Source: Gammaproteobacteria bacterium 45_16_T64 (GTDB lineage: Bacteria; Pseudomonadota; Gammaproteobacteria; Pseudomonadales; Ketobacteraceae). Taken from it: a stretch of 54,811 bases of DNA. The notes under the pieces are model-generated. The model did not search any database, was not told the origin of the DNA, and saw only the letters and a list, made by a program, of their open reading frames with translations. Below, piece by piece: positions 1 to 54,811 of the stretch. The position numbers and the translations under genes were made by a program. Where the stretch lies: the NCBI GenBank assembly GCA_002162955.1, contig MABD01000053.1:8420-63230 (forward strand). Reading direction: 5' to 3'. Position 1 is the first letter of the stretch. Each line of letters opens with the position of its first letter.

Positions 1-709
1 GTTCAAACAGTCCCGAAGGGATCTGTACAACATTTCCCGCCACCATCAATACTGCCATCGTCTCCCCGAGAGCCCTCACGATTGAGAGTAACAACCCACC
101 GGCAATACCTCTCCAGGCGGCTGGCACGAGTACTTTAGTGATCGTAGTTTTTTTCGAAAGCGCCAATGCTGCAGCATTATGAGATAACTCTAACGGTAAT
201 GCCAATAAAGCAGACTTACTGGTAAGTACCACGGTAGGTAATATCATTAAACTCAACACAATCATGCCAGTGAACAAGCTCGCTCCTGGCGCTTGCCATT
301 GATTCACCAATGGAACCAATTCCGTCAACCCCCATAACCCGAACACCACCGACGGAATACCCGCTAAAAGAGCCACAATCGCAAGAAAGGGTTTGGTAAT
401 TATACTGGGGGAATAGTACGAAACAAATATGCCACAAGCTAACCCCAGCGGGAAAGCAATCAATACAGCGCCTACAGTTATCGCTAACGACGCCCATAAC
501 ATCGGCAACAAACCCAGCTTGCCTTCTAGAGGAAACCAACCATCAGCATTAAAAAAACTGGTGAGGCCGTTATTTGATAGCGCAGGCCACGATTCGACAA
601 ATAAGAAGATTATTATCAACAATAATATTAGTGCCGATACCGCCAACAATAGAAAAAGAAACCGTCCCACCCAGTGGTCAATGTCTAACACAGGGGGTTG
701 CCTATTCAC
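1..709 (-). CDS. pstC: Phosphate ABC transporter permease PstC (partial, C-terminus off the window)
   Basis: Reading the minus strand from a GTG at 709 gives 236 codons without a stop up to the window edge. The product is strongly hydrophobic, with a first membrane segment near residues 17-40 and more from about residue 65. The typical binding-protein-dependent permease loop is visible near the end (LVPAAWRGIAGG...RALGETMAVLMVAG), which identifies PstC. PstC is the inner-membrane channel of the high-affinity phosphate importer and pairs with PstA. The GTG overlaps the TGA of pstS by four bases, so the two are probably translationally coupled. It is the last visible gene of an ars-pst operon. 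Roughly the final fifth of a usual PstC is missing because the window ends. Confidence 0.85.
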   Translation of the reverse strand, partial: MNRQPPVLDIDHWVGRFLFLLLAVSALILLLIIIFLFVESWPALSNNGLTSFFNADGWFPLEGKLGLLPMLWASLAITVGAVLIAFPLGLACGIFVSYYSPSIITKPFLAIVALLAGIPSVVFGLWGLTELVPLVNQWQAPGASLFTGMIVLSLMILPTVVLTSKSALLALPLELSHNAAALALSKKTTITKVLVPAAWRGIAGGLLLSIVRALGETMAVLMVAGNVVQIPSGLFE

Positions 710-1587
710 TTGGCTTGCCCACCACCAAGGCCATTCTCTGCGACGGTTTGTGCTGGGATTGCAACAAAGTAATTGTCAGTAATAAGGTCATGCACTGAGT
801 CAGATTGAGCAAACGCGATAAATTTTTTCACCAATCCAACTGGGTCCTGTTTTGTCACTAAATTTAATGGTCTAGCCAAAGGGAATCGTCGATTCTTAAC
901 ACTATCCACAGAAGCGGCAACACCCCCCATCGGCAGAAGCTTAATCGGCGTCCCGTACCCAGCCTCAAATTCCGCTGCACCTATAGAGACGTACCCTATT
1001 GCATGCTCATTGCCAGCAACCGTTTTAATACCTTGCTGATTGTCTCCAATAATAATACTAGCCGCTACCTCACTGTTCTTTAACTTCATATATTGTAGAA
1101 ACAGTTCCAGCGTTGATCGGCCCTCTGCTTTATTCACCACCGTGATAGCCCTGTCGCTCCCCCCTAGCACCTTCCAGTTACCGATATCCCCCGTAAATAC
1201 CAAACGTATTTGTTCATCTGTCAGTGTATTCAGAGGGTTATTCTTATTAACAATGATTGCTATACCATCCAGGGCGACGGTATGAAAGAGCAATTCAAAT
1301 TCAGATGATTTTTTCGCCCTAGAAGCCATACCAATATCGGCTCTACCAGAGCGCGCATCAGCGATACCCCGCGATGAACCTCCTGTTTGAACATCCACTC
1401 GAGTACCTGGGTGTTGACGCTCAAACCGCTTGGCGATCTCTGACATTAACGGGGCAACGGTACTAGAACCCGTAATCACCAAACGATTATCATCATTTCC
1501 CTGGGCCCATAGGGTGGGGCTCAGGGAAAACAACGTCACCGCTAACAATACCGCGCTGAGAACGTTCATTGCACTACGCTGAAGCAT
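706..1587 (-). CDS. pstS: Phosphate-binding periplasmic protein PstS-like
   Basis: A 293-residue protein with an N-terminal signal peptide (hydrophobic stretch residues 10-28, cleavage likely after LWA). It then shows the phosphate-binding protein signature: GSSTVAPLM near residue 41, GGSSRGIADARSG near 70 and a later KAEGRSTLELF segment. It would capture oxyanion in the periplasm and deliver it to PstC. The start at 1587 is preceded by GAGAGGA, and the gene overlaps the end of arsC by 14 bases. Its place directly behind arsC suggests a Pst copy used for phosphate uptake under arsenate stress. That is inference, since ligand preference cannot be read here. Confidence 0.85.
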   Translation of the reverse strand: MLQRSAMNVLSAVLLAVTLFSLSPTLWAQGNDDNRLVITGSSTVAPLMSEIAKRFERQHPGTRVDVQTGGSSRGIADARSGRADIGMASRAKKSSEFELLFHTVALDGIAIIVNKNNPLNTLTDEQIRLVFTGDIGNWKVLGGSDRAITVVNKAEGRSTLELFLQYMKLKNSEVAASIIIGDNQQGIKTVAGNEHAIGYVSIGAAEFEAGYGTPIKLLPMGGVAASVDSVKNRRFPLARPLNLVTKQDPVGLVKKFIAFAQSDSVHDLITDNYFVAIPAQTVAENGLGGGQAK

Positions 1588-2119
1588 TCAGTCCTCTCTG
1601 TTGCTTTGCATCGATAGGTTCAAATCGTTTCGCGATATGACTCATCGCGCTATAAACATCGAGATTTTCAGCATTATCTAACTCCGTAACCAAGTCAGTG
1701 ATCGCTTCCTTAAAAAACAGGAAGCAATTGGAAAATGCAGCATGTTTTACGCTGTCTTCGCCCGTAACCGCAGCAGGATCCGGCAACCCCCAGTGAACAT
1801 GCTTGGGTTGCCCTGGAAATACAGGACAGGTTTCATTTGCTGCATTACCACACACAGTCACCACAACATCAATCGCGTCGGTTTCTGACGTAGAAAACTC
1901 GTCCCAGCTTTTGCTTCTTGGGACTAGATCACCCGATAATTTTTCTATTTGAGCAATAGCAAATGGATTAACTTTACCGGTCGGCTGGCTACCCGCACTG
2001 ACTGCATCAAAATAACCCTTGCCGATGGTTGAGAACAACATCTCAGCCATAATGCTGCGGGCAGAATTACCGGTACATAACACCAACACTCTGGTTTTAG
2101 AGGAAGCCTCTAACAACAT
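1574..2119 (-). CDS. arsC: Arsenate reductase, low-molecular-weight phosphatase type
   Basis: 181 residues. The N-terminal P-loop CTGNSARS (Cys15, Arg21) is the CX5R active site of the LMW-phosphatase fold. Cys90 and Cys98 in VCGNAANETC are the relay cysteines of thioredoxin-coupled ArsC enzymes, which reduce arsenate to arsenite in the cytoplasm. The C-terminal extension after about residue 140 is longer than in the shortest family members. The gene overlaps arsM upstream by ten bases and pstS downstream by 14, so it lies inside one tight operon. Confidence 0.88.
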   Translation of the reverse strand: MLLEASSKTRVLVLCTGNSARSIMAEMLFSTIGKGYFDAVSAGSQPTGKVNPFAIAQIEKLSGDLVPRSKSWDEFSTSETDAIDVVVTVCGNAANETCPVFPGQPKHVHWGLPDPAAVTGEDSVKHAAFSNCFLFFKEAITDLVTELDNAENLDVYSAMSHIAKRFEPIDAKQQRGLNASA

Positions 2120-3150
2120 GGTGCTGCTCCTTCCGACAGATTATCTCTATCAAAAGGAAGTGCTTTTCCGCATCCTTCAAACAACCCGAAGTGTCGTGAA
2201 AAGTCACCGACGAATTCGAAGTGTTGATTAAAACGCGTATCAGACAACATTTTCCATGTATTACCACAAACGGGAAACACTCTACCGGTTTCAATATAAT
2301 GATGTTTATCTAGCACAAACGCTTCAGGATGCTCAGGGATCGTGCCTTTATAAATCACTGCTTGTCCATAATCTTCACAATCAGGCTCCAACTCCTCCAG
2401 CTTGAACAACCGATAGGTCGCCGAAAAGAATTCTATATTGCCCACTCGTGATGATAGTTTCGGGTCTGTGATGGCTAACGGCCTATCTTCTACTAAGCGT
2501 GGGTCGGTAAAACCCTGTCTTTTAGCAAGTGCAACAAAGTCGTTCCAATATAAAGCGCCACCTAAACATTCCCCATAAAGAACAGGGTCATTTACCACAG
2601 AATCAGGTACACGACGATCAGCATAGACGTCGGAGAAATAGAATTCACCGCCAGGCTTTAATAAGCGTTGTACGCTGGCAAGTACAGCATCTTTATCCGG
2701 TGATAAATTAATAACGCAATTAGACACAATAACATCAAAGTATCCATCCTCGAAATCCAACTCATCGAGCTTTTCGATGTACCCTTTCAAGAAAGTTACA
2801 TTGTCAAAACCAAACACCTCAACATGATGTTCCTTATACTTATTAGCAACCTCTAGCTGCTCATCCGTCATATCTACGCCAACGACTTCACCGCTAGCAC
2901 CCACAAGCTGCGCTAACGCGTACACATCACGACCAGACCCGCTGCCTAAGTCCAGAATACGACATCCTTCTAACAACGGTGGACAAACCAATCCACAACC
3001 ATAATATTTAGACAAGACATCGCCATGAATATTGGAGAGCAGCGGCTTTAGCCATGAAGGCACCATACTCACATCACAGCACGCGGTGGTTTTTAGGTCT
3101 TCTGAGCTCTGTAATTGACGTCCATAATAATCTTGTACAACTTCATGCAT
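2110..3150 (-). CDS. arsM: Arsenite S-adenosylmethionine methyltransferase
   Basis: 346 residues. A class I methyltransferase fold is shown by DLGSGSGRD (residues 67-75), VVGVDMTDEQ and VSNCVINL. Cysteines at 63, 145 and 195 sit where ArsM enzymes keep their As(III)-binding cysteines: just before motif I, in SNCVIN and in GECLGGALY. Extra Cys pairs occur at 24-25 and at the C-terminus. The enzyme methylates arsenite to methyl- and dimethylarsenicals. It follows the flavoprotein fusion gene by about 50 bp and overlaps arsC, so ArsC could feed it arsenite. No arsB or acr3 pump is visible in the window, so methylation may be a main detoxification route encoded here. Confidence 0.88.
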   Translation of the reverse strand: MHEVVQDYYGRQLQSSEDLKTTACCDVSMVPSWLKPLLSNIHGDVLSKYYGCGLVCPPLLEGCRILDLGSGSGRDVYALAQLVGASGEVVGVDMTDEQLEVANKYKEHHVEVFGFDNVTFLKGYIEKLDELDFEDGYFDVIVSNCVINLSPDKDAVLASVQRLLKPGGEFYFSDVYADRRVPDSVVNDPVLYGECLGGALYWNDFVALAKRQGFTDPRLVEDRPLAITDPKLSSRVGNIEFFSATYRLFKLEELEPDCEDYGQAVIYKGTIPEHPEAFVLDKHHYIETGRVFPVCGNTWKMLSDTRFNQHFEFVGDFSRHFGLFEGCGKALPFDRDNLSEGAAPCC

Positions 3151-3204
3151 ATTCTGATTTTCCTATGCTGTCTACTGACTTTTTATGAGAGAGGCCCCGC
3201 AGGC

Positions 3205-5355
3205 CTACCCTCGTTTCCAGGCGTGAAATTTTTCTAACCAAGCCAACACCTTCTCCGGCGCATGTGCCCGCTTCCATTCTCCCGCCGCATACTTGTTTGC
3301 CTCAGCAAGGGTCGGATAAGTATGGATAGTACCGAGTATTTTATTAAGACCCAGCTTGTGCTTCATTGCCAGTACAAACTCAGCTAACAAATCACCCGCA
3401 TGTGTTCCCACAATGGTCACCCCCAATATGATATCTTTTCCTGGAACCGTCAGTACTTTCACAAAACCTTCTGCACTGCTATCGGCAATCGCCCGGTCAA
3501 GATCATCAATACCATAACGCGTCACTTCATAAGGTATATCCTTTTCGATGGCCTCTTGCTCATTCAACCCTACTCTAGCTACTTCAGGATCGATAAACGT
3601 GGCCCAAGGAATGACTGAATAATCTGCCTTAAACCGCTTAAAGTCTCCAAATAACGCGTTGACCGCAGCGTACCAAGCTTGGTGAGCTGCGGTATGGGTG
3701 AATTGAAAGGGCCCTGCCACATCACCCGCCGCATAGATATTAGGATAAATCGTTTCGAGATAATCATTGGTCACGACGGTTCGCTCCGTAGAAACACCAA
3801 TATCTTCTAAACCATAACCTGACAATCGAGCCACACGTCCAACGGCACAAATTAAGACATCAAACGCAATTCGATGTTCCTTGCCTTCATGTTCAACGAC
3901 GATTATTTTTTCATCACCGTCCAATTCACACCGAAGCGCCTTATGCTCGGTCAACACAGACACGCCACTTTTTTCCAATGCTTGCTTTGCCAACTCAGAG
4001 ACTTCTATATCTTCACGAATCATTATTCGCGGTAACATTTCAACTTGTGTCACCGCGGATCCCAAGCGCGCAAAGCTTTGCGCTAATTCACACCCGATGG
4101 GCCCGCCGCCTAACACTATCATTCTTTTCGGCGGCTCATCATGCTTGGCTAATTCATCCCATAAGGTATCGCTGGTGAGGTAACCTACATCATCCAATCC
4201 TGGGATAGGGGGAACAAAAGGTTGTGCACCCGCAGCAATAACAATTGAGCGCGCAGTTAACCGTTGAGTACTGCCATCATTAAGCTTGACTTCCACAGTC
4301 CAAGGATCAATAACTTTACCGTAGCCTTGAAGTACTTCGACACCCAGTCCTGTATATCTCTCTACACTATCATGAGGCTCAACCGCAGCAATTATATCGT
4401 GTACCCGCGCCATGACCTTCTTGAAGCTAAAGTCTGGCGTAGTCGCATCTAGTCCGTATTTATCGCCATCGCGCATTTGTTGTGCGACTTTTGCACTTTT
4501 GATCAGTGCTTTACTCGGAACACAACCGTAATTGAGGCAATCGCCACCCATCTTGTGCGCTTCTATTAGGGTAACCTTAGCTTTTACCGCCGCGGCAATA
4601 TAAGAACTTACCAATCCAGCCGCACCACCGCCAATTACGATCAAATTTCTATCGAACTTTTTAGGCTTGTTCCACTTGGCATACACTTTTCTTTTTTGTA
4701 TTGATGCGATAACTTTCTTGGCAATCAATGGGAACACCCCCAGCAATGTAAACGAGGCAAGTATATTAAACGTTAAGATATCCGATGGATTAGTGATTGT
4801 TGCGAGCTGAGTCCCTGCAAGTACAAACACAACAGTTCCCGCCAACATGCCTATCTGACTGACAAAATAGAAGGTCGCTGTCTTTATCGGTGTCAGACCC
4901 ATGAGTACATTAATTAGAAAGAATGGGAAGGCAGGTACAAGGCGTAAGGTAAAAAGATAAAATGCGCCCTCTTTCGCAATCCCGTCGTTAATCGCTTTCA
5001 ACCGATCACCGAATTTTGCTTGTACGCTATCTTTAAGAATGAATCGCGCCGCTAAAAATGCACAGGTAGCACCGATAGTTGATGCGAAAGAAACAATCAC
5101 TGTACCCCAGAGCAGGCCAAAAAAGGCACCGGCGGCAAGCGTCATTATTGCAGCGCCCGGTAAAGATAACGCAGTGACAGCAACATACACGGAGAAAAAT
5201 ACGCCTACCACCAATACTGGCTGGGCATTTTTCCATTGCTCAATCTGACCCTGGCTGGCTTTGATACTTTCTAACGTAAGGTATTGCCCAAGATCAAATG
5301 CAAAAAATGTCGCTAGGAGGGCTGCTGCGACAACAAGGATTACAGTCTTTTTCAT
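3205..5355 (-). CDS. TVP38/VTT membrane domain fused to a mercuric-reductase-like flavoprotein disulfide reductase
   Basis: About 716 residues from the ATG at 5355; an in-frame GTG at 5403 would add 16. The first ~220 residues form several membrane segments of the TVP38/DedA-like VTT family (signature GAxFGLLWG, later RLVPAFPFFLIN). The rest is a FAD/NAD(P) disulfide oxidoreductase: IVIGGGAAGL for FAD, redox motif GGDCLNYGCVPSK, VLGGGPIGCELAQ for NAD(P), AAGDVAG and a C-terminal dimerisation domain with HTYPTLAEA. It lacks the MerA N-terminal heavy-metal domain and C-terminal Cys pair, so mercury reduction is unlikely. This fusion is seen in other bacteria, but the substrate is not established. 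Here it heads the ars-pst genes. Confidence 0.82.
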   Translation of the reverse strand: MKKTVILVVAAALLATFFAFDLGQYLTLESIKASQGQIEQWKNAQPVLVVGVFFSVYVAVTALSLPGAAIMTLAAGAFFGLLWGTVIVSFASTIGATCAFLAARFILKDSVQAKFGDRLKAINDGIAKEGAFYLFTLRLVPAFPFFLINVLMGLTPIKTATFYFVSQIGMLAGTVVFVLAGTQLATITNPSDILTFNILASFTLLGVFPLIAKKVIASIQKRKVYAKWNKPKKFDRNLIVIGGGAAGLVSSYIAAAVKAKVTLIEAHKMGGDCLNYGCVPSKALIKSAKVAQQMRDGDKYGLDATTPDFSFKKVMARVHDIIAAVEPHDSVERYTGLGVEVLQGYGKVIDPWTVEVKLNDGSTQRLTARSIVIAAGAQPFVPPIPGLDDVGYLTSDTLWDELAKHDEPPKRMIVLGGGPIGCELAQSFARLGSAVTQVEMLPRIMIREDIEVSELAKQALEKSGVSVLTEHKALRCELDGDEKIIVVEHEGKEHRIAFDVLICAVGRVARLSGYGLEDIGVSTERTVVTNDYLETIYPNIYAAGDVAGPFQFTHTAAHQAWYAAVNALFGDFKRFKADYSVIPWATFIDPEVARVGLNEQEAIEKDIPYEVTRYGIDDLDRAIADSSAEGFVKVLTVPGKDIILGVTIVGTHAGDLLAEFVLAMKHKLGLNKILGTIHTYPTLAEANKYAAGEWKRAHAPEKVLAWLEKFHAWKRG

Positions 5356-5467
5356 GAGATTTACAAGATTCCTTAATGTGTTTGCAGCTCTGTCGCTGTA
5401 CACCGCGGGTTTCTTACAACTCTTTTTACTTTGTTTAACGCACCATCATTTTGGTGGAACCAACTCA

Positions 5468-5520
5468 GGCAATTATAGTGTAGGAAGACACTATCTGCGT
5501 ATAAAAGGAACAAACTGCGC
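5468..5520 (-). promoter_or_regulatory. Possible promoter of the fusion-ars-pst genes
   Basis: Between modC and the fusion gene the minus strand contains a perfect TATAAT near 5474-5479. No good -35 box is seen at the right distance, so the site may need an activator. It would separate the ars-pst unit from the mod genes in the same direction. No clear ArsR-type dyad was recognised here. Confidence 0.3.
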
Positions 5521-5545
5521 ACCAAATGGCCTCGCGGTGCGTGGA

Positions 5546-6619
5546 CTAGTGTACCAAAGCAACGGCTTTTATTTGGGCATACACAGTAGAGTTTACCGAT
5601 ATGCCCAAATGACGGTAAGAATAGCGAGAAATACGAGCAAGTAAACTCTGATTGCCCACATTAAGCTTAACCATGCAAACACCCTGTAGTGGGTACTCTC
5701 TAATATCAACCACCTTCGCTTGATGTACGTTTAAGATGCTTGTGCGATCCGGCTTATCCAAGCATATACTGACATCCTTTGCGACGACACGAATTCTCGC
5801 ACTGGTATTGATTTCAATCTTATTCGTGGCAATACGAAAGGCCACCCCTCCTACATCCAGTGAGGCAAGCCGAAAATCATCGTCATAGGCCGTTATCTTG
5901 CCCTCTAGTATCCCGAAAGCATTGGCCTGAGACGCGAGCCTGCTATCCATATCTGCCACGGTCTCCAGCAAGGGGCCATATTTACTCGTTTTTCCATCTT
6001 CTATGAGTACCACGTGATCCGCTAGCCTTGTCACCTCTTCCGTCGAATGGCTTACATATAGCATAGGGATAGACAGTGTGAGGTGCAGCCTTTCTAAATA
6101 GGGCAATATTTCTGATTTACTATCATTATCCAGTGCCGCCATAGGCTCATCTAGCAGCAATAGCTGTGGACTGGATAATAGGGCCCTGCCAATGGACACC
6201 CTCTGACGCTCCCCCCCCGATAGCTGGACCACAGCCTTGTCTAGCAAGCTATCGATTCCAAGTAACGTCACCACTTCATCAAATATTATTCTACGCTGCG
6301 CCCTAGCAGTCCGATTAAAACCATACAGCAAATTCTTACGTACATTGAGATGCGTAAACAGGTGGCTGTCTTGAAACACATAACCCACTGATCGCTGATG
6401 GGTAGCCACGGTAGAGCCACTACTAGAAAGCCAAGACTCATCACCAACCTCAATATCCCCAATCACATTAGGTTCCAGACCTGCTATCGCCCTCAGCAAA
6501 GTGGTCTTACCAGACCCCGACGATCCAAAAATCGCGGTAATACCCTCTTTAGGCACAGAAAATTGGGCTTCTAAGCAAAACTCTTGCTTCAACAGCGAAA
6601 TATCAACCTTAATGGACAT
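5546..6619 (-). CDS. modC: Molybdate ABC transporter ATP-binding protein
   Basis: About 357 residues from the ATG at 6619, which has GAGGT six bases before it; 6631 is an alternative start. Walker A GSSGSGKTTLL, ABC signature QLSGGERQRV and Walker B LLLLDEPMAAL are all present. After about residue 230 comes a C-terminal molybdate-binding (TOBE/Mop) region, as in ModC. It powers molybdate import through ModB. It overlaps modB by 11 bases and ends the modABC operon. Confidence 0.9.
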   Translation of the reverse strand: MSIKVDISLLKQEFCLEAQFSVPKEGITAIFGSSGSGKTTLLRAIAGLEPNVIGDIEVGDESWLSSSGSTVATHQRSVGYVFQDSHLFTHLNVRKNLLYGFNRTARAQRRIIFDEVVTLLGIDSLLDKAVVQLSGGERQRVSIGRALLSSPQLLLLDEPMAALDNDSKSEILPYLERLHLTLSIPMLYVSHSTEEVTRLADHVVLIEDGKTSKYGPLLETVADMDSRLASQANAFGILEGKITAYDDDFRLASLDVGGVAFRIATNKIEINTSARIRVVAKDVSICLDKPDRTSILNVHQAKVVDIREYPLQGVCMVKLNVGNQSLLARISRYSYRHLGISVNSTVYAQIKAVALVH

Positions 6620-7295
6620 GAGACACCTCACGTTTCTTATGCTGTGTCACGTAGGTGATCAACAGCAATAGAAAGGAGATAACCAACAATGTCGCTGACA
6701 GATAATGCGCCTGACTATACTGCATGCTCTCCACATGATCATAGATAGCAATGGAAGCCACGCGTGTCTCCCCCGGTATATTGCCCCCTATCATTAACAC
6801 CACACCAAATTCACCAAGGGTATGGGCAAAACCCAACACCCCTGCAGTGAGATAACCCTTCTTGGCCTGAGGAATAGCGATACTAAAGAAACGATCGGCA
6901 TTACTAGCCCCTAGTGTCGCTGCGGCCTCTAGCTGTTTATCATCTAACTGAGAGAATGCATGCTGTAACGGCTGCACAACAAAGGGAAGTGAATAGATAA
7001 CTGACCCTAACACCAGACCCGCAAAAGAAAAGTTAATAGAGCCAATGCCCAAAAATGCCGTAAGTACCCCTATCGGCCCCTCGCTGCCTAGCGCCAAGAG
7101 TAAGTAGAAGCCAATCACTGTAGGCGGCAATACGATGGGCAACGCAACCATCGCCTCGATAATGCTACGCCCCTTCCACGGAGTACGTGCCAACCACCAA
7201 GAAAGTGGTGTACCAAGCACTAACAGTATCAGGGTCGATACGACCGCTAGCTGCAGGGTTAAATACAGCGCGGTAATACTCGAGGGATCAATCAT
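6609..7295 (-). CDS. modB: Molybdate ABC transporter permease
   Basis: 228 residues with five or so membrane segments. It shows the permease coupling motif EAAATLGASNADRFFSIAIPQAKKG near residues 123-147 and the typical LPPTVIGFYLL stretch. ModB forms the inner-membrane channel for molybdate or tungstate. It overlaps modA by eight bases and modC by eleven, so the three are co-translated. Confidence 0.9.
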   Translation of the reverse strand: MIDPSSITALYLTLQLAVVSTLILLVLGTPLSWWLARTPWKGRSIIEAMVALPIVLPPTVIGFYLLLALGSEGPIGVLTAFLGIGSINFSFAGLVLGSVIYSLPFVVQPLQHAFSQLDDKQLEAAATLGASNADRFFSIAIPQAKKGYLTAGVLGFAHTLGEFGVVLMIGGNIPGETRVASIAIYDHVESMQYSQAHYLSATLLVISFLLLLITYVTQHKKREVSHVH

Positions 7296-8100
7296 GTGTA
7301 GGTACTTCGTAGCCAGAATGGGTAATCATCTGTTGTACCTTAGCACTGTTAAAAAAATCTAAAAAGCGACTCACCTTATCGCTAGCGCGTATCACCACGG
7401 CTTGTTGCACTATTGGCGAATACAGTTTTTTGGGCAACACGATATAACCGCCAACACGCTCCTCAGTGGAGGTCTGGAGTAAGTGCTTTATTTGAGATAA
7501 CGCTACAAACCCCAGATCTGCGCTACCTGAGCGCACAAACTGTAATGTTTGAGAGACATTTTCACCACGAACTACCTTCACATCTCGCCAATGACCCCAC
7601 GAAAATATTTGATCCAACACCTCCTGAGCAGCAAAGCCATAAGGGGCAATGGCTGCATTGGGTAATGCGAGTACCTTTGGAGTAAGTGTTGCTAGCGAGA
7701 TGGAAAGCGCCTGAGTATCACCGGTACCAGTCTTTTCTAACAACTCACTGGGTAGCCCTTCTCCCCATAGAACCAGGCTCCCAATAGCATAGCTAAACCG
7801 ACTACCTGCGACCGCTATGCCGTTTTGCTCTAATGCCAGTGGCCGAGCTTTATCGGCTGCAAAAAATAGGTCATAGGGGGCACCTCTGGATATCTGCGCA
7901 AAATGTTTACCCGTTGAGCCCGCCGACAATGCCACCTGTCCGTGCTGAGTCTTCTCATACAACTGAACAATCTGCTTCATTGTCGGCAGGAAATTAGAGG
8001 ACACGGCGATAGTAATGGGTTTACCGTTGTCATCCATAGCGAACACAGGACTCGCGACAAAAACGGTAAGTAGCCATAACCCACGAAAAATAATAAGCAA
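7288..8100 (-). CDS. modA: Molybdate-binding periplasmic protein
   Basis: 270 residues, starting at a TTG at 8100 with GGGAG upstream. A signal peptide covers residues 1-21 (cleavage after PVFA). The mature protein has ITIAVSSNF, SAGSTGKHFAQI and GAPYDLFFAAD, the ModA oxyanion-binding loops. It delivers molybdate (possibly tungstate) to ModB and is first in modABC. Its neighbour on the other strand is a small unknown gene, leaving about 175 bp for a shared regulatory region. Confidence 0.87.
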   Translation of the reverse strand: MLIIFRGLWLLTVFVASPVFAMDDNGKPITIAVSSNFLPTMKQIVQLYEKTQHGQVALSAGSTGKHFAQISRGAPYDLFFAADKARPLALEQNGIAVAGSRFSYAIGSLVLWGEGLPSELLEKTGTGDTQALSISLATLTPKVLALPNAAIAPYGFAAQEVLDQIFSWGHWRDVKVVRGENVSQTLQFVRSGSADLGFVALSQIKHLLQTSTEERVGGYIVLPKKLYSPIVQQAVVIRASDKVSRFLDFFNSAKVQQMITHSGYEVPTHD

Positions 8101-8170
8101 ACCTGACAGCTCCCTAGGGTCAGTTTAAGAATCCGCAGTATAGATTGAACACAAAGGCCAAATCCATCCC

Positions 8171-8216
8171 TAACGCTTACATAATATGGGTTTATCAACG
8201 CTATATTTCGCTTACC
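8171..8216. promoter_or_regulatory. Possible ModE-like operator upstream of modA
   Basis: The segment CGCTATATTTCGCTTACC at 8199-8216 resembles one half and the centre of the ModE operator (CGnTATATT...TCGCCTACATAACG as I recall it). A second piece, CGCTTACATAA, lies near 8174. The right half of the main copy is degraded. Its position upstream of modA fits molybdate-dependent repression, but no modE gene is in the window. Confidence 0.3.
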
Positions 8217-8277
8217 GCCTTTAAGGATGCTATCCTTACGCACTTACAAGAACCCCTCACTCCCCGGAGAACATTCA

Positions 8278-8487
8278 ATGTCTGACGAACAAAAAGATGG
8301 CTTAGAAAGTAGCGTAGAAGAAGGACTTACCCTTTATATTGATACGTTGCTACGCAATATACAGTCACCTGTAAAACGCGGCTACGCAAAGCAATTGTTA
8401 TTGAATGACTTCAACAACACATTACCTCGCGGCATCTATATGGATAATGAAATTATCTTAGATGGCGATGATATAGAAGAAGAATAG
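8278..8487 (+). CDS. Small acidic hypothetical protein
   Basis: 69 residues from an ATG with GGAGA seven bases upstream. It has no membrane segment or cysteine, is acidic at both ends (starts MSDEQKDG, ends GDDIEEE) and carries a central basic patch KRGYAKQ. I do not recognise the family. It stands alone between the divergent mod operon and the convergent pyruvate kinase gene. The clean ribosome site argues for a real gene. Confidence 0.6.
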   Translation: MSDEQKDGLESSVEEGLTLYIDTLLRNIQSPVKRGYAKQLLLNDFNNTLPRGIYMDNEIILDGDDIEEE

Positions 8488-8532
8488 AACCGGCCCTAGT
8501 GGGTTATGATGCGATTCTAAATCAAACGTTAA

Positions 8533-9930
8533 CTACTCAATCGTCCTGATTTGAATTGCATCCACGCCACTACCCGCGATAACGTCAGAAATCACTACGA
8601 CCTTATCACCCTCTGATAAGTTTTCTCTCGCTTTTAACGCCACAAATGCATTATAAAGCGTCTTTTCCGGTTCATTACTGAAGGTGAGTCTATTAGGTAC
8701 CACATTCCTATTTAGCGACAATACCCGCCGCGTACGACTATCATTGGTAAATGCGTAAATGGGCGTATGAAAAGGACGACAGTTAGACACATAGTTAGCC
8801 ATATAACCCCGCCGAGTAATAACAACAATCCCCGCCGCCGAGATACTTTCCGCTAGCTGCACCGCTGAATATGCTAGATTTTGCTTGTCCGATTCCTTTA
8901 CTAGATACTTAAATAGGTTTAAACCCTCTTCTTTTTCCGAGGTGCGTGCAATCTTATCGAGATACTCAACACACTTAATCGGGTATTTTCCGACAGTAGT
9001 CTCCCCAGAAAGCATAATCGCATCGACTTCCTCATAGATTGCATTGGCAACATCCGTTACCTCTGCACGCGTCGGAATAGGATTTTCTATCATCGACTCC
9101 AGCAGATGAGTCGCAACGATACAACGCTTACCACGCTCATGGCATTTCCTCACCAATTGGCGCTGCACGTTAGGTAGCTCCTCGACCCGAATCTCCACTC
9201 CAAGGTCACCACGCGCGACCATAATACCGTCTACCTCATACAGTATCTGATCAATATTTTTTACACCTTCCTGATCCTCTATTTTCGCAATGATCTTGAT
9301 CTTATCTCGCTTATCCCCCAGTAATTTCTGTAACTCGCGAACATCCGCAGCTTGGCGAACAAATGACAACGCAATAAAATCGACCTCCTGCATAATGCCA
9401 AACAGAATATCTTCCTTGTCTTTTTTCGTGATAGCGGGCAAGTTGACATGAATACCTGGAAGGTTCACGTGACGTCGGCTTTTGAGGGTGCCACCATCAA
9501 TTACACGACAACTCATGCTTTGGTCTTTTTTCGATAACACCTGCAGGTTAATAAGCCCATTGTCCACCGTGATAATGTCATCTACCTCAACAGCGTCAAC
9601 AATTTCATCATAGTTAATGGGGATAGAGGATTCTTCTACGTTAATATTACGTGCAACTACGGACACCACGTCACCATCTTTCAGCTCTATGTCCTTTTTC
9701 AAATTGCCTGTGCGAATTTCAGGGCCTTGCGTATCCAAAATAAGCGGAATGGGATACTTGATCTTTTGGTTCAAGGTTTTGATCGATTTAATCACTTTGC
9801 GATGGGAGTCATGGTCACCATGGGACATATTCAAACGAACCGCATTCATACCAGCATCGGCCAATTGAGATAACATCTCAAAGCTATTGGTGGTGGGTCC
9901 GATAGTACATATTATTTTGGTCTTTCTCAT
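8533..9930 (-). CDS. pyk: Pyruvate kinase
   Basis: 465 residues. The start at 9930 is chosen because the protein then begins MRKTKIICTIGP, as pyruvate kinases do; an upstream start at 10038 would add an atypical 36-residue leader. Landmarks are LNMSHGDH, the Mg/substrate motif VDFIALSFVR, the MVARGDLGVEI loop and the MLSGETTVGKYP segment. It converts phosphoenolpyruvate and ADP to pyruvate and ATP. The ribosome site AAGGAG is rather far (12 bases) from the ATG. It is transcribed alone and diverges from the cobalamin operon. Confidence 0.93.
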   Translation of the reverse strand: MRKTKIICTIGPTTNSFEMLSQLADAGMNAVRLNMSHGDHDSHRKVIKSIKTLNQKIKYPIPLILDTQGPEIRTGNLKKDIELKDGDVVSVVARNINVEESSIPINYDEIVDAVEVDDIITVDNGLINLQVLSKKDQSMSCRVIDGGTLKSRRHVNLPGIHVNLPAITKKDKEDILFGIMQEVDFIALSFVRQAADVRELQKLLGDKRDKIKIIAKIEDQEGVKNIDQILYEVDGIMVARGDLGVEIRVEELPNVQRQLVRKCHERGKRCIVATHLLESMIENPIPTRAEVTDVANAIYEEVDAIMLSGETTVGKYPIKCVEYLDKIARTSEKEEGLNLFKYLVKESDKQNLAYSAVQLAESISAAGIVVITRRGYMANYVSNCRPFHTPIYAFTNDSRTRRVLSLNRNVVPNRLTFSNEPEKTLYNAFVALKARENLSEGDKVVVISDVIAGSGVDAIQIRTIE

Positions 9931-10050
9931 GGGGGCATCCCACTCCTTTGGCGCACTTTTATTCTTCTGTCTTCTTATATATACCTCAGTATAGGACAGC
10001 CCAACGCCTCCACTGTGAAGTTGCCTTAAAAAACCCAATTTATGATGAAA

Positions 10051-10066
10051 ATCACCTACTTGTGAT
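10051..10066. promoter_or_regulatory. Inverted repeat ATCAC-N6-GTGAT between pyk and chlID
   Basis: A perfect 5-bp dyad with six bases between the arms, flanked by A-rich sequence, about 120 bp from the pyk start and 140 bp from the chlID start. The shape fits a dimeric regulator site. It is not the CRP orientation (TGTGA-N6-TCACA). Which of the two genes it serves is unknown. Confidence 0.4.
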
Positions 10067-10106
10067 CAAAATCTGTACATTGACTCAACAGTGCTAATAG
10101 GGTAAT

Positions 10107-10122
10107 TTACGGCACATTACGG
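10107..10122. promoter_or_regulatory. Direct repeat TTACGG-N4-TTACGG upstream of the cobalamin operon
   Basis: Two identical hexamers with a 10-bp period, about 85-100 bp before the first cobalamin gene. The spacing of one helical turn suits a protein binding as a tandem dimer. No cobalamin riboswitch (B12-box) was recognised in this gap, so this repeat is a candidate for operon control. The regulator is unknown. Confidence 0.35.
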
Positions 10123-10206
10123 TACCCAATTGATACGCTACTCTTAGTAGACATCAGCACCAATGCTGCCCTAACCACGCTATCACCCACTCACCGAGTC
10201 AGTTGA

Positions 10207-11289
10207 ATGCAATCCATCTTCCCGTTCACCGCCATTGTCGGACAAGAACACCTAAAAATTGCATTAATACTCTCGGTCATCGATACCAAATTAGGTGGTT
10301 TGTTGATCAGCGGCCCCCGTGGATGCGGCAAATCGACTGCAGCACGAAGCTTAAGCGCCCTCATAGAAAACACAGATCACTTCGTAAACTTGCCTTTAGG
10401 TGCGTCAGAAGATCGGGTCATTGGGACTATCAATGCGCAAGCAGTTTTACAATCTAATGCAGTGGAGTTTTCGCCAGGTTTACTCCATAAAGCCCATAAC
10501 GGTATGCTGTATATGGATGAGGTCAATTTATTACCTGATCATCTCGTTGATATACTGTTAGATGCGTCAGCCAGCGGTATTAACTATGTCGAACGAGACG
10601 GCTTGTCACATCAGCACCCAGCGCATTTTATTCTGATCGGTACCATGAACCCTGATGAAGGTGAGTTACGCCCTCAAATATTGGATAGATTCGGCCTGAT
10701 GGTGTCGTTGGATGGGCCAACCACACTGGAAGAGCGCATCAAAATAACGTCCCAGCGCCTTCATTTTGATGAAGACCCTAATACTTTTTGTAACAATCAT
10801 GCAGCCGATCAACAAGCGCTCAAACATCAAATAGAGCACGCGGCAAACATCAAAAATACTATTGCGCTGCCTGAGACTATCCAAGCCTACATCGCCACTA
10901 TTTGCCATGAGGCAAAAGTTGATGGTGTACGAGCGGACATCACGCTCACAAGAGCCGCCAAAGCTTACGCTGCTTTCAACAATCAAACCGTTGTGGGTAC
11001 CGTCTGCGTTGATGCTGTGAAAGAGCTAGTACTTTGCCATCGACGAAACTCGGATACACCTCCTTCAACTGAAGGTGGGTCTACACGCGACGCGCCAAAC
11101 AATTCACAGAACAATGCACAAAACAATGCTACGAACGATACGTCTAACAGCCAGAGCAACGCCACTCAGCACTCGGGGCAATGGGGTACGTTAGACCCGC
11201 AACAAGTCGACATTACAAACGCCAAAGACTACAAGCTATCGTCAAAGCACCCGCAGATATCAGCGCTTAAAAAAAAACGCAAAATCTAG
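10207..11289 (+). CDS. chlI: ChlI-like small chelatase subunit (AAA+ ATPase, unshifted product)
   Basis: 360 residues read without frameshift, ending at TAG 11287-11289. Walker A GPRGCGKS is at residues 36-43 and Walker B MLYMDEVNLL at about 100-109, followed by the ChlI/BchI features GTMNPDEG and RFGL. The last ~60 residues are Asn/Ser/Gln-rich and look like the inter-domain linker of ChlD rather than a natural end. It probably forms the AAA+ ring that drives CobN. If slippage does not occur, this would be the whole gene and the VWA part would be a broken remnant. Confidence 0.75.
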   Translation: MQSIFPFTAIVGQEHLKIALILSVIDTKLGGLLISGPRGCGKSTAARSLSALIENTDHFVNLPLGASEDRVIGTINAQAVLQSNAVEFSPGLLHKAHNGMLYMDEVNLLPDHLVDILLDASASGINYVERDGLSHQHPAHFILIGTMNPDEGELRPQILDRFGLMVSLDGPTTLEERIKITSQRLHFDEDPNTFCNNHAADQQALKHQIEHAANIKNTIALPETIQAYIATICHEAKVDGVRADITLTRAAKAYAAFNNQTVVGTVCVDAVKELVLCHRRNSDTPPSTEGGSTRDAPNNSQNNAQNNATNDTSNSQSNATQHSGQWGTLDPQQVDITNAKDYKLSSKHPQISALKKKRKI

Positions 11290-11972
11290 CTGCCCTTCAG
11301 CGTAAAGGCGGCCAACACCGAGGTAAACGGCAACAAACCCATGGGTCTGACACTCATCAAATAGACTGGTTAACGACCATTCTCCGGCATTACAACCATA
11401 CCCAATCCTCAACAAACAACGTAAAGCGGTTTTCGCAATTGGCATTTAAGCGCCAATCACATGCATCGACGGGTTTACATGTTTTACTGATTGACACCTC
11501 GTCGTCGTCAATTGGCGGTAACGGCTTAAGTAATACCAAGGGGTTGATGAGAGAGTTGGCAAAACAAGCCTATCTTGAACGCCAATTATTGTGCGTCATA
11601 GGTTTTGGAAACGATACCATCGACTTAATACATGGGCCTAAACGCCCACCCAAACATTACCTGCCCACACTGAATACAATAACCGCAGGTGGGGGCACAC
11701 CGTTGCGTAAAGCCCTAAAATACACCGAAGTGCTATTTCAGCGCTGGGACAGTGCACAGCGCTTCCCCGAGAGAACCATTTATTTGTTCACAGACGGCAG
11801 GACCAATGACGACATTGAGGGTATATCGCTCAACTACCCCATTAACGTTATCGATACAGAAAGCACAAGCATTAAGTTGGGTAGATCAAAACACATCGCC
11901 AACAGCCTGGGTGGGCACTACACTCATATCAGCCAATATGTCGCCGGTAATAGCATGCCCGCTGGCCTATAA
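10207..11972 (+). CDS. chlD: ChlD/CobT-like medium chelatase subunit made by -1 frameshift (AAA ATPase + VWA)
   Basis: Reading 10207-11277 in the first frame, then slipping back one base at the nine-A run 11269-11277, gives one continuous ~588-residue protein ending at 11972. The second frame stays open through a basic, Gln/Arg-rich linker with the IDWLTT segment usual before the VWA domain. It then enters a MIDAS-type VWA domain: DTSSS, GGGTPL and LFTDG. This is the layout of ChlD-type subunits that work with CobN to insert cobalt. Without slippage the VWA part has no good start; the first possible one is a TTG at 11439 inside the domain. Programmed frameshifting in chlD genes has been reported, and the operon has cobN but no separate chlI. 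Confidence 0.75.
11269..11312 (+). promoter_or_regulatory. Probable -1 ribosomal frameshift signal
   Basis: Nine consecutive A at 11269-11277 let paired tRNA-Lys slip back one base. The zero-frame stop TAG follows at 11287-11289. A hairpin starts at its last base: GCTGCC 11289-11294 pairs with GGCGGC 11307-11312 around a 12-base loop, with one G-U pair. Slippery run, nearby stop and downstream stem are the usual parts of such a signal. No upstream Shine-Dalgarno-like stimulator is obvious. Confidence 0.65.
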
Positions 11973-11998
11973 AACGTTTACCAAGACCGAGAGACTTT

Positions 11999-12598
11999 AT
12001 GAGTAACGAACAAGAAAAACACCAGTTAAAAATGCAAAAGCGAAAAGAAGTACTCGACGCTAAAATCGCAAAAGCAACAGAGGAACGCGGTGTTCTCATT
12101 CTAATGAAAGGTAATGGTAAAGGTAAATCCAGCTCTGCGTTTGGCACCCTTGCACGTGCGATTGGTCACGGGCAAAAAGGCGGCGTGATTCAATTTATTA
12201 AGGGGCGCAAACACACCGGCGAATTTCTATTTTTTAAGAATCACCCCCAGATAGATTTTAATGTCATGGGCCATGGGTTTACTTGGGAGACCCAAGACAA
12301 GCAGAAAGATATAGAAGCCGCCCAGAAGGCCTGGGAGAAAGCGCAACTCATGCTAAAAGACCCTGACCTGAACATCCTGATTTTCGATGAGTTAAGCTAT
12401 ATGTTTAAGTATGGCTACTTGGACGTAGTACCGGTTGTCGAAGCCCTGCGGAACCGCCCTGCCCATCAAAACGTCATTATTACGGGTCGTACAATGGCTA
12501 TCGAGCTACAAGATATCGCCGATACCATCAGCATCGTTCAAGACGAAAAGCATGCCTTTAGACAAGGCGTAAAAGCACAAGCAGGCATTGAGTGGTAA
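11999..12598 (+). CDS. cobO: Cob(I)yrinic acid a,c-diamide adenosyltransferase
   Basis: 199 residues. It has the nucleotide loop GNGKGKSSSAFG near residue 38, then QFIKGRKHTGE and the NILIFDELSY motif of the CobA/CobO/BtuR family. It adds the adenosyl group of ATP to reduced cobalt corrinoid. A long charged N-terminal helix precedes the fold, as in many CobO proteins. It lies 26 bp after chlD, and its stop overlaps the next start as TAATG. Confidence 0.92.
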   Translation: MSNEQEKHQLKMQKRKEVLDAKIAKATEERGVLILMKGNGKGKSSSAFGTLARAIGHGQKGGVIQFIKGRKHTGEFLFFKNHPQIDFNVMGHGFTWETQDKQKDIEAAQKAWEKAQLMLKDPDLNILIFDELSYMFKYGYLDVVPVVEALRNRPAHQNVIITGRTMAIELQDIADTISIVQDEKHAFRQGVKAQAGIEW

Positions 12599-13911
12599 TG
12601 ATGACGCACTCCTGCCCCGCCCTTTTTATCGGTGCGCCTGCTTCAGGCGAAGGTAAAACCACATTCACCGCCGCCCTTGCACGATACCATCGCAATCAAG
12701 GTCGCCGAGTCACCGTGTTCAAGACTGGCCCTGATTATCTCGACCCGTTGATACTCGAGCACGCGAGTGGCAGACCCGCAATTCAGTTAGATATCTGGAT
12801 GGCCGGTGAAGAGGCTTGCCGTCAATTATTGTTTGAGGCTGCCGAAAATTCGGACCTAATTTTAGTCGAAGGCGTAATGGGATTATTTGATGGCAAACCC
12901 AGCGGTGCAGACCATGCGGCGCTATTTAATATTCCCGTTGCCGTGCTGATTAAAGCGGGCAAGATGGCGCAAACCTTTGGCGCCGTTGCCTATGGTTTAT
13001 GCCATTACAAATCCGATATCAATATTTACGGCGTTATCGCCAATGGCGTCGCCAGCGAGCGCCATAAAGATCTTATTACCGGCAGTATGCCCGACAACAT
13101 CAATTTGCTCGGTTGTGTTCCTAAGCAAACCGAAGTGGCATTGCCAGAGCGTCATCTTGGTCTGATTAACCCCGCCGAGATAGACGATATTGATCACCGT
13201 TTGGATGCCCTGGCAAACAGCCTAGCAGGCACCGAATTAGTGACGCTGCCCCCCAGTGTTGACTTTACCCCGGGGAACATTGCTACGGTGCCGACACTGC
13301 TCCAGGATAAAACTATCGCCATCGCAAAAGATGATGCCTTTAGCTTTATTTATGAAGCCAATATCCAGACGCTAGAAGCGATGGGCGCAACCATTGCTTA
13401 CTTTTCACCCATCATCGACAGTGCGCCACCCAACGCAGATGCCATCTGGTTTCCCGGCGGCTACCCAGAGTTATATCTACCGCAACTTGCCGCCAATACA
13501 TCCATGATTCACGGTCTGCAACAAATGATCGACGACAACATTCCAATGTTGGCCGAATGCGGTGGCATGCTGTACTTACAACAAACCTTCACCAATATCG
13601 CCGGTGAACAAATCACAATGGCAGGTCTATTTCCCGGCAACGGCTACATGAAAAAAACCGGGGGCTGTCACGGTATGCAAACTGCGCCTTTACCCGAAGG
13701 TGATATCAAAGGTCATGCCCATCATCGTACTGCCAGTGACTGTGAGCTAACACCCATTGCATACGGTCGGCGTATCACTCACCCATCACCAGGTGAGCCC
13801 ATTTATCGTTATAAAAACCTCACTGCGTCTTACCTGCATTTGTATTTTTCATCTAATATCGCGGCGATCGCAGTACTGTTCACCACCCCAAGGGATACTC
13901 ACCCATGCTAG
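12598..13911 (+). CDS. cobB: Cobyrinic (or hydrogenobyrinic) acid a,c-diamide synthase
   Basis: About 437 residues, starting at the ATG at 12598 (12601 and a GTG at 12592 are alternatives). The N-terminal amidase ATPase domain has GAPASGEGKTTFTAAL. The C-terminal class I glutamine amidotransferase domain has WFPGGYPE and the nucleophile loop AECGGMLYL, which mark CobB/CbiA. It amidates the a and c side chains using glutamine and ATP. CobB versus CbiA depends on whether cobalt is already in the ring, which the mixed chelatase content leaves open. Confidence 0.9.
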   Translation: MMTHSCPALFIGAPASGEGKTTFTAALARYHRNQGRRVTVFKTGPDYLDPLILEHASGRPAIQLDIWMAGEEACRQLLFEAAENSDLILVEGVMGLFDGKPSGADHAALFNIPVAVLIKAGKMAQTFGAVAYGLCHYKSDINIYGVIANGVASERHKDLITGSMPDNINLLGCVPKQTEVALPERHLGLINPAEIDDIDHRLDALANSLAGTELVTLPPSVDFTPGNIATVPTLLQDKTIAIAKDDAFSFIYEANIQTLEAMGATIAYFSPIIDSAPPNADAIWFPGGYPELYLPQLAANTSMIHGLQQMIDDNIPMLAECGGMLYLQQTFTNIAGEQITMAGLFPGNGYMKKTGGCHGMQTAPLPEGDIKGHAHHRTASDCELTPIAYGRRITHPSPGEPIYRYKNLTASYLHLYFSSNIAAIAVLFTTPRDTHPC

Positions 13912-14576
13912 ATGCGTTATCTACCCCAATACTCGTCACTGGATTAGGGCTTGGCTTACTGCATGCCTTTGATGCAGATCACGTCATGGCTGTCTCTAGT
14001 TTAGCCAGCGGCAAACAAAAAACCAAAACCATTGCACGTTATGCGTCACTATGGGCAGTAGGCCACGGCAGCGTACTACTTATGATGGGTTTTATCGCCA
14101 TACTCTTTGGCCTGACCTTCCCCAGCATTGTTTCCCACTGGGCGGAATTATTTGTGGGGGTAATGTTGATAGGGTTAGGGGCAATGTCACTACGTTCGCT
14201 ATACAAAGAGCGGTTACACCTTAAGGCACACAGTCACGGTGATATTCACCACGCGCACTTTGTTCAACACAGCCATGTGAATGCGACAAACAGCCATGAT
14301 CATCGCCCGCTGTTAGTCGGCATCGCTCATGGTGCCGCGGGCAGTGCTCCTGCACTCGCCTTATTGCCCGCTATCAACCAGAGCAGCGCCCTATCCACTA
14401 TCCTATACTTGGTTATTTTTTCATTTGGATTACTCGTTAGCATGTCGCTATTTGGGATTCTATTAGGCTATAGTCAAAAAGGGCTAAAGAAGATTCACGA
14501 AAAGTCTTTTGACCTATTTCGCGGCATCGCCTCCCTCTCCACCATGGGCCTTGGTGTCTACTGGATTGCTGGATAG
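13905..14576 (+). CDS. Nickel/cobalt permease (NiCoT/UreH-like)
   Basis: 223 residues with six or so membrane segments. The signature HAFDADH (H20, D25, H26) is the HX4DH metal motif of nickel/cobalt transporters. A His-rich loop (HSHGDIHHAH...HSHDHRP, about residues 107-130) lies between the two halves, with a second conserved HGAAGSAPAL. Its place in a B12 operon points to cobalt uptake for CbiX and CobN. It overlaps cobB by seven bases. Confidence 0.8.
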   Translation: MLDALSTPILVTGLGLGLLHAFDADHVMAVSSLASGKQKTKTIARYASLWAVGHGSVLLMMGFIAILFGLTFPSIVSHWAELFVGVMLIGLGAMSLRSLYKERLHLKAHSHGDIHHAHFVQHSHVNATNSHDHRPLLVGIAHGAAGSAPALALLPAINQSSALSTILYLVIFSFGLLVSMSLFGILLGYSQKGLKKIHEKSFDLFRGIASLSTMGLGVYWIAG

Positions 14577-14585
14577 CCCCCAACC

Positions 14586-15737
14586 ATGAAAGAAGAGAGC
14601 CCAGAAAAGCCAGCGCCACTGCGCAGTGGGTACACCACAGGTGCTTGCGCCACGGCAACCGCCGTCGCAGCAGCCCACCTTCTGGTCACGGGCGACTCGC
14701 TACAGTGCTGCACGATTACCTTGCCTAAAGGGCAGCATGTTGAATTTGCTTTTGAGCAATGCACGTTAACAGGTGACGGAGACAAAGCTATCGCATCCAC
14801 TATCAAGGATGCCGGTGATGACCCTGATGTTACCCATGGTGCCTTGGTGTTCAGTGAAGTTGAGCTCTGTAATTCTCCTGGAGTGACGTTTAAAGCGGCC
14901 GATGGTGTTGGCACAGTAACCAAGTCAGGGTTACCGATACCGGTAGGCCAACCTGCGATAAACCCCGTACCACGTAAAATGATCGACGAGCATTTACGAA
15001 ATTTTGCATCGACCCACCGTTATACTGGAGGGTTTGTCGTCAGCGTCGGCGTTGAAAACGGTGAGCATTTAGCCACAAAAACCATGAACCCCCGCCTTGG
15101 TATAGTCAATGGACTCTCTATCCTTGGTACTACTGGCATCGTGCGCCCTTTCTCCTGTTCTGCCTATATCGCATCAATACAACAAGGTATTGACGTTGCT
15201 TTAAGTAACCAGGAAAGTCATTTGTTTGCCTGTACCGGTAATCGAAGTGAAGAAGCGGCTATTCAGCTATTTTCCACCGACGAAAAACCCATGAACGATG
15301 GTAGATTGATCGAAATGGGGGATTTTGTCGGTGCTGTGCTTAAGCATGTGAGAAAACTTGGGGACCGTCGATTAAAGCGATTGACCATCATTGGCGGGTT
15401 TGGGAAATTATCGAAGTTTGCCCAACAAAACCTCGACCTACACAGCAAGTCATCCTCTATCGATTTTGGTTTTTTGAGCGAACTTGCCGCTAAACAGGGT
15501 GCAAACGCAGACACACAAGAGCGAATACTACAGGCCAACACCAGTATCGAGGCATTACAGCTTTTTGACAATCAAGATGCCAACACCCATCAAGCCACCC
15601 TTGCCAATGCTATCTGCGCACTAGGGGTAGAGTTTACCCGTAAGTATTGCCCATCTGAGATGGCGATTGATGTCATCGCCATAGATAAACAATCCCAAGT
15701 CGTCGGTAGCTTTTCAAGCTTGGGCATACCCCGATGA
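14586..15737 (+). CDS. cbiD: Cobalt-precorrin-5B C1-methyltransferase
   Basis: 383 residues. LRSGYTTGACATATAVAA near the N-terminus is the CbiD signature, followed by DDPDVTHG and the later GGFGKLSKFAQ. CbiD methylates C1 after ring contraction and acts only in the early-cobalt (anaerobic) route. Its presence with CbiG says that this branch is used. It overlaps cobK by four bases. Confidence 0.92.
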   Translation: MKEESPEKPAPLRSGYTTGACATATAVAAAHLLVTGDSLQCCTITLPKGQHVEFAFEQCTLTGDGDKAIASTIKDAGDDPDVTHGALVFSEVELCNSPGVTFKAADGVGTVTKSGLPIPVGQPAINPVPRKMIDEHLRNFASTHRYTGGFVVSVGVENGEHLATKTMNPRLGIVNGLSILGTTGIVRPFSCSAYIASIQQGIDVALSNQESHLFACTGNRSEEAAIQLFSTDEKPMNDGRLIEMGDFVGAVLKHVRKLGDRRLKRLTIIGGFGKLSKFAQQNLDLHSKSSSIDFGFLSELAAKQGANADTQERILQANTSIEALQLFDNQDANTHQATLANAICALGVEFTRKYCPSEMAIDVIAIDKQSQVVGSFSSLGIPR

Positions 15738-16582
15738 ATAAGATACTGTTATTGGGCGGAATCAGCGAAGCAAAGCAATTGGCTCACAGCTTATGGCTGA
15801 ATAAAATAGCGTTCACTTACAGTATTCAGGGCAATGTTAGAATCCCAGAAGAACCCTATGATGTGCACACAGGAGGGTTCGCCCAATACGCACCACCAGA
15901 TTCTGTAGAAAACCCTGGCATTGCAGGCTTAGTGCACTATATCCGCAACAATCACATTACAATGATTGCTGACTGCACTCACCCCTATGCCAAAGACATT
16001 AGTCACAATGCAAAGACTGTCGCAAACCTTACCGATATAACCTATCGACAGTACTATCGACCATCATGGGATGTTGAAGCGCTTCCCCGCTCAACCCAAG
16101 AACTCGCGGCGTTACAGATTCAGGAATTCAATACAATTGAATCAATAGTCGATGCCGTTCAACCCTATTCCCACACCTTTTGGGCGATGGGGCTTAAAAG
16201 TCTTCCTGCGCTTGTTGAGGAAAAACTGACACGCCAAAATAAGCAGCAATGGACCATAAGAACAGCAGCCAAAGGTAAAAGTGATACTCTACTTGAAAAA
16301 ACAGCATCAATACAAAGTTTGCAACAAATAGGCCCTTTCTCTTTTGATCACGAAGTAGCATTATTCACAAAACTGGGGGTGGATGCCCTGGTATGTAAAA
16401 ACAGTGGCTCACCTGCCAACGAATCCAAGCTCCACGCAGCAGCAATTCTCGGTATTCCCGTGCTTTTGTTGAAGCGACCTGACAAACCCGCAGGAATTCA
16501 CACTTTTTCTTCGATTGAATCGCTGTTAGGTGAGATAATGACCTGCACAGAAACACAGTTAATCACAAAGGCACACACGTAA
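15734..16582 (+). CDS. cobK: Precorrin-6A / cobalt-precorrin-6A reductase
   Basis: 282 residues. It opens with KILLLGGISEAKQLA, the family's nucleotide-binding start, followed by HTGGFAQ, DCTHPYAKDISHNA and CKNSG..., all typical of CobK/CbiJ. It reduces the macrocycle with NAD(P)H. It overlaps cbiD by ATGA and cbiX by one base, so it is co-translated. Confidence 0.88.
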   Translation: MNKILLLGGISEAKQLAHSLWLNKIAFTYSIQGNVRIPEEPYDVHTGGFAQYAPPDSVENPGIAGLVHYIRNNHITMIADCTHPYAKDISHNAKTVANLTDITYRQYYRPSWDVEALPRSTQELAALQIQEFNTIESIVDAVQPYSHTFWAMGLKSLPALVEEKLTRQNKQQWTIRTAAKGKSDTLLEKTASIQSLQQIGPFSFDHEVALFTKLGVDALVCKNSGSPANESKLHAAAILGIPVLLLKRPDKPAGIHTFSSIESLLGEIMTCTETQLITKAHT

Positions 16583-17523
16583 TGACAGAAGCAACAAACA
16601 AGCCCGCAATCCTCGTCGTTGGTCACGGCTCTCGAGACGTAGACGGTGTTGGTGAATTTATGAAGTTAGCAGAGCACTTCACCCAGCAACACCCCGACCG
16701 ACTATGTACCACTGGCTTCTTAGAGTTTGCCCGTCCCGTGATTGCTGATGGCGTTGAAAAACTCGTGGCACAAGGCGCAACAGAAATTATTGCGGTGCCA
16801 GGCATGTTGATGGCCGCAGGCCATGCCAAAAATGACATTCCGAGTGAATTGAATACACTCATGCAAGAATTTGAAGGTGTTAACATAACCTACGGCACTG
16901 AACTGGGCGTTGACCCTAAAATGATTCAAGCCGCGTCAGAACGTATTGTTGATTCCGAAAAACAGTTTGGCGACGACTACGACCGTAAAGATACGTTGTT
17001 AGTTGTCGTCGGTCGCGGTGCATCCGACCCTGATGCAAACTCCAATATCACTAAAATCACCCGTGTACTTGAAGAAGGTCTTGGCTTTGGTTGGGCCTTT
17101 ACCTGTTTTAGCGGCGTGACTACACCGTTGGTACCCGAAGCACTCGAGCGCGCCCATGGCTTGGGCTTTAAACGCGTTATCATCTTCCCGTATTTCTTAT
17201 TTACCGGGCGCCTAGTGAAGAAGATCTATCAATGGGCCGATGAATATCAAGCTGCGCACCCGGATGTACAGGTGGTTAAAGCGGACTATCTCAATGACCA
17301 TCCCCTAGTAATGCAAACCTTTGATGATAAGTTCAACGAAGCTGAGGCTGGTACTGGCAATATGAATTGCCAGATGTGTCAGTATCGTGTGCAAATTCTA
17401 GGCAACGAACAGAAAGTGGGGTTACCTCAAGAAGGTCACCACCATCATGTACGCGGTTCCGGAACCGATGCTGACGATGGCCATGACCATGGTCATAGCC
17501 ACGGACACACCCATGACCACTAG
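16582..17523 (+). CDS. cbiX: Sirohydrochlorin cobaltochelatase with Fe-S motif and His-rich tail
   Basis: 313 residues, the two-domain (long) CbiX. VVGHGSRDVDG near the N-terminus and GMLMAAGHAKNDIP hold the chelatase histidines. VVVGRGASDPDAN starts the second half. Near residue 255 lies CQMC within MNCQMCQYR, like the MXCXXC iron-sulfur motif of Bacillus CbiX. The last 30 residues are His/Asp-rich (HHHH, then repeated GHDHGHSHGHTHDH), probably for metal storage or handover. It inserts cobalt at the first step. Its tail coding sequence overlaps the start of cobH. Confidence 0.9.
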   Translation: MTEATNKPAILVVGHGSRDVDGVGEFMKLAEHFTQQHPDRLCTTGFLEFARPVIADGVEKLVAQGATEIIAVPGMLMAAGHAKNDIPSELNTLMQEFEGVNITYGTELGVDPKMIQAASERIVDSEKQFGDDYDRKDTLLVVVGRGASDPDANSNITKITRVLEEGLGFGWAFTCFSGVTTPLVPEALERAHGLGFKRVIIFPYFLFTGRLVKKIYQWADEYQAAHPDVQVVKADYLNDHPLVMQTFDDKFNEAEAGTGNMNCQMCQYRVQILGNEQKVGLPQEGHHHHVRGSGTDADDGHDHGHSHGHTHDH

Positions 17524-18196
17524 TTCTGATACCACATCAGAATTTACAGAGGCGTCTCGAGAGAATTATATTCGGGACCCTCACAAGATCGAGCAAGAAT
17601 CCTTTCAACGGATTCGCCAGCTATCCGATCTCAGTGCATTTGATCAGGATCAAGCGCAAATCGCCATGCGCCTGATCCATACCTGCGGTGAACCCAGCAT
17701 TAGTTCTCGCATCAACATCAGCCACAGCGCTATCAAATCAGGCATTGCGGCCATTAACGCTAATGCCCCCGTTCTCTGTGATGTTGAAATGGTTAAACAT
17801 GGGCTTACCAAGCGCATGATTGAGCAAGAGGTACACTGTTTTCTTAACGATAGCCGCGTGCCAGATATTGCTAAAGCGGAAGGTGAAACCAGAACCATGG
17901 CAGCCTTACGTTTTTGGGAACCTCTTGTAGAGGGTTCCATTGTGCTTATTGGTAACGCACCCACCGCGCTATTTCGTTTGATGGAAATGATTGAGAATGG
18001 CTCACCTAAGCCAGCGTTGATTATTGGTATACCTGTAGGCTTTGTCGGGGCAGCAGAATCAAAAGATGCATTGATCACGTTTTGCCAACAGCACGATATC
18101 GCTTGCATCACCGTCACAGGTTATGTGGGTGGTAGTGCGATGACCGCCGCCGCATTTAATGCACTACTTAGGCTAAATAAAGGTATACGGTTTTAA
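17513..18196 (+). CDS. cobH: Precorrin-8X / cobalt-precorrin-8 methylmutase
   Basis: About 227 residues from the ATG at 17513; an upstream ATG at 17447 lies inside the His tail of cbiX and is unlikely. Landmarks are the RLIHTCGEP segment, DVEMVKHG, GNAPTALFRLMEMI and the GIPVGFVGAAESK loop of CobH/CbiC. It moves the C11 methyl group to C12 to give (cob)yrinate. It overlaps cbiX by 11 bases and touches cobL. Confidence 0.9.
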   Translation: MTTSSDTTSEFTEASRENYIRDPHKIEQESFQRIRQLSDLSAFDQDQAQIAMRLIHTCGEPSISSRINISHSAIKSGIAAINANAPVLCDVEMVKHGLTKRMIEQEVHCFLNDSRVPDIAKAEGETRTMAALRFWEPLVEGSIVLIGNAPTALFRLMEMIENGSPKPALIIGIPVGFVGAAESKDALITFCQQHDIACITVTGYVGGSAMTAAAFNALLRLNKGIRF

Positions 18197-19479
18197 TGAC
18201 GGTTCAGATTCAAGCATTACATATGGTGAGTTTAGGTGTGGGGGATACTCTCTCGCTGCCTGCTTCCGCGTTGCGTGCGATCGAACACGCCGATGTACTT
18301 CTTGGCGCTGAGCACCATTTTGACACCATCAAAGGCATTCCTACGCAGGCAGAGCAACACCTGTATGCATCGCCATTTTCCACGGTAAAAGATCAGCTGC
18401 TCTCCTTTAGCGGAAACGTGGTTATCTTGGCCTCTGGTGACGGCTTGTTTTTTGGTATTGGTCAGTGGATGGGTAAACACTTTTCCGAGCTAACACCGGT
18501 ATTTCACCCAAATGTCTCCAGTATTCAGGCTGCCTGTCATCTGATTGGCAAGCCTTGGCAACACTTAACGGTGCTATCCGCGCACGGCCGCCCCCTGGCG
18601 AATATCTGTAGCGAACTGCAAAACAACCAGCTCTACGGCGTTTTTACTGACCAACAAAGCCAACCGCAAGACATTGCGGCGTTACTTGACCGCAATGGGT
18701 TTGAAGATTCGAGCCTATGGGTGTGCGAAGCTATCGGCACACCACAGCAACACGTGACTCAGTACAGTGTTGCGCAACTGTGTGATATCAGCGCGCAAGA
18801 GACAGCACTGTCGGTTAACCCGTTGCATGTAACGATTATCGAAACCGCTGGGCGTGGCAACAAATTGCCAGAATTTCCCGGCATTCCCGATACCTGGTTT
18901 TCTACCGATGGGGAAAGCAAAGGATCAGGGCTGCTAACCAAACGTGAAGTTAGAATCAATATTCTGAGCCTATTACAACCCACCGCAAATGATGTTGGCT
19001 GGGATATCGGCGCAGGCTGTGGTGGCGTGGCCGTTGAATGGGCACGCTGGAACGCTAAAGGTAGCGTTTATGCCGTGGAATACCATGAGAAACGCCTACC
19101 TCATCTACGTGAAAACCAACAACGATTTGGCGTGGGGAATAATCTACGCATTATCGAAGGCAAAGCGCCTGACGCATTGCATGATCTACCGCCACCCAAT
19201 AAAATCTTTGTTGGCGGTAGTGGCGGCTCCCTCGACGCTATCCTAGCCACCTGCTGGGATCAACTGCTTGCGAATGGCACGCTTGTAATCGCCTGTGTCA
19301 CCGAGAATAACAAAGCCCGCAGTTTACGCTTTCTGGAAACCTTATCCGCAGACAGCTATTCCGTGCAGGTATCGCAATTATCGGTATCCCGAGGGGACAG
19401 CATTGCCAATCAACTTATCTTGCGTCCACTGCTACCGGTGTTACTGATAGCCTTGACCAAAACCGATCGATCGAGTTAA
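18196..19479 (+). CDS. cobL: Precorrin-6Y C5,15-methyltransferase (CbiE-CbiT fusion)
   Basis: 427 residues. The N-terminal ~210 form a tetrapyrrole methylase (VSLGVGDTLSLPASALRAIE; LASGDGLFFGIG). The C-terminal ~200 form a CbiT-type methyltransferase with WDIGAGCGGVAVEWA and VGGSGGSLDAIL. As a fusion it methylates C5 and C15 and decarboxylates the acetate side chain. Start and stop abut the neighbouring genes. Confidence 0.92.
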   Translation: MTVQIQALHMVSLGVGDTLSLPASALRAIEHADVLLGAEHHFDTIKGIPTQAEQHLYASPFSTVKDQLLSFSGNVVILASGDGLFFGIGQWMGKHFSELTPVFHPNVSSIQAACHLIGKPWQHLTVLSAHGRPLANICSELQNNQLYGVFTDQQSQPQDIAALLDRNGFEDSSLWVCEAIGTPQQHVTQYSVAQLCDISAQETALSVNPLHVTIIETAGRGNKLPEFPGIPDTWFSTDGESKGSGLLTKREVRINILSLLQPTANDVGWDIGAGCGGVAVEWARWNAKGSVYAVEYHEKRLPHLRENQQRFGVGNNLRIIEGKAPDALHDLPPPNKIFVGGSGGSLDAILATCWDQLLANGTLVIACVTENNKARSLRFLETLSADSYSVQVSQLSVSRGDSIANQLILRPLLPVLLIALTKTDRSS

Positions 19480-19485
19480 CCCTGA

Positions 19486-20250
19486 ATGAACCCAAGCAAT
19501 ACAATAGACAGCGCTTTTTACGGCGTCGGCGTTGGTCCTGGTGATCCAGAGCTAATCACCCTTAAAGCCGCAAGAATAATTCAACAGGCAGACGTTGTTG
19601 CTTATGTCACCAATACCGAGGGACATTCACTCGCGAAAACTATCGCATCCACTGTGTTAGATAATTCAAAGCCATCACAAGTACTATTACCTGTCCCTTT
19701 TGCCATGTCAAAAGACAGGAACAAGATCAATAGTGCTTACGACACTGCCGCAATTGATATTCAGCAACACCTCACTGAAGGGCGCAGTGTTGCCTTTCTC
19801 TGTGAAGGTGACCCGCTATTTTTCGGTTCCTTTATTTATCTAATGGATCGTATTCGAACTGACTATAGATCCAACAACACATCCAACAACAATTGCATCG
19901 TGATACCTGGCATTACCTCTATCAATGCGGCCAGCGCTCAACTAACGACACCATTAACGGTATTAACGGAAGATATGGCGGTAGTGTCCTCTCGTTCAAG
20001 TGACGAAAAAATTGTCGACACGTTAAACCACTACGATACCGTTGCAATTCTTAAGGCAGGGCCTCAAATGCCTCGTCTCGCGTCGCTTTTAGACACGGCT
20101 GGACGCAGCGGCGAATGCCAATATATTGAATATGCTACCCACAGCAATCAACGTATCGTTCAAGACATTAGCAATATCGAGGGTACCAAAGGCCCCTACT
20201 TTTCTTTGCTACTGATCACCCGCAGCACAAGGGAATTTCGTTGTGACTAA
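19486..20250 (+). CDS. cobI: Precorrin-2 C20-methyltransferase
   Basis: 254 residues of the tetrapyrrole methylase family: FYGVGVGPGDPELITLKA at the start, CEGDPLFFGSFIYL as the SAM loop and VIPGITSINAA. The sequence order and the C-terminal IEYATH match CobI/CbiL. It makes (cobalt-)precorrin-3. It overlaps cbiG by eight bases. Confidence 0.9.
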   Translation: MNPSNTIDSAFYGVGVGPGDPELITLKAARIIQQADVVAYVTNTEGHSLAKTIASTVLDNSKPSQVLLPVPFAMSKDRNKINSAYDTAAIDIQQHLTEGRSVAFLCEGDPLFFGSFIYLMDRIRTDYRSNNTSNNNCIVIPGITSINAASAQLTTPLTVLTEDMAVVSSRSSDEKIVDTLNHYDTVAILKAGPQMPRLASLLDTAGRSGECQYIEYATHSNQRIVQDISNIEGTKGPYFSLLLITRSTREFRCD

Positions 20251-21097
20251 CCCCACTGAAACTAATTCCACAACGCCTGGGGCGCGCCCTTCTCTTCAAG
20301 CTTCAGTGGTCATTATATCGCTGACTGACGAAGGCAAAGCGGTAGCAGAAAAAATATTACATTCCGGCCTACGTTTACCGGATCAAACGGTACATCATCA
20401 TAAGCCCAAACCGTTTACTGACGTAGTCACTCATGCCTTTCAAGCAGGCAGCCGCTTAATATTTATTTGCTCCACCGGCATCGTCATCCGCACATTAGCC
20501 CCTGTACTTGCTGGCAAGACCAAAGACCCCGCGGTATTGGTTATCGACCAAGACTGTCAGCATGTGATCTCGTTGTTATCCGGCCATGAAGGCGGCGCTA
20601 ACCAATGGGCCCGTGATGTTGCACTTGCCCTAAACGCCACCCCAGTGATCACCAGCGCAGAAAACTATCTACGCCCGGTGTACACCCTTGGCTTAGGTTG
20701 TGACAGAGGCTGTCCCAAAGACATTATTGAACAACTAGTCGACGAATGCCTAAGCCAAGTGGCACTAAAGTATCCCGATTTTTTGCGTGACGACTTACGT
20801 GACAACATTGCCCATATCGCGAGTATTGATTTAAAAGCCGACGAAGTGGGTTTGCTTCAGTACTGTGAAGAACAACAGAATTCCTTGCAGGTATTTCCCG
20901 CCAGTCAATTACGAACGGTCGAAGACCAACTCAGTTACAAATCAGAGATCGTATTTAAAGAAGTTGGTTGTTACGGTGTCGCCGAAGCGGCAGCGCTATT
21001 GGCAGCCAGCGCAAGCACGGGAAAACCGGCAGAACTTGTATTAGAAAAACAGAAATCCAAAAGAGCAACGTGCGCTGTTGCCAGAAGTTATCAGTAG
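20243..21097 (+). CDS. cbiG: Cobalt-precorrin-5A hydrolase
   Basis: 284 residues from a GTG. The N-terminal CbiG domain shows CSTGIVIRTLAP and VISLLSGHEGGAN. It is joined with little linker to a CobE/CbiG C-terminal domain beginning TLGLGCDRGCP. The mid domain of longer CbiG proteins appears shortened or missing. CbiG opens the lactone and releases acetaldehyde in the early-cobalt route. It overlaps cobI and cobJ. Confidence 0.88.
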   Translation: MTNPTETNSTTPGARPSLQASVVIISLTDEGKAVAEKILHSGLRLPDQTVHHHKPKPFTDVVTHAFQAGSRLIFICSTGIVIRTLAPVLAGKTKDPAVLVIDQDCQHVISLLSGHEGGANQWARDVALALNATPVITSAENYLRPVYTLGLGCDRGCPKDIIEQLVDECLSQVALKYPDFLRDDLRDNIAHIASIDLKADEVGLLQYCEEQQNSLQVFPASQLRTVEDQLSYKSEIVFKEVGCYGVAEAAALLAASASTGKPAELVLEKQKSKRATCAVARSYQ

Positions 21098-21107
21098 AGG
21101 TATAGAC

Positions 21108-21872
21108 TTGAGTAAATTATATGTAATCGGTACCGGCCCCGGTGACCTACAGTGGTTAACCCCCGCCGCCAAACAAGCCATCGAGAATTCATCGGATCTT
21201 GTCGCTTATGGTCTGTACCTAGAGTTATTGGGTGAACTTACCGAAGGTAAGCAATGCCACGAGCAGGCCCTCGGGGAAGAAATTCAACGTGCAAAAAATG
21301 CATTAGATATCGCTGCTTCGGGCAACACCACCAGCCTTATTTCCAGTGGTGACATCGGCATTTTTGCCATGGCGACCTTAGTGTTTGAATTGCTCGACAA
21401 ACAACCCTGCGCCGAATGGCACAATGTCGACATCGAAGTGCTACCGGGTATCTCTGCTATGCAAGCCGCCGCTAGCCGTGTTGGTGCGCCCCTAGGTCAT
21501 GATTTCTGTGCTATATCATTATCTGATTTGTTAACACCCTGGGAAACCATCGAAAAGCGCATTACCTGTGCCGCCGAAGGCGACTTTGTCATCTCCTTCT
21601 ACAACCCTGTATCGAAGAAACGCGATTGGCAACTAGGTAAAGCAAAAGACATAATCCTGACAAGTCGACCCGCAACCACGCCAGTGATTCTAGGGCGCAA
21701 TCTAACACGGGAAACTGAAGCCATCACCATCACCACATTGGGTGAGCTAGATCCAACACACGTGGATATGCTAACCCTTGTCATGATTGGCAATAGCGAA
21801 AGCAGAGTGGTTAACACCCCATCCAAGCAGTGGGTCTATACTCCCCGCGGTTACAGTAAAAAACTCAGCTAA
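21108..21872 (+). CDS. cobJ: Precorrin-3B C17-methyltransferase (ring contraction)
   Basis: About 254 residues from a TTG at 21108, chosen because AGAGG lies eight bases before it and the protein then opens LSKLYVIGTGPGDLQWLTPAA. A TTG at 21078 would overlap cbiG by 20 bases. Further landmarks are ISSGDIGIFAMA, VLPGISAMQAA and SFYNPVSKKRDWQ, the usual CobJ/CbiH features. It methylates C17 and contracts the ring. Confidence 0.9.
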   Translation: MSKLYVIGTGPGDLQWLTPAAKQAIENSSDLVAYGLYLELLGELTEGKQCHEQALGEEIQRAKNALDIAASGNTTSLISSGDIGIFAMATLVFELLDKQPCAEWHNVDIEVLPGISAMQAAASRVGAPLGHDFCAISLSDLLTPWETIEKRITCAAEGDFVISFYNPVSKKRDWQLGKAKDIILTSRPATTPVILGRNLTRETEAITITTLGELDPTHVDMLTLVMIGNSESRVVNTPSKQWVYTPRGYSKKLS

Positions 21873-21883
21873 GAGGCCTCCCT

Positions 21884-22687
21884 ATGAAAGTCTATTTTAT
21901 TGGTGCGGGTCCTGGCGACCCAGATCTCATTACGGTAAAAGCTAAACGCCTGATCGAGCAAAGCCAAGTAATTCTGTATGCAGGATCATTAGTGCCTGAA
22001 GAAATCCTTGCAGATGCACCCAGTACCGCAAAGATACTGGATACTGCATCGATGAGCCTTCCTGAAATTATTGAGGAAATTAAACTCGCAGCGGCTGACG
22101 GACTGGACGTTGCACGGGTTCATTCAGGCGACCCTTCGATTTACGGTGCAATTGGTGAGCAGATTCGCCAGTTAGATGAATTGAATATCGAATACGAAGT
22201 GATCCCAGGGGTTACCGCAACCAGCGCTTCCGCGGCATGGTTAAACAGCGAGCTAACACTCTCCGGTGTATCACAAACCGTAATAATGACACGCTACGCC
22301 GGTAAAACGCCGATGCCAGAGCGTGAAAGCCTAAAAGAGCTGGCGTCTCACGGCGCAACCTTGGTTATTCACTTGGGGGTGACGCGCATCCACAAGATCG
22401 TCGATGACCTTATTCCTTTTTATGGCAAAGAATGCCCCGTTGCCGTGTGTTACCGCACCAGCTGGCCCGATGCCGACAAAGTGGAAGGTACACTGGAAAC
22501 CATCGTTGATTTAGTACGGGAGAAAAAATTCACCCGCACCTCACTAATTATTGTGGGGCACGTATTAAAACCAGAGTCATTTAACGATTCATGGTTATAT
22601 AACGAAGACAAAGCACACGTCTATCGGCCCAAAGTAAAACCAGAAACACCTCGTACCGTTAAACGCCCGAAGACCCTATCGGAATAA
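21884..22687 (+). CDS. cobM: Precorrin-4 C11-methyltransferase
   Basis: 267 residues: VYFIGAGPGDPDLITVKA, YAGSLVPEEIL, RVHSGDPSIYGAIGEQ and VIPGVTATSASAA are CobM/CbiF landmarks. It methylates C11 to give (cobalt-)precorrin-5. A GAGG ribosome site precedes the ATG in the 11-bp gap after cobJ. Confidence 0.92.
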   Translation: MKVYFIGAGPGDPDLITVKAKRLIEQSQVILYAGSLVPEEILADAPSTAKILDTASMSLPEIIEEIKLAAADGLDVARVHSGDPSIYGAIGEQIRQLDELNIEYEVIPGVTATSASAAWLNSELTLSGVSQTVIMTRYAGKTPMPERESLKELASHGATLVIHLGVTRIHKIVDDLIPFYGKECPVAVCYRTSWPDADKVEGTLETIVDLVREKKFTRTSLIIVGHVLKPESFNDSWLYNEDKAHVYRPKVKPETPRTVKRPKTLSE

Positions 22688-22714
22688 CCATTGACGAATA
22701 AGGAACATGTTCAA

Positions 22715-23815
22715 ATGAGCGCAGCAGATTCAGTGAACCTAAATAAGATACCCGCTACGATTGTTACCGGTTTTTTGGGTAGCGGTAAAACCACCCTACT
22801 GTCTAATATTTTGAAGAACGCTAACGGCAAGCGTATCGCGGTTATTGTTAACGAATTCGGCGAGCTTGATATCGACGCTGATCTACTACGTACCTGTCCG
22901 CTAGATTGTGATGAAGAAGAAGCCTCCGAAGCGCAGGAAGAGACACAAAGTGGCGTCTACGAATTAGCCAATGGCTGCATCTGTTGCACCGTGGAAGAAG
23001 AATTCCTTCCTGTCATGAAAACCCTAGTCGAACGCAAAGACGAAATCGATTATATCCTTATCGAAACCAGCGGCCTTGCTTTACCTAAGCCCTTAGTACA
23101 AGCCTTCAACTGGCCGGGCATCAAAGCCCATTGTACCGTTGACTCGGTTATTACCGTCATTGACGGGCCTGCTGTTGCAGCCGGTCGCTTTGCTGATAGC
23201 CCAGAAAAAATCGAAGCCCTACGCTTAGCAGATGAAAACTTAGATCACGACCCGTCTCTTGAGGAGCTACTAGCAGACCAGCTTAGCGCCGCGGATCTCG
23301 TGGTTGTAACGAAAGCCGACTTGATCACTGAAGACAAACAGGACACTGTCCTCGATATAGTTAAATCCCGCGTAGACAGCAAAGTAAAGACCCTGCTTAT
23401 TGAGAACGGCGATATTGCCAGTGAACTCATCATGGGCCTTGAAAAAGCATCTGAGGACGGCATTGACCATATCCATACGCACCACGACCATCACCACGAT
23501 CACGGTGCGCATCACAAACATGCTCACGATGATTTTGACTCTTTTGTGGTTAAACTGGGTGAAGTCGATAACGCTAAGCTAGTAAAGGTACTCAATACCT
23601 TGATCGAAGAATTACCCATTTACCGCGCCAAAGGTTTTGCAGCTATTCCGGGTAAACCCATGCGCCGAGTAATTCAAGGTGTCGGCACTCGCATTGATCA
23701 ATACTTTGATCGTCTTTGGAAACCTGAAGAAGCACGTGAAACCAACATTGTAGTGATCGGTAAAGATCTTGATGAAAGCTACGTCAAAGATACGTTGGCC
23801 ACTGCCCAAGTCTAA
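22715..23815 (+). CDS. cobW: CobW-type GTPase metallochaperone
   Basis: About 366 residues from the ATG at 22715, which has AAGGAA eight bases upstream; a TTG at 22691 is less likely. The G-loop GFLGSGKTTLL, the metal motif GCICC of COG0523 proteins, ETSGLALPKP and a later TKADL are all visible. A His-rich stretch (THHDHHHDHGAHHKHAHDD, near residue 250) precedes the C-terminal domain. CobW is thought to supply cobalt for corrin metalation. It sits directly before cobN. Confidence 0.92.
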   Translation: MSAADSVNLNKIPATIVTGFLGSGKTTLLSNILKNANGKRIAVIVNEFGELDIDADLLRTCPLDCDEEEASEAQEETQSGVYELANGCICCTVEEEFLPVMKTLVERKDEIDYILIETSGLALPKPLVQAFNWPGIKAHCTVDSVITVIDGPAVAAGRFADSPEKIEALRLADENLDHDPSLEELLADQLSAADLVVVTKADLITEDKQDTVLDIVKSRVDSKVKTLLIENGDIASELIMGLEKASEDGIDHIHTHHDHHHDHGAHHKHAHDDFDSFVVKLGEVDNAKLVKVLNTLIEELPIYRAKGFAAIPGKPMRRVIQGVGTRIDQYFDRLWKPEEARETNIVVIGKDLDESYVKDTLATAQV

Positions 23816-23830
23816 AAAGAGTCTAAAAAG
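23809..23830 (+). repeat. 11-bp perfect tandem repeat at the cobW-cobN junction
   Basis: AGTCTAAAAAG occurs twice without a gap. The first copy contains the cobW stop; the second provides part of the cobN ribosome site (AAGGA). It looks like a recent slippage duplication that moved the stop and start apart by 11 bases. Confidence 0.8.
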
Positions 23831-23838
23831 GACACACA

Positions 23839-26800
23839 ATGCATTTACTCGCGGCTAAGCCTGGTGGTTTCTCTGACGAAGAAGGAATTATTGATCTGCA
23901 ACAATCACCTGCAGATGTGATTATTCTCACCGCTCAAGATACCCTGATTAATATTTTAGCTGACACCGCGAGTAAGCGTAAAGACGACCCCAAGGACGGG
24001 GACTTTACATTACGCTTAGCCAATATTCTTCATCTCACCAAACCTGCCGCGTTCGATTTATATTATGAAAGCGTGCTCAAACACGCAAAAGTCATTATCG
24101 TCTCATTATTAGGTGGGGAGAATTACTGGCCCTATGGCGTAGAACAGCTCCGTCTTCATGCCGATATGTCTGATTGCACCGTCATTTTTGTACCAGGCGA
24201 TGATGCCATCGACAAACAATTGATGGAATACTCCACAGCAGCACTAGAGGTTACCCATGATTTGTGGCGTTATCTGCGCGAAGCTGGCCGCTCCAACATT
24301 ATAAATTTCTATCGCTGCATTGATGCTCATTGGTTTGGTAGCAAAGAAGGTAGTAAAGAAACACTTGAAGCACCGGTGGCTATCCCTAACGCTCTACTGC
24401 ACGATGCAGAACTTGGTACCATCTCACTGGCACAGTGGAAAAAAAAGCACCAAGACAATCAGCAGGTCGTCGCGTTACTGTTCTACAAGAGCCATTTACA
24501 AAGTGGAAATACCGAGGCGTTTGAAGCCTTCGCTGATACATTGGCTTCCATTGGATTAGCGCCCATTACCATTGTCATCAACAGCCTCAAAGACAACAGT
24601 ACGCTAGAAACCGTCTCCTTGATACTGCAACAAAGCGCTGCACAGCTGGTCATCAACACCACCGGATTTTCAGTACGCTCACAAGAAAATGCCTCACTAA
24701 GCTCACTACCCACCGCAGACTGCGAGCCTTATCACGGTGACTTGCCCATCATTCAGGCCATTGCCGCTAGCTCATCCAAAGATGACTGGCTTGAATACGA
24801 TCAAGGGCTTAGAGCACGGGACGTTGCGATGAATATCGCACTACCGGAATTAGACGGTCGCATCATTAGTCGAGCCATCACGTTTAAAGAAAGCAAAGCG
24901 TTTTCTGAAACCTGCGAAGTCGAACAAGTCGTATATTCGCTACACTATGAGCGTGCCTTATTCGTCGCCCAACTGGCACAAGGCTGGATAACACTTCGCC
25001 TAAAAGACAATCAACATAAACGCATCGCCCTGATATTAGCCAACTACCCCACCAAAGAAGGCCGTATCGGTAACGGCGTCGGGTTAGATACCCCCGCCTC
25101 TGTCATCCGTATTTTGCAGTCGATGAAAGAACACGATTATTCCATCGACAATATCCCAAGCTCCGGCGATGCCCTGATCAAACGACTACTTGAAAGCGTG
25201 ACGAATGACTTAGACACCTTATCACTTCGGCCCTGCAACCAGAGCATCGCCGTTGATGAGTACCTGCGGTTCTTTCATACATTGCCGCAACCTAATCAAG
25301 ACGCCGTCATCGAGCGTTGGGGACAGCCACAGCAATCCCCCAAATACCGCGCGGGTCGTTTAATGGTATCCGGTATACGTTTAGGCGATGTATTTGTCGG
25401 CATTCAACCGGCCCGTGGGTATAACATTGATGCCGCCGCCTCTTATCACGATCCAGATCTTGTTCCTCCCCATGATTACTTGGCCTTTTATTACTGGCTA
25501 CGTAAAGAGTTTAAGGTCGATGCTGTCAGTCATATTGGCAAACACGGCAACCTTGAATGGCTACCCGGCAAAGGTATTGCACTGAGTGAATCCTGCTGGC
25601 CAGACGCCATTTTTGGCCCCATGCCCCACTTATACCCTTTTATCGTTAACGATCCCGGTGAAGGCGCCCAGGCTAAGCGACGCATCCAAGCAGTCATCAT
25701 TGACCATTTGATGCCACCGATGGCACGTGCAGAAACTTACGGCGATTTAGTTGAACTAGAAAATCTCGTCGACGAGTTCTACCAAGCATTAGGACTAGAT
25801 CCGCAACGAGAGTTATTTCTTCGCGACAAAATTCTTACCTGTTTGCGCAACAGCGAAATTCTCAAAGAGTTGCCATCCTACCACTCTACAGAAAAAGACA
25901 GCGAAGACACTGAGGTATCCGAAGTATTACTGGGTGAGCTAGACGCGTACCTATGTGAATTAAAAGAAGCACAAATCAGAAATGGCTTACACCGCTTTGG
26001 TTTATTACCCAAAGACAACGAATGGGATGAAACGCTATTATCCCTATTGCGCCTGCCCCGTGGCCAAGAGCCTAATGATCAAGGATTATTGCACGCATTA
26101 TCGTTAGATCTACGCCTATACAATCACGAGCAAGCGTTTGACCCGTTAGGTCTAGACCCCGCAAGACAGTGGACCGGAGAGAAGCCTGCCTTATTACAAG
26201 ACCTCCCCCAGTTAGCCGATAGCCATTGGCGCAATGAGGCAGATACACGAGAACGACTCGAACACCTGGCGTTACAACTCATCACAACACACCTATGCGA
26301 AGATAAAACACAACGCGTTAGCCTATCGCGAATGGACAATGCAACACTGCCAATCACACACCAATTATTACTGACCGTAGAGTCCACCCTACTACCGGCA
26401 TTTGAATCCTGCGGGCCCAACGAACTTAACAGCATGCTCGATGGCTTTGCAGGCAAATTCGTACAACCAGGCCCTAGTGGCGCACCTACACGGGGGCGAC
26501 TTGACGTATTGCCCACAGGGAGAAACTTCTTCTCAGTCGATAATCGATCCATACCCACTCCCGCTGCGTGTGAGTTAGGCAAAAAGTCCGCCGCAGAGTT
26601 AATTGATCGCCACCTGCAAGAGCATGGCGAATACCCAACACAACTTGGCCTATCCGTATGGGGTACGTCTACCATGCGCACCGGTGGCGATGACATCGCC
26701 CAGGCCTTCGCATTAATGGGTATAGAGCTCGTCAGATCCCCTGGAACCAACCGTGTTGCCGACTTTCACATTACCCCTAGCTTCCTAATGAACCACCCTA

Positions 26801-27720
26801 GAGTAGACGTGACACTGCGTATCTCTGGTTTTTTTAGAGATGCCTTTCCTCAGGTAATTAATCTGTTTGATGCCGCTGTTAAGGCCTTGTACGAATACGA
26901 AGAGCCTGGTGACGCTAATACCATTCGCAACAGCATTCAGGCCGAGATAGATGACCTTGTCGAGAACGGTCACACACCTGAAGACGCCACAGAGCAGGCA
27001 CAGTGGCGCGTATTTGGCTCCAAACCTGGATCGTATGGGGCAGGCTTGCAAGGTCTAATCGATGAACGTGTATGGGATACCAAAGAGGATTTAGCCCAAG
27101 CGTATATCAATTGGGGCGGCTACGCGTATAGCCAAGAAAACAAAGGTAAAGTGGCATTTCAAGCATTTGCCAGCAGGTTATCAGAAATCGACATTGTGGT
27201 ACAAAACCAAGATAACCGAGAACACGACTTACTCGACTCCGATGACTACTACCAGTTCCAGGGTGGCCTTGCCAACGCGGTACAAGTCATGTCGGACAAA
27301 GCCCCCACCATTTATCATGGTGACCACTCGAACCCCGCAGCCCCCAAAATAAAAACGTTGAAAGAAGAACTCAATAAAGTCGTTCGCTCTCGAGCGTTAA
27401 ATCCCAAATGGATTAACGCAATGCAACAGCATGGTTACAAAGGCGCCTTCGAGATGGCCGCAACTGTGGATTATTTGTTTGCCTACGATGCAACAACCGA
27501 CCTTGTTGATGACTACCAATACAAAGCCATTACCGAGCAATACCTGTTTGAAGAGCAGAACCGGGAGTTTTTAGAAGAGCACAACCCAAATGCGATGAAA
27601 GAAATGGCAGAAAGGCTCTACGAAGCCATCCAAAGAGGTATGTGGGAAAACCCAGGTGAGATGAAAGAAGCATTGGAGAATACAATTGTGGGTATTGAGA
27701 ATACGTTAGAAGGGTCATAA
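23839..27720 (+). CDS. cobN: Cobaltochelatase large subunit CobN
   Basis: 1293 residues, the normal length for CobN. Typical family blocks are YPTKEGRIGNGVGLDTPAS near residue 410, HIGKHGNLEWLPGKG near 570, FIVNDPGEGAQAKRR, and later GKFVQPGPSGAPTRGR, LPTGRNFFSVD and WGTSTMRTGGDDIAQAFALMG. CobN binds the corrin ring and inserts cobalt with the AAA+/VWA subunits, which chlID at the front of this operon would supply. It is the last cobalamin gene; the next gene starts 18 bp later. Confidence 0.95.
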   Translation: MHLLAAKPGGFSDEEGIIDLQQSPADVIILTAQDTLINILADTASKRKDDPKDGDFTLRLANILHLTKPAAFDLYYESVLKHAKVIIVSLLGGENYWPYGVEQLRLHADMSDCTVIFVPGDDAIDKQLMEYSTAALEVTHDLWRYLREAGRSNIINFYRCIDAHWFGSKEGSKETLEAPVAIPNALLHDAELGTISLAQWKKKHQDNQQVVALLFYKSHLQSGNTEAFEAFADTLASIGLAPITIVINSLKDNSTLETVSLILQQSAAQLVINTTGFSVRSQENASLSSLPTADCEPYHGDLPIIQAIAASSSKDDWLEYDQGLRARDVAMNIALPELDGRIISRAITFKESKAFSETCEVEQVVYSLHYERALFVAQLAQGWITLRLKDNQHKRIALILANYPTKEGRIGNGVGLDTPASVIRILQSMKEHDYSIDNIPSSGDALIKRLLESVTNDLDTLSLRPCNQSIAVDEYLRFFHTLPQPNQDAVIERWGQPQQSPKYRAGRLMVSGIRLGDVFVGIQPARGYNIDAAASYHDPDLVPPHDYLAFYYWLRKEFKVDAVSHIGKHGNLEWLPGKGIALSESCWPDAIFGPMPHLYPFIVNDPGEGAQAKRRIQAVIIDHLMPPMARAETYGDLVELENLVDEFYQALGLDPQRELFLRDKILTCLRNSEILKELPSYHSTEKDSEDTEVSEVLLGELDAYLCELKEAQIRNGLHRFGLLPKDNEWDETLLSLLRLPRGQEPNDQGLLHALSLDLRLYNHEQAFDPLGLDPARQWTGEKPALLQDLPQLADSHWRNEADTRERLEHLALQLITTHLCEDKTQRVSLSRMDNATLPITHQLLLTVESTLLPAFESCGPNELNSMLDGFAGKFVQPGPSGAPTRGRLDVLPTGRNFFSVDNRSIPTPAACELGKKSAAELIDRHLQEHGEYPTQLGLSVWGTSTMRTGGDDIAQAFALMGIELVRSPGTNRVADFHITPSFLMNHPRVDVTLRISGFFRDAFPQVINLFDAAVKALYEYEEPGDANTIRNSIQAEIDDLVENGHTPEDATEQAQWRVFGSKPGSYGAGLQGLIDERVWDTKEDLAQAYINWGGYAYSQENKGKVAFQAFASRLSEIDIVVQNQDNREHDLLDSDDYYQFQGGLANAVQVMSDKAPTIYHGDHSNPAAPKIKTLKEELNKVVRSRALNPKWINAMQQHGYKGAFEMAATVDYLFAYDATTDLVDDYQYKAITEQYLFEEQNREFLEEHNPNAMKEMAERLYEAIQRGMWENPGEMKEALENTIVGIENTLEGS

Positions 27721-27737
27721 CCGGAAGGAGAATAAAC

Positions 27738-28478
27738 ATGGAGCTACTTACCTTAATAATTGTTATCACCGTATTTCTTTGTGTTTTTACATTAGAAGTT
27801 ATAGCCCCCGCATCGAAAAACCATTGCGATAAACGATGGATGCTTTTGGCTTCAGGCATTAGCCTTTTTCAGTCGATCACCACAATTGGCGCGGGAATTA
27901 TTTTTGTAGAAACATTCAAAAATAATTCACTATTTCGATTCAACGAGCTAAATGTCATCATGCAAGGCGTAAGTGGCTTCCTGCTAACGAGCTTTGTAGC
28001 TTATTGGTGGCATAGAGCTATGCATAAGTTTGATATTTTATGGCGAGTTTTTCATCAATTGCATCATAGCCCTCGACGTATTGAGGCTTTAACTTCCTTT
28101 TATTTGCACCCATTTGACGGAATAGCGGCTACATTTTTAAACGCTTTATGTTGCTATTTAATCTTGGGGCTAAACGCTTACGGTACAGCGTTAAGTCTTA
28201 TTCTAGCTGCGCTGTATAATATTTTCATACATGCTGATTTAAAAACACCTCGTTGGTTGGGTTTTGTTATACAGCGTCCTGAAATGCACAGAGTTCACCA
28301 TAAATACATGCACCATGCTCAAAATTACGGCCTTTCAGTTTGGGATTTTATGTTTGGTACGTTTAACAACCCCAAAGAATATGTTCAAGACGTGGGGTTC
28401 GACGAAATTCGAGAGAATCGTATATATGATATGCTTCGGACTAGGGATGTATACAAAATAAAGGGGGCTGAAGGTTAG
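27738..28478 (+). CDS. Fatty acid hydroxylase / sterol desaturase family membrane protein
   Basis: 246 residues with four or so membrane segments. The eight-histidine diiron pattern of the superfamily is present: HRAMH, HQLHH, a later HAD and HRVHHKYMHH. Such enzymes use O2 to hydroxylate or desaturate lipids. GGAGAATAAAC precedes the ATG, 18 bp after cobN, so it may be co-transcribed. It is more AT-rich than the cob genes and has no clear link to B12, so it may be a later arrival. Substrate unknown. Confidence 0.8.
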   Translation: MELLTLIIVITVFLCVFTLEVIAPASKNHCDKRWMLLASGISLFQSITTIGAGIIFVETFKNNSLFRFNELNVIMQGVSGFLLTSFVAYWWHRAMHKFDILWRVFHQLHHSPRRIEALTSFYLHPFDGIAATFLNALCCYLILGLNAYGTALSLILAALYNIFIHADLKTPRWLGFVIQRPEMHRVHHKYMHHAQNYGLSVWDFMFGTFNNPKEYVQDVGFDEIRENRIYDMLRTRDVYKIKGAEG

Positions 28479-28590
28479 ATACCCTCGACTACCCGATTAT
28501 GTGTTTTGTACGAGATAGTATAAATTGCCATATTCTCTCGATTCTGATTTCTTTATTTCATTCGCATCAATTGCTTCTTAAAACCAATCG
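28479..28590. other. Intergenic gap at the distal end of the cassette array
   Basis: No gene, terminator or well-formed attC was seen. On the minus strand ATTAACGATTGG and AAGCAATTGATGCG may be remains of a decayed attC behind the last cassette ORF, but a convincing GTTRRRY end is absent. Confidence 0.3.
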
Positions 28591-28953
28591 TTAATATGTG
28601 CTTGACTCATCATCTGTGATTGGCTCGCTATTTTCTGGATTAAATGACGTTTGAACATCTAAAGTACTATCAGGAAAATAACCTTCAAAGCGCGATGAAA
28701 TTTCAACTCCGGTCACAACACCAAGTTTACGTATATATTCAATTTCCTTTAGGCGCCAGACAACATCATTGCCTGAATCATTTTTATACGTTTGTTCTTG
28801 TTGTTTTCCAATTACTAGAGCGTTCGAAAAAGCCTCTTCATAGTCCTTTGCCTCTACAATATGGACTTGGACATCAAGTGTATACCCATCTTCTGGAATC
28901 ACCTCATCATCCACGACACAAATCACCGAAATCCGAACACCGTAATAATTCAT
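28591..28953 (-). CDS. DUF4288-like cassette protein
   Basis: About 120 residues from the ATG at 28953; a longer frame to 28977 would run into the attC. The protein starts YYGVRISVI and has VEAKDYEEAFSNAL, then TYKNDSGNDVVWRLKEIEYI. This matches my memory of the DUF4288 pattern: an aromatic start, a conserved EA block and an N-G-V-W block. Function unknown. It is the last ORF of the cassette array, oriented like the others. Confidence 0.6.
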   Translation of the reverse strand: MNYYGVRISVICVVDDEVIPEDGYTLDVQVHIVEAKDYEEAFSNALVIGKQQEQTYKNDSGNDVVWRLKEIEYIRKLGVVTGVEISSRFEGYFPDSTLDVQTSFNPENSEPITDDESSTY

Positions 28954-28960
28954 AAATTCA

Positions 28961-29024
28961 CATAACGCTTGCCTCAATTGAGGCGTTTTAGTTTACGCCT
29001 TCAAAGGCAGCCACTTGTTATGCC
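28961..29024 (-). repeat. attC site 1
   Basis: On the minus strand it runs from GCATAAC to GTTATG, 64 bp. AAGTGGCTGCC and GCCTCAATTGAGGCAAGC lie inside, and the centre can fold. It follows the stop of the small membrane-protein gene and lies before the DUF4288-like ORF, the expected cassette junction. Confidence 0.75.
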
Positions 29025-29408
29025 TTATAATCCAATTATGCCGAAAATCATAAGAAATAATGCGATCAAAAGCCAGGAAATCAGGGAAATGAAACTGAAA
29101 TAACCGGGCTTTGGATAATTTAGTATTTTCCTTACAACTACCCAGAATTTGTTTGCCTCCCTAATCTTCCAAAATGGTGACGGAGAATACCATGAGGCCC
29201 AACACGCCAGCCCCCACAAAAAAGTAGACAAACCCGCCATCAGAATAATGACGCCCTTAATATGTAATGATAAATACTCGCTCTTTCCCGTCTCCGCGAC
29301 AAGAAGTACACACGGCAGTGTTAACCAAATCAACAAGCTGTATACAGTGAATCGCCAGAGGTGTGTTCGAAGTATTTCCGATACCCCTACAATTCTATCC
29401 ATTATCAT
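29025..29408 (-). CDS. Cassette-borne small membrane protein
   Basis: 127 residues with three or four membrane helices (about 20-40, 48-70 and 105-126) and a short basic loop with KIREANKFWVVVRK. I do not recognise the family. GGTGAG precedes the start. The stop abuts attC 1 and attC 2 lies upstream, so it is one cassette. Confidence 0.6.
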   Translation of the reverse strand: MIMDRIVGVSEILRTHLWRFTVYSLLIWLTLPCVLLVAETGKSEYLSLHIKGVIILMAGLSTFLWGLACWASWYSPSPFWKIREANKFWVVVRKILNYPKPGYFSFISLISWLLIALFLMIFGIIGL

Positions 29409-29423
29409 CTATCTCACCAACGG

Positions 29424-29475
29424 ATATAACGCTTTGATCTTCTCCCACAGGGCGGTAGAATCATCTTGTTAAGCC
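29424..29475 (-). repeat. attC site 2
   Basis: Minus strand GCTTAAC...GTTATAT, 52 bp, with GATGATTCT and AGATCAAAGC as pairing inner arms carrying one bulged base. The R'' box contains the TAA stop of the neighbouring interrupted ORF. Confidence 0.75.
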
Positions 29476-29879
29476 TCCCACTCTACTGAGCGACAGGCAT
29501 CTATAAAGTTCAGTTCAGCTACAATTTCACCAATTTTTTTAAATGGATCTTCTCATTCTTGGTACCACTGAACGTTAAGTCGGTTGGTACTAAACTTTCC
29601 ATCATTAAACTTGTTACCCGTTGAAATTTCCGCCAGCCAAAGCTCTCTTAATGGTAATTGATCGCAGTCTCTCTTAAGTGTTTCCACTTCTTTCTCTAGT
29701 AGCTCAATACCACTGAAAAACTGTCCTGCCCCATTCATATACTTTTTGGCAGAAAATACACGCATTTTTCTAATCATATATGGCGAGCCTTCTAGAATTC
29801 CAGCAAGCGCATCCACGCCTTCGATTTTATTCAGACGGAGTTCCTTTCCTGTTATATCGGTTAAAATTCTCATTCTCAC
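29469..29879 (-). pseudogene. Cassette ORF interrupted by an in-frame TGA
   Basis: The frame starting at 29879 codes for 108 residues to a TGA at 29553-29555. Past this stop the same frame continues for about 27 sensible codons (EDPFKKIGEIVAEL and on) and ends at a TAA inside the R'' box of attC 2, which is where cassette genes usually stop. A single TGG-to-TGA change would explain it. The product is soluble and unrecognised. It may be a decaying cassette, or the short form may still work. Confidence 0.55.
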
Positions 29880-29891
29880 TCCTTACAATCG

Positions 29892-29995
29892 GCTGAACGC
29901 CAGGCTCAACTGCGTGGAAAGTTGGTGCTTTTTGTGCAGTTTTTCCACAAAAAATGACAGGTTGCGGAGTCAGATTGCAGCCCCTCGCTATGCCT
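29892..29995 (-). repeat. attC site 3 (degenerate)
   Basis: Minus strand GGCATAGC...GTTCAGC, about 104 bp. The R'' box departs from the AAC rule. The centre has a perfect 8-bp inverted repeat, TTTTTGTG (29929-29936) against CACAAAAA (29946-29953), typical of the terminal loop of long attC sites. Confidence 0.6.
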
Positions 29996-30446
29996 TGAAC
30001 TTTGATACGGCGCTTTCATAAATTGGTCTATATCTATCAAATATTTCCGATACTAACTTAATTGCTTCTTTCTCTGGTAGATCATGCCAGCCAAATAAAT
30101 CATCGGCAAGGTACATTTTCTGATTATCTTCTTTAGATAAATTTGCATCTAAATCATACAGGATCCTACCTATTGCTTCATTTATAGTAATTTCATCATT
30201 GTGATATTTGCTAACGATTTCACCTATAAGAAAGCTTTCTTCAGGTTCTCCACTGACTTGATAAGCGTCACTAATTAGTTGATATATTTCACCTAGGTCA
30301 GTAGCTAAGGTAATTTTCTCAATGAACGGATCAATGCCCTCATTCGTATATTGTGAGTAAGCCCAATCAATAACTCCTTCATATGAAATTGTATTTCTAG
30401 AAAGAAGGTAATTTAATATGTTGTATTCGTTAGAGCGATATTTCAT
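29988..30446 (-). CDS. Cassette hypothetical protein, acidic
   Basis: About 152 residues from the ATG at 30446; 30473 is possible but would enter attC 4. The product is acidic and helical, with SGEPEESFLIGEI, DLFGWHDLPEKEA and no signal peptide. Its style resembles colicin- or toxin-immunity proteins found in cassettes, but I cannot assign a family. It ends inside the R'' box of attC 3. Confidence 0.55.
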   Translation of the reverse strand: MKYRSNEYNILNYLLSRNTISYEGVIDWAYSQYTNEGIDPFIEKITLATDLGEIYQLISDAYQVSGEPEESFLIGEIVSKYHNDEITINEAIGRILYDLDANLSKEDNQKMYLADDLFGWHDLPEKEAIKLVSEIFDRYRPIYESAVSKFKA

Positions 30447-30455
30447 GACATATGG

Positions 30456-30541
30456 GCATAACGTTGCTAGCAAGTGGCTCTTGGGAATGTAGCCACAGGC
30501 GTAATGGAAAAGCGGTCGTCTTGGTGAGCTTTGTTATAACC
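30456..30541 (-). repeat. attC site 4
   Basis: Minus strand TTATAAC...GTTATGC, 86 bp. The inner arms AAAGCT and AGCAAC are next to the boxes, and GTGGCTACATTCCCAAGAGCCAC forms the central stem. Confidence 0.75.
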
Positions 30542-30544
30542 TCA

Positions 30545-30943
30545 TTAGCTGGGTTTATAATTTTCAAACTCCCAATCAAAATACCGGGTTAACCACTCAC
30601 CACATGCGATCCAAGTTCTAGCATCACACTTCGAAACTTTGTTTTCTATATTATTCCAGATTAACTTCCAATCATACTCATTAACTACTAACAAATGACC
30701 ATCAACAACTACGCCCTCTGTCTCTTCCATTTCTGCCAAACCTGAAGGTGTTGCAACATACATATGAAAGTCATCACTTCCTTGGCTTTTACTTTTCCCC
30801 TTATCTCCCAAAGCGATCACAAGCGATACGACAAACTTGCTCGTATCCATGGGCTGCCATGATCTAATGTTGTGACTTAAACTATCCCAACCCTCCATCG
30901 GATCGTATCCGATGGCACTTATCGAATGTATAACTACTTTCAT
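30545..30943 (-). CDS. Imm8-like immunity protein in a cassette
   Basis: About 132 residues from the ATG at 30943, which has GAAGGT upstream; the longer frame to 31033 lies in attC 5. The order SFVVSLVIALGDKG-like strand, GSDDFHMYVATPSGLAEM and a late W...W-EW pattern resembles the Imm8 family of polymorphic-toxin immunity proteins. No toxin partner is nearby, which is usual for cassettes. The assignment is from pattern memory only. Confidence 0.55.
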   Translation of the reverse strand: MKVVIHSISAIGYDPMEGWDSLSHNIRSWQPMDTSKFVVSLVIALGDKGKSKSQGSDDFHMYVATPSGLAEMEETEGVVVDGHLLVVNEYDWKLIWNNIENKVSKCDARTWIACGEWLTRYFDWEFENYKPS

Positions 30944-30957
30944 ATAACCTTCATAGA

Positions 30958-31062
30958 GTACAACGTCCGTAGTTACAGCGAAATGGGGTGGCTGCTGCTT
31001 TGCGGGTATTTTGCAAAGCGGATGACGCGACATTTTGCCTGCAACCTACGTTTTTGTTAGGC
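30958..31062 (-). repeat. attC site 5
   Basis: Minus strand GCCTAAC...GTTGTAC, 105 bp, with AAAACGTAGGTTGCAGGC on one arm and a central GCTTTGCAAAATACCCGCAAAGC stem. Confidence 0.75.
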
Positions 31063-31079
31063 ACGCTCACACCAAACCT

Positions 31080-32036
31080 CTATCGAATCTTCACAGAGTT
31101 CGCGATCTCTGATACGGCTGACATGACCCGGTTAAGCTGAGCCGTTTCACCAAACGCGACAAGTCGAATGTAGCGGCCATCGGATGGTATTCGCACTAAC
31201 TGGACAATTTTTCGATCCGCTGTAATCGCCTCAAGATAAGCCGCCCGGCCGCCGGCAAATGTAGTTTCTTTTTTGGTGATTATTTTGGCGGTTTCGAAGC
31301 CCTGAGTACCTCTCAACAACTGTTGTGACACGAGATCGATGCTTGATTCGGGAGGGACAGGTGCTAGAGCTCTGACAACTAGCACCGCAGGCTTAAACCC
31401 TGTTGGGTCAGCACCTTCGAATGTCGGTAATAGTACGCCTGAACCACCTAATACATTTCCAATATGAAATGGAGTAACAACCGAAAATGAGAAAGGTAGT
31501 TGTTCAATTTTCTGCGCGAGCGTCGGTGCAGGAGCGAGGCGCACAGAGCCGATAGTGGCTTTGACAATCGAAGGACTCAAGACGTTCGAGTTAAAAACGT
31601 TGAAGGTCATCAATACAGTTAGATCGCCGCGGAAAAGAGCCATGTATTTCCCAATTTCACCGTTAGGGATTGGCTGCCTACCGATTAAAATAGGGATCCG
31701 TTGCCCCTCAACAGTATAGGTATCAGCTCTTTCAATCACAATACCCTGCTTTTCGAAACCTTTCTTTGCCTTATTGAGATCAGAGAAGACTGCATTGAAC
31801 TGATCGAATGCATCGATAGGAAGCTCCGTTATTGTGATACTTGAGCCATCATGGATATTTTCCAACCCGGAAAAAGAACTTGATACTGTGAAGCCATTAG
31901 GGGAATTCAATGAAATGCTAGTGCCAGCTATCGATAGCTCATCAGAAAATGACGAAACAGCTACCAAGCATAGTAGGAAAAAGGTAACTTCCCGAAGGCG
32001 ATTCAGCGAAGCTATCGCCCGATGATTACTTTTCAT
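31080..32036 (-). CDS. Secreted hypothetical protein in a cassette
   Basis: 318 residues, large for a cassette. A signal peptide lies near residues 17-32 (hydrophobic FFLLCLVAV, then SSFSDE). The mature part seems to hold two similar halves, each with strands ending ...IGSVRLAP and ...IANSVKIR, which suggests an internal duplication of a ~140-residue beta-rich domain. Family not recognised. It is probably periplasmic. Confidence 0.6.
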   Translation of the reverse strand: MKSNHRAIASLNRLREVTFFLLCLVAVSSFSDELSIAGTSISLNSPNGFTVSSSFSGLENIHDGSSITITELPIDAFDQFNAVFSDLNKAKKGFEKQGIVIERADTYTVEGQRIPILIGRQPIPNGEIGKYMALFRGDLTVLMTFNVFNSNVLSPSIVKATIGSVRLAPAPTLAQKIEQLPFSFSVVTPFHIGNVLGGSGVLLPTFEGADPTGFKPAVLVVRALAPVPPESSIDLVSQQLLRGTQGFETAKIITKKETTFAGGRAAYLEAITADRKIVQLVRIPSDGRYIRLVAFGETAQLNRVMSAVSEIANSVKIR

Positions 32037-32115
32037 TCTATTTCCTTTTCTACCTTGAAAGGCAGTTTGATATGTTCAGAATTCTTACATAAAGACATAA
32101 TTTCACGGCACTCCT

Positions 32116-32194
32116 GCCTAACGCCTGCAGTTGAGGGGAATTTGTAGTGAGGTAAGAACGAACAATTGCTCCTTCAACCTACACTTGTTAAATT
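32116..32194 (-). repeat. attC site 6
   Basis: Minus strand AATTTAAC...GTTAGGC, 79 bp. GTTGAAGG on one arm pairs with CCCTCAAC on the other. The spacing to the AAC and GTT boxes is as expected. Confidence 0.8.
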
Positions 32195-32208
32195 GAATAT
32201 GCACAATA

Positions 32209-32484
32209 TCACCCTAGACCGAATAAGTTCGGAACCCACTCAATCACACCAGTTCGTAACCAAAGAGGATAACCTAAAACTCCGATTAATAGCCCCCAAA
32301 ATAAGCCAAACCATATCTTATTTTCCGGCAACTCGGATTTTGGCCAGACTACATTTTTGCCAGGTATTTGCGTAACAGCCATGAAAGCTACAATCTCAAA
32401 GATCACCCAGCTAGAAAGCAATGCGCTTACGATAGCAATAACTGCCGCCGTAACTATGGAAGAACCTCTAGGTTTCACAATCAT
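32209..32484 (-). CDS. Cassette-borne small membrane protein
   Basis: 91 residues with two strong membrane helices (about 10-36 and 55-75) and a short end ...WVPNLFGLG. A preceding AGGAT is a good ribosome site. Function unknown; it lies between attC 6 and attC 7. Confidence 0.6.
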   Translation of the reverse strand: MIVKPRGSSIVTAAVIAIVSALLSSWVIFEIVAFMAVTQIPGKNVVWPKSELPENKIWFGLFWGLLIGVLGYPLWLRTGVIEWVPNLFGLG

Positions 32485-32491
32485 CCTTTAT

Positions 32492-32540
32492 ATTTAACGT
32501 CACCATCACGGGTTTATCCTGTGCATAGTCTTGTTGAATT
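32492..32540 (-). repeat. attC site 7
   Basis: Minus strand AATTCAAC...GTTAAAT, 49 bp, a short attC with AAGACTATGCAC and GTGATGGTGAC arms. Confidence 0.65.
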
Positions 32541-33109
32541 CAATAACCTTCTGGGTGCTTCGAAAGCCATTGCACGATTTTTAGCTTTAGCTCATCCCTT
32601 ATTTTGATTGACGGGAGAATTATATCAGCGCCTCCATCATAAGGGTGATATACGCTGTTCCCCGCCAGTACAACTATTAGGATATTAGCTACCTCATCAT
32701 TGGCTACTAGCCGAAAAAGTTTATTGAGTTTTCCAGACCCCGAACTAACCCTAGCAACGTGCAAGTGCCAGTAAACACCACACTCCTCAAATTGATCAAG
32801 GGTACGCCAATATTCATATACAGGGAATACTTTTTCTAGCTCAGACTCAAGCTTACCTGGGATTTTACTCTCCTTATATTCGGGCAAAATTACCAACAGA
32901 TCATCAGCAGACCTATTCAACTCATTAAGAACCGAATTATGTCGCGAAAATATTTCCTGATATTCATTTTCGGTACTTGGATATCGCTTTGAATCAGGAA
33001 GAGCGTGAAAGCGCACCCACCTTTCATTGAACGTGTTCTTTAGTTCATGAGCAAGGGCCTCACACCCATCAAGATGACCACCCCAATACTTATTTAGTTC
33101 ATCTATCAT
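32540..33109 (-). CDS. DUF3885-like cassette protein
   Basis: 189 residues. The N-terminal block WVRFHALPDSKRYP, followed by an RHN segment, and the C-terminal block NSVYHPYDGGADIILP with WLSKHP agree with my memory of the DUF3885 family, often found with immunity-type genes. Cytoplasmic, function unknown. The stop overlaps attC 7, and attC 8 lies upstream. Confidence 0.6.
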   Translation of the reverse strand: MIDELNKYWGGHLDGCEALAHELKNTFNERWVRFHALPDSKRYPSTENEYQEIFSRHNSVLNELNRSADDLLVILPEYKESKIPGKLESELEKVFPVYEYWRTLDQFEECGVYWHLHVARVSSGSGKLNKLFRLVANDEVANILIVVLAGNSVYHPYDGGADIILPSIKIRDELKLKIVQWLSKHPEGY

Positions 33110-33119
33110 GCCCGACTCA

Positions 33120-33210
33120 ATTCAACGCTTTGCGCTGTGGAATTTATAGGTGGTAGCCAGTCTTTTTCGGCCAGACCTATCAAATTCCCAACAGACGCAA
33201 CTTGTTATAT
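33120..33210 (-). repeat. attC site 8
   Basis: Minus strand ATATAAC...GTTGAAT, 91 bp. This is the clearest site: GAATTTGATAGGTCTGGCC on one arm pairs with GGCTACCACCTATAAATTC on the other with few mismatches, and TTGCG/CGCAA lie next to the boxes. Confidence 0.85.
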
Positions 33211-33215
33211 CTTGT

Positions 33216-33498
33216 TTATGTAAGAGCGACATAATGTTTACACACCGGGCAAATTGAATGGGCACAAAAGCCACGAACCTCTGACTTGCATCTGGGGCAT
33301 GTGCCAACATCAGCAGCAGGAGACAGCCAAATGCCGCCATCTCGTGGCCTACCTATAAATGAGAAAATTGGTTCAGCTATAACTTCTTCATCCTCCATAT
33401 CATAAGTCGTGGAGGCCAACAAATATTGTCTAGTAATACGCTCAAGAGGTATAACACCAGTGTGTGCCCCGCCGCCGGGTGCCGGCACGACCCAGTTG
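33216..33498 (-). CDS. Zinc-ribbon-like cassette protein, 5' end probably lost
   Basis: The C-terminal part has two CPxC knuckles (CPRCKSE and CPVCKHY, about 16 residues apart), a zinc ribbon. Upstream the frame is open to 33518, but its first residues lie inside the group II intron fragment, so the native N-terminus seems to be missing. A shorter start at the Met of MEDEEV is possible. Function unknown. Confidence 0.4.
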
Positions 33499-33692
33499 CG
33501 TACGCCCAGCATGGGCATAAACTAATGAGGTGAAAGTCCGCTGCAGGAAGAACACCGTCGAAAACCGTGCTGTGATTAGACGATAACTACTAGCGAATGG
33601 CAAGGGCTATCCCGCGAGGGCTGAACTGGAGGAAGCCGGACAAAAAACTGCGAGCTGATAAGCCAGCCCTTCGCGTAGATCTACTCGAACCG
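33499..33692 (+). mobile_element. 5' fragment of a group II intron
   Basis: From GTACGCCCAGCATGGGC the plus strand reads like the start of a bacterial group II intron (usually GTGCGCCCAGC...). AGGTGAAAGTCC, GAACACCGTCG and CTGGAGGAAGCCGGA follow in the order seen in domain I. Only about 190 bases remain: no reverse transcriptase, domain V or 3' end. Its right end abuts the truncated SDR gene. It lies opposite to the cassettes, as attC-associated introns do. Confidence 0.7.
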
Positions 33693-33696
33693 AACA

Positions 33697-33798
33697 TAGT
33701 TCATGAGCGAAGCATCGCCCAATGCCAGAAACGCCGCCCGTTACGATGATGGCCCTTTCTTTAAAATAATCATCACGAAATACTGATTTAGACATCAT
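33697..33798 (-). pseudogene. Short-chain dehydrogenase, only the N-terminus left
   Basis: After a start with AGGTGA upstream, the product reads through AIIVTGGVSGIGRCFAHEL, the SDR nucleotide motif, then loses similarity at the junction with the intron fragment. It lies 17 bp after the desaturase gene, so the two once formed an operon. About 85% of a normal SDR is missing. Confidence 0.75.
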
Positions 33799-33815
33799 TG
33801 CATCACCTAGTAGCC

Positions 33816-34895
33816 CTAAGAACGCTTGACATGCCCATTAGCAGGTCCAGCGTTTGCGCTAGACATAATCTTTAGTACATCAAGATAAGTTGGTGGTTCA
33901 CCTACTAAGCCTTTTTCGCGAAGCAATTTATGGACTCTGGGCAAATGAACGAAAGAGCAAGAGGCGATAATGTGATGTTCTTGGTGGAAGTTCACATTTA
34001 GAGGGGCAACGGTTAGCTTTGCTAGTAGCCCTGCTTTAGTTGTACGTGTGTTTCTAAACATATCAGGTACGTGTTCGAGGGCGGCGTGTTCAGCCATGGA
34101 TCTTATTCTTACAAATAGCATGAAGAAAGTCATATGTGCAATGATCCAAAACATGTATAGCCACCCATAATTAAACGCATCCAATACAAGAAATAGCGAT
34201 ACGTTACAGATAAGCATAGGAAGAGCATTTTTAAAGAACTTGGTCGGGTATGACAATAAGGTTCGATCTTTTCTATCCCTCCAACTGATTTCACCTGTCA
34301 CGGTCCAATCTACGAGCTCAAGATCTACCAACACTCTTAATACAAGGTATTGAATGCCAATAAAACCTGATATATCCCTAAGTATTTTTTTAATCATTGA
34401 GCGCTTAGTGGTTGGGTACCCCTTAGACAAAATCAAGTCAGGGTCATACTTGGTCGCTGTTTTTGTATGGTGCTTAAAGTGATACACACGGTAATTTTCT
34501 AAGTCGTTCCATAGCGGTTTAGCGAACAACCAATCAGCTAACGTATTGTTTAGCCATTTAGTTTTGAATAGAGTGCCATGGGACGCATCGTGAACCGCGA
34601 TAGACATTGCAAGGTGCCTACCAGCAAGCATTGCAATGAAAAATAGGTATAGAGGGAGAGCCAGGAGCCATTCTAGCTGAGATGCCAAAACCAAACCTAA
34701 GAAACAAATTGCCACGCCACCCCAAGTTACCAAAATGGCATACACCCCATAGAAATCAGACCTCTTGGTCAGCGATTTGATCTCCTCTTTGGTAAGTAAG
34801 TCAGTGACTTTTTGCCGAGTTTCCGGATTGTTCTTCAGAATCGCCTCAGCATAAGTTTCACTGGATCGAGAGTCATTGATATCAATGTTACTCAT
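33816..34895 (-). CDS. Membrane fatty acid desaturase
   Basis: 359 residues with membrane segments near 50-95 and 215-260. The three histidine boxes are HDASHG, HFKHH and HQEHH, the non-haem diiron site of acyl-lipid desaturases. It inserts a double bond using O2; position and substrate are unknown. An AraC-type gene is divergent from it, 180 bp away, and is a likely regulator. The downstream SDR gene is broken. Confidence 0.85.
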   Translation of the reverse strand: MSNIDINDSRSSETYAEAILKNNPETRQKVTDLLTKEEIKSLTKRSDFYGVYAILVTWGGVAICFLGLVLASQLEWLLALPLYLFFIAMLAGRHLAMSIAVHDASHGTLFKTKWLNNTLADWLFAKPLWNDLENYRVYHFKHHTKTATKYDPDLILSKGYPTTKRSMIKKILRDISGFIGIQYLVLRVLVDLELVDWTVTGEISWRDRKDRTLLSYPTKFFKNALPMLICNVSLFLVLDAFNYGWLYMFWIIAHMTFFMLFVRIRSMAEHAALEHVPDMFRNTRTTKAGLLAKLTVAPLNVNFHQEHHIIASCSFVHLPRVHKLLREKGLVGEPPTYLDVLKIMSSANAGPANGHVKRS

Positions 34896-35078
34896 TTTCT
34901 AGATAACCTCTTTTTTGAAAGTCATAGAAGTATCCAGGACCATTCAACGCAAAGAAACGTTGAAATCGCTCAACAACTTGTCAAAATCGCTCAACATTAC
35001 GTTAACTGACCTATAATTTTGTTATTATCACTCCCTCAGATCTATTAAACATTTGAATATGCGGGAATTTCTTAAGCC

Positions 35079-36083
35079 ATGAATCAAAAGAATCTTTCTA
35101 AACCAACAATTAAAGCACTATTTGCCAAGCAGCTGATAGACATTGTCGGAAAGGAGGAATCTAAATACCTTGAACTAAGCAACACTACTTTTTCGAAACT
35201 TGAGTCGCTTGAATACTTGAGTGTTGAAGAACTAAAGGAGTTAATACACTCAATACAAAATCATTTAAATGATGAGATGCTTGGCCTGTTCTCAAAATCC
35301 ATCCCTCTTAATTCATTTCCCACAATATATAGAGCATTGCATTTCATGCCAAATGCGGATCACGCGATTCAGTGGCTAAATGACTATTATGGGTTATATA
35401 GTGACGCCCCTCCGTATGTCATATTTAAAAATAACGAGGAAGTAACCATTAAACTAGATGACCGAGCCAATGCAAACTCAGCGCTCCCCGTCTATAGCGA
35501 AATTCTATTAATATGTTTATATAAAATTGTATGTAGACTTTGCCGGGTTAATTTCCCATTAAAAGAGGTTGGTTTGTCATTTCCAATAGAAGGAATAGAG
35601 AGCGAACTTTCTTATCTTTTTGGGAATAAAAACATCGTAACATCTGAAGTGGCTTACATACGTTTTTCCAAAGGGATTTTAAAACTACCAATATATCCAG
35701 ATGGTGTACCTGATAACAGTTCACTTTATTCCTATTTCCTAACATGGATAGAGGGGGACAATATTGCATTACAAGTCAGAAATATGATCACAAGCAGAGT
35801 TCCGTTGACTTTTCCTACCTTGGAAGAACTGGCCAAAGAATTTGACACATCATCACAGACATTGAGACGAAAACTTTCGGAAGAAGGCAATAGCTATCAA
35901 GCCATTAAAGATACTATAAGAAAAGATAGAGCCATTTCATTGTTAATGAATCCTGCAATACCGATTAAAAATATTGCTCTCGAGTTAGGGTTTTCTGACC
36001 CTGCAGCATTCAACAAATCTTTCAAAAACTGGTTTATGACTACACCTTCTAGCTATAGAAAAAAATACTTAAAGAATGGCTAG
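35079..36083 (+). CDS. AraC-family transcriptional regulator
   Basis: 334 residues. The C-terminal ~100 hold two helix-turn-helices: TLEELAKEFDTSSQTLRRKL and the conserved IKNIALELGFSDPAAFNKSFKNW. The N-terminal ~200 fit the arabinose-binding-like domain of OruR/ArgR-type AraC members. It is divergent from the desaturase and probably controls it in response to a lipid or similar signal (inference). Confidence 0.85.
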   Translation: MNQKNLSKPTIKALFAKQLIDIVGKEESKYLELSNTTFSKLESLEYLSVEELKELIHSIQNHLNDEMLGLFSKSIPLNSFPTIYRALHFMPNADHAIQWLNDYYGLYSDAPPYVIFKNNEEVTIKLDDRANANSALPVYSEILLICLYKIVCRLCRVNFPLKEVGLSFPIEGIESELSYLFGNKNIVTSEVAYIRFSKGILKLPIYPDGVPDNSSLYSYFLTWIEGDNIALQVRNMITSRVPLTFPTLEELAKEFDTSSQTLRRKLSEEGNSYQAIKDTIRKDRAISLLMNPAIPIKNIALELGFSDPAAFNKSFKNWFMTTPSSYRKKYLKNG

Positions 36084-36215
36084 CAGGCAAAATCATTAAA
36101 AATCAGACAGGATGAGGACTCTCTAGAATTATCTGTAGAACTCCTTATATTAGACGTCAACTATTTTAGACGGTTGGTATCAATTAACTTGGCCGGCCGA
36201 AAATAGCCGAAAACG

Positions 36216-36233
36216 ACATGCTTAAGAGCATGT
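36216..36233. terminator. Hairpin downstream of the AraC-type gene
   Basis: ACATGCT and AGCATGT form a perfect 7-bp stem with loop TAAG, about 130 bp after the AraC-type stop and 80 bp before the end of the convergent gene. There is no T-run, so it may be a weak or Rho-assisted terminator. The rest of this gap shows no gene. Confidence 0.35.
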
Positions 36234-36314
36234 TAGCGTCATTTAGGCTAGCTGAACTAGTGTTGGCTATCTAGTTTACAAAACGGGCATGGGAAGTGCT
36301 AATGCCGCTCTCAT

Positions 36315-36758
36315 CTAAGTACCATTGGTACGTTTTATTGTATTGAAGTATTTCGCGGGATAATAAAACAACGCTGTAATTAGCGCTAAAACTATAAGAA
36401 CAAATGACCATGGAAGCAATGAATACACGCGATAATCAATAAAGGCGACGACTAACAAAAGCACCAACATTAATGAAATTAAATTGACCATAAATCCAGT
36501 TATCATCACCCACTTTTTCAATGGCTTTCTTTTCTTGAATAATCGCCACGTAAGGTAACCTTGAATCGACAAGGCAAGGAGCAACCACAATTCCACGACC
36601 GCAGATAACCCTTCCAAACCATAGCCGCTTGCATAAGCCACGGAAGGAAAAATCAGGATAACTAAGAATGCATATCGCGTACAGGCTAAGCCTGTCTTGC
36701 AGAGATCTACTCGACAGCTATTGTTGCTTTGAACAAGTAGCTTATACAACCAGTTCAT
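36315..36758 (-). CDS. Membrane protein next to an SPFH gene
   Basis: About 147 residues from the ATG at 36758 (GAAGG six bases upstream). Four hydrophobic helices are seen, and a VAYASGYG segment could be a cleaved signal end near residue 47. Family not recognised. It overlaps the SPFH gene by 17 bases, so the two are probably co-translated and may act together in the inner membrane. Confidence 0.6.
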   Translation of the reverse strand: MNWLYKLLVQSNNSCRVDLCKTGLACTRYAFLVILIFPSVAYASGYGLEGLSAVVELWLLLALSIQGYLTWRLFKKRKPLKKWVMITGFMVNLISLMLVLLLVVAFIDYRVYSLLPWSFVLIVLALITALFYYPAKYFNTIKRTNGT

Positions 36759-37239
36759 AACCAACCTTCTCTAAACTATTACTTAGTTCATTTTTAAAAT
36801 CTTCATAAATAGATTTTGTTTTTATCGCATTGACTACTGCTTCATTGACAATTGATGAGAGTTGCCGATGCTGTTCTTCAATATCTGATGCGTTAATCCG
36901 CTTATAGGCTTTAAGTATTGACTCATCGGAGTCGTTTATCTGAACGGTTACCGAAGAAAGGCGAATTTCATAACGCTCTTTAATTTCCTGAATAAGATCG
37001 CTTTCGAGATTAATGGGGGAAGCATGCAAGCTCATTGTGGACGTACTATAGATGACAGGATAGATCAACGTTCCGGTACGGACAATCATCGGTTCCGCTG
37101 CTAACGTGTTTAAGATTAAGACCTCTCCAGGATTCACCTTTGTGTAAAAAGCCTTCAACATCGCTGCAAAGCCCAGAATCACAAAGAACATTGTCCCGCT
37201 CATAACTACCATTGGCATTAACACACTCAAATCTTCCAA
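36742..37239 (-). CDS. SPFH/band-7 (flotillin-like) small membrane protein
   Basis: 165 residues from a TTG with GGGAGAG upstream (an ATG 21 bases in is an alternative). One N-terminal helix (about 10-28) is followed by KVNPGEVLILNTLAAEP and RTGTLIYPVI, the start of an SPFH domain. A helical end has EEQHRQLSSIVNEAVVNAIKTKSI. It is shorter than full flotillins because the C-terminal coiled coil is missing. Role unknown. Confidence 0.65.
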   Translation of the reverse strand: MEDLSVLMPMVVMSGTMFFVILGFAAMLKAFYTKVNPGEVLILNTLAAEPMIVRTGTLIYPVIYSTSTMSLHASPINLESDLIQEIKERYEIRLSSVTVQINDSDESILKAYKRINASDIEEQHRQLSSIVNEAVVNAIKTKSIYEDFKNELSNSLEKVGYELVV

Positions 37240-37414
37240 TTACTCTCTCCCTTGCGTACGCACCGTATTCATAATGAATCCCTCAATCAACCAAAGCTTC
37301 TGCCTCGAACACTATATATCAACATCTTACATCTACACAAAAGCTAACGTACCATAGGTATATTTCTACCTATTAATCATAAACTTATCAAATTTTTATG
37401 GGTAAAAAACAGGC

Positions 37415-37478
37415 TACATGCATAGGAACACGCATCAATTTTCTTGCATCCCCCCAATAAGTGCATTAATGTGCACAT
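37415..37478. promoter_or_regulatory. Palindromes upstream of the ArsR-type gene
   Basis: TACATGCATA (37415-37424) and the perfect palindrome ATGTGCACAT (37469-37478, ending at the start codon) both recur upstream of the next gene. A repressor bound over the start would block its own expression. Confidence 0.5.
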
Positions 37479-37802
37479 ATGAACAAATCAAAAGCCATCG
37501 ATACCGCCCTCGCAAACATAGACAGTGGCTTTGTTAAAGCACTGGCCGAACCCGCACGCCTTGAGATTATAAAGCTCTTAATTTTACACGGTGCCAGCGA
37601 TGTTAAGAGCCTTGCAGAGCACATGCCTCAAGATCGTTCAGTCATATCACGGCACCTTACAATGATGAAACAAGCCGGAATCGTGAGCGCTCATAAGGAA
37701 GGCCGACATGTTGTTTATAGCATTGATGGTTCTGCGACACTGGAAAAATCAGAGCGGCTAGTCAATACCATCAGGCTGTGCTTATCGTTCGGCTGTTGCT
37801 GA
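37479..37802 (+). CDS. ArsR-family winged-helix repressor
   Basis: 107 residues: LAEPARLEIIKLL, then the recognition helix region DRSVISRHLTMMKQAGIVSAHKEGRHVVYSI, which is the ArsR/SmtB fold. The end, FGCC, gives a Cys pair that could sense metal or redox state. The usual ELCVCDL metal motif is absent. It is followed by a sterol-desaturase-like gene and shares operator-like palindromes with it. Confidence 0.85.
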   Translation: MNKSKAIDTALANIDSGFVKALAEPARLEIIKLLILHGASDVKSLAEHMPQDRSVISRHLTMMKQAGIVSAHKEGRHVVYSIDGSATLEKSERLVNTIRLCLSFGCC

Positions 37803-37818
37803 TATTTTTTAAATACTT

Positions 37819-37839
37819 TACATGCATACATGTGCACAT
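37819..37839. promoter_or_regulatory. Second copy of the TACATGCATA / ATGTGCACAT palindromes
   Basis: TACATGCATA (37819-37828) and ATGTGCACAT (37830-37839) repeat the two 10-mers found before the ArsR-type gene, but here next to each other. They lie 25 bp before the start of the hydroxylase gene. This implies an internal promoter controlled by the same protein. Confidence 0.5.
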
Positions 37840-37863
37840 CCACACTCATTAATGGAGAATCTC

Positions 37864-38730
37864 ATGCCAAACTATGATGAAATTATTGTCGCCTCAGCGT
37901 TCTTTGCCCTGTTACTTGGTGAATTCGCGGCCGGTATGTACAAAAACAACAATCGCCAACCGGGTGAGTGGCTTGTGGACGGTATTAGCTTTATTCAACT
38001 TGGCCTTATCAAGCCAACTATCCTCCTAATTACTTTCTTTATGGCGCAATTACTATTCCCAGACGCAAAAGATAGCTTGCAAGGCCTCCCCTTCTGGGTT
38101 GGATTTCTAATCGTTTTTCTACCGGACGATCTATCGCATTACTGGATACATCGCCTCGCACACAACTTTCCGTGGCTGTGGGGGTTACATCGAACGCATC
38201 ACACTCCAAACGTCTATCACGTGTCAATCGCCTTCAGAGAGAACTGGTTGTGGTTTTGGGTTATGCCTGGGCTGTGGTGGGCTGGAGTGATGGTGTATTT
38301 AGGACTAATAGAACAAGTCATTCTGTCTGCAGCGATAATCGGAACCCATAATGTTTGGCTACACCATGGGTCAACAAAAGATCAAGCGCTCTACCAACAC
38401 CGGTTTATTGGTCCTTTTATGCAGCGCTTGGAATATATTATCAACACACCCGGCTTGCATCGTGGTCACCATGGATTAGGTAAAAATAGTGTTCCTTATG
38501 GCAACTTTTCCCAAACCCTATCCCTGTGGGATGTGATATTTGGAACCGCGACCTTTAACAAAGGAGCGCCACCGGAGTACTACGGCACCACAAATCCAGA
38601 ATCAATGAAGCAACGCTGGTACTATCAACTTTGGTGGCCGCTATTTAAAAAACAAACAAGCATTCTGCCAAACGATAAACCTGCGTCATGGCCATTCAAA
38701 AAATCAATATGCAAATGTTTGTCAACCTAA
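37864..38730 (+). CDS. Fatty acid hydroxylase / sterol desaturase family protein
   Basis: About 288 residues from the ATG at 37864 (GGAGA seven bases upstream; 37822 is less likely). Membrane helices lie near 5-25, 50-75 and 135-165. Diiron histidines are HRLAHNF, HRTHH, HNVWLHH and HRGHH. The ArsR-type gene before it is probably its regulator. It is a second family member in this window, only distantly similar to that at 27.7 kb. Substrate unknown. Confidence 0.82.
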   Translation: MPNYDEIIVASAFFALLLGEFAAGMYKNNNRQPGEWLVDGISFIQLGLIKPTILLITFFMAQLLFPDAKDSLQGLPFWVGFLIVFLPDDLSHYWIHRLAHNFPWLWGLHRTHHTPNVYHVSIAFRENWLWFWVMPGLWWAGVMVYLGLIEQVILSAAIIGTHNVWLHHGSTKDQALYQHRFIGPFMQRLEYIINTPGLHRGHHGLGKNSVPYGNFSQTLSLWDVIFGTATFNKGAPPEYYGTTNPESMKQRWYYQLWWPLFKKQTSILPNDKPASWPFKKSICKCLST

Positions 38731-38786
38731 AGATACATGTTCATCAGAAGGTCACTATTGTGAATTAACAAGAAGATCCACAGTTT

Positions 38787-38804
38787 GGGAGCTTACGAGC
38801 TCCC
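38787..38804. terminator. Terminator-like hairpin between convergent genes
   Basis: GGGAGCT pairs with AGCTCCC over a TACG loop. On the plus strand an AT-rich stretch follows, so it can end transcripts from the hydroxylase gene and perhaps from the convergent gene too. Confidence 0.55.
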
Positions 38805-38829
38805 CATATTTAATATCTCATCTAATATT

Positions 38830-39345
38830 TTAGGTGGGTCGTTCAATTTGAGGGCCAGTAATTCTTGCATAAGGACGTTGAAACACGAGAGCGTGATTGC
38901 CAGTGCAACGCTGAACAAATACCATCTCCCGACGAGGGTTTAATGAAACGTCAACCCCACCACCAAAGCTTCCTGTATCAATGAAGAGCGAGTTAATACA
39001 CCCTACACGAGCAATAATGTCCTGTACCACATTGCGATTTCCAATAAATTCGTTTTCCCAATTGGCATCACCGACCATTAGCAGCGTATTGACCTGTGCA
39101 TTACCTACGCGCTGCATCATCTGATTACAAATCTGCATGGCGTTCCCATGGGGATCAAGGTTTGCTGCGGTTGGCATTTGCATACCAACATGACCGCCAA
39201 TCATACTGCCATCGTTTAAAATAAATGCTATTGCGATGCAACTATCCACGTGAGGAAATAGTAACTCGTCATTAGCTGCGACGCTGACTAGATAATCATT
39301 AGGCCCGCCAAGTGCTTCGGCTGGTTCAACACATCGAACAGTCAT
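38830..39345 (-). CDS. CheD-like protein
   Basis: 171 residues. Blocks fall in the order of chemoreceptor deamidase CheD: DSCIAIAF (family: GSCVAV), IGGHVGMQMP (family: GGMNHFMLP), a helix with HGNAMQICNQMM, then IGNRNVVQDIIARVG (family: IGERNVAFVREYL) and a closing strand with NPRREMVFVQR. The candidate nucleophile Cys is kept, but the His is two residues earlier than in CheD. No chemotaxis gene is near. The identification rests on the block order only. Confidence 0.45.
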   Translation of the reverse strand: MTVRCVEPAEALGGPNDYLVSVAANDELLFPHVDSCIAIAFILNDGSMIGGHVGMQMPTAANLDPHGNAMQICNQMMQRVGNAQVNTLLMVGDANWENEFIGNRNVVQDIIARVGCINSLFIDTGSFGGGVDVSLNPRREMVFVQRCTGNHALVFQRPYARITGPQIERPT

Positions 39346-39442
39346 AAAACATCCTTTTATTATTGTTATTTTGAGGAGCCACTATACCTCTAATCCCTCA
39401 TTAAAAACCAGTCAACTCTGTTAACAAACGCTCGATTCAATT

Positions 39443-41344
39443 TTAGTTCTGTCCTACAGCTACATTCCTTAGCCATACTAGCAGCGCAAACATAGAGAGA
39501 ACCCAAAAGCTAATAGCACCACCAAACATTTCGGTTGACTGATTATTCGCAGTATCGCTATCTAGTGTATTCGAGCTAACAGAGGCTGAGAATTCCATTT
39601 TTTTCGTGGTAGTTGTTGCAACAATAATATTCACAATGACGGTTGTATTGGCTGTTACTACGCCTAACTCGCAAATCAACGTAACGTTATCACAGCTTCC
39701 CTGGTCCGCTATCATTGATAAAACCATAACCTCTGATGGCAAGGTATGAATCAGAGTTGTATTAGAGGCGGAGGCTGATGCAATATTACTTACCTCGACC
39801 TGATAAGAGATAGTTTCAGATTCCTTATTATATTTTCCATCACCAGATTTTAGTATAACCACAAGATCACTATCTTCCGGTTCCGCTAAATCAACACTGC
39901 CCGCTAACTGATGGAAATACTTTTCAATATTCGTGTAGCCGTCCGCAGTGACATTAGCGGAATCATCTATGGCGGTATCTAAATGATTAGCTCGCTCCCA
40001 CTCGTCTGCCATCCCATCATTATCACTATCCACCGGTGGCATTGGTGAGGAAAATACCGGAAAGTCCTCGGGGAATCTAACATCGTCAATAATGCTTCCA
40101 GTGCCATACACAAATTCTTCAACAACACGCGCATCGACACTATCCCTAACCGGTTTGGTTGCACCTACTGTTGTTAGTATCTCTAATGCATAAGCCTCTG
40201 ACATTGTGCTTGTTGTAATGACCGGCGTATCCCACGGTGTTAATTTACGATAGGATTCATCCAGCAATATATTTCGCCAATGAGCACCGACATTCCACTG
40301 AGGCTCAGATTGACTTAACCGTGTAGAGCCGATATTACCAAAAACATATATTTGCGGAACTGCCGGTAAAAATGGAATTGAATGCTGAACTTCAAACGAA
40401 TAATCATTGGAGTTCACCCCCTGCTTTGCATAATTGTTATCCCAGTTTATTTTTGTTGACCCTTCACTCTGAGGGGATGACCCACCATTCCAATTATACA
40501 TTACGTTATTTACGGCGCTCACGGTCATATCGACATCTTCTGGAGAAGATATCAGCGGGCTTCTCGCATTGTTGTGTGCAATATAGTTATGGTGCAACGA
40601 AATAGTTGTGCCTGGATAAGTACCTTGGCCTTTTCCCGAAACCATTAACCCTTTACTATGCTCGCCTTTAGGATGACCAGCATGGCTTAACCCTTCTGAG
40701 ATAATCGACCATTGAATCGTGGTGCTCTTCACTCCGCCTGATACGGTAAAGGTTTCATCCACACCCCAGCTAAAAGAGGAATGATCGATAATCACATTGT
40801 AAACTTCATCATTTCCATTCCAGCCAACACCAAGAATATCGAATGAGTCGAGTTTTTCTGGATCTGCCCCATCGGCAATCCTGTGAGAGCCGACTCTGTA
40901 CCTCATATGCCGCATAATGACATCATGTGTTCGAATTGTGGTTTGGTACCCTGTAACCAAAATACCACCCGGTGAAGTGTGGCCCGCGATCGTTATAAAC
41001 GGATACGAAATACTCAGACTGGATTCAAGATTGATAATACCCGACACGTCAAACACAACAATCTTATGGCCAGAGACTTCAAGCCTCGCGTGATAATCAT
41101 CGAGTGATTCATATTGGTAAGTTCCATAGCGCCAATGTCGATACGGCGCTTCGACGGCCTGTCTGAAACTCCCAGGCCCACTATCATTCAAATTTGTGAC
41201 CTTAACAACATCACCACCCCTGCCCCCCACCGTTTCAGCACCATAACCTTCCGCACCTGGGAACGCAGGAATAGAGTGAACATTCACAGGGTAACTAATA
41301 GCCAGAATAAACAGATAAGAAAAAGCCAGATAGTGTCGTTTCAT
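39443..41344 (-). CDS. Secreted pectate-lyase-like beta-helix protein with DUF11-like domain
   Basis: 633 residues with a signal peptide (1-24). Residues 27-350 show the right-handed beta-helix style of PL1-type pectate lyases: FPGAEGYGAETVGGRGG, VTNLNDSGPGSFRQA, VFDVSGII and IIDHSSFSWGVDE. A calcium-type DSDNDGMADEWERAN segment follows near 440. A ~100-residue domain of the DUF11 kind comes next (VSNIASASASNTTLIHTLP). The end has GG, a hydrophobic helix and Arg, like a GlyGly-CTERM surface sorting tail. Probably a pectin- or other polysaccharide-degrading enzyme. Confidence 0.75.
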   Translation of the reverse strand: MKRHYLAFSYLFILAISYPVNVHSIPAFPGAEGYGAETVGGRGGDVVKVTNLNDSGPGSFRQAVEAPYRHWRYGTYQYESLDDYHARLEVSGHKIVVFDVSGIINLESSLSISYPFITIAGHTSPGGILVTGYQTTIRTHDVIMRHMRYRVGSHRIADGADPEKLDSFDILGVGWNGNDEVYNVIIDHSSFSWGVDETFTVSGGVKSTTIQWSIISEGLSHAGHPKGEHSKGLMVSGKGQGTYPGTTISLHHNYIAHNNARSPLISSPEDVDMTVSAVNNVMYNWNGGSSPQSEGSTKINWDNNYAKQGVNSNDYSFEVQHSIPFLPAVPQIYVFGNIGSTRLSQSEPQWNVGAHWRNILLDESYRKLTPWDTPVITTSTMSEAYALEILTTVGATKPVRDSVDARVVEEFVYGTGSIIDDVRFPEDFPVFSSPMPPVDSDNDGMADEWERANHLDTAIDDSANVTADGYTNIEKYFHQLAGSVDLAEPEDSDLVVILKSGDGKYNKESETISYQVEVSNIASASASNTTLIHTLPSEVMVLSMIADQGSCDNVTLICELGVVTANTTVIVNIIVATTTTKKMEFSASVSSNTLDSDTANNQSTEMFGGAISFWVLSMFALLVWLRNVAVGQN

Positions 41345-41491
41345 AGTAGACGCTCCTTGTTTTACGATAGCTTGAGGATACTATATCGCTACGCAAAGAA
41401 AAGTGCTGCACTACTCAACCTAACTATTCTTGTGCATCTGGTTCAGCAATCAGATTGGTCATTAATCATCCTCTATAGAAAATACGCAGCA

Positions 41492-42094
41492 TCACTCATC
41501 TCTAATAAGTATTTCGCCTCCTAATGTACCGATTTCCAATGATAACGCTCTCTTTTCTGAGAAATCAGCAGGCGTGTATTCATTTGACGGTTTAACTTCT
41601 GTTAGCAGCCCCAACCTTTGGTAGGCCTCAGCCACCAACTCACTACAAAACAAACTGGATAGATCTTCAGAATTCCTTCCTAATGGACCATCATATGCAG
41701 CTTTAAATAGCTCGATAACGCTTTCTTCATATTTTCTACCCGCAATCTCCTTACGCAGTTGCATAAGTGCCCCGATGTCCATCGCATCTTGGTTGACACC
41801 AATGAGTTTCCTCACCGCTATGTCGCCTTTATATCCGTTAACTCTTGCACTCAAGGGTACAAGCTGTACGCCTTTTCTAGGAATAGCAGTATCTAGATCA
41901 ATGGTATTGTCCAAGTTAGTCGACTCCCAAACGGTAACGAAATCATATTCAGGAAAATTTAGGATCATACCCACATGAGACCACTTACTCAATGTACCCC
42001 ATTTAATACCAGCACTTATACCGCCTTTTCCAGAAAACAATACAATATCGCCGGTATTCAGATCACCTCTAATTTCTTGATATGCAGTCACCAT
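41492..42094 (-). CDS. Permuted NlpC/P60 (YiiX-like) cysteine hydrolase
   Basis: 200 residues. GDIVLFSGKG and SHVGMIL (His near residue 40) at the N-terminus and FCSELVAEAYQRLG (Cys near 149) at the C-terminus give the circularly permuted His-then-Cys order of YiiX/LRAT-like hydrolases. No signal peptide is seen, so it is probably cytoplasmic. Substrate unknown (peptide, amide or lipid). It may belong to the locus that follows. Confidence 0.65.
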   Translation of the reverse strand: MVTAYQEIRGDLNTGDIVLFSGKGGISAGIKWGTLSKWSHVGMILNFPEYDFVTVWESTNLDNTIDLDTAIPRKGVQLVPLSARVNGYKGDIAVRKLIGVNQDAMDIGALMQLRKEIAGRKYEESVIELFKAAYDGPLGRNSEDLSSLFCSELVAEAYQRLGLLTEVKPSNEYTPADFSEKRALSLEIGTLGGEILIRDE

Positions 42095-42211
42095 AATAGA
42101 AACCTTTTAGACTTTGCCCTCTGTACCTTCACGCCAACCATGCGGGGCAATCCTAATAGATAGTAGACTACTCCCGACAATAAACAAAAAACAAAAAAAC
42201 AGTTGTTATAT

Positions 42212-43162
42212 TTAGGGTGTACTGGCGAATTGCGACCCTCCATTTATTTCTATCGCTTTACATGTAAAGCGAATTTCACCTCTTCTCTTTTCTATAAACT
42301 CCAAACACACGGGAAAAACCTTAAGCAAGCTCTTTCGAAATCGATACACTTGAATGTTTATATAATTCTCATCTAAGCCAGACATTCGTGAAAGTAACTC
42401 TTTCCTTATCCACCCTTGCTCTCGATCATCGATTCCAGCAGCTTGATCAGCGATCCTTTTACGTGCCAATAATAGGATCAAATAATGGGGAATGCGCTGA
42501 CCAAAATTCTTTTCTTGATCATCAATTTTGATCGTTAACGACACATGCTCTTCGTTCTGACTCACGTCAAATACAGACTGAACATGTGTGGAGCTAGCAG
42601 AAATACCAACCTCTACAGATTTGGTCTTTACACTGGACAGCCCCTCATGAAAACGCCAAACACAGTCTTGCGTCCCCACCAGATCTCCTGATTTAATTGC
42701 CGATAATCCAGCTTCACTTTCACAGACCCAGCCTCCATCCATAGCCATATAGATTGTAATATCCGGATTTTCTTCCGAAGGCAGTACGACGATATCATCG
42801 ACAAATATCGGTAAAAGCCCGCTGGTAACTGGCAACAAGATATTCCGAGGTGCAGCTATATCAATAATTTTCCAACTTTCCTTGTTGTAGCCGCCAAAAT
42901 TAATCACATCGTCTTGGTATAGTCTTTTTTCCGCCCTACTAGCGACACGCACCTCGTTCACAAACGTACCGTTTGTACTGCTATCCAGCAAGGTCCATTC
43001 ATCTCCGTCCCATGCGATCATAGCGTGCGAACGAGACGCCTCGGAATAATTGAGCGCTGTATTACCCGACGCCTCACTATTTTCTTGAAACGGCCTGCCA
43101 AATGTATGCTGTACATGGAGAAGTACGCGCTCTTCTGTTCGAGTGTTCAATAACGTTGCCAT
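42212..43162 (-). CDS. FHA domain protein with C-terminal winged helix (candidate pathway regulator)
   Basis: About 316 residues from the ATG at 43162. Residues ~1-95 are an FHA domain: FGRPF, SEASRSHAMI, STNGTFVN and DVINFGG, the phosphothreonine-binding loops. The last ~110 residues hold a winged helix: an EQGWIRKELLSRM helix, then NYINIQVYRFRKSLL and a wing with EKRRGEIRF, as in OmpR/SARP-like DNA-binding domains. It would bind DNA when recruited by phosphorylated partners. Two TGTAAT repeats lie between it and the divergent gene. Confidence 0.72.
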   Translation of the reverse strand: MATLLNTRTEERVLLHVQHTFGRPFQENSEASGNTALNYSEASRSHAMIAWDGDEWTLLDSSTNGTFVNEVRVASRAEKRLYQDDVINFGGYNKESWKIIDIAAPRNILLPVTSGLLPIFVDDIVVLPSEENPDITIYMAMDGGWVCESEAGLSAIKSGDLVGTQDCVWRFHEGLSSVKTKSVEVGISASSTHVQSVFDVSQNEEHVSLTIKIDDQEKNFGQRIPHYLILLLARKRIADQAAGIDDREQGWIRKELLSRMSGLDENYINIQVYRFRKSLLKVFPVCLEFIEKRRGEIRFTCKAIEINGGSQFASTP

Positions 43163-43220
43163 ATTTTTTCCCAATATTCTGACTCAACGATGCTTATAGA
43201 ACAAAGCGAAGCCGAAGTAT

Positions 43221-43236
43221 ATTACACCCTATTACA
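43221..43236 (-). promoter_or_regulatory. TGTAAT-N4-TGTAAT direct repeat A
   Basis: ATTACA occurs at 43221-43226 and 43231-43236 on the plus strand. Read toward the FHA gene this is TGTAAT-N4-TGTAAT, ending 59 bp from its start. The 10-bp period suits side-by-side binding on one face of the helix. Confidence 0.6.
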
Positions 43237-43281
43237 ACACTAATTATCGACAGCAACGACACCATCAACACAAGGAATAAT

Positions 43282-43297
43282 TGTAATTGATTGTAAT
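43282..43297 (+). promoter_or_regulatory. TGTAAT-N4-TGTAAT direct repeat B
   Basis: TGTAAT at 43282-43287 and 43292-43297, pointing toward the SDR-methyltransferase gene and 71 bp before its ATG. With repeat A it gives each divergent gene one repeat in the same relative orientation. Confidence 0.6.
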
Positions 43298-43368
43298 ACT
43301 ACCAAAATATTCCCTTTGTTAGATTCAAACCCTGATCAAACGTCAAAACAAGGATTGGGGTAAACATT

Positions 43369-45039
43369 ATGAAAAAGAAAATTCTTATCATTGGTGGTAC
43401 GGGAACCATTGGGACGACTGTGGCAACTCTGGCCCATCAGCAAGGTCATCATGTGACGACAATCTCAATAGATGAAAATAACAACCTACCTGCACACATT
43501 ACACATATTGTCGCCGACAAGCGTGCTGGAAATTATTTCTCTATTATTAGCGACTTGCCCCAATTCGACGTTGTCTACGATATCGTGGAATATTCAGTGA
43601 CAGACGCCTTTCAGACGTACACGTTATTTAAGAACAAAACAGACCATATCGTTGTACTTAGTACATCCTTAATCTACGATCGAAGCATATACCCCACTAC
43701 CGCCATATCGGAAAACACCGCGAGTGCAAGTATGGGATGTTATGGCGGTTACGTTGACTCTAAACTCGAAATTGAAGAATTTTGGTCATCAAAGAAAGAC
43801 ATAAACGTCACCCTATTACGTCCATATCATATTTTGGGGAAACGTTCCTTACTGGGAAACCTACCCCTCCATAATCGTGACCCACTCATCGTCGACAGAA
43901 TTCAACGCCAGGAGCGCTTAACACTATTTAATGGCGGAGACTCTGATTTCAATTTTCTACACCCATTAGATTTAGCAGAAACATTCCTTAGAGTGGCCAA
44001 TAAGGCACAGTGCTTTCATCAAGCCTATAACGTAATGAACCCCACAGTTTATTCAGCCAGAGAATATATTACCCGCCTGGGTGAGCTATTGACGGAAACC
44101 GTTCATATCGACACCATCACTTATGAAGAAGCGTATGGCAAGGGCTGGGAGATGACTTTACTCCCTCATTGTTACGATGTATCTAAATTACAGCGAGATA
44201 TAGATTTCGTCCCAACAATTCCTTTGGAAGAAGGGATTCGTGACGCACTCACCTCTTATCCCATCGATATTGTAGATACAAAAAAAATCCCGGTATTTCT
44301 TGCAATGAATAAAGGAGAGAAACCCCAAAAGATTGATTGGATGACAAACAACGCCTTTGAAGAACGATCCAGGGACACCTGGAATAGTGTTTACACAAGT
44401 GGTGATTCATCGCTACTACCTTGGTACGGACATGAAATACACGACACCGTTAAATCGTACCTAAAGGGACTCAACAACAACACTGACACCATTGTCGTCG
44501 GCTGCGGTATTGGTGATACATTACAGAAACTAGAAGAAATAGGGTTCCCTTCAGATAATCTTGTTGGCACAGACATATCGGACTCCGCCATTTCTAAAGC
44601 ACGTAATCGACACCCTCAATTTACCTTCGAAGCAATAGCAACTCAGCATCTAATCGGAATCCCAGACAACACCGACATATTTGATTGGTTAAACCTGCAC
44701 CAGATTTCTCCAGCAGACTTGCCCGCCTACCTAGATTCTATTCGTAAGACAGCATCAAACTATCTACTGTGCTATATATACGATCCTGATGCTAAGGAGA
44801 GAATTTCCTCCTATTCAAAAAATACAGGCTATATCTATATGCATGCCCCCGCAGATATAAAATCATATATGAATGACTTCGAAGTCATAAGAGACTCATC
44901 ATTTGAGATAAGCAGCAACAAGAATGCCGCAACGCAAAAAAACAATATGGTCAAAGTTATTTGGCTAAGAAAACGAGAAGACTACAAAGATATAGTTCAA
45001 CAACTTCTTGTAAACCAACATTTCATAAACACGCTTTAA
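43369..45039 (+). CDS. SDR (NAD-dependent epimerase-like) fused to a SAM methyltransferase
   Basis: 556 residues. Residues 1 to ~300 form an extended SDR: IIGGTGTIGTTVA at the N-terminus, YGGYVDSKLEIE (the YxxxK site) near 125 and LRPYHILGK. After a linker, residues ~330-540 are a class I methyltransferase: VVGCGIGDTLQKLEE, VGTDISDSAISKAR and a WLNLHQ segment. Both reactions on one chain suggest a product that is reduced or epimerised and methylated. I do not know this fusion. A GGGG-type ribosome site precedes the start, and repeat B lies upstream. Confidence 0.7.
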   Translation: MKKKILIIGGTGTIGTTVATLAHQQGHHVTTISIDENNNLPAHITHIVADKRAGNYFSIISDLPQFDVVYDIVEYSVTDAFQTYTLFKNKTDHIVVLSTSLIYDRSIYPTTAISENTASASMGCYGGYVDSKLEIEEFWSSKKDINVTLLRPYHILGKRSLLGNLPLHNRDPLIVDRIQRQERLTLFNGGDSDFNFLHPLDLAETFLRVANKAQCFHQAYNVMNPTVYSAREYITRLGELLTETVHIDTITYEEAYGKGWEMTLLPHCYDVSKLQRDIDFVPTIPLEEGIRDALTSYPIDIVDTKKIPVFLAMNKGEKPQKIDWMTNNAFEERSRDTWNSVYTSGDSSLLPWYGHEIHDTVKSYLKGLNNNTDTIVVGCGIGDTLQKLEEIGFPSDNLVGTDISDSAISKARNRHPQFTFEAIATQHLIGIPDNTDIFDWLNLHQISPADLPAYLDSIRKTASNYLLCYIYDPDAKERISSYSKNTGYIYMHAPADIKSYMNDFEVIRDSSFEISSNKNAATQKNNMVKVIWLRKREDYKDIVQQLLVNQHFINTL

Positions 45040-45103
45040 CGGCAAGTCGGACCCTCCTATACCTCCGAGCATCAACAGTATAGCCTATCCCTGGTAACGA
45101 TTT

Positions 45104-45119
45104 ATTACACCACATTACA
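45104..45119 (-). promoter_or_regulatory. TGTAAT-N4-TGTAAT direct repeat C
   Basis: ATTACA at 45104-45109 and 45114-45119 on the plus strand, in the 296-bp gap between the SDR-methyltransferase gene and the first 230-residue paralog. It is about 217 bp before that start. The gap holds no gene and is AT-rich toward its right end. Confidence 0.55.
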
Positions 45120-45335
45120 CGCCAGCCAAAAATCACATGTTGTTTATAAATTCATTAAAAGGTTTTTGTAAACAGAAAATATTGTAACTACACTAACATT
45201 GTGTCGAATTTTGAAGCCCCATAAAACCATGCTCTAGATGTTTTTCGACAATATCAATATCAGTGAACAACACGCAGCGGAGCAGTCTTGTTTCACTCTG
45301 ACAAAAACACCATAAAAACTAGGCTCATTAAAATT

Positions 45336-46025
45336 ATGTACAACGTAACTGCAGAATATTTAACCGGATTAGCAGACAAATTGGCAAACGTAATTACCGC
45401 CCCCACATTTCTCTCCCACATAGAAAAAATACAAAAGTCGAGCGGGCCCGACGAACAATACGCGCTCGCCGAAAAGATCACTCCAGACAGGCTTCGCCAA
45501 GAGGGCATAGAAACACCTGAAGGATTTCGAGTCGTCCCCCGAACTTTTGAAGAACCAGAATACTCATTACAAAACGGCGCACAGTTGCCAGGAAAGGAAC
45601 CAGGATCTGATCGAAATAGTTTTATCAACGAGAGTTATGACCGCTCCTCTTTCCCTGATGAGCCGATCCCTGGTCAACCCGAAGAGATGGCTGCACCAGA
45701 AACCATCGCGAAACACCTGAAAGACGGGCTCTACGACATCGCCGAATTTGTATCAGAAGTACCCTTTCGTAACCTATTGAACGAATTAGCGGAAGTGTCT
45801 CCAGAAGATCGACCTGACTTTATTTTGGACGTTGTGATGAACAACCGGGAACTCGCCAAGAGAGATATTACGGTGCCCGACAACATGACAATCCAACGAT
45901 CCACGTTTCACGATGGTCGACCTACCCTGTTCTGTGTATCCGCGATCACAGCACTTGGATATCCTTGGCGAAAAGTGACATTCACGTTTGACAATGAAAT
46001 CCTAGAAGACAACAAAGCAGCGTAA
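45336..46025 (+). CDS. Duplicated NHLP-like domain protein 1 (unknown family)
   Basis: About 229 residues. The ATG at 45336 is chosen because the product then lines up with the second paralog (MYNVTAEYLTGLAD against MRYTREYFTKLAE). Two similar segments occur in one chain: LRQEGIETPEGFRVVPRTFEEP near residue 50 and LAKRDITVPDNMTIQRSTFHDG near 190. Both resemble the end of the nitrile-hydratase-like leader peptide (NHLP) fold (L..GI..Pe...v). The middle is Pro/Ser-rich. It has no catalytic motif and may bind a peptide leader or be a scaffold (inference). Confidence 0.6.
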   Translation: MYNVTAEYLTGLADKLANVITAPTFLSHIEKIQKSSGPDEQYALAEKITPDRLRQEGIETPEGFRVVPRTFEEPEYSLQNGAQLPGKEPGSDRNSFINESYDRSSFPDEPIPGQPEEMAAPETIAKHLKDGLYDIAEFVSEVPFRNLLNELAEVSPEDRPDFILDVVMNNRELAKRDITVPDNMTIQRSTFHDGRPTLFCVSAITALGYPWRKVTFTFDNEILEDNKAA

Positions 46026-46029
46026 TATT

Positions 46030-46045
46030 ATTACACTTGATTACA
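46030..46045 (-). promoter_or_regulatory. TGTAAT-N4-TGTAAT direct repeat D
   Basis: ATTACA at 46030-46035 and 46040-46045 on the plus strand, starting five bases after the stop of paralog 1. It lies in a gap between converging genes, an odd place for an operator. It may act from a distance or be a chance copy. Confidence 0.45.
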
Positions 46046-46058
46046 TCGAGATAAGGAG

Positions 46059-46100
46059 CGCCGGTCTTAGATCCAAGAACGGCGTTTCCTATTTATTTCT
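46059..46100 (+). terminator. Terminator downstream of paralog 1
   Basis: CGCCG-g-TCTT pairs with AAGA-a-CGGCG over a six-base loop (46059-46084), followed by a T-rich run (TTTCCTATTTATTTC). It overlaps the end of the convergent diiron gene. Confidence 0.55.
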
Positions 46101-47176
46101 TTAAGTAAGTCAACGCCTTGCTTAGACACGAGCTCACTTACCACTTCCAGTGCATCCGACTCACCTTCAAGCGTCTTTACATCAAGCCATTGATCATACA
46201 AATACAGTGTTCGATCCGTCACGATATTGGATTTAATCAATGTTTTAGCCAAACTTCTAAAAACATTCCCTTGCTGTTGCAGCTGAGCTTTCTTATCTTC
46301 AACACTCGAATCGGTCTCATAGCTTTTTTTGACTTCCCGCCAATCTAAACCAATCGAAGAAAACACTAGATGACGCTGCTCAATATCCACGAGATTATTC
46401 ATTAGCTTTTTGAAACAGAGAGCCGCCCAATCTTCAATCTGCAGGTGCTCTTCTTGTGTAATATTTGGGACGGTTTTTTCAGCCCATGTTTTACCGAATT
46501 TATGATGAAAACTTTCATCCGTCATCACTAGCTGTGATATTCGTTTAAGCAAGGGATCTGCACTCATGCTATATATAACGGCAAGCAGCCCCATAGCCAA
46601 ACCCTCCACGAGTATCTGCATACCGATCAGTTTTTTATAGACAAGAGGGGTATCTATCAGTTCATTTAGCAATCCGCCTAACACATCCCCCACTGGATAA
46701 GGGCTACCCCAGCGCGTATTAACGTAGCGACTGAATGCCGTTACATGCCTTGCCTCTTCTCGTGCTTGATTAGCGGCATATTCTTGCGCACCAGGGTCGA
46801 GCAGACTCATGCTCATTTGTGAGCAAAGCATTAACGCTGCCTGTTCACCGTGCAATAATCCAGAAATCATCCAGCGCGTATTTTCGTTAATTAGCTTAAG
46901 TCTCATCTCATCGGAAAGAGACTGTACCTGCACTGTATTTATTTCAGGGAATAATTCAGGAGGCAGTACAAAATCTGATTGGATATCGAACTCTTCTGAA
47001 TAATCGACGTAACGTACATCCATCGGATCCCAAAAGTGATCATTGGTTTTTGCGATTAAGTCGTCAAAAATATCCGATCGATTCGCGTACCGGTCAGTGG
47101 CTATCATATCGTCTAAGTTTGTGGTGTCGGAGGTCTTGTATGCGGAATTAGGCGCTATATCGCCACTACTTTTCAT
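46067..47176 (-). CDS. Ferritin-fold diiron enzyme (AurF/R2-like)
   Basis: About 369 residues from the ATG at 47176, which has AGAAGGA five bases before it (47182 is too close to that site). Four ligand segments are spaced as in R2-like diiron oxygenases: HGEQAAL, REEARHVTAF (ExxH), VEGLAMGLL and DESFHHKFG (ExxH). The opening FWDPMDVRYVDYSEEFD recalls AurF-type N-oxygenases. It would use O2 to oxidise a small molecule or peptide side chain. It follows the small peptide gene in the same direction across a terminator, so the peptide is a possible substrate. Confidence 0.72.
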   Translation of the reverse strand: MKSSGDIAPNSAYKTSDTTNLDDMIATDRYANRSDIFDDLIAKTNDHFWDPMDVRYVDYSEEFDIQSDFVLPPELFPEINTVQVQSLSDEMRLKLINENTRWMISGLLHGEQAALMLCSQMSMSLLDPGAQEYAANQAREEARHVTAFSRYVNTRWGSPYPVGDVLGGLLNELIDTPLVYKKLIGMQILVEGLAMGLLAVIYSMSADPLLKRISQLVMTDESFHHKFGKTWAEKTVPNITQEEHLQIEDWAALCFKKLMNNLVDIEQRHLVFSSIGLDWREVKKSYETDSSVEDKKAQLQQQGNVFRSLAKTLIKSNIVTDRTLYLYDQWLDVKTLEGESDALEVVSELVSKQGVDLLKEINRKRRSWI

Positions 47177-47215
47177 TGGCATCCTTCTTATTATGAGGAA
47201 TTTGTGGACGGTACA

Positions 47216-47242
47216 AACAAAAAACAGCCCCGAAGGGCCGTT
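47216..47242 (-). terminator. Strong intrinsic terminator between the peptide gene and the diiron gene
   Basis: On the minus strand AACGGCCC pairs with GGGCTGTT (one G-U pair) around the stable TTCG loop, followed by a run of six T. It starts 8 bp after the peptide stop. Partial read-through would give much peptide and little enzyme, as is common for RiPP precursor genes. Confidence 0.8.
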
Positions 47243-47250
47243 CTAATACA

Positions 47251-47457
47251 TCAACCCACTGACGCACAGGCCACGCAACCGACAGAAGCGCAGGCGCCAT
47301 GAGTTGCCCCTTCCGCTACGGTTGTTTTGTGAATTTTTAGATCACCGGTATCTACACCGGCCTTACCTAAGGTACCCACTGGATCGTCCATAAAGTCTTT
47401 TGTTAAACCTGCATCTCTAACTTTTTTAAGCGCATCTGATCCTGAGTTATTACTCAT
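47251..47457 (-). CDS. Candidate RiPP precursor peptide with NHLP-like leader and ACASVG repeat core
   Basis: 68 residues from the ATG at 47457; GGAGAAC lies just upstream, whereas the ATG at 47469 has no ribosome site. The leader-like part is ALKKVRDAGLTKDFMDDP then VGTLGKAGVDTGDLKIH, close in pattern to the nitrile-hydratase-like leader family (DP..L..G......v). The last 13 residues are ACASVG-C-V-ACASVG less the final stop: three Cys and two Ser in a duplicated hexapeptide. Four of the six repeated codons differ only at the third base, so the amino-acid repeat seems to be kept by selection. The modification type is unknown. Confidence 0.65.
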   Translation of the reverse strand: MSNNSGSDALKKVRDAGLTKDFMDDPVGTLGKAGVDTGDLKIHKTTVAEGATHGACASVGCVACASVG

Positions 47458-47469
47458 AATGTTCTCCAT

Positions 47470-47784
47470 GAAATATTAAATAAAGTATTTATCGCCATAG
47501 GTTTTTCGACGATTTTTCCAGTATTAGTCAGCACATATACTTTGTCAAATTAACAAATGCTTTTAACGATAAACTAATTAATACGATTAATATTAAATCT
47601 ACATCCATTTATCTTTATCTGTTTCAAATAAAAGATCGAAAATAATTGTCGTGATATCTATTGCTAGCTTTATTATGTACTACCATTATTTCAATTCTCG
47701 TTTCACCAGAATCGTAACGGCTCCTCTACACGGCCGAATTAGAATTAGTCTTAAGGATAACACCAATAAAAAAGGATACTAATC
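47470..47784. other. AT-rich divergent promoter region
   Basis: A 315-bp gap between the peptide gene (minus) and paralog 2 (plus), very AT-rich with runs such as TAAACTAATTAATACGATTAATATTAAAT. No TGTAAT-N4-TGTAAT repeat is present. No ORF of note was seen. It probably holds promoters in both directions; exact boxes could not be fixed. AAGGA lies eight bases before the plus-strand gene. Confidence 0.4.
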
Positions 47785-48507
47785 ATGAGATATACTCGCG
47801 AGTATTTTACAAAGTTAGCAGAAGATTTATCTAACACTGGAAGCCACCCTACTGTCGTAGACAAGATGGTCAAAGTTCGGGAAGCCCCCGATGAAGAGCG
47901 AATCTCTCTTTCCGATGCAGTACACCCCGACGCGCTGAAAGAACTTGGCGTTCCTGTCCCTGATTCTTTTCGTGTTTCTCCACGAACGTTTGAAAAACCC
48001 ACATTTGTTCAAAGCAACGGTGTACAAAACCCAGGGCTAGAGCCCGGTTCTGATGCAGAGTCTTCCTGGAAATCCTATGGCTCCATGCCGAATTCTGCTT
48101 ATGACACCTCCGCTTGGGGAGCAGGTAGCGATGCTTTACCGGAAACGCCGCAAAGCCCAGAGATCATTCGCAAAACTATATACCGAGCCGTTTTGGATAT
48201 TGCAGACCTCGTATTGGGATCACAATTTAGTCAGGCAATCACTGAGATGTATGATCTTCCATTAGAAAGTCGTCCTCAGTTTGTGATGGACGTCTTCCTT
48301 AATAGCGAAGAACTCAATCGCAGAGGCATTGTGATACCAGAGACAATGAACATTCAGCGCTCTACATTTTACGATGGTCGCCCCACGCTGTTCTGCATAT
48401 CAAAAAGAGAACAACTCAGTTACCCTTGGCGAAAAATCACGATCACTTTCGATAGCGAGACTGAAGAAGACGCTCACAATACGCTCGAAGAAATGGAAAG
48501 TTGTTAA
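47785..48507 (+). CDS. Duplicated NHLP-like domain protein 2 (unknown family)
   Basis: 240 residues, a paralog of the protein at 45.3 kb. The two conserved segments are LKELGVPVPDSFRVSPRTFEKP near residue 52 and LNRRGIVIPETMNIQRSTFYDG near 190; the latter continues RPTLFCI and SYPWRKITITFD as in paralog 1. The middle is Ser/Pro-rich and differs. It carries the same leader-like pattern as the small peptide. It is divergent from the peptide gene. Function unknown; a leader-recognition or structural role is inferred. Confidence 0.6.
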   Translation: MRYTREYFTKLAEDLSNTGSHPTVVDKMVKVREAPDEERISLSDAVHPDALKELGVPVPDSFRVSPRTFEKPTFVQSNGVQNPGLEPGSDAESSWKSYGSMPNSAYDTSAWGAGSDALPETPQSPEIIRKTIYRAVLDIADLVLGSQFSQAITEMYDLPLESRPQFVMDVFLNSEELNRRGIVIPETMNIQRSTFYDGRPTLFCISKREQLSYPWRKITITFDSETEEDAHNTLEEMESC

Positions 48508-48528
48508 ATATAACCCACCCTCTATTGT

Positions 48529-48565
48529 GCAAACAATAGCGAGCATCTGTGTCGCCATTGTTTGC
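48529..48565. terminator. Long perfect hairpin after paralog 2
   Basis: GCAAACAAT-a-GCGA pairs with TCGC-c-ATTGTTTGC around a nine-base loop: 13 paired bases with one mismatch. It lies between paralog 2 and the pyruvyltransferase-like gene. There is no T-run on either side, so it may be an attenuator, mRNA processing site or protein site rather than a plain terminator. Confidence 0.5.
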
Positions 48566-48601
48566 AGTCTCAGAATAATAAACTAAAGCACCAGGGCTTC
48601 G

Positions 48602-50041
48602 GTGAACACTATACTTGGTGCAAAATGGATCACCATGGAAAAACAACTTTTAGCACACTTCCAGCGCCTAGTAGAACAACGGCGCGCCGATGCTCTTGGG
48701 TCTACGCTTCGTCACCCTAAAAGCACTACGCCTATTCCCAGAACATTGTTATTAAGTGGCTATTGTGGGTCTGGCAACGTCGGTGCGGATATTCGGATGA
48801 ATGAAATCATCCGTCAAATCCAGCATATTTTTCAACCCAAACAAGTTAAGCTCGCCTACACCAGTCCACAGGCACTACATTACGGTGCTTACAACACCCT
48901 TCCGTGGGAAGCCAGCACCAACGATCCCGACGCCCTCTTTGCGCCATACGATGGCGTCATTGTATGCGAAGGCTCATTGTTTAAATCCCAATTCTCTAAT
49001 GTCATGGCGATTTCCTTAATCGGTGCGCTGGGGTTAGCAGCATCAGAAAACAAAGTCAGTGTCGCCTATGGTGCGGAAGCGGGTAAAATGGACAAGTTTG
49101 TCGCTGAATTTGCTTCCGATCTCTGCAAAGACAGTCTACTCATTGCCAGAAGTGAACCCTCAAAGCGGTTAATTGAAAAGGACCTCAACTTGCCGGCTGA
49201 ACTTGGTGCAGATACCGCATGGACATTTTCCCCATCCTCACCCGAAAAATCCAGAAAATTATTGATGAAGGTGGGATGGAATGGAAAAGACCCGATAATT
49301 TGTGTTGCCCCCATTAATCCATTTTGGTGGCCCGTCCGCCCAGATTTAGAAAAGGCCGCAGCGCTATCTACCTCCGGGGAGTTCAAGGATATTCACCATC
49401 GCTCCATTTTTTTTCATCACGATTCGGAAGAATCTCGGGGGCAGTACCAACATTATATCCAATCCATCGCTCAGGCGTTAAACACTTTTCAGCGTGAGAG
49501 CGGCGGTTTTATCGTCATTGCTGGTATGGAGTCACTTGATAGAACCGCCTGCAAAGACTTGAATAGTTTATTGAAATCACCAGCACCGATATTTATGAGC
49601 GGTGACTATTCAATGTACGATATAGTTAGCGTGCTGCGCCAAGCACATATCATGGTTAGTTCCCGCTACCATGCGCTAGTCACAAGCATACCAGGAGGGG
49701 TTCCTGGCATTGGCATTACCATGGACGAACGTATCCGTAATCTGCAGGCAGAACGTCATGCGCCAGAATGCGTACTAGAAACCGATGCACCCGATTTGCA
49801 GGATAAGCTTATCACCCTGCTACGCCAGGTTCACCAGCACCATCACCAATACACCGCAAACCTTCCTGAATTTATCGAATCCCAGCTTAACCGCATGAGT
49901 AAAATGGGCCAACTTCTGGCGAAGGACGTTACTGAAAAATATCCAGAAATCAACACACCTAACGGACACGAACTTGAAGATTTCTTACCGCCACTACCCT
50001 CAACAATATTGGATCTTCTTTATCAGGGCGTTGCGTCATGA
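48602..50041 (+). CDS. Polysaccharide pyruvyltransferase family protein
   Basis: 479 residues from a GTG (an ATG at 48635 would give 468). SGYCGSGNVGADIRMNEI near residue 52 is the family's opening motif, followed by YDGVIVCEGSLFKSQFSN, ARSEPSKR, and SSRYHALVTSIPGGVPGIG near 370. Such proteins (CsaB, WcaK types) transfer pyruvate from PEP to sugars or act as related transferases. It overlaps the next gene by four bases (ATGA), so it belongs to a three-gene operon. Confidence 0.75.
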   Translation: MNTILGAKWITMEKQLLAHFQRLVEQRRADALGSTLRHPKSTTPIPRTLLLSGYCGSGNVGADIRMNEIIRQIQHIFQPKQVKLAYTSPQALHYGAYNTLPWEASTNDPDALFAPYDGVIVCEGSLFKSQFSNVMAISLIGALGLAASENKVSVAYGAEAGKMDKFVAEFASDLCKDSLLIARSEPSKRLIEKDLNLPAELGADTAWTFSPSSPEKSRKLLMKVGWNGKDPIICVAPINPFWWPVRPDLEKAAALSTSGEFKDIHHRSIFFHHDSEESRGQYQHYIQSIAQALNTFQRESGGFIVIAGMESLDRTACKDLNSLLKSPAPIFMSGDYSMYDIVSVLRQAHIMVSSRYHALVTSIPGGVPGIGITMDERIRNLQAERHAPECVLETDAPDLQDKLITLLRQVHQHHHQYTANLPEFIESQLNRMSKMGQLLAKDVTEKYPEINTPNGHELEDFLPPLPSTILDLLYQGVAS

Positions 50042-51846
50042 ATCAAGCACTTACGACCGAAAATCCTAAAGAACAGCCGTCAGCACTAGCACAAGATAGC
50101 CAGTTTCTTCGAACCACTTTCAAAAATCGTAACAGTATTTGGTGCCGAGTGTTGGTTCAACAACTGCAGACCATAGGTGTCAAGCATGCGGTGCTTTGTA
50201 TTGGCGGTCGATCTGCTGCACTGGCGACTGTTTTCGATACACACCCCGATATTGACAACATGGTGTTTAATGACGAACGATCGGGCGCATTTTATGCACT
50301 AGGCCTCGCAAAAATGTCCAAGCAACCCGTCGCGATATGCACAACATCTGGCAGTGCAGTTGCCAATCTCCTACCGGCTCTTGTTGAAGCGTATGCCTGC
50401 AAAGTGCCTCTTATTCTATTGACCTGCGACCGACCGACGCTGATTCGACATTCCGGTGCCCCGCAATGCACAGATCATCTGGGTCTTTGTGGGGCGAGTG
50501 TAGAAGCCGCTATCGACTTGCCCGATCCTGATGTGTCTGTTGCCGGACTCATTAGCCTTAAAGCGACATTGACGACGCTCTTCAAATACCTAAGCTCGCC
50601 TGACACAGTGGGGCCGTTGCACATTAATATTCCCCAACATGGCCAAGCGACGAGCACTGACCCAGAACTTGACTGGACTGCGCCTGATCTTGAATTGAGT
50701 TGGTTTCTGCCGCCAGTCACACCGCAATATACAACCTACCAACAGCCGGCAAACAAAAACGACAAAAACAGCCAATGGCTTCGCCCATTAGATCTGCGTG
50801 GTGGTATGAAGGGGCTAATCGTCATTGGCCCAGATGCCATGATAGAACCCGACCACATAAAACTATTAGCGGAACAATCCAACTTCCCTGTTGTAGCCGA
50901 TGTATCATCTGAATTAAGGCGGCCCAACACCCTCTCTACCCTCATATGGAACGGGGATATTGTGGTTTCATCTCCAGGCATAATTAGCCTAGCACCCGAT
51001 ATTATTATCCGTGTAGGTGAAGCACCGATCTCTCAATTGATGCAGCGTTATCTAGAATCTCGTCGTTGTCCCGTCGTGTTATTAGGTAGAAAAAAAGACA
51101 CCACGGACTATTTGAATCCAGAAGCCGTTCACTGCCCTACTGCATCCCATGCAATTGAAGACCTCGCTAACGCTCTAGCCACTGGCGATCAATCCTGGAC
51201 AAACCATTGGTTAACGGCGGCAGATTCCGCACAAAAAACAAAAGAAGATTTCCTATCCAGTTTATCGTGGAGCGAATGCCTGGCCGCCCGGAAGGTTTGT
51301 ATGGCGACAGGATTCAGTGTCTTTCACGCAGCGAATTCCATGTCGATTCGTCATGCCAACGTATTCTGTGATGCCAACAATCAGCCACAACGCTTCCTCG
51401 TTAACCGAGGTGTGAGTGGTATAGATGGCACCATCAGCACTTTTCTAGGGGCACTACAATCTTGTTCGGGTCATGGCTTGCTCCTAATGGGCGACCAGGC
51501 CGCAGCTCACGACATTGCTGCCTTACATATCGCGACAGGAACCAAACTGCGGGGCACTATATGCATCATGAATAATGAAGGCAGCGCAATTTTCGATTTA
51601 CTGTCATGTCACACCGTAAGCAATTACACACACACCATTCGCAACAAGCCAAATATGAATTTCGAACGTATCAGCGCTGCTTTTGACATTGCGTATCGGC
51701 GCTGCACAAATGAAGAAGAACTGATTTCTGGTCTTGACCAAAGCCTAGGGCTTGACGCACTGACAGTATTAGAGATTTGCGTACCGCCCGGCTCCCTTCA
51801 AAACGACTTGCCCTGGCTCTATGCTGCCATGAGGATGACACAATGA
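50038..51846 (+). CDS. MenD-like thiamine diphosphate enzyme
   Basis: 602 residues. The N-terminal pyrimidine domain has NDERSGAFYALGLAKMSKQP, where Glu is the catalytic residue, and CTTSGSAVANLLPALVEA. The middle and C-terminal part have NRGVSGIDGTISTFLG and the diphosphate motif GDQAAAHD ... NNEG, all close to MenD (menaquinone SEPHCHC synthase). GDQ replaces the usual GDL/GDG. No other men gene is near, so it may act on another 2-oxo acid acceptor pair in this operon. Confidence 0.75.
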   Translation: MNQALTTENPKEQPSALAQDSQFLRTTFKNRNSIWCRVLVQQLQTIGVKHAVLCIGGRSAALATVFDTHPDIDNMVFNDERSGAFYALGLAKMSKQPVAICTTSGSAVANLLPALVEAYACKVPLILLTCDRPTLIRHSGAPQCTDHLGLCGASVEAAIDLPDPDVSVAGLISLKATLTTLFKYLSSPDTVGPLHINIPQHGQATSTDPELDWTAPDLELSWFLPPVTPQYTTYQQPANKNDKNSQWLRPLDLRGGMKGLIVIGPDAMIEPDHIKLLAEQSNFPVVADVSSELRRPNTLSTLIWNGDIVVSSPGIISLAPDIIIRVGEAPISQLMQRYLESRRCPVVLLGRKKDTTDYLNPEAVHCPTASHAIEDLANALATGDQSWTNHWLTAADSAQKTKEDFLSSLSWSECLAARKVCMATGFSVFHAANSMSIRHANVFCDANNQPQRFLVNRGVSGIDGTISTFLGALQSCSGHGLLLMGDQAAAHDIAALHIATGTKLRGTICIMNNEGSAIFDLLSCHTVSNYTHTIRNKPNMNFERISAAFDIAYRRCTNEEELISGLDQSLGLDALTVLEICVPPGSLQNDLPWLYAAMRMTQ

Positions 51847-52910
51847 ACGAAATAGCCGACCCGATAAAATCCCTGCCCGACATTCAAAGTCTTTCACCTG
51901 AATCTGCGTTAACGTCATCCATCTGGATTCGCAGCAATCTTCGGCCAAAATTACTGAAAGACTTCACGGCACAATTTGACGCTACGCCAACATCAAAAAT
52001 TAGAAGCACTCAATTGGATAGAATCACATCTCAGATTGATCAGCTTGATCACTATGCCGCGACACTTGATCAACGCATTTTTGACAACTCACCACCAACA
52101 CCTGCACAACACTGGAAAGCAGAATATAGCGTACTGCAAAAACAAGGCAATGATTTTATCTCAGCAGAATCCCCGCTCTTCTTTTCTGCTGAATCCTTGA
52201 CTAATGTTCACGGCCCAGTGATGTTATTTCATTTGGCCACACTGGCTGAAGAATTATTGCTCACGGGAGAGCACATCATTAGCTTGCGAAAAGCAATCTT
52301 CAAAAAACTGGTCACCAACGAAATGTCTCTATTCGTGTGTGACGCCGCCAAGGGATTTCCAGATTCTATTGCCGATAAAATCAAACAATCCTCGATCTCA
52401 GGAAAGTTCGCTCTTAATAGTGGCCGAGTATTGAATTTTATCGGTGTTGCCATTCCCAATAAACCCGTAACACGTTTTGCTCATTTCAATTCATTTACCA
52501 TGAACCTAATGCCACCTGGGTTAGAGGTAACACAACAACATCACCTTTTTCGATTACAACTCGAGTCAAAAGTCACCGCACTGGATATTCCCCGCGGTGG
52601 TTTCAGCCCAGCTTCCAGCTTAATGACGATGCTTGATATCTGGATGATTATGATATTAAGCACCCCGACTGAATCCAAGACGCGACTACTCCTAAGCATC
52701 AATAAGCTCGATATTCTACCCGACCCTGAACGTCAATTAATCTCCGGAGTCTCCGCGGAAGTTATTATGGACACCAGTAGATCCCGTGCATTACCCGGGG
52801 GATTACACATGGTACCCACCAAAATGCGCTTTTCTCCTATTGACGATAACTGGTCGCTCGCACAAATTGCGGCTGGGGGACAGCCCTACTACCACTTTGC
52901 CAATCGGTAG
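51843..52910 (+). CDS. Unknown protein, third gene of the pyruvyltransferase-MenD-like operon
   Basis: 355 residues, starting at the ATG that overlaps the previous stop (ATGA). No signal peptide or clear membrane helix. Visible parts are a helical first third, FHLATLAEELLLTGEHIISLRKAIF near residue 140, and a later beta-rich part ending LPGGLHMVPTKMRFSPIDDNW. I recognise no family or catalytic motif. Its coupling to the MenD-like gene implies a shared pathway. Confidence 0.65.
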   Translation: MNEIADPIKSLPDIQSLSPESALTSSIWIRSNLRPKLLKDFTAQFDATPTSKIRSTQLDRITSQIDQLDHYAATLDQRIFDNSPPTPAQHWKAEYSVLQKQGNDFISAESPLFFSAESLTNVHGPVMLFHLATLAEELLLTGEHIISLRKAIFKKLVTNEMSLFVCDAAKGFPDSIADKIKQSSISGKFALNSGRVLNFIGVAIPNKPVTRFAHFNSFTMNLMPPGLEVTQQHHLFRLQLESKVTALDIPRGGFSPASSLMTMLDIWMIMILSTPTESKTRLLLSINKLDILPDPERQLISGVSAEVIMDTSRSRALPGGLHMVPTKMRFSPIDDNWSLAQIAAGGQPYYHFANR

Positions 52911-52936
52911 GGCAGCCCCCCTAGCGTCCTGTATTT

Positions 52937-54454
52937 TCAGGTCGACTTAGGCAACCCATCACCTTGCTCTATCACACTAAACCCTAGGGAGTCGCTAGAC
53001 TCCTGAAGCAGGGTTGCCATCGTATCTGAGCGCTGACGATTTCTCTCTGCTTTGTTCACCGCCGCATCTCCTGCCAAAATAGATGCCATACAGCCGGACA
53101 CCACTGGGCAAGCCATCGATGTACCACTCAGCTGACCATATAGATTGTCGGGAATCGTGGAGATAACACCCACACCAGGCCCGATATAATCCACCTGCTT
53201 CCCCACAGACGTAAAGGTTGCAAGACGGTTATTCGCATCAGACCCTTCGTCACTGGAGAGATCCACTTCCGGTTGCGAGCCAGTCGGCACAGTACCCACT
53301 CGCCCCATCGCAGAAATAGCCACGGTATTGGGAAAAGCCGCCGGGTAACCAACCTCTCCGCCATAATTATTATTGCCAGCGGCAATGACAAGCGTACCGC
53401 TATTTCTCGCATGCTCGATAGCTTCCTCCAGCAACATATCGTTATCACTGACACCAAGACTTAAATTAAGAACATCGCACTGATCACTAACCCCAACGCT
53501 CACGGCCTTGGCAATATCAAAGCCCGCCGCATCAGAACTTCCTTTTCCAAATACGCGATAAGATCGCAGTGCCACTCCAGGGGCGATGCCATCAATTTTC
53601 CCATACGCGCCAGTGATACCCGCAACATGAGTACCGTGAGGATCACCATTGCTACCATAATCACCCGGGGACTCACCCTTAACAAGGTTCTCACCACCAA
53701 TGAGGTTTAAGCCCTCATGTTGACTGACACCGGTATCCACTATGCCGACAACAATCCCCAAACTAGTATCAAAGCTAGGGTCTGGGTACAGAGTTCGTAC
53801 GCTATCACAGTAATCGGTATTTACCGCATCCATCGTAATATTCATCTGCGCTTGCGTCGCCACGTTAAGTTCATTGACGCCCCAATAAATAGGTAGATCA
53901 CTGGAAGGAATCACCAACAACTGAGGTATTTTTGGCAATTTTTTAGACCACGTTAACGTTGCTCCCCCCTGTGAGTCCGTCGTTCCGGTTGATCCTTTTT
54001 TATTGGCGAAATCAAAATAAGCAATAACAGAAGCATCCGGTATACCCTCTCCCGTCGTAGCATCCGTTACCGTAATCGACAATTTAATAAAATCAGAATC
54101 GACACTTTCTGACAATGTGTCGCTTAATGCCTGCTTTGGTTGCATGTTGCTGGCACCAACTCCACAAGTTCTATAACGACCCGCCTTAACAAGACGAAAA
54201 TCAGACGTCATTTCACTCGCGGCATACTTATCACCCAATATTTTTTCCATTTCGATAAGTTTTGGACCACCCTCACATACAGAATCGATCACTTTAATAA
54301 GGTGCCGGTTCCCCTCAATTTCAATATGCATTTCATGATGACCTGACTCGAGTTCTTGATGGGGAAAGTCGTGCATGCTCCCGCCAGCGTTATCATCCGT
54401 TTTTTCAATAAATCCACTTTTTGGTAGTAACACATAATGATCCGTATCGAGCAT
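52937..54454 (-). CDS. Subtilisin-family serine protease (S8)
   Basis: 505 residues. The catalytic triad is clear: DTG in VGIVDTGVSQHEG near residue 240, HGTHVAG near 273 and GTSMACPVVSG near 445, with the oxyanion Asn in AAGNNNYGG. The N-terminal ~120 residues are a prodomain or binding region, followed by a Big-type beta domain (TVTDATTGEGIPDASV) near 150-200. No signal peptide is obvious. It could mature a peptide of this locus; that is inference from position only. It converges on the MenD-like operon. Confidence 0.82.
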   Translation of the reverse strand: MLDTDHYVLLPKSGFIEKTDDNAGGSMHDFPHQELESGHHEMHIEIEGNRHLIKVIDSVCEGGPKLIEMEKILGDKYAASEMTSDFRLVKAGRYRTCGVGASNMQPKQALSDTLSESVDSDFIKLSITVTDATTGEGIPDASVIAYFDFANKKGSTGTTDSQGGATLTWSKKLPKIPQLLVIPSSDLPIYWGVNELNVATQAQMNITMDAVNTDYCDSVRTLYPDPSFDTSLGIVVGIVDTGVSQHEGLNLIGGENLVKGESPGDYGSNGDPHGTHVAGITGAYGKIDGIAPGVALRSYRVFGKGSSDAAGFDIAKAVSVGVSDQCDVLNLSLGVSDNDMLLEEAIEHARNSGTLVIAAGNNNYGGEVGYPAAFPNTVAISAMGRVGTVPTGSQPEVDLSSDEGSDANNRLATFTSVGKQVDYIGPGVGVISTIPDNLYGQLSGTSMACPVVSGCMASILAGDAAVNKAERNRQRSDTMATLLQESSDSLGFSVIEQGDGLPKST

Positions 54455-54811
54455 AATTATTGAACTCCTTTTGCGCTGTAAAAAATTGGCAGAGCATGGC
54501 TCTCAAAATTAACCATAGCACACTGAATTGAATCGCTAAGGTAGTGCTACGTTTTTCAGTGATCGCTTACCTTTTATGCACGTTGTAATAGAAAGTAATA
54601 ATTTTGTTTAACAATATAGCTAGCCTTTCTTATGACGAGGAAAAAACTCAACTCCCTCCTTTTTTGTTTACTCAACGCTTACAACCGAGGCAAGACCTAT
54701 GTGTACAAATTTTTCGATAACAGCAGAACCAACTGACACAAAATCCCCCAAAGTGGTCTGGCTACACTAACCCGGACACTCAATTTCATTTAAACTATGA
54801 ATAGAAATTGA
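54455..54811. other. Gene-poor right end with one degenerate TGTAAT repeat
   Basis: No convincing gene in 357 bp. TGTAAT-N4-AGTAAT at 54584-54599 keeps the 10-bp period with one mismatch and lies about 130 bp upstream of the subtilase. A 23-codon frame (54699-54770) with GAGG upstream opens MCTNFSITAE, like the start of choloylglycine-hydrolase-type enzymes, but stops early. Confidence 0.35.

Follow-up and report, generated by a model that had tools for sequence, protein, structure and literature searches.

Among the known systems close to the locus analysed here, the MNIO (PF05114) RiPPs such as bufferins follow the kind of logic that we propose, in which a Cys peptide is oxidised by an iron-dependent enzyme; MNIO and AurF-type enzymes differ in fold. 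The arylamine N-oxygenases AurF and CmlI act on small arylamines and are not known to act on peptides. Their metal site is given as 3H/4C in the accessible part of PMC13108848. NHLP precursors (TIGR03793) combine a short DP-x-x-L-x-x-x-G leader pattern with a Cys/Ser-rich tail, and a Gly-Gly motif is described for NHLP leaders in the accessible sections of Haft, Basu and Mitchell (2010, PMC2887384). Here, we report a short gene in a window of 54,811 nucleotides (the whole stretch of DNA analysed) that encodes an orphan RiPP-like precursor, with an adjacent AurF-family diiron enzyme as the leading candidate for its maturase.

The gene encodes a peptide of 68 residues (MSNN...GACASVGCVACASVG; full sequence, MSNNSGSDALKKVRDAGLTKDFMDDPVGTLGKAGVDTGDLKIHKTTVAEGATHGACASVGCVACASVG) and, as the first-pass annotation had proposed, it is preceded by a good ribosome site, i.e., a GGAG that ends 6 nt upstream of the ATG. 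Under a codon model for which 18 window genes served as the training set, it scores 0.339 bits per codon. This equals or exceeds the scores of 90% of the 243 in-frame windows taken from known genes, and 0.08% of 1,215 off-frame windows attain it. A promoter-like site lies upstream of the gene, and a terminator-like hairpin starts 6 bases past its stop codon (Table 1). The free energy of this hairpin has a z-score of -2.6 (2 of 200 shuffles fold equally well), and it has the most pairs among the seven terminator-like sites of the region. The numbers of such sites region-wide were at chance level (14 promoter-like sites versus 14.3 expected, and 7 terminator-like sites versus 7.3), therefore only the placement of the two elements and the strength of the hairpin argue for them. 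No Rfam match was obtained in the window at gathering scores. Given the codon usage, the ribosome site, the promoter-like site and the strong terminator-like hairpin, we are nearly certain that the gene is real. The ordinary explanation, a spurious open reading frame or a decayed gene, would fit a peptide for which no homologues were detected, but it is opposed by the codon score, the ribosome site, the hairpin and the silent-only divergence of an internal repeat, and we regard it as very improbable.

Table 1 Features of the peptide locus and the surrounding cluster, in window coordinates.
Feature	Position	Strand	Remarks
SDR epimerase - methyltransferase fusion	43369..45039	plus	Pfam/NCBIfam scan; left edge of cluster
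P3, orphan protein	45336..46025	plus	Paralogue of P4 (44% identity); no Pfam/NCBIfam match
AurF-family ferritin-fold diiron oxygenase, candidate tailoring enzyme	46067..47182	minus	PF11583 31.5 bits, cut-off 29.6
Intrinsic-terminator-like hairpin	47221..47244	minus	10 pairs, UUCG loop, T tract; between peptide and diiron genes
Precursor-like peptide gene, orphan	47251..47457	minus	68 aa, ATG at 47457, TGA at 47251
Promoter-like site TTGACA-17-AATACT	47520..47548	minus	10-of-12 consensus match only; about 60 bases upstream of peptide gene
P4, orphan protein	47785..48507	plus	Divergent to peptide gene; no Pfam/NCBIfam match
CsaB-like polysaccharide pyruvyl transferase family protein	48635..50041	plus	Pfam above, NCBIfam CsaB below cut-off
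MenD-like TPP enzyme	50038..51846	plus	TIGR00173 315.8 bits, cut-off 244.2
Orphan 355-aa protein	51843..52910	plus	Start overlaps MenD-like gene; no family match
S8 peptidase, candidate leader peptidase	52937..54454	minus	NCBIfam mycosin, QhpE and PatA models below cut-offs

The C-terminus of the peptide reads ACASVG-C-V-ACASVG. The two copies of the hexapeptide are encoded by GCC TGC GCT TCT GTC GGT and GCC TGT GCG TCA GTG GGT, so that four of the six codons differ silently, as had been read from the letters alone, and each of them at the third position. When four random substitutions were placed in the 18-mer, all were silent in 0.3% of 200,000 simulations. An exact six-residue repeat within 25 residues arose in 31 of 100,000 shuffles of the peptide, and such a repeat (with at least four different residues demanded) is present in 2 of the 493 six-frame ORFs of ≥30 aa in the window, the peptide ORF included. 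The duplicated motif has been preserved at the protein level while four of its six codons drifted. Having at least three Cys among the final 20 residues does not by itself set the peptide apart (27 of 439 short ORFs have them).

Residues 55-68 (ACASVGCVACASVG) are core-like, with three Cys and two Ser and a CX4CX2C spacing, and residues 1-54 are leader-like. Cys or Ser account for 5 of the last 14 residues, i.e., the peptide has the Cys/Ser/Thr-rich C-terminus that is a feature of NHLP precursors. The CX4CX2C spacing, in a gene that adjoins a predicted iron enzyme and in a cluster with no recognised RiPP maturase among the proteins scanned, would also suit a small Cys protein that stays unmodified and serves the diiron enzyme as a metal-binding or regulatory partner (e.g., in iron delivery), with no precursor role at all. 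A precursor role is not forced, given that the relatives of the enzyme seem to manage without such a peptide; however, a partner needed for iron loading would be expected to be kept by the many relatives, and no related peptide was found in their loci, while an exact tandem hexapeptide looks core-like rather than fold-like. We consider an unmodified protein rather unlikely.

The leader-like part contains a DP...L...G pattern (FMDDPVGTLGKAGVD), which aligns with the DP-x-x-L-x-x-x-G of nitrile hydratase-type leaders. In this respect, the leader- and core-like layout noted at first sight holds, whereas the label 'NHLP-like' is not supported. The peptide had no Pfam or NCBIfam match (NCBIfam was tried at E ≤ 1 and 10), and TIGR03793 did not pick it up in its own genome at E ≤ 10, thus the suggested comparison with RiPP precursor families yielded nothing. 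The sequence at the leader/core border, EGATHGACAS, is without a Gly-Gly motif, and the leader is shorter than those of NHLP precursors as far as these are described in the accessible text of PMC2887384. A home-made leader profile, built from 30 family segments from other genomes (28 belong to proteins that carry a nitrile hydratase-like C-x-x-C-x-C motif), gives the peptide 2.1 bits and ranks it 4 among the 261 short ORFs of the window; 21 of 2,000 shuffles (about 1%) and 63 of 7,264 unrelated short ORFs match this score. Membership of the NHLP family (TIGR03793) was rejected on the model score and the missing Gly-Gly motif, and on the sequence tests made we judge that the peptide is not a family member. 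Its leader may function like an NHLP leader. Among PHROGs, the peptide had one weak match to a family of unknown function (phrog_36857, E 0.22). Another genome of the same class carries a genuine-looking NHLP-type precursor (L136:1330-1779) with a Cys-rich tail ending in CVGNK, and an adjoining open frame there resembles a LanM N-terminus.

A scan of about 85,000 species genomes revealed, at its sensitivity, no relative of the peptide, nor did searches of viral contigs and PDB sequences, and the plasmids gave one match of E = 2. Within the family it was detected in 1 of 15 genomes (itself only), and within the order in 2 of 293, i.e., itself and one doubtful match (G128; 34% identity across 41 residues, E 0.0085) that contains two in-frame stops and that we took as chance. 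In a comparison with 14,023 ORFs from 103 loci, three of them covering the position of the peptide itself, the best match elsewhere had an E value of 2.8; 3,079 ORFs from 43 further loci returned its own locus (L105, L106) and otherwise matches of E 1.2 or worse. The peptide is so far unique to this genome in the collections searched.

The diiron neighbour that had been reported was confirmed: it is encoded by the next same-strand gene downstream of the peptide gene, after a gap of 68 bp, and belongs to the AurF family with conserved ligand-type residues. A structural model of the enzyme, built with 33 relatives (pLDDT 83.5), has AurF (2jcd) as the best solved fold (E 3.3e-4), which is also the only fold match below E 0.001 and is followed by other ferritin-like oxygenases, including CmlI (5hyh). 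A search of PDB sequences gave one weak match, to an aldehyde decarbonylase (E 0.0099). The enzyme thus shares with the arylamine N-oxygenases AurF and CmlI a score above the Pfam AurF cut-off and the closest solved fold, but the identity is 12% and the TM score 0.48. Six residues are invariant in 34 sequences (E112, E142, H145, E192, E222 and H225, numbered without the first Met), i.e., four carboxylates and two His, and their ExxH pattern suggests that they are the metal ligands. The extra His of AurF and CmlI presumably sits four residues before the last Glu ligand, a position occupied here by V218, and therefore N-oxygenation is not to be assumed. H226 is an alternative candidate for a third His ligand.

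A scan of 84,980 species genomes revealed at least 579 coding stretches with relatives of the diiron enzyme, the best 80 of which were kept (78 loci, 45-52% identical). The relatives are frequent and occur in varied neighbourhoods, and no related peptide was found in these best 78 loci, so the predicted homologues beside diiron genes did not appear. At least 400 bases upstream of the enzyme gene are covered in 75 of the 78 loci; with less than 400 bases in L033, L076 and L089 a peptide gene could escape there, and a peptide that had diverged strongly would go undetected in every locus. The 20 largest groups of recurring neighbours include none that is RiPP-like, as judged by eye and recall. 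In the loci of its relatives, the family of the enzyme is not RiPP-linked. Among 369 genomes of the class there was one other good relative (G322, 39% identity), and the peptide was absent from the 2.6 kb covered there. A tree of 112 sequences with midpoint rooting places the enzyme on a lone long branch beside 91 relatives, and 18 paralogues from its own family stand apart (support of the key node, 0.79); given this long branch, the enzyme may have changed its role. In the literature, with subscription papers mostly outside coverage, no AurF-type RiPP maturase was found among the matches listed.

As the first-pass annotation had noted, no LanM, YcaO or radical SAM protein is present among the 10 proteins scanned at 42.2-54.5 kb of the window; the genome, however, holds a TOMM-type cyclodehydratase elsewhere. 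The same 10 proteins include no transporter and no recognised leader-binding domain, and the cluster is in this unlike the NHLP systems described in the accessible part of PMC2887384, having no LanM, cyclodehydratase or ABC transporter among its scanned proteins. We rejected the lanthipeptide and MNIO routes, as the genome (97% complete) has no LanC-like cyclase domain (PF05147) at E ≤ 0.01, and its two MNIO genes lie on other contigs (C37 and C39), where each immediately follows a small gene that encodes Cys. At one MNIO locus (L142:994-2316) this upstream small gene has six EGKCG repeats, like bufferins, and at the other (L141:1134-2301) it has, by eye, a signal-peptide-like start. Both MNIO genes seem to be taken by their own Cys precursors.

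The single YcaO protein of the genome is an 817-aa ThiF/E1-YcaO fusion on contig C57 (L144:7478-9931), and the combination of an E1/ocin-ThiF domain with a YcaO cyclodehydratase that marks TOMM systems is therefore present. The fusion scores 48.1 bits with TIGR03882 (TOMM leader-binding; cut-off 36.9) and 184.4 bits with TIGR03604 (2.9e-54; below the cut-off of 219.25), and its C-terminus is NPYPHPIS. It forms an orphan two-gene TOMM-like locus (L144:6470-9931) behind a heme_bind_FMP-type protein gene (149.2 bits, cut-off 150); in plasmids, the fusion has one half match of 27% identity, and its neighbour none. With a Cys/Ser core in the peptide and an E1-YcaO fusion in the genome, as in thiazole-oxazole peptides with distant precursors, the fusion could act in trans and turn the core Cys and Ser (three and two, respectively) into azolines, with the diiron enzyme as a later tailoring enzyme or unrelated. 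No Cys/Ser-rich precursor candidate passed the ribosome-site and codon filter among the short ORFs of C57:1-45000, and the occurrence in the same genome of a precursor lacking a maturase and a maturase lacking a precursor suggests a pair. Distant TOMM precursors are known from the accessible part of PMC2887384, which supports such a pairing, and in that of PMC4603692 a precursor was identifiable within 10 kb in 46% of clusters. However, the peptide and the fusion are on different contigs and not physically linked, the search for precursors covered 45 kb of C57 and the window with a filter that can miss some, and the resemblance of the peptide to NHLP precursors is weak. We regard maturation by the distant cyclodehydratase as unlikely.

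The remaining genes of the cluster are largely orphans. The only relative of P4 is P3 (own genome, 1 of 293 in the order); neither had a match in viral contigs, and P4 had none in plasmids. The 355-aa protein was likewise without a match in plasmids and was found as itself only in 369 genomes of the class, and the pyruvyl transferase had no relative in plasmids. The AlphaFold model of P4 is poor (pLDDT 51), with a helices-then-strands pattern predicted twice, and it gave no Foldseek match below E 2. An internal duplication of P3 and P4 was rejected as weak (hhalign E 0.0045 with a probability of 7.7%; 94 to 211 of 3,000 shuffles scored equally well). An 18-nt direct repeat (83%) at 45102-45119 and 46028-46045 brackets P3 and could be chance. 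The pyruvyl transferase, MenD-like and 355-aa genes (48635-52910) are joined by ATGA overlaps and likely form an operon of unknown product. An inverted repeat (15 nt, 93%; 48528-48566), just behind P4 and without a T tract, is possibly a regulatory hairpin before the pyruvyl transferase gene. The S8 peptidase has the DTG, HGTH and GTS motifs. The window holds both this QhpE-like protease (52937-54454) and an AraC-type regulator nearest QhpR (35079-36083; 105.5 bits, below the cut-off of 250). The contig ends at the right edge of the window (54811), and the cluster resembles an orphan island located there.

An enzyme of this cluster that is not recognised as a maturase could instead modify the peptide, with the diiron enzyme in another step; candidates are P3/P4, the 355-aa orphan, the MenD-like enzyme, the pyruvyl transferase and the SDR-methyltransferase. 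For P3, P4 and the 355-aa protein, the searches made gave neither a family match nor a relative beyond this genome, and as orphans like the peptide they may form one system with it. hhalign aligned residues 30-58 of the peptide with residues 177-206 of P4, though not significantly (P = 0.57), and a leader module common to the peptide and P3/P4 was dropped; local alignments of the peptide with P3 and P4 fell in another register, and 223 to 527 of 3,000 shuffles (7-18%) were as good. The lack of significance in these comparisons and the possibility that the plus-strand operon is a separate pathway count against a maturase from this set, which we consider quite unlikely.

Across the three precursor readings, the peptide is probably a RiPP-type precursor. 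In the reading that we prefer, to which we assign a probability of roughly one in three, it is modified mainly by the adjacent diiron enzyme. Residues 1-54 would then be the leader and residues 55-68 the core of a precursor transcribed from its own promoter. Most transcripts would end at the hairpin and a minority would read through into the diiron gene, an attenuation that would give much peptide and little enzyme. The AurF-family oxygenase would oxidise core residues (Cys, or C-H bonds of Ser or Val), and the leader would be removed by a protease, for which the S8 peptidase encoded 5.5 kb away is a candidate.

Maturation by the diiron enzyme is favoured by the coding score and ribosome site, by a duplicated core kept in the protein while its codons drifted, by a hairpin that separates the small gene from the same-strand enzyme gene within 68 bp, by an AurF assignment from both Pfam and fold with six invariant ligand-type residues, and by the lone long branch with its possible change of role. 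It is also favoured by the position of the peptide and enzyme genes, which are inverted relative to the paralogues P3 and P4 on either side, as though the pair had arrived as one unit. Counting against it, no homologous peptide was found and there is therefore no co-occurrence; the relatives of the enzyme are frequent, in varied neighbourhoods and without a related peptide; the literature matches listed hold no AurF-type RiPP maturase; the 10 scanned proteins include neither a transporter nor a leader-binding domain, in a contig that ends at the window edge; and the hairpin could equally mark the end of a monocistronic gene. The RiPP-like class with a diiron maturase that had been proposed thus has a real gene and a suitable layout on its side, but neither a homologue nor a related peptide beside the relatives of the enzyme. 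More tentatively still, the locus might represent a new RiPP class in which a ferritin-fold, AurF-family diiron oxygenase co-opted from small-molecule metabolism carries out the primary maturation of a Cys-rich repeat core. Precursor and enzyme would then form a module of two genes within a cluster that is otherwise orphan (P3/P4, pyruvyl transferase, MenD-like enzyme and S8 protease).

If the peptide is unmodified, it would be a minor orphan gene. If the YcaO protein matures it, the precursor would be encoded far from its own maturase, and with either the diiron enzyme or the YcaO protein as the maturase, mining from known maturases would overlook this peptide. If the diiron enzyme matures it, ferritin-like diiron oxygenases would count among the RiPP maturases alongside MNIO, P450 and radical SAM enzymes, and it would be worth screening orphan AurF-type genes for short neighbours.
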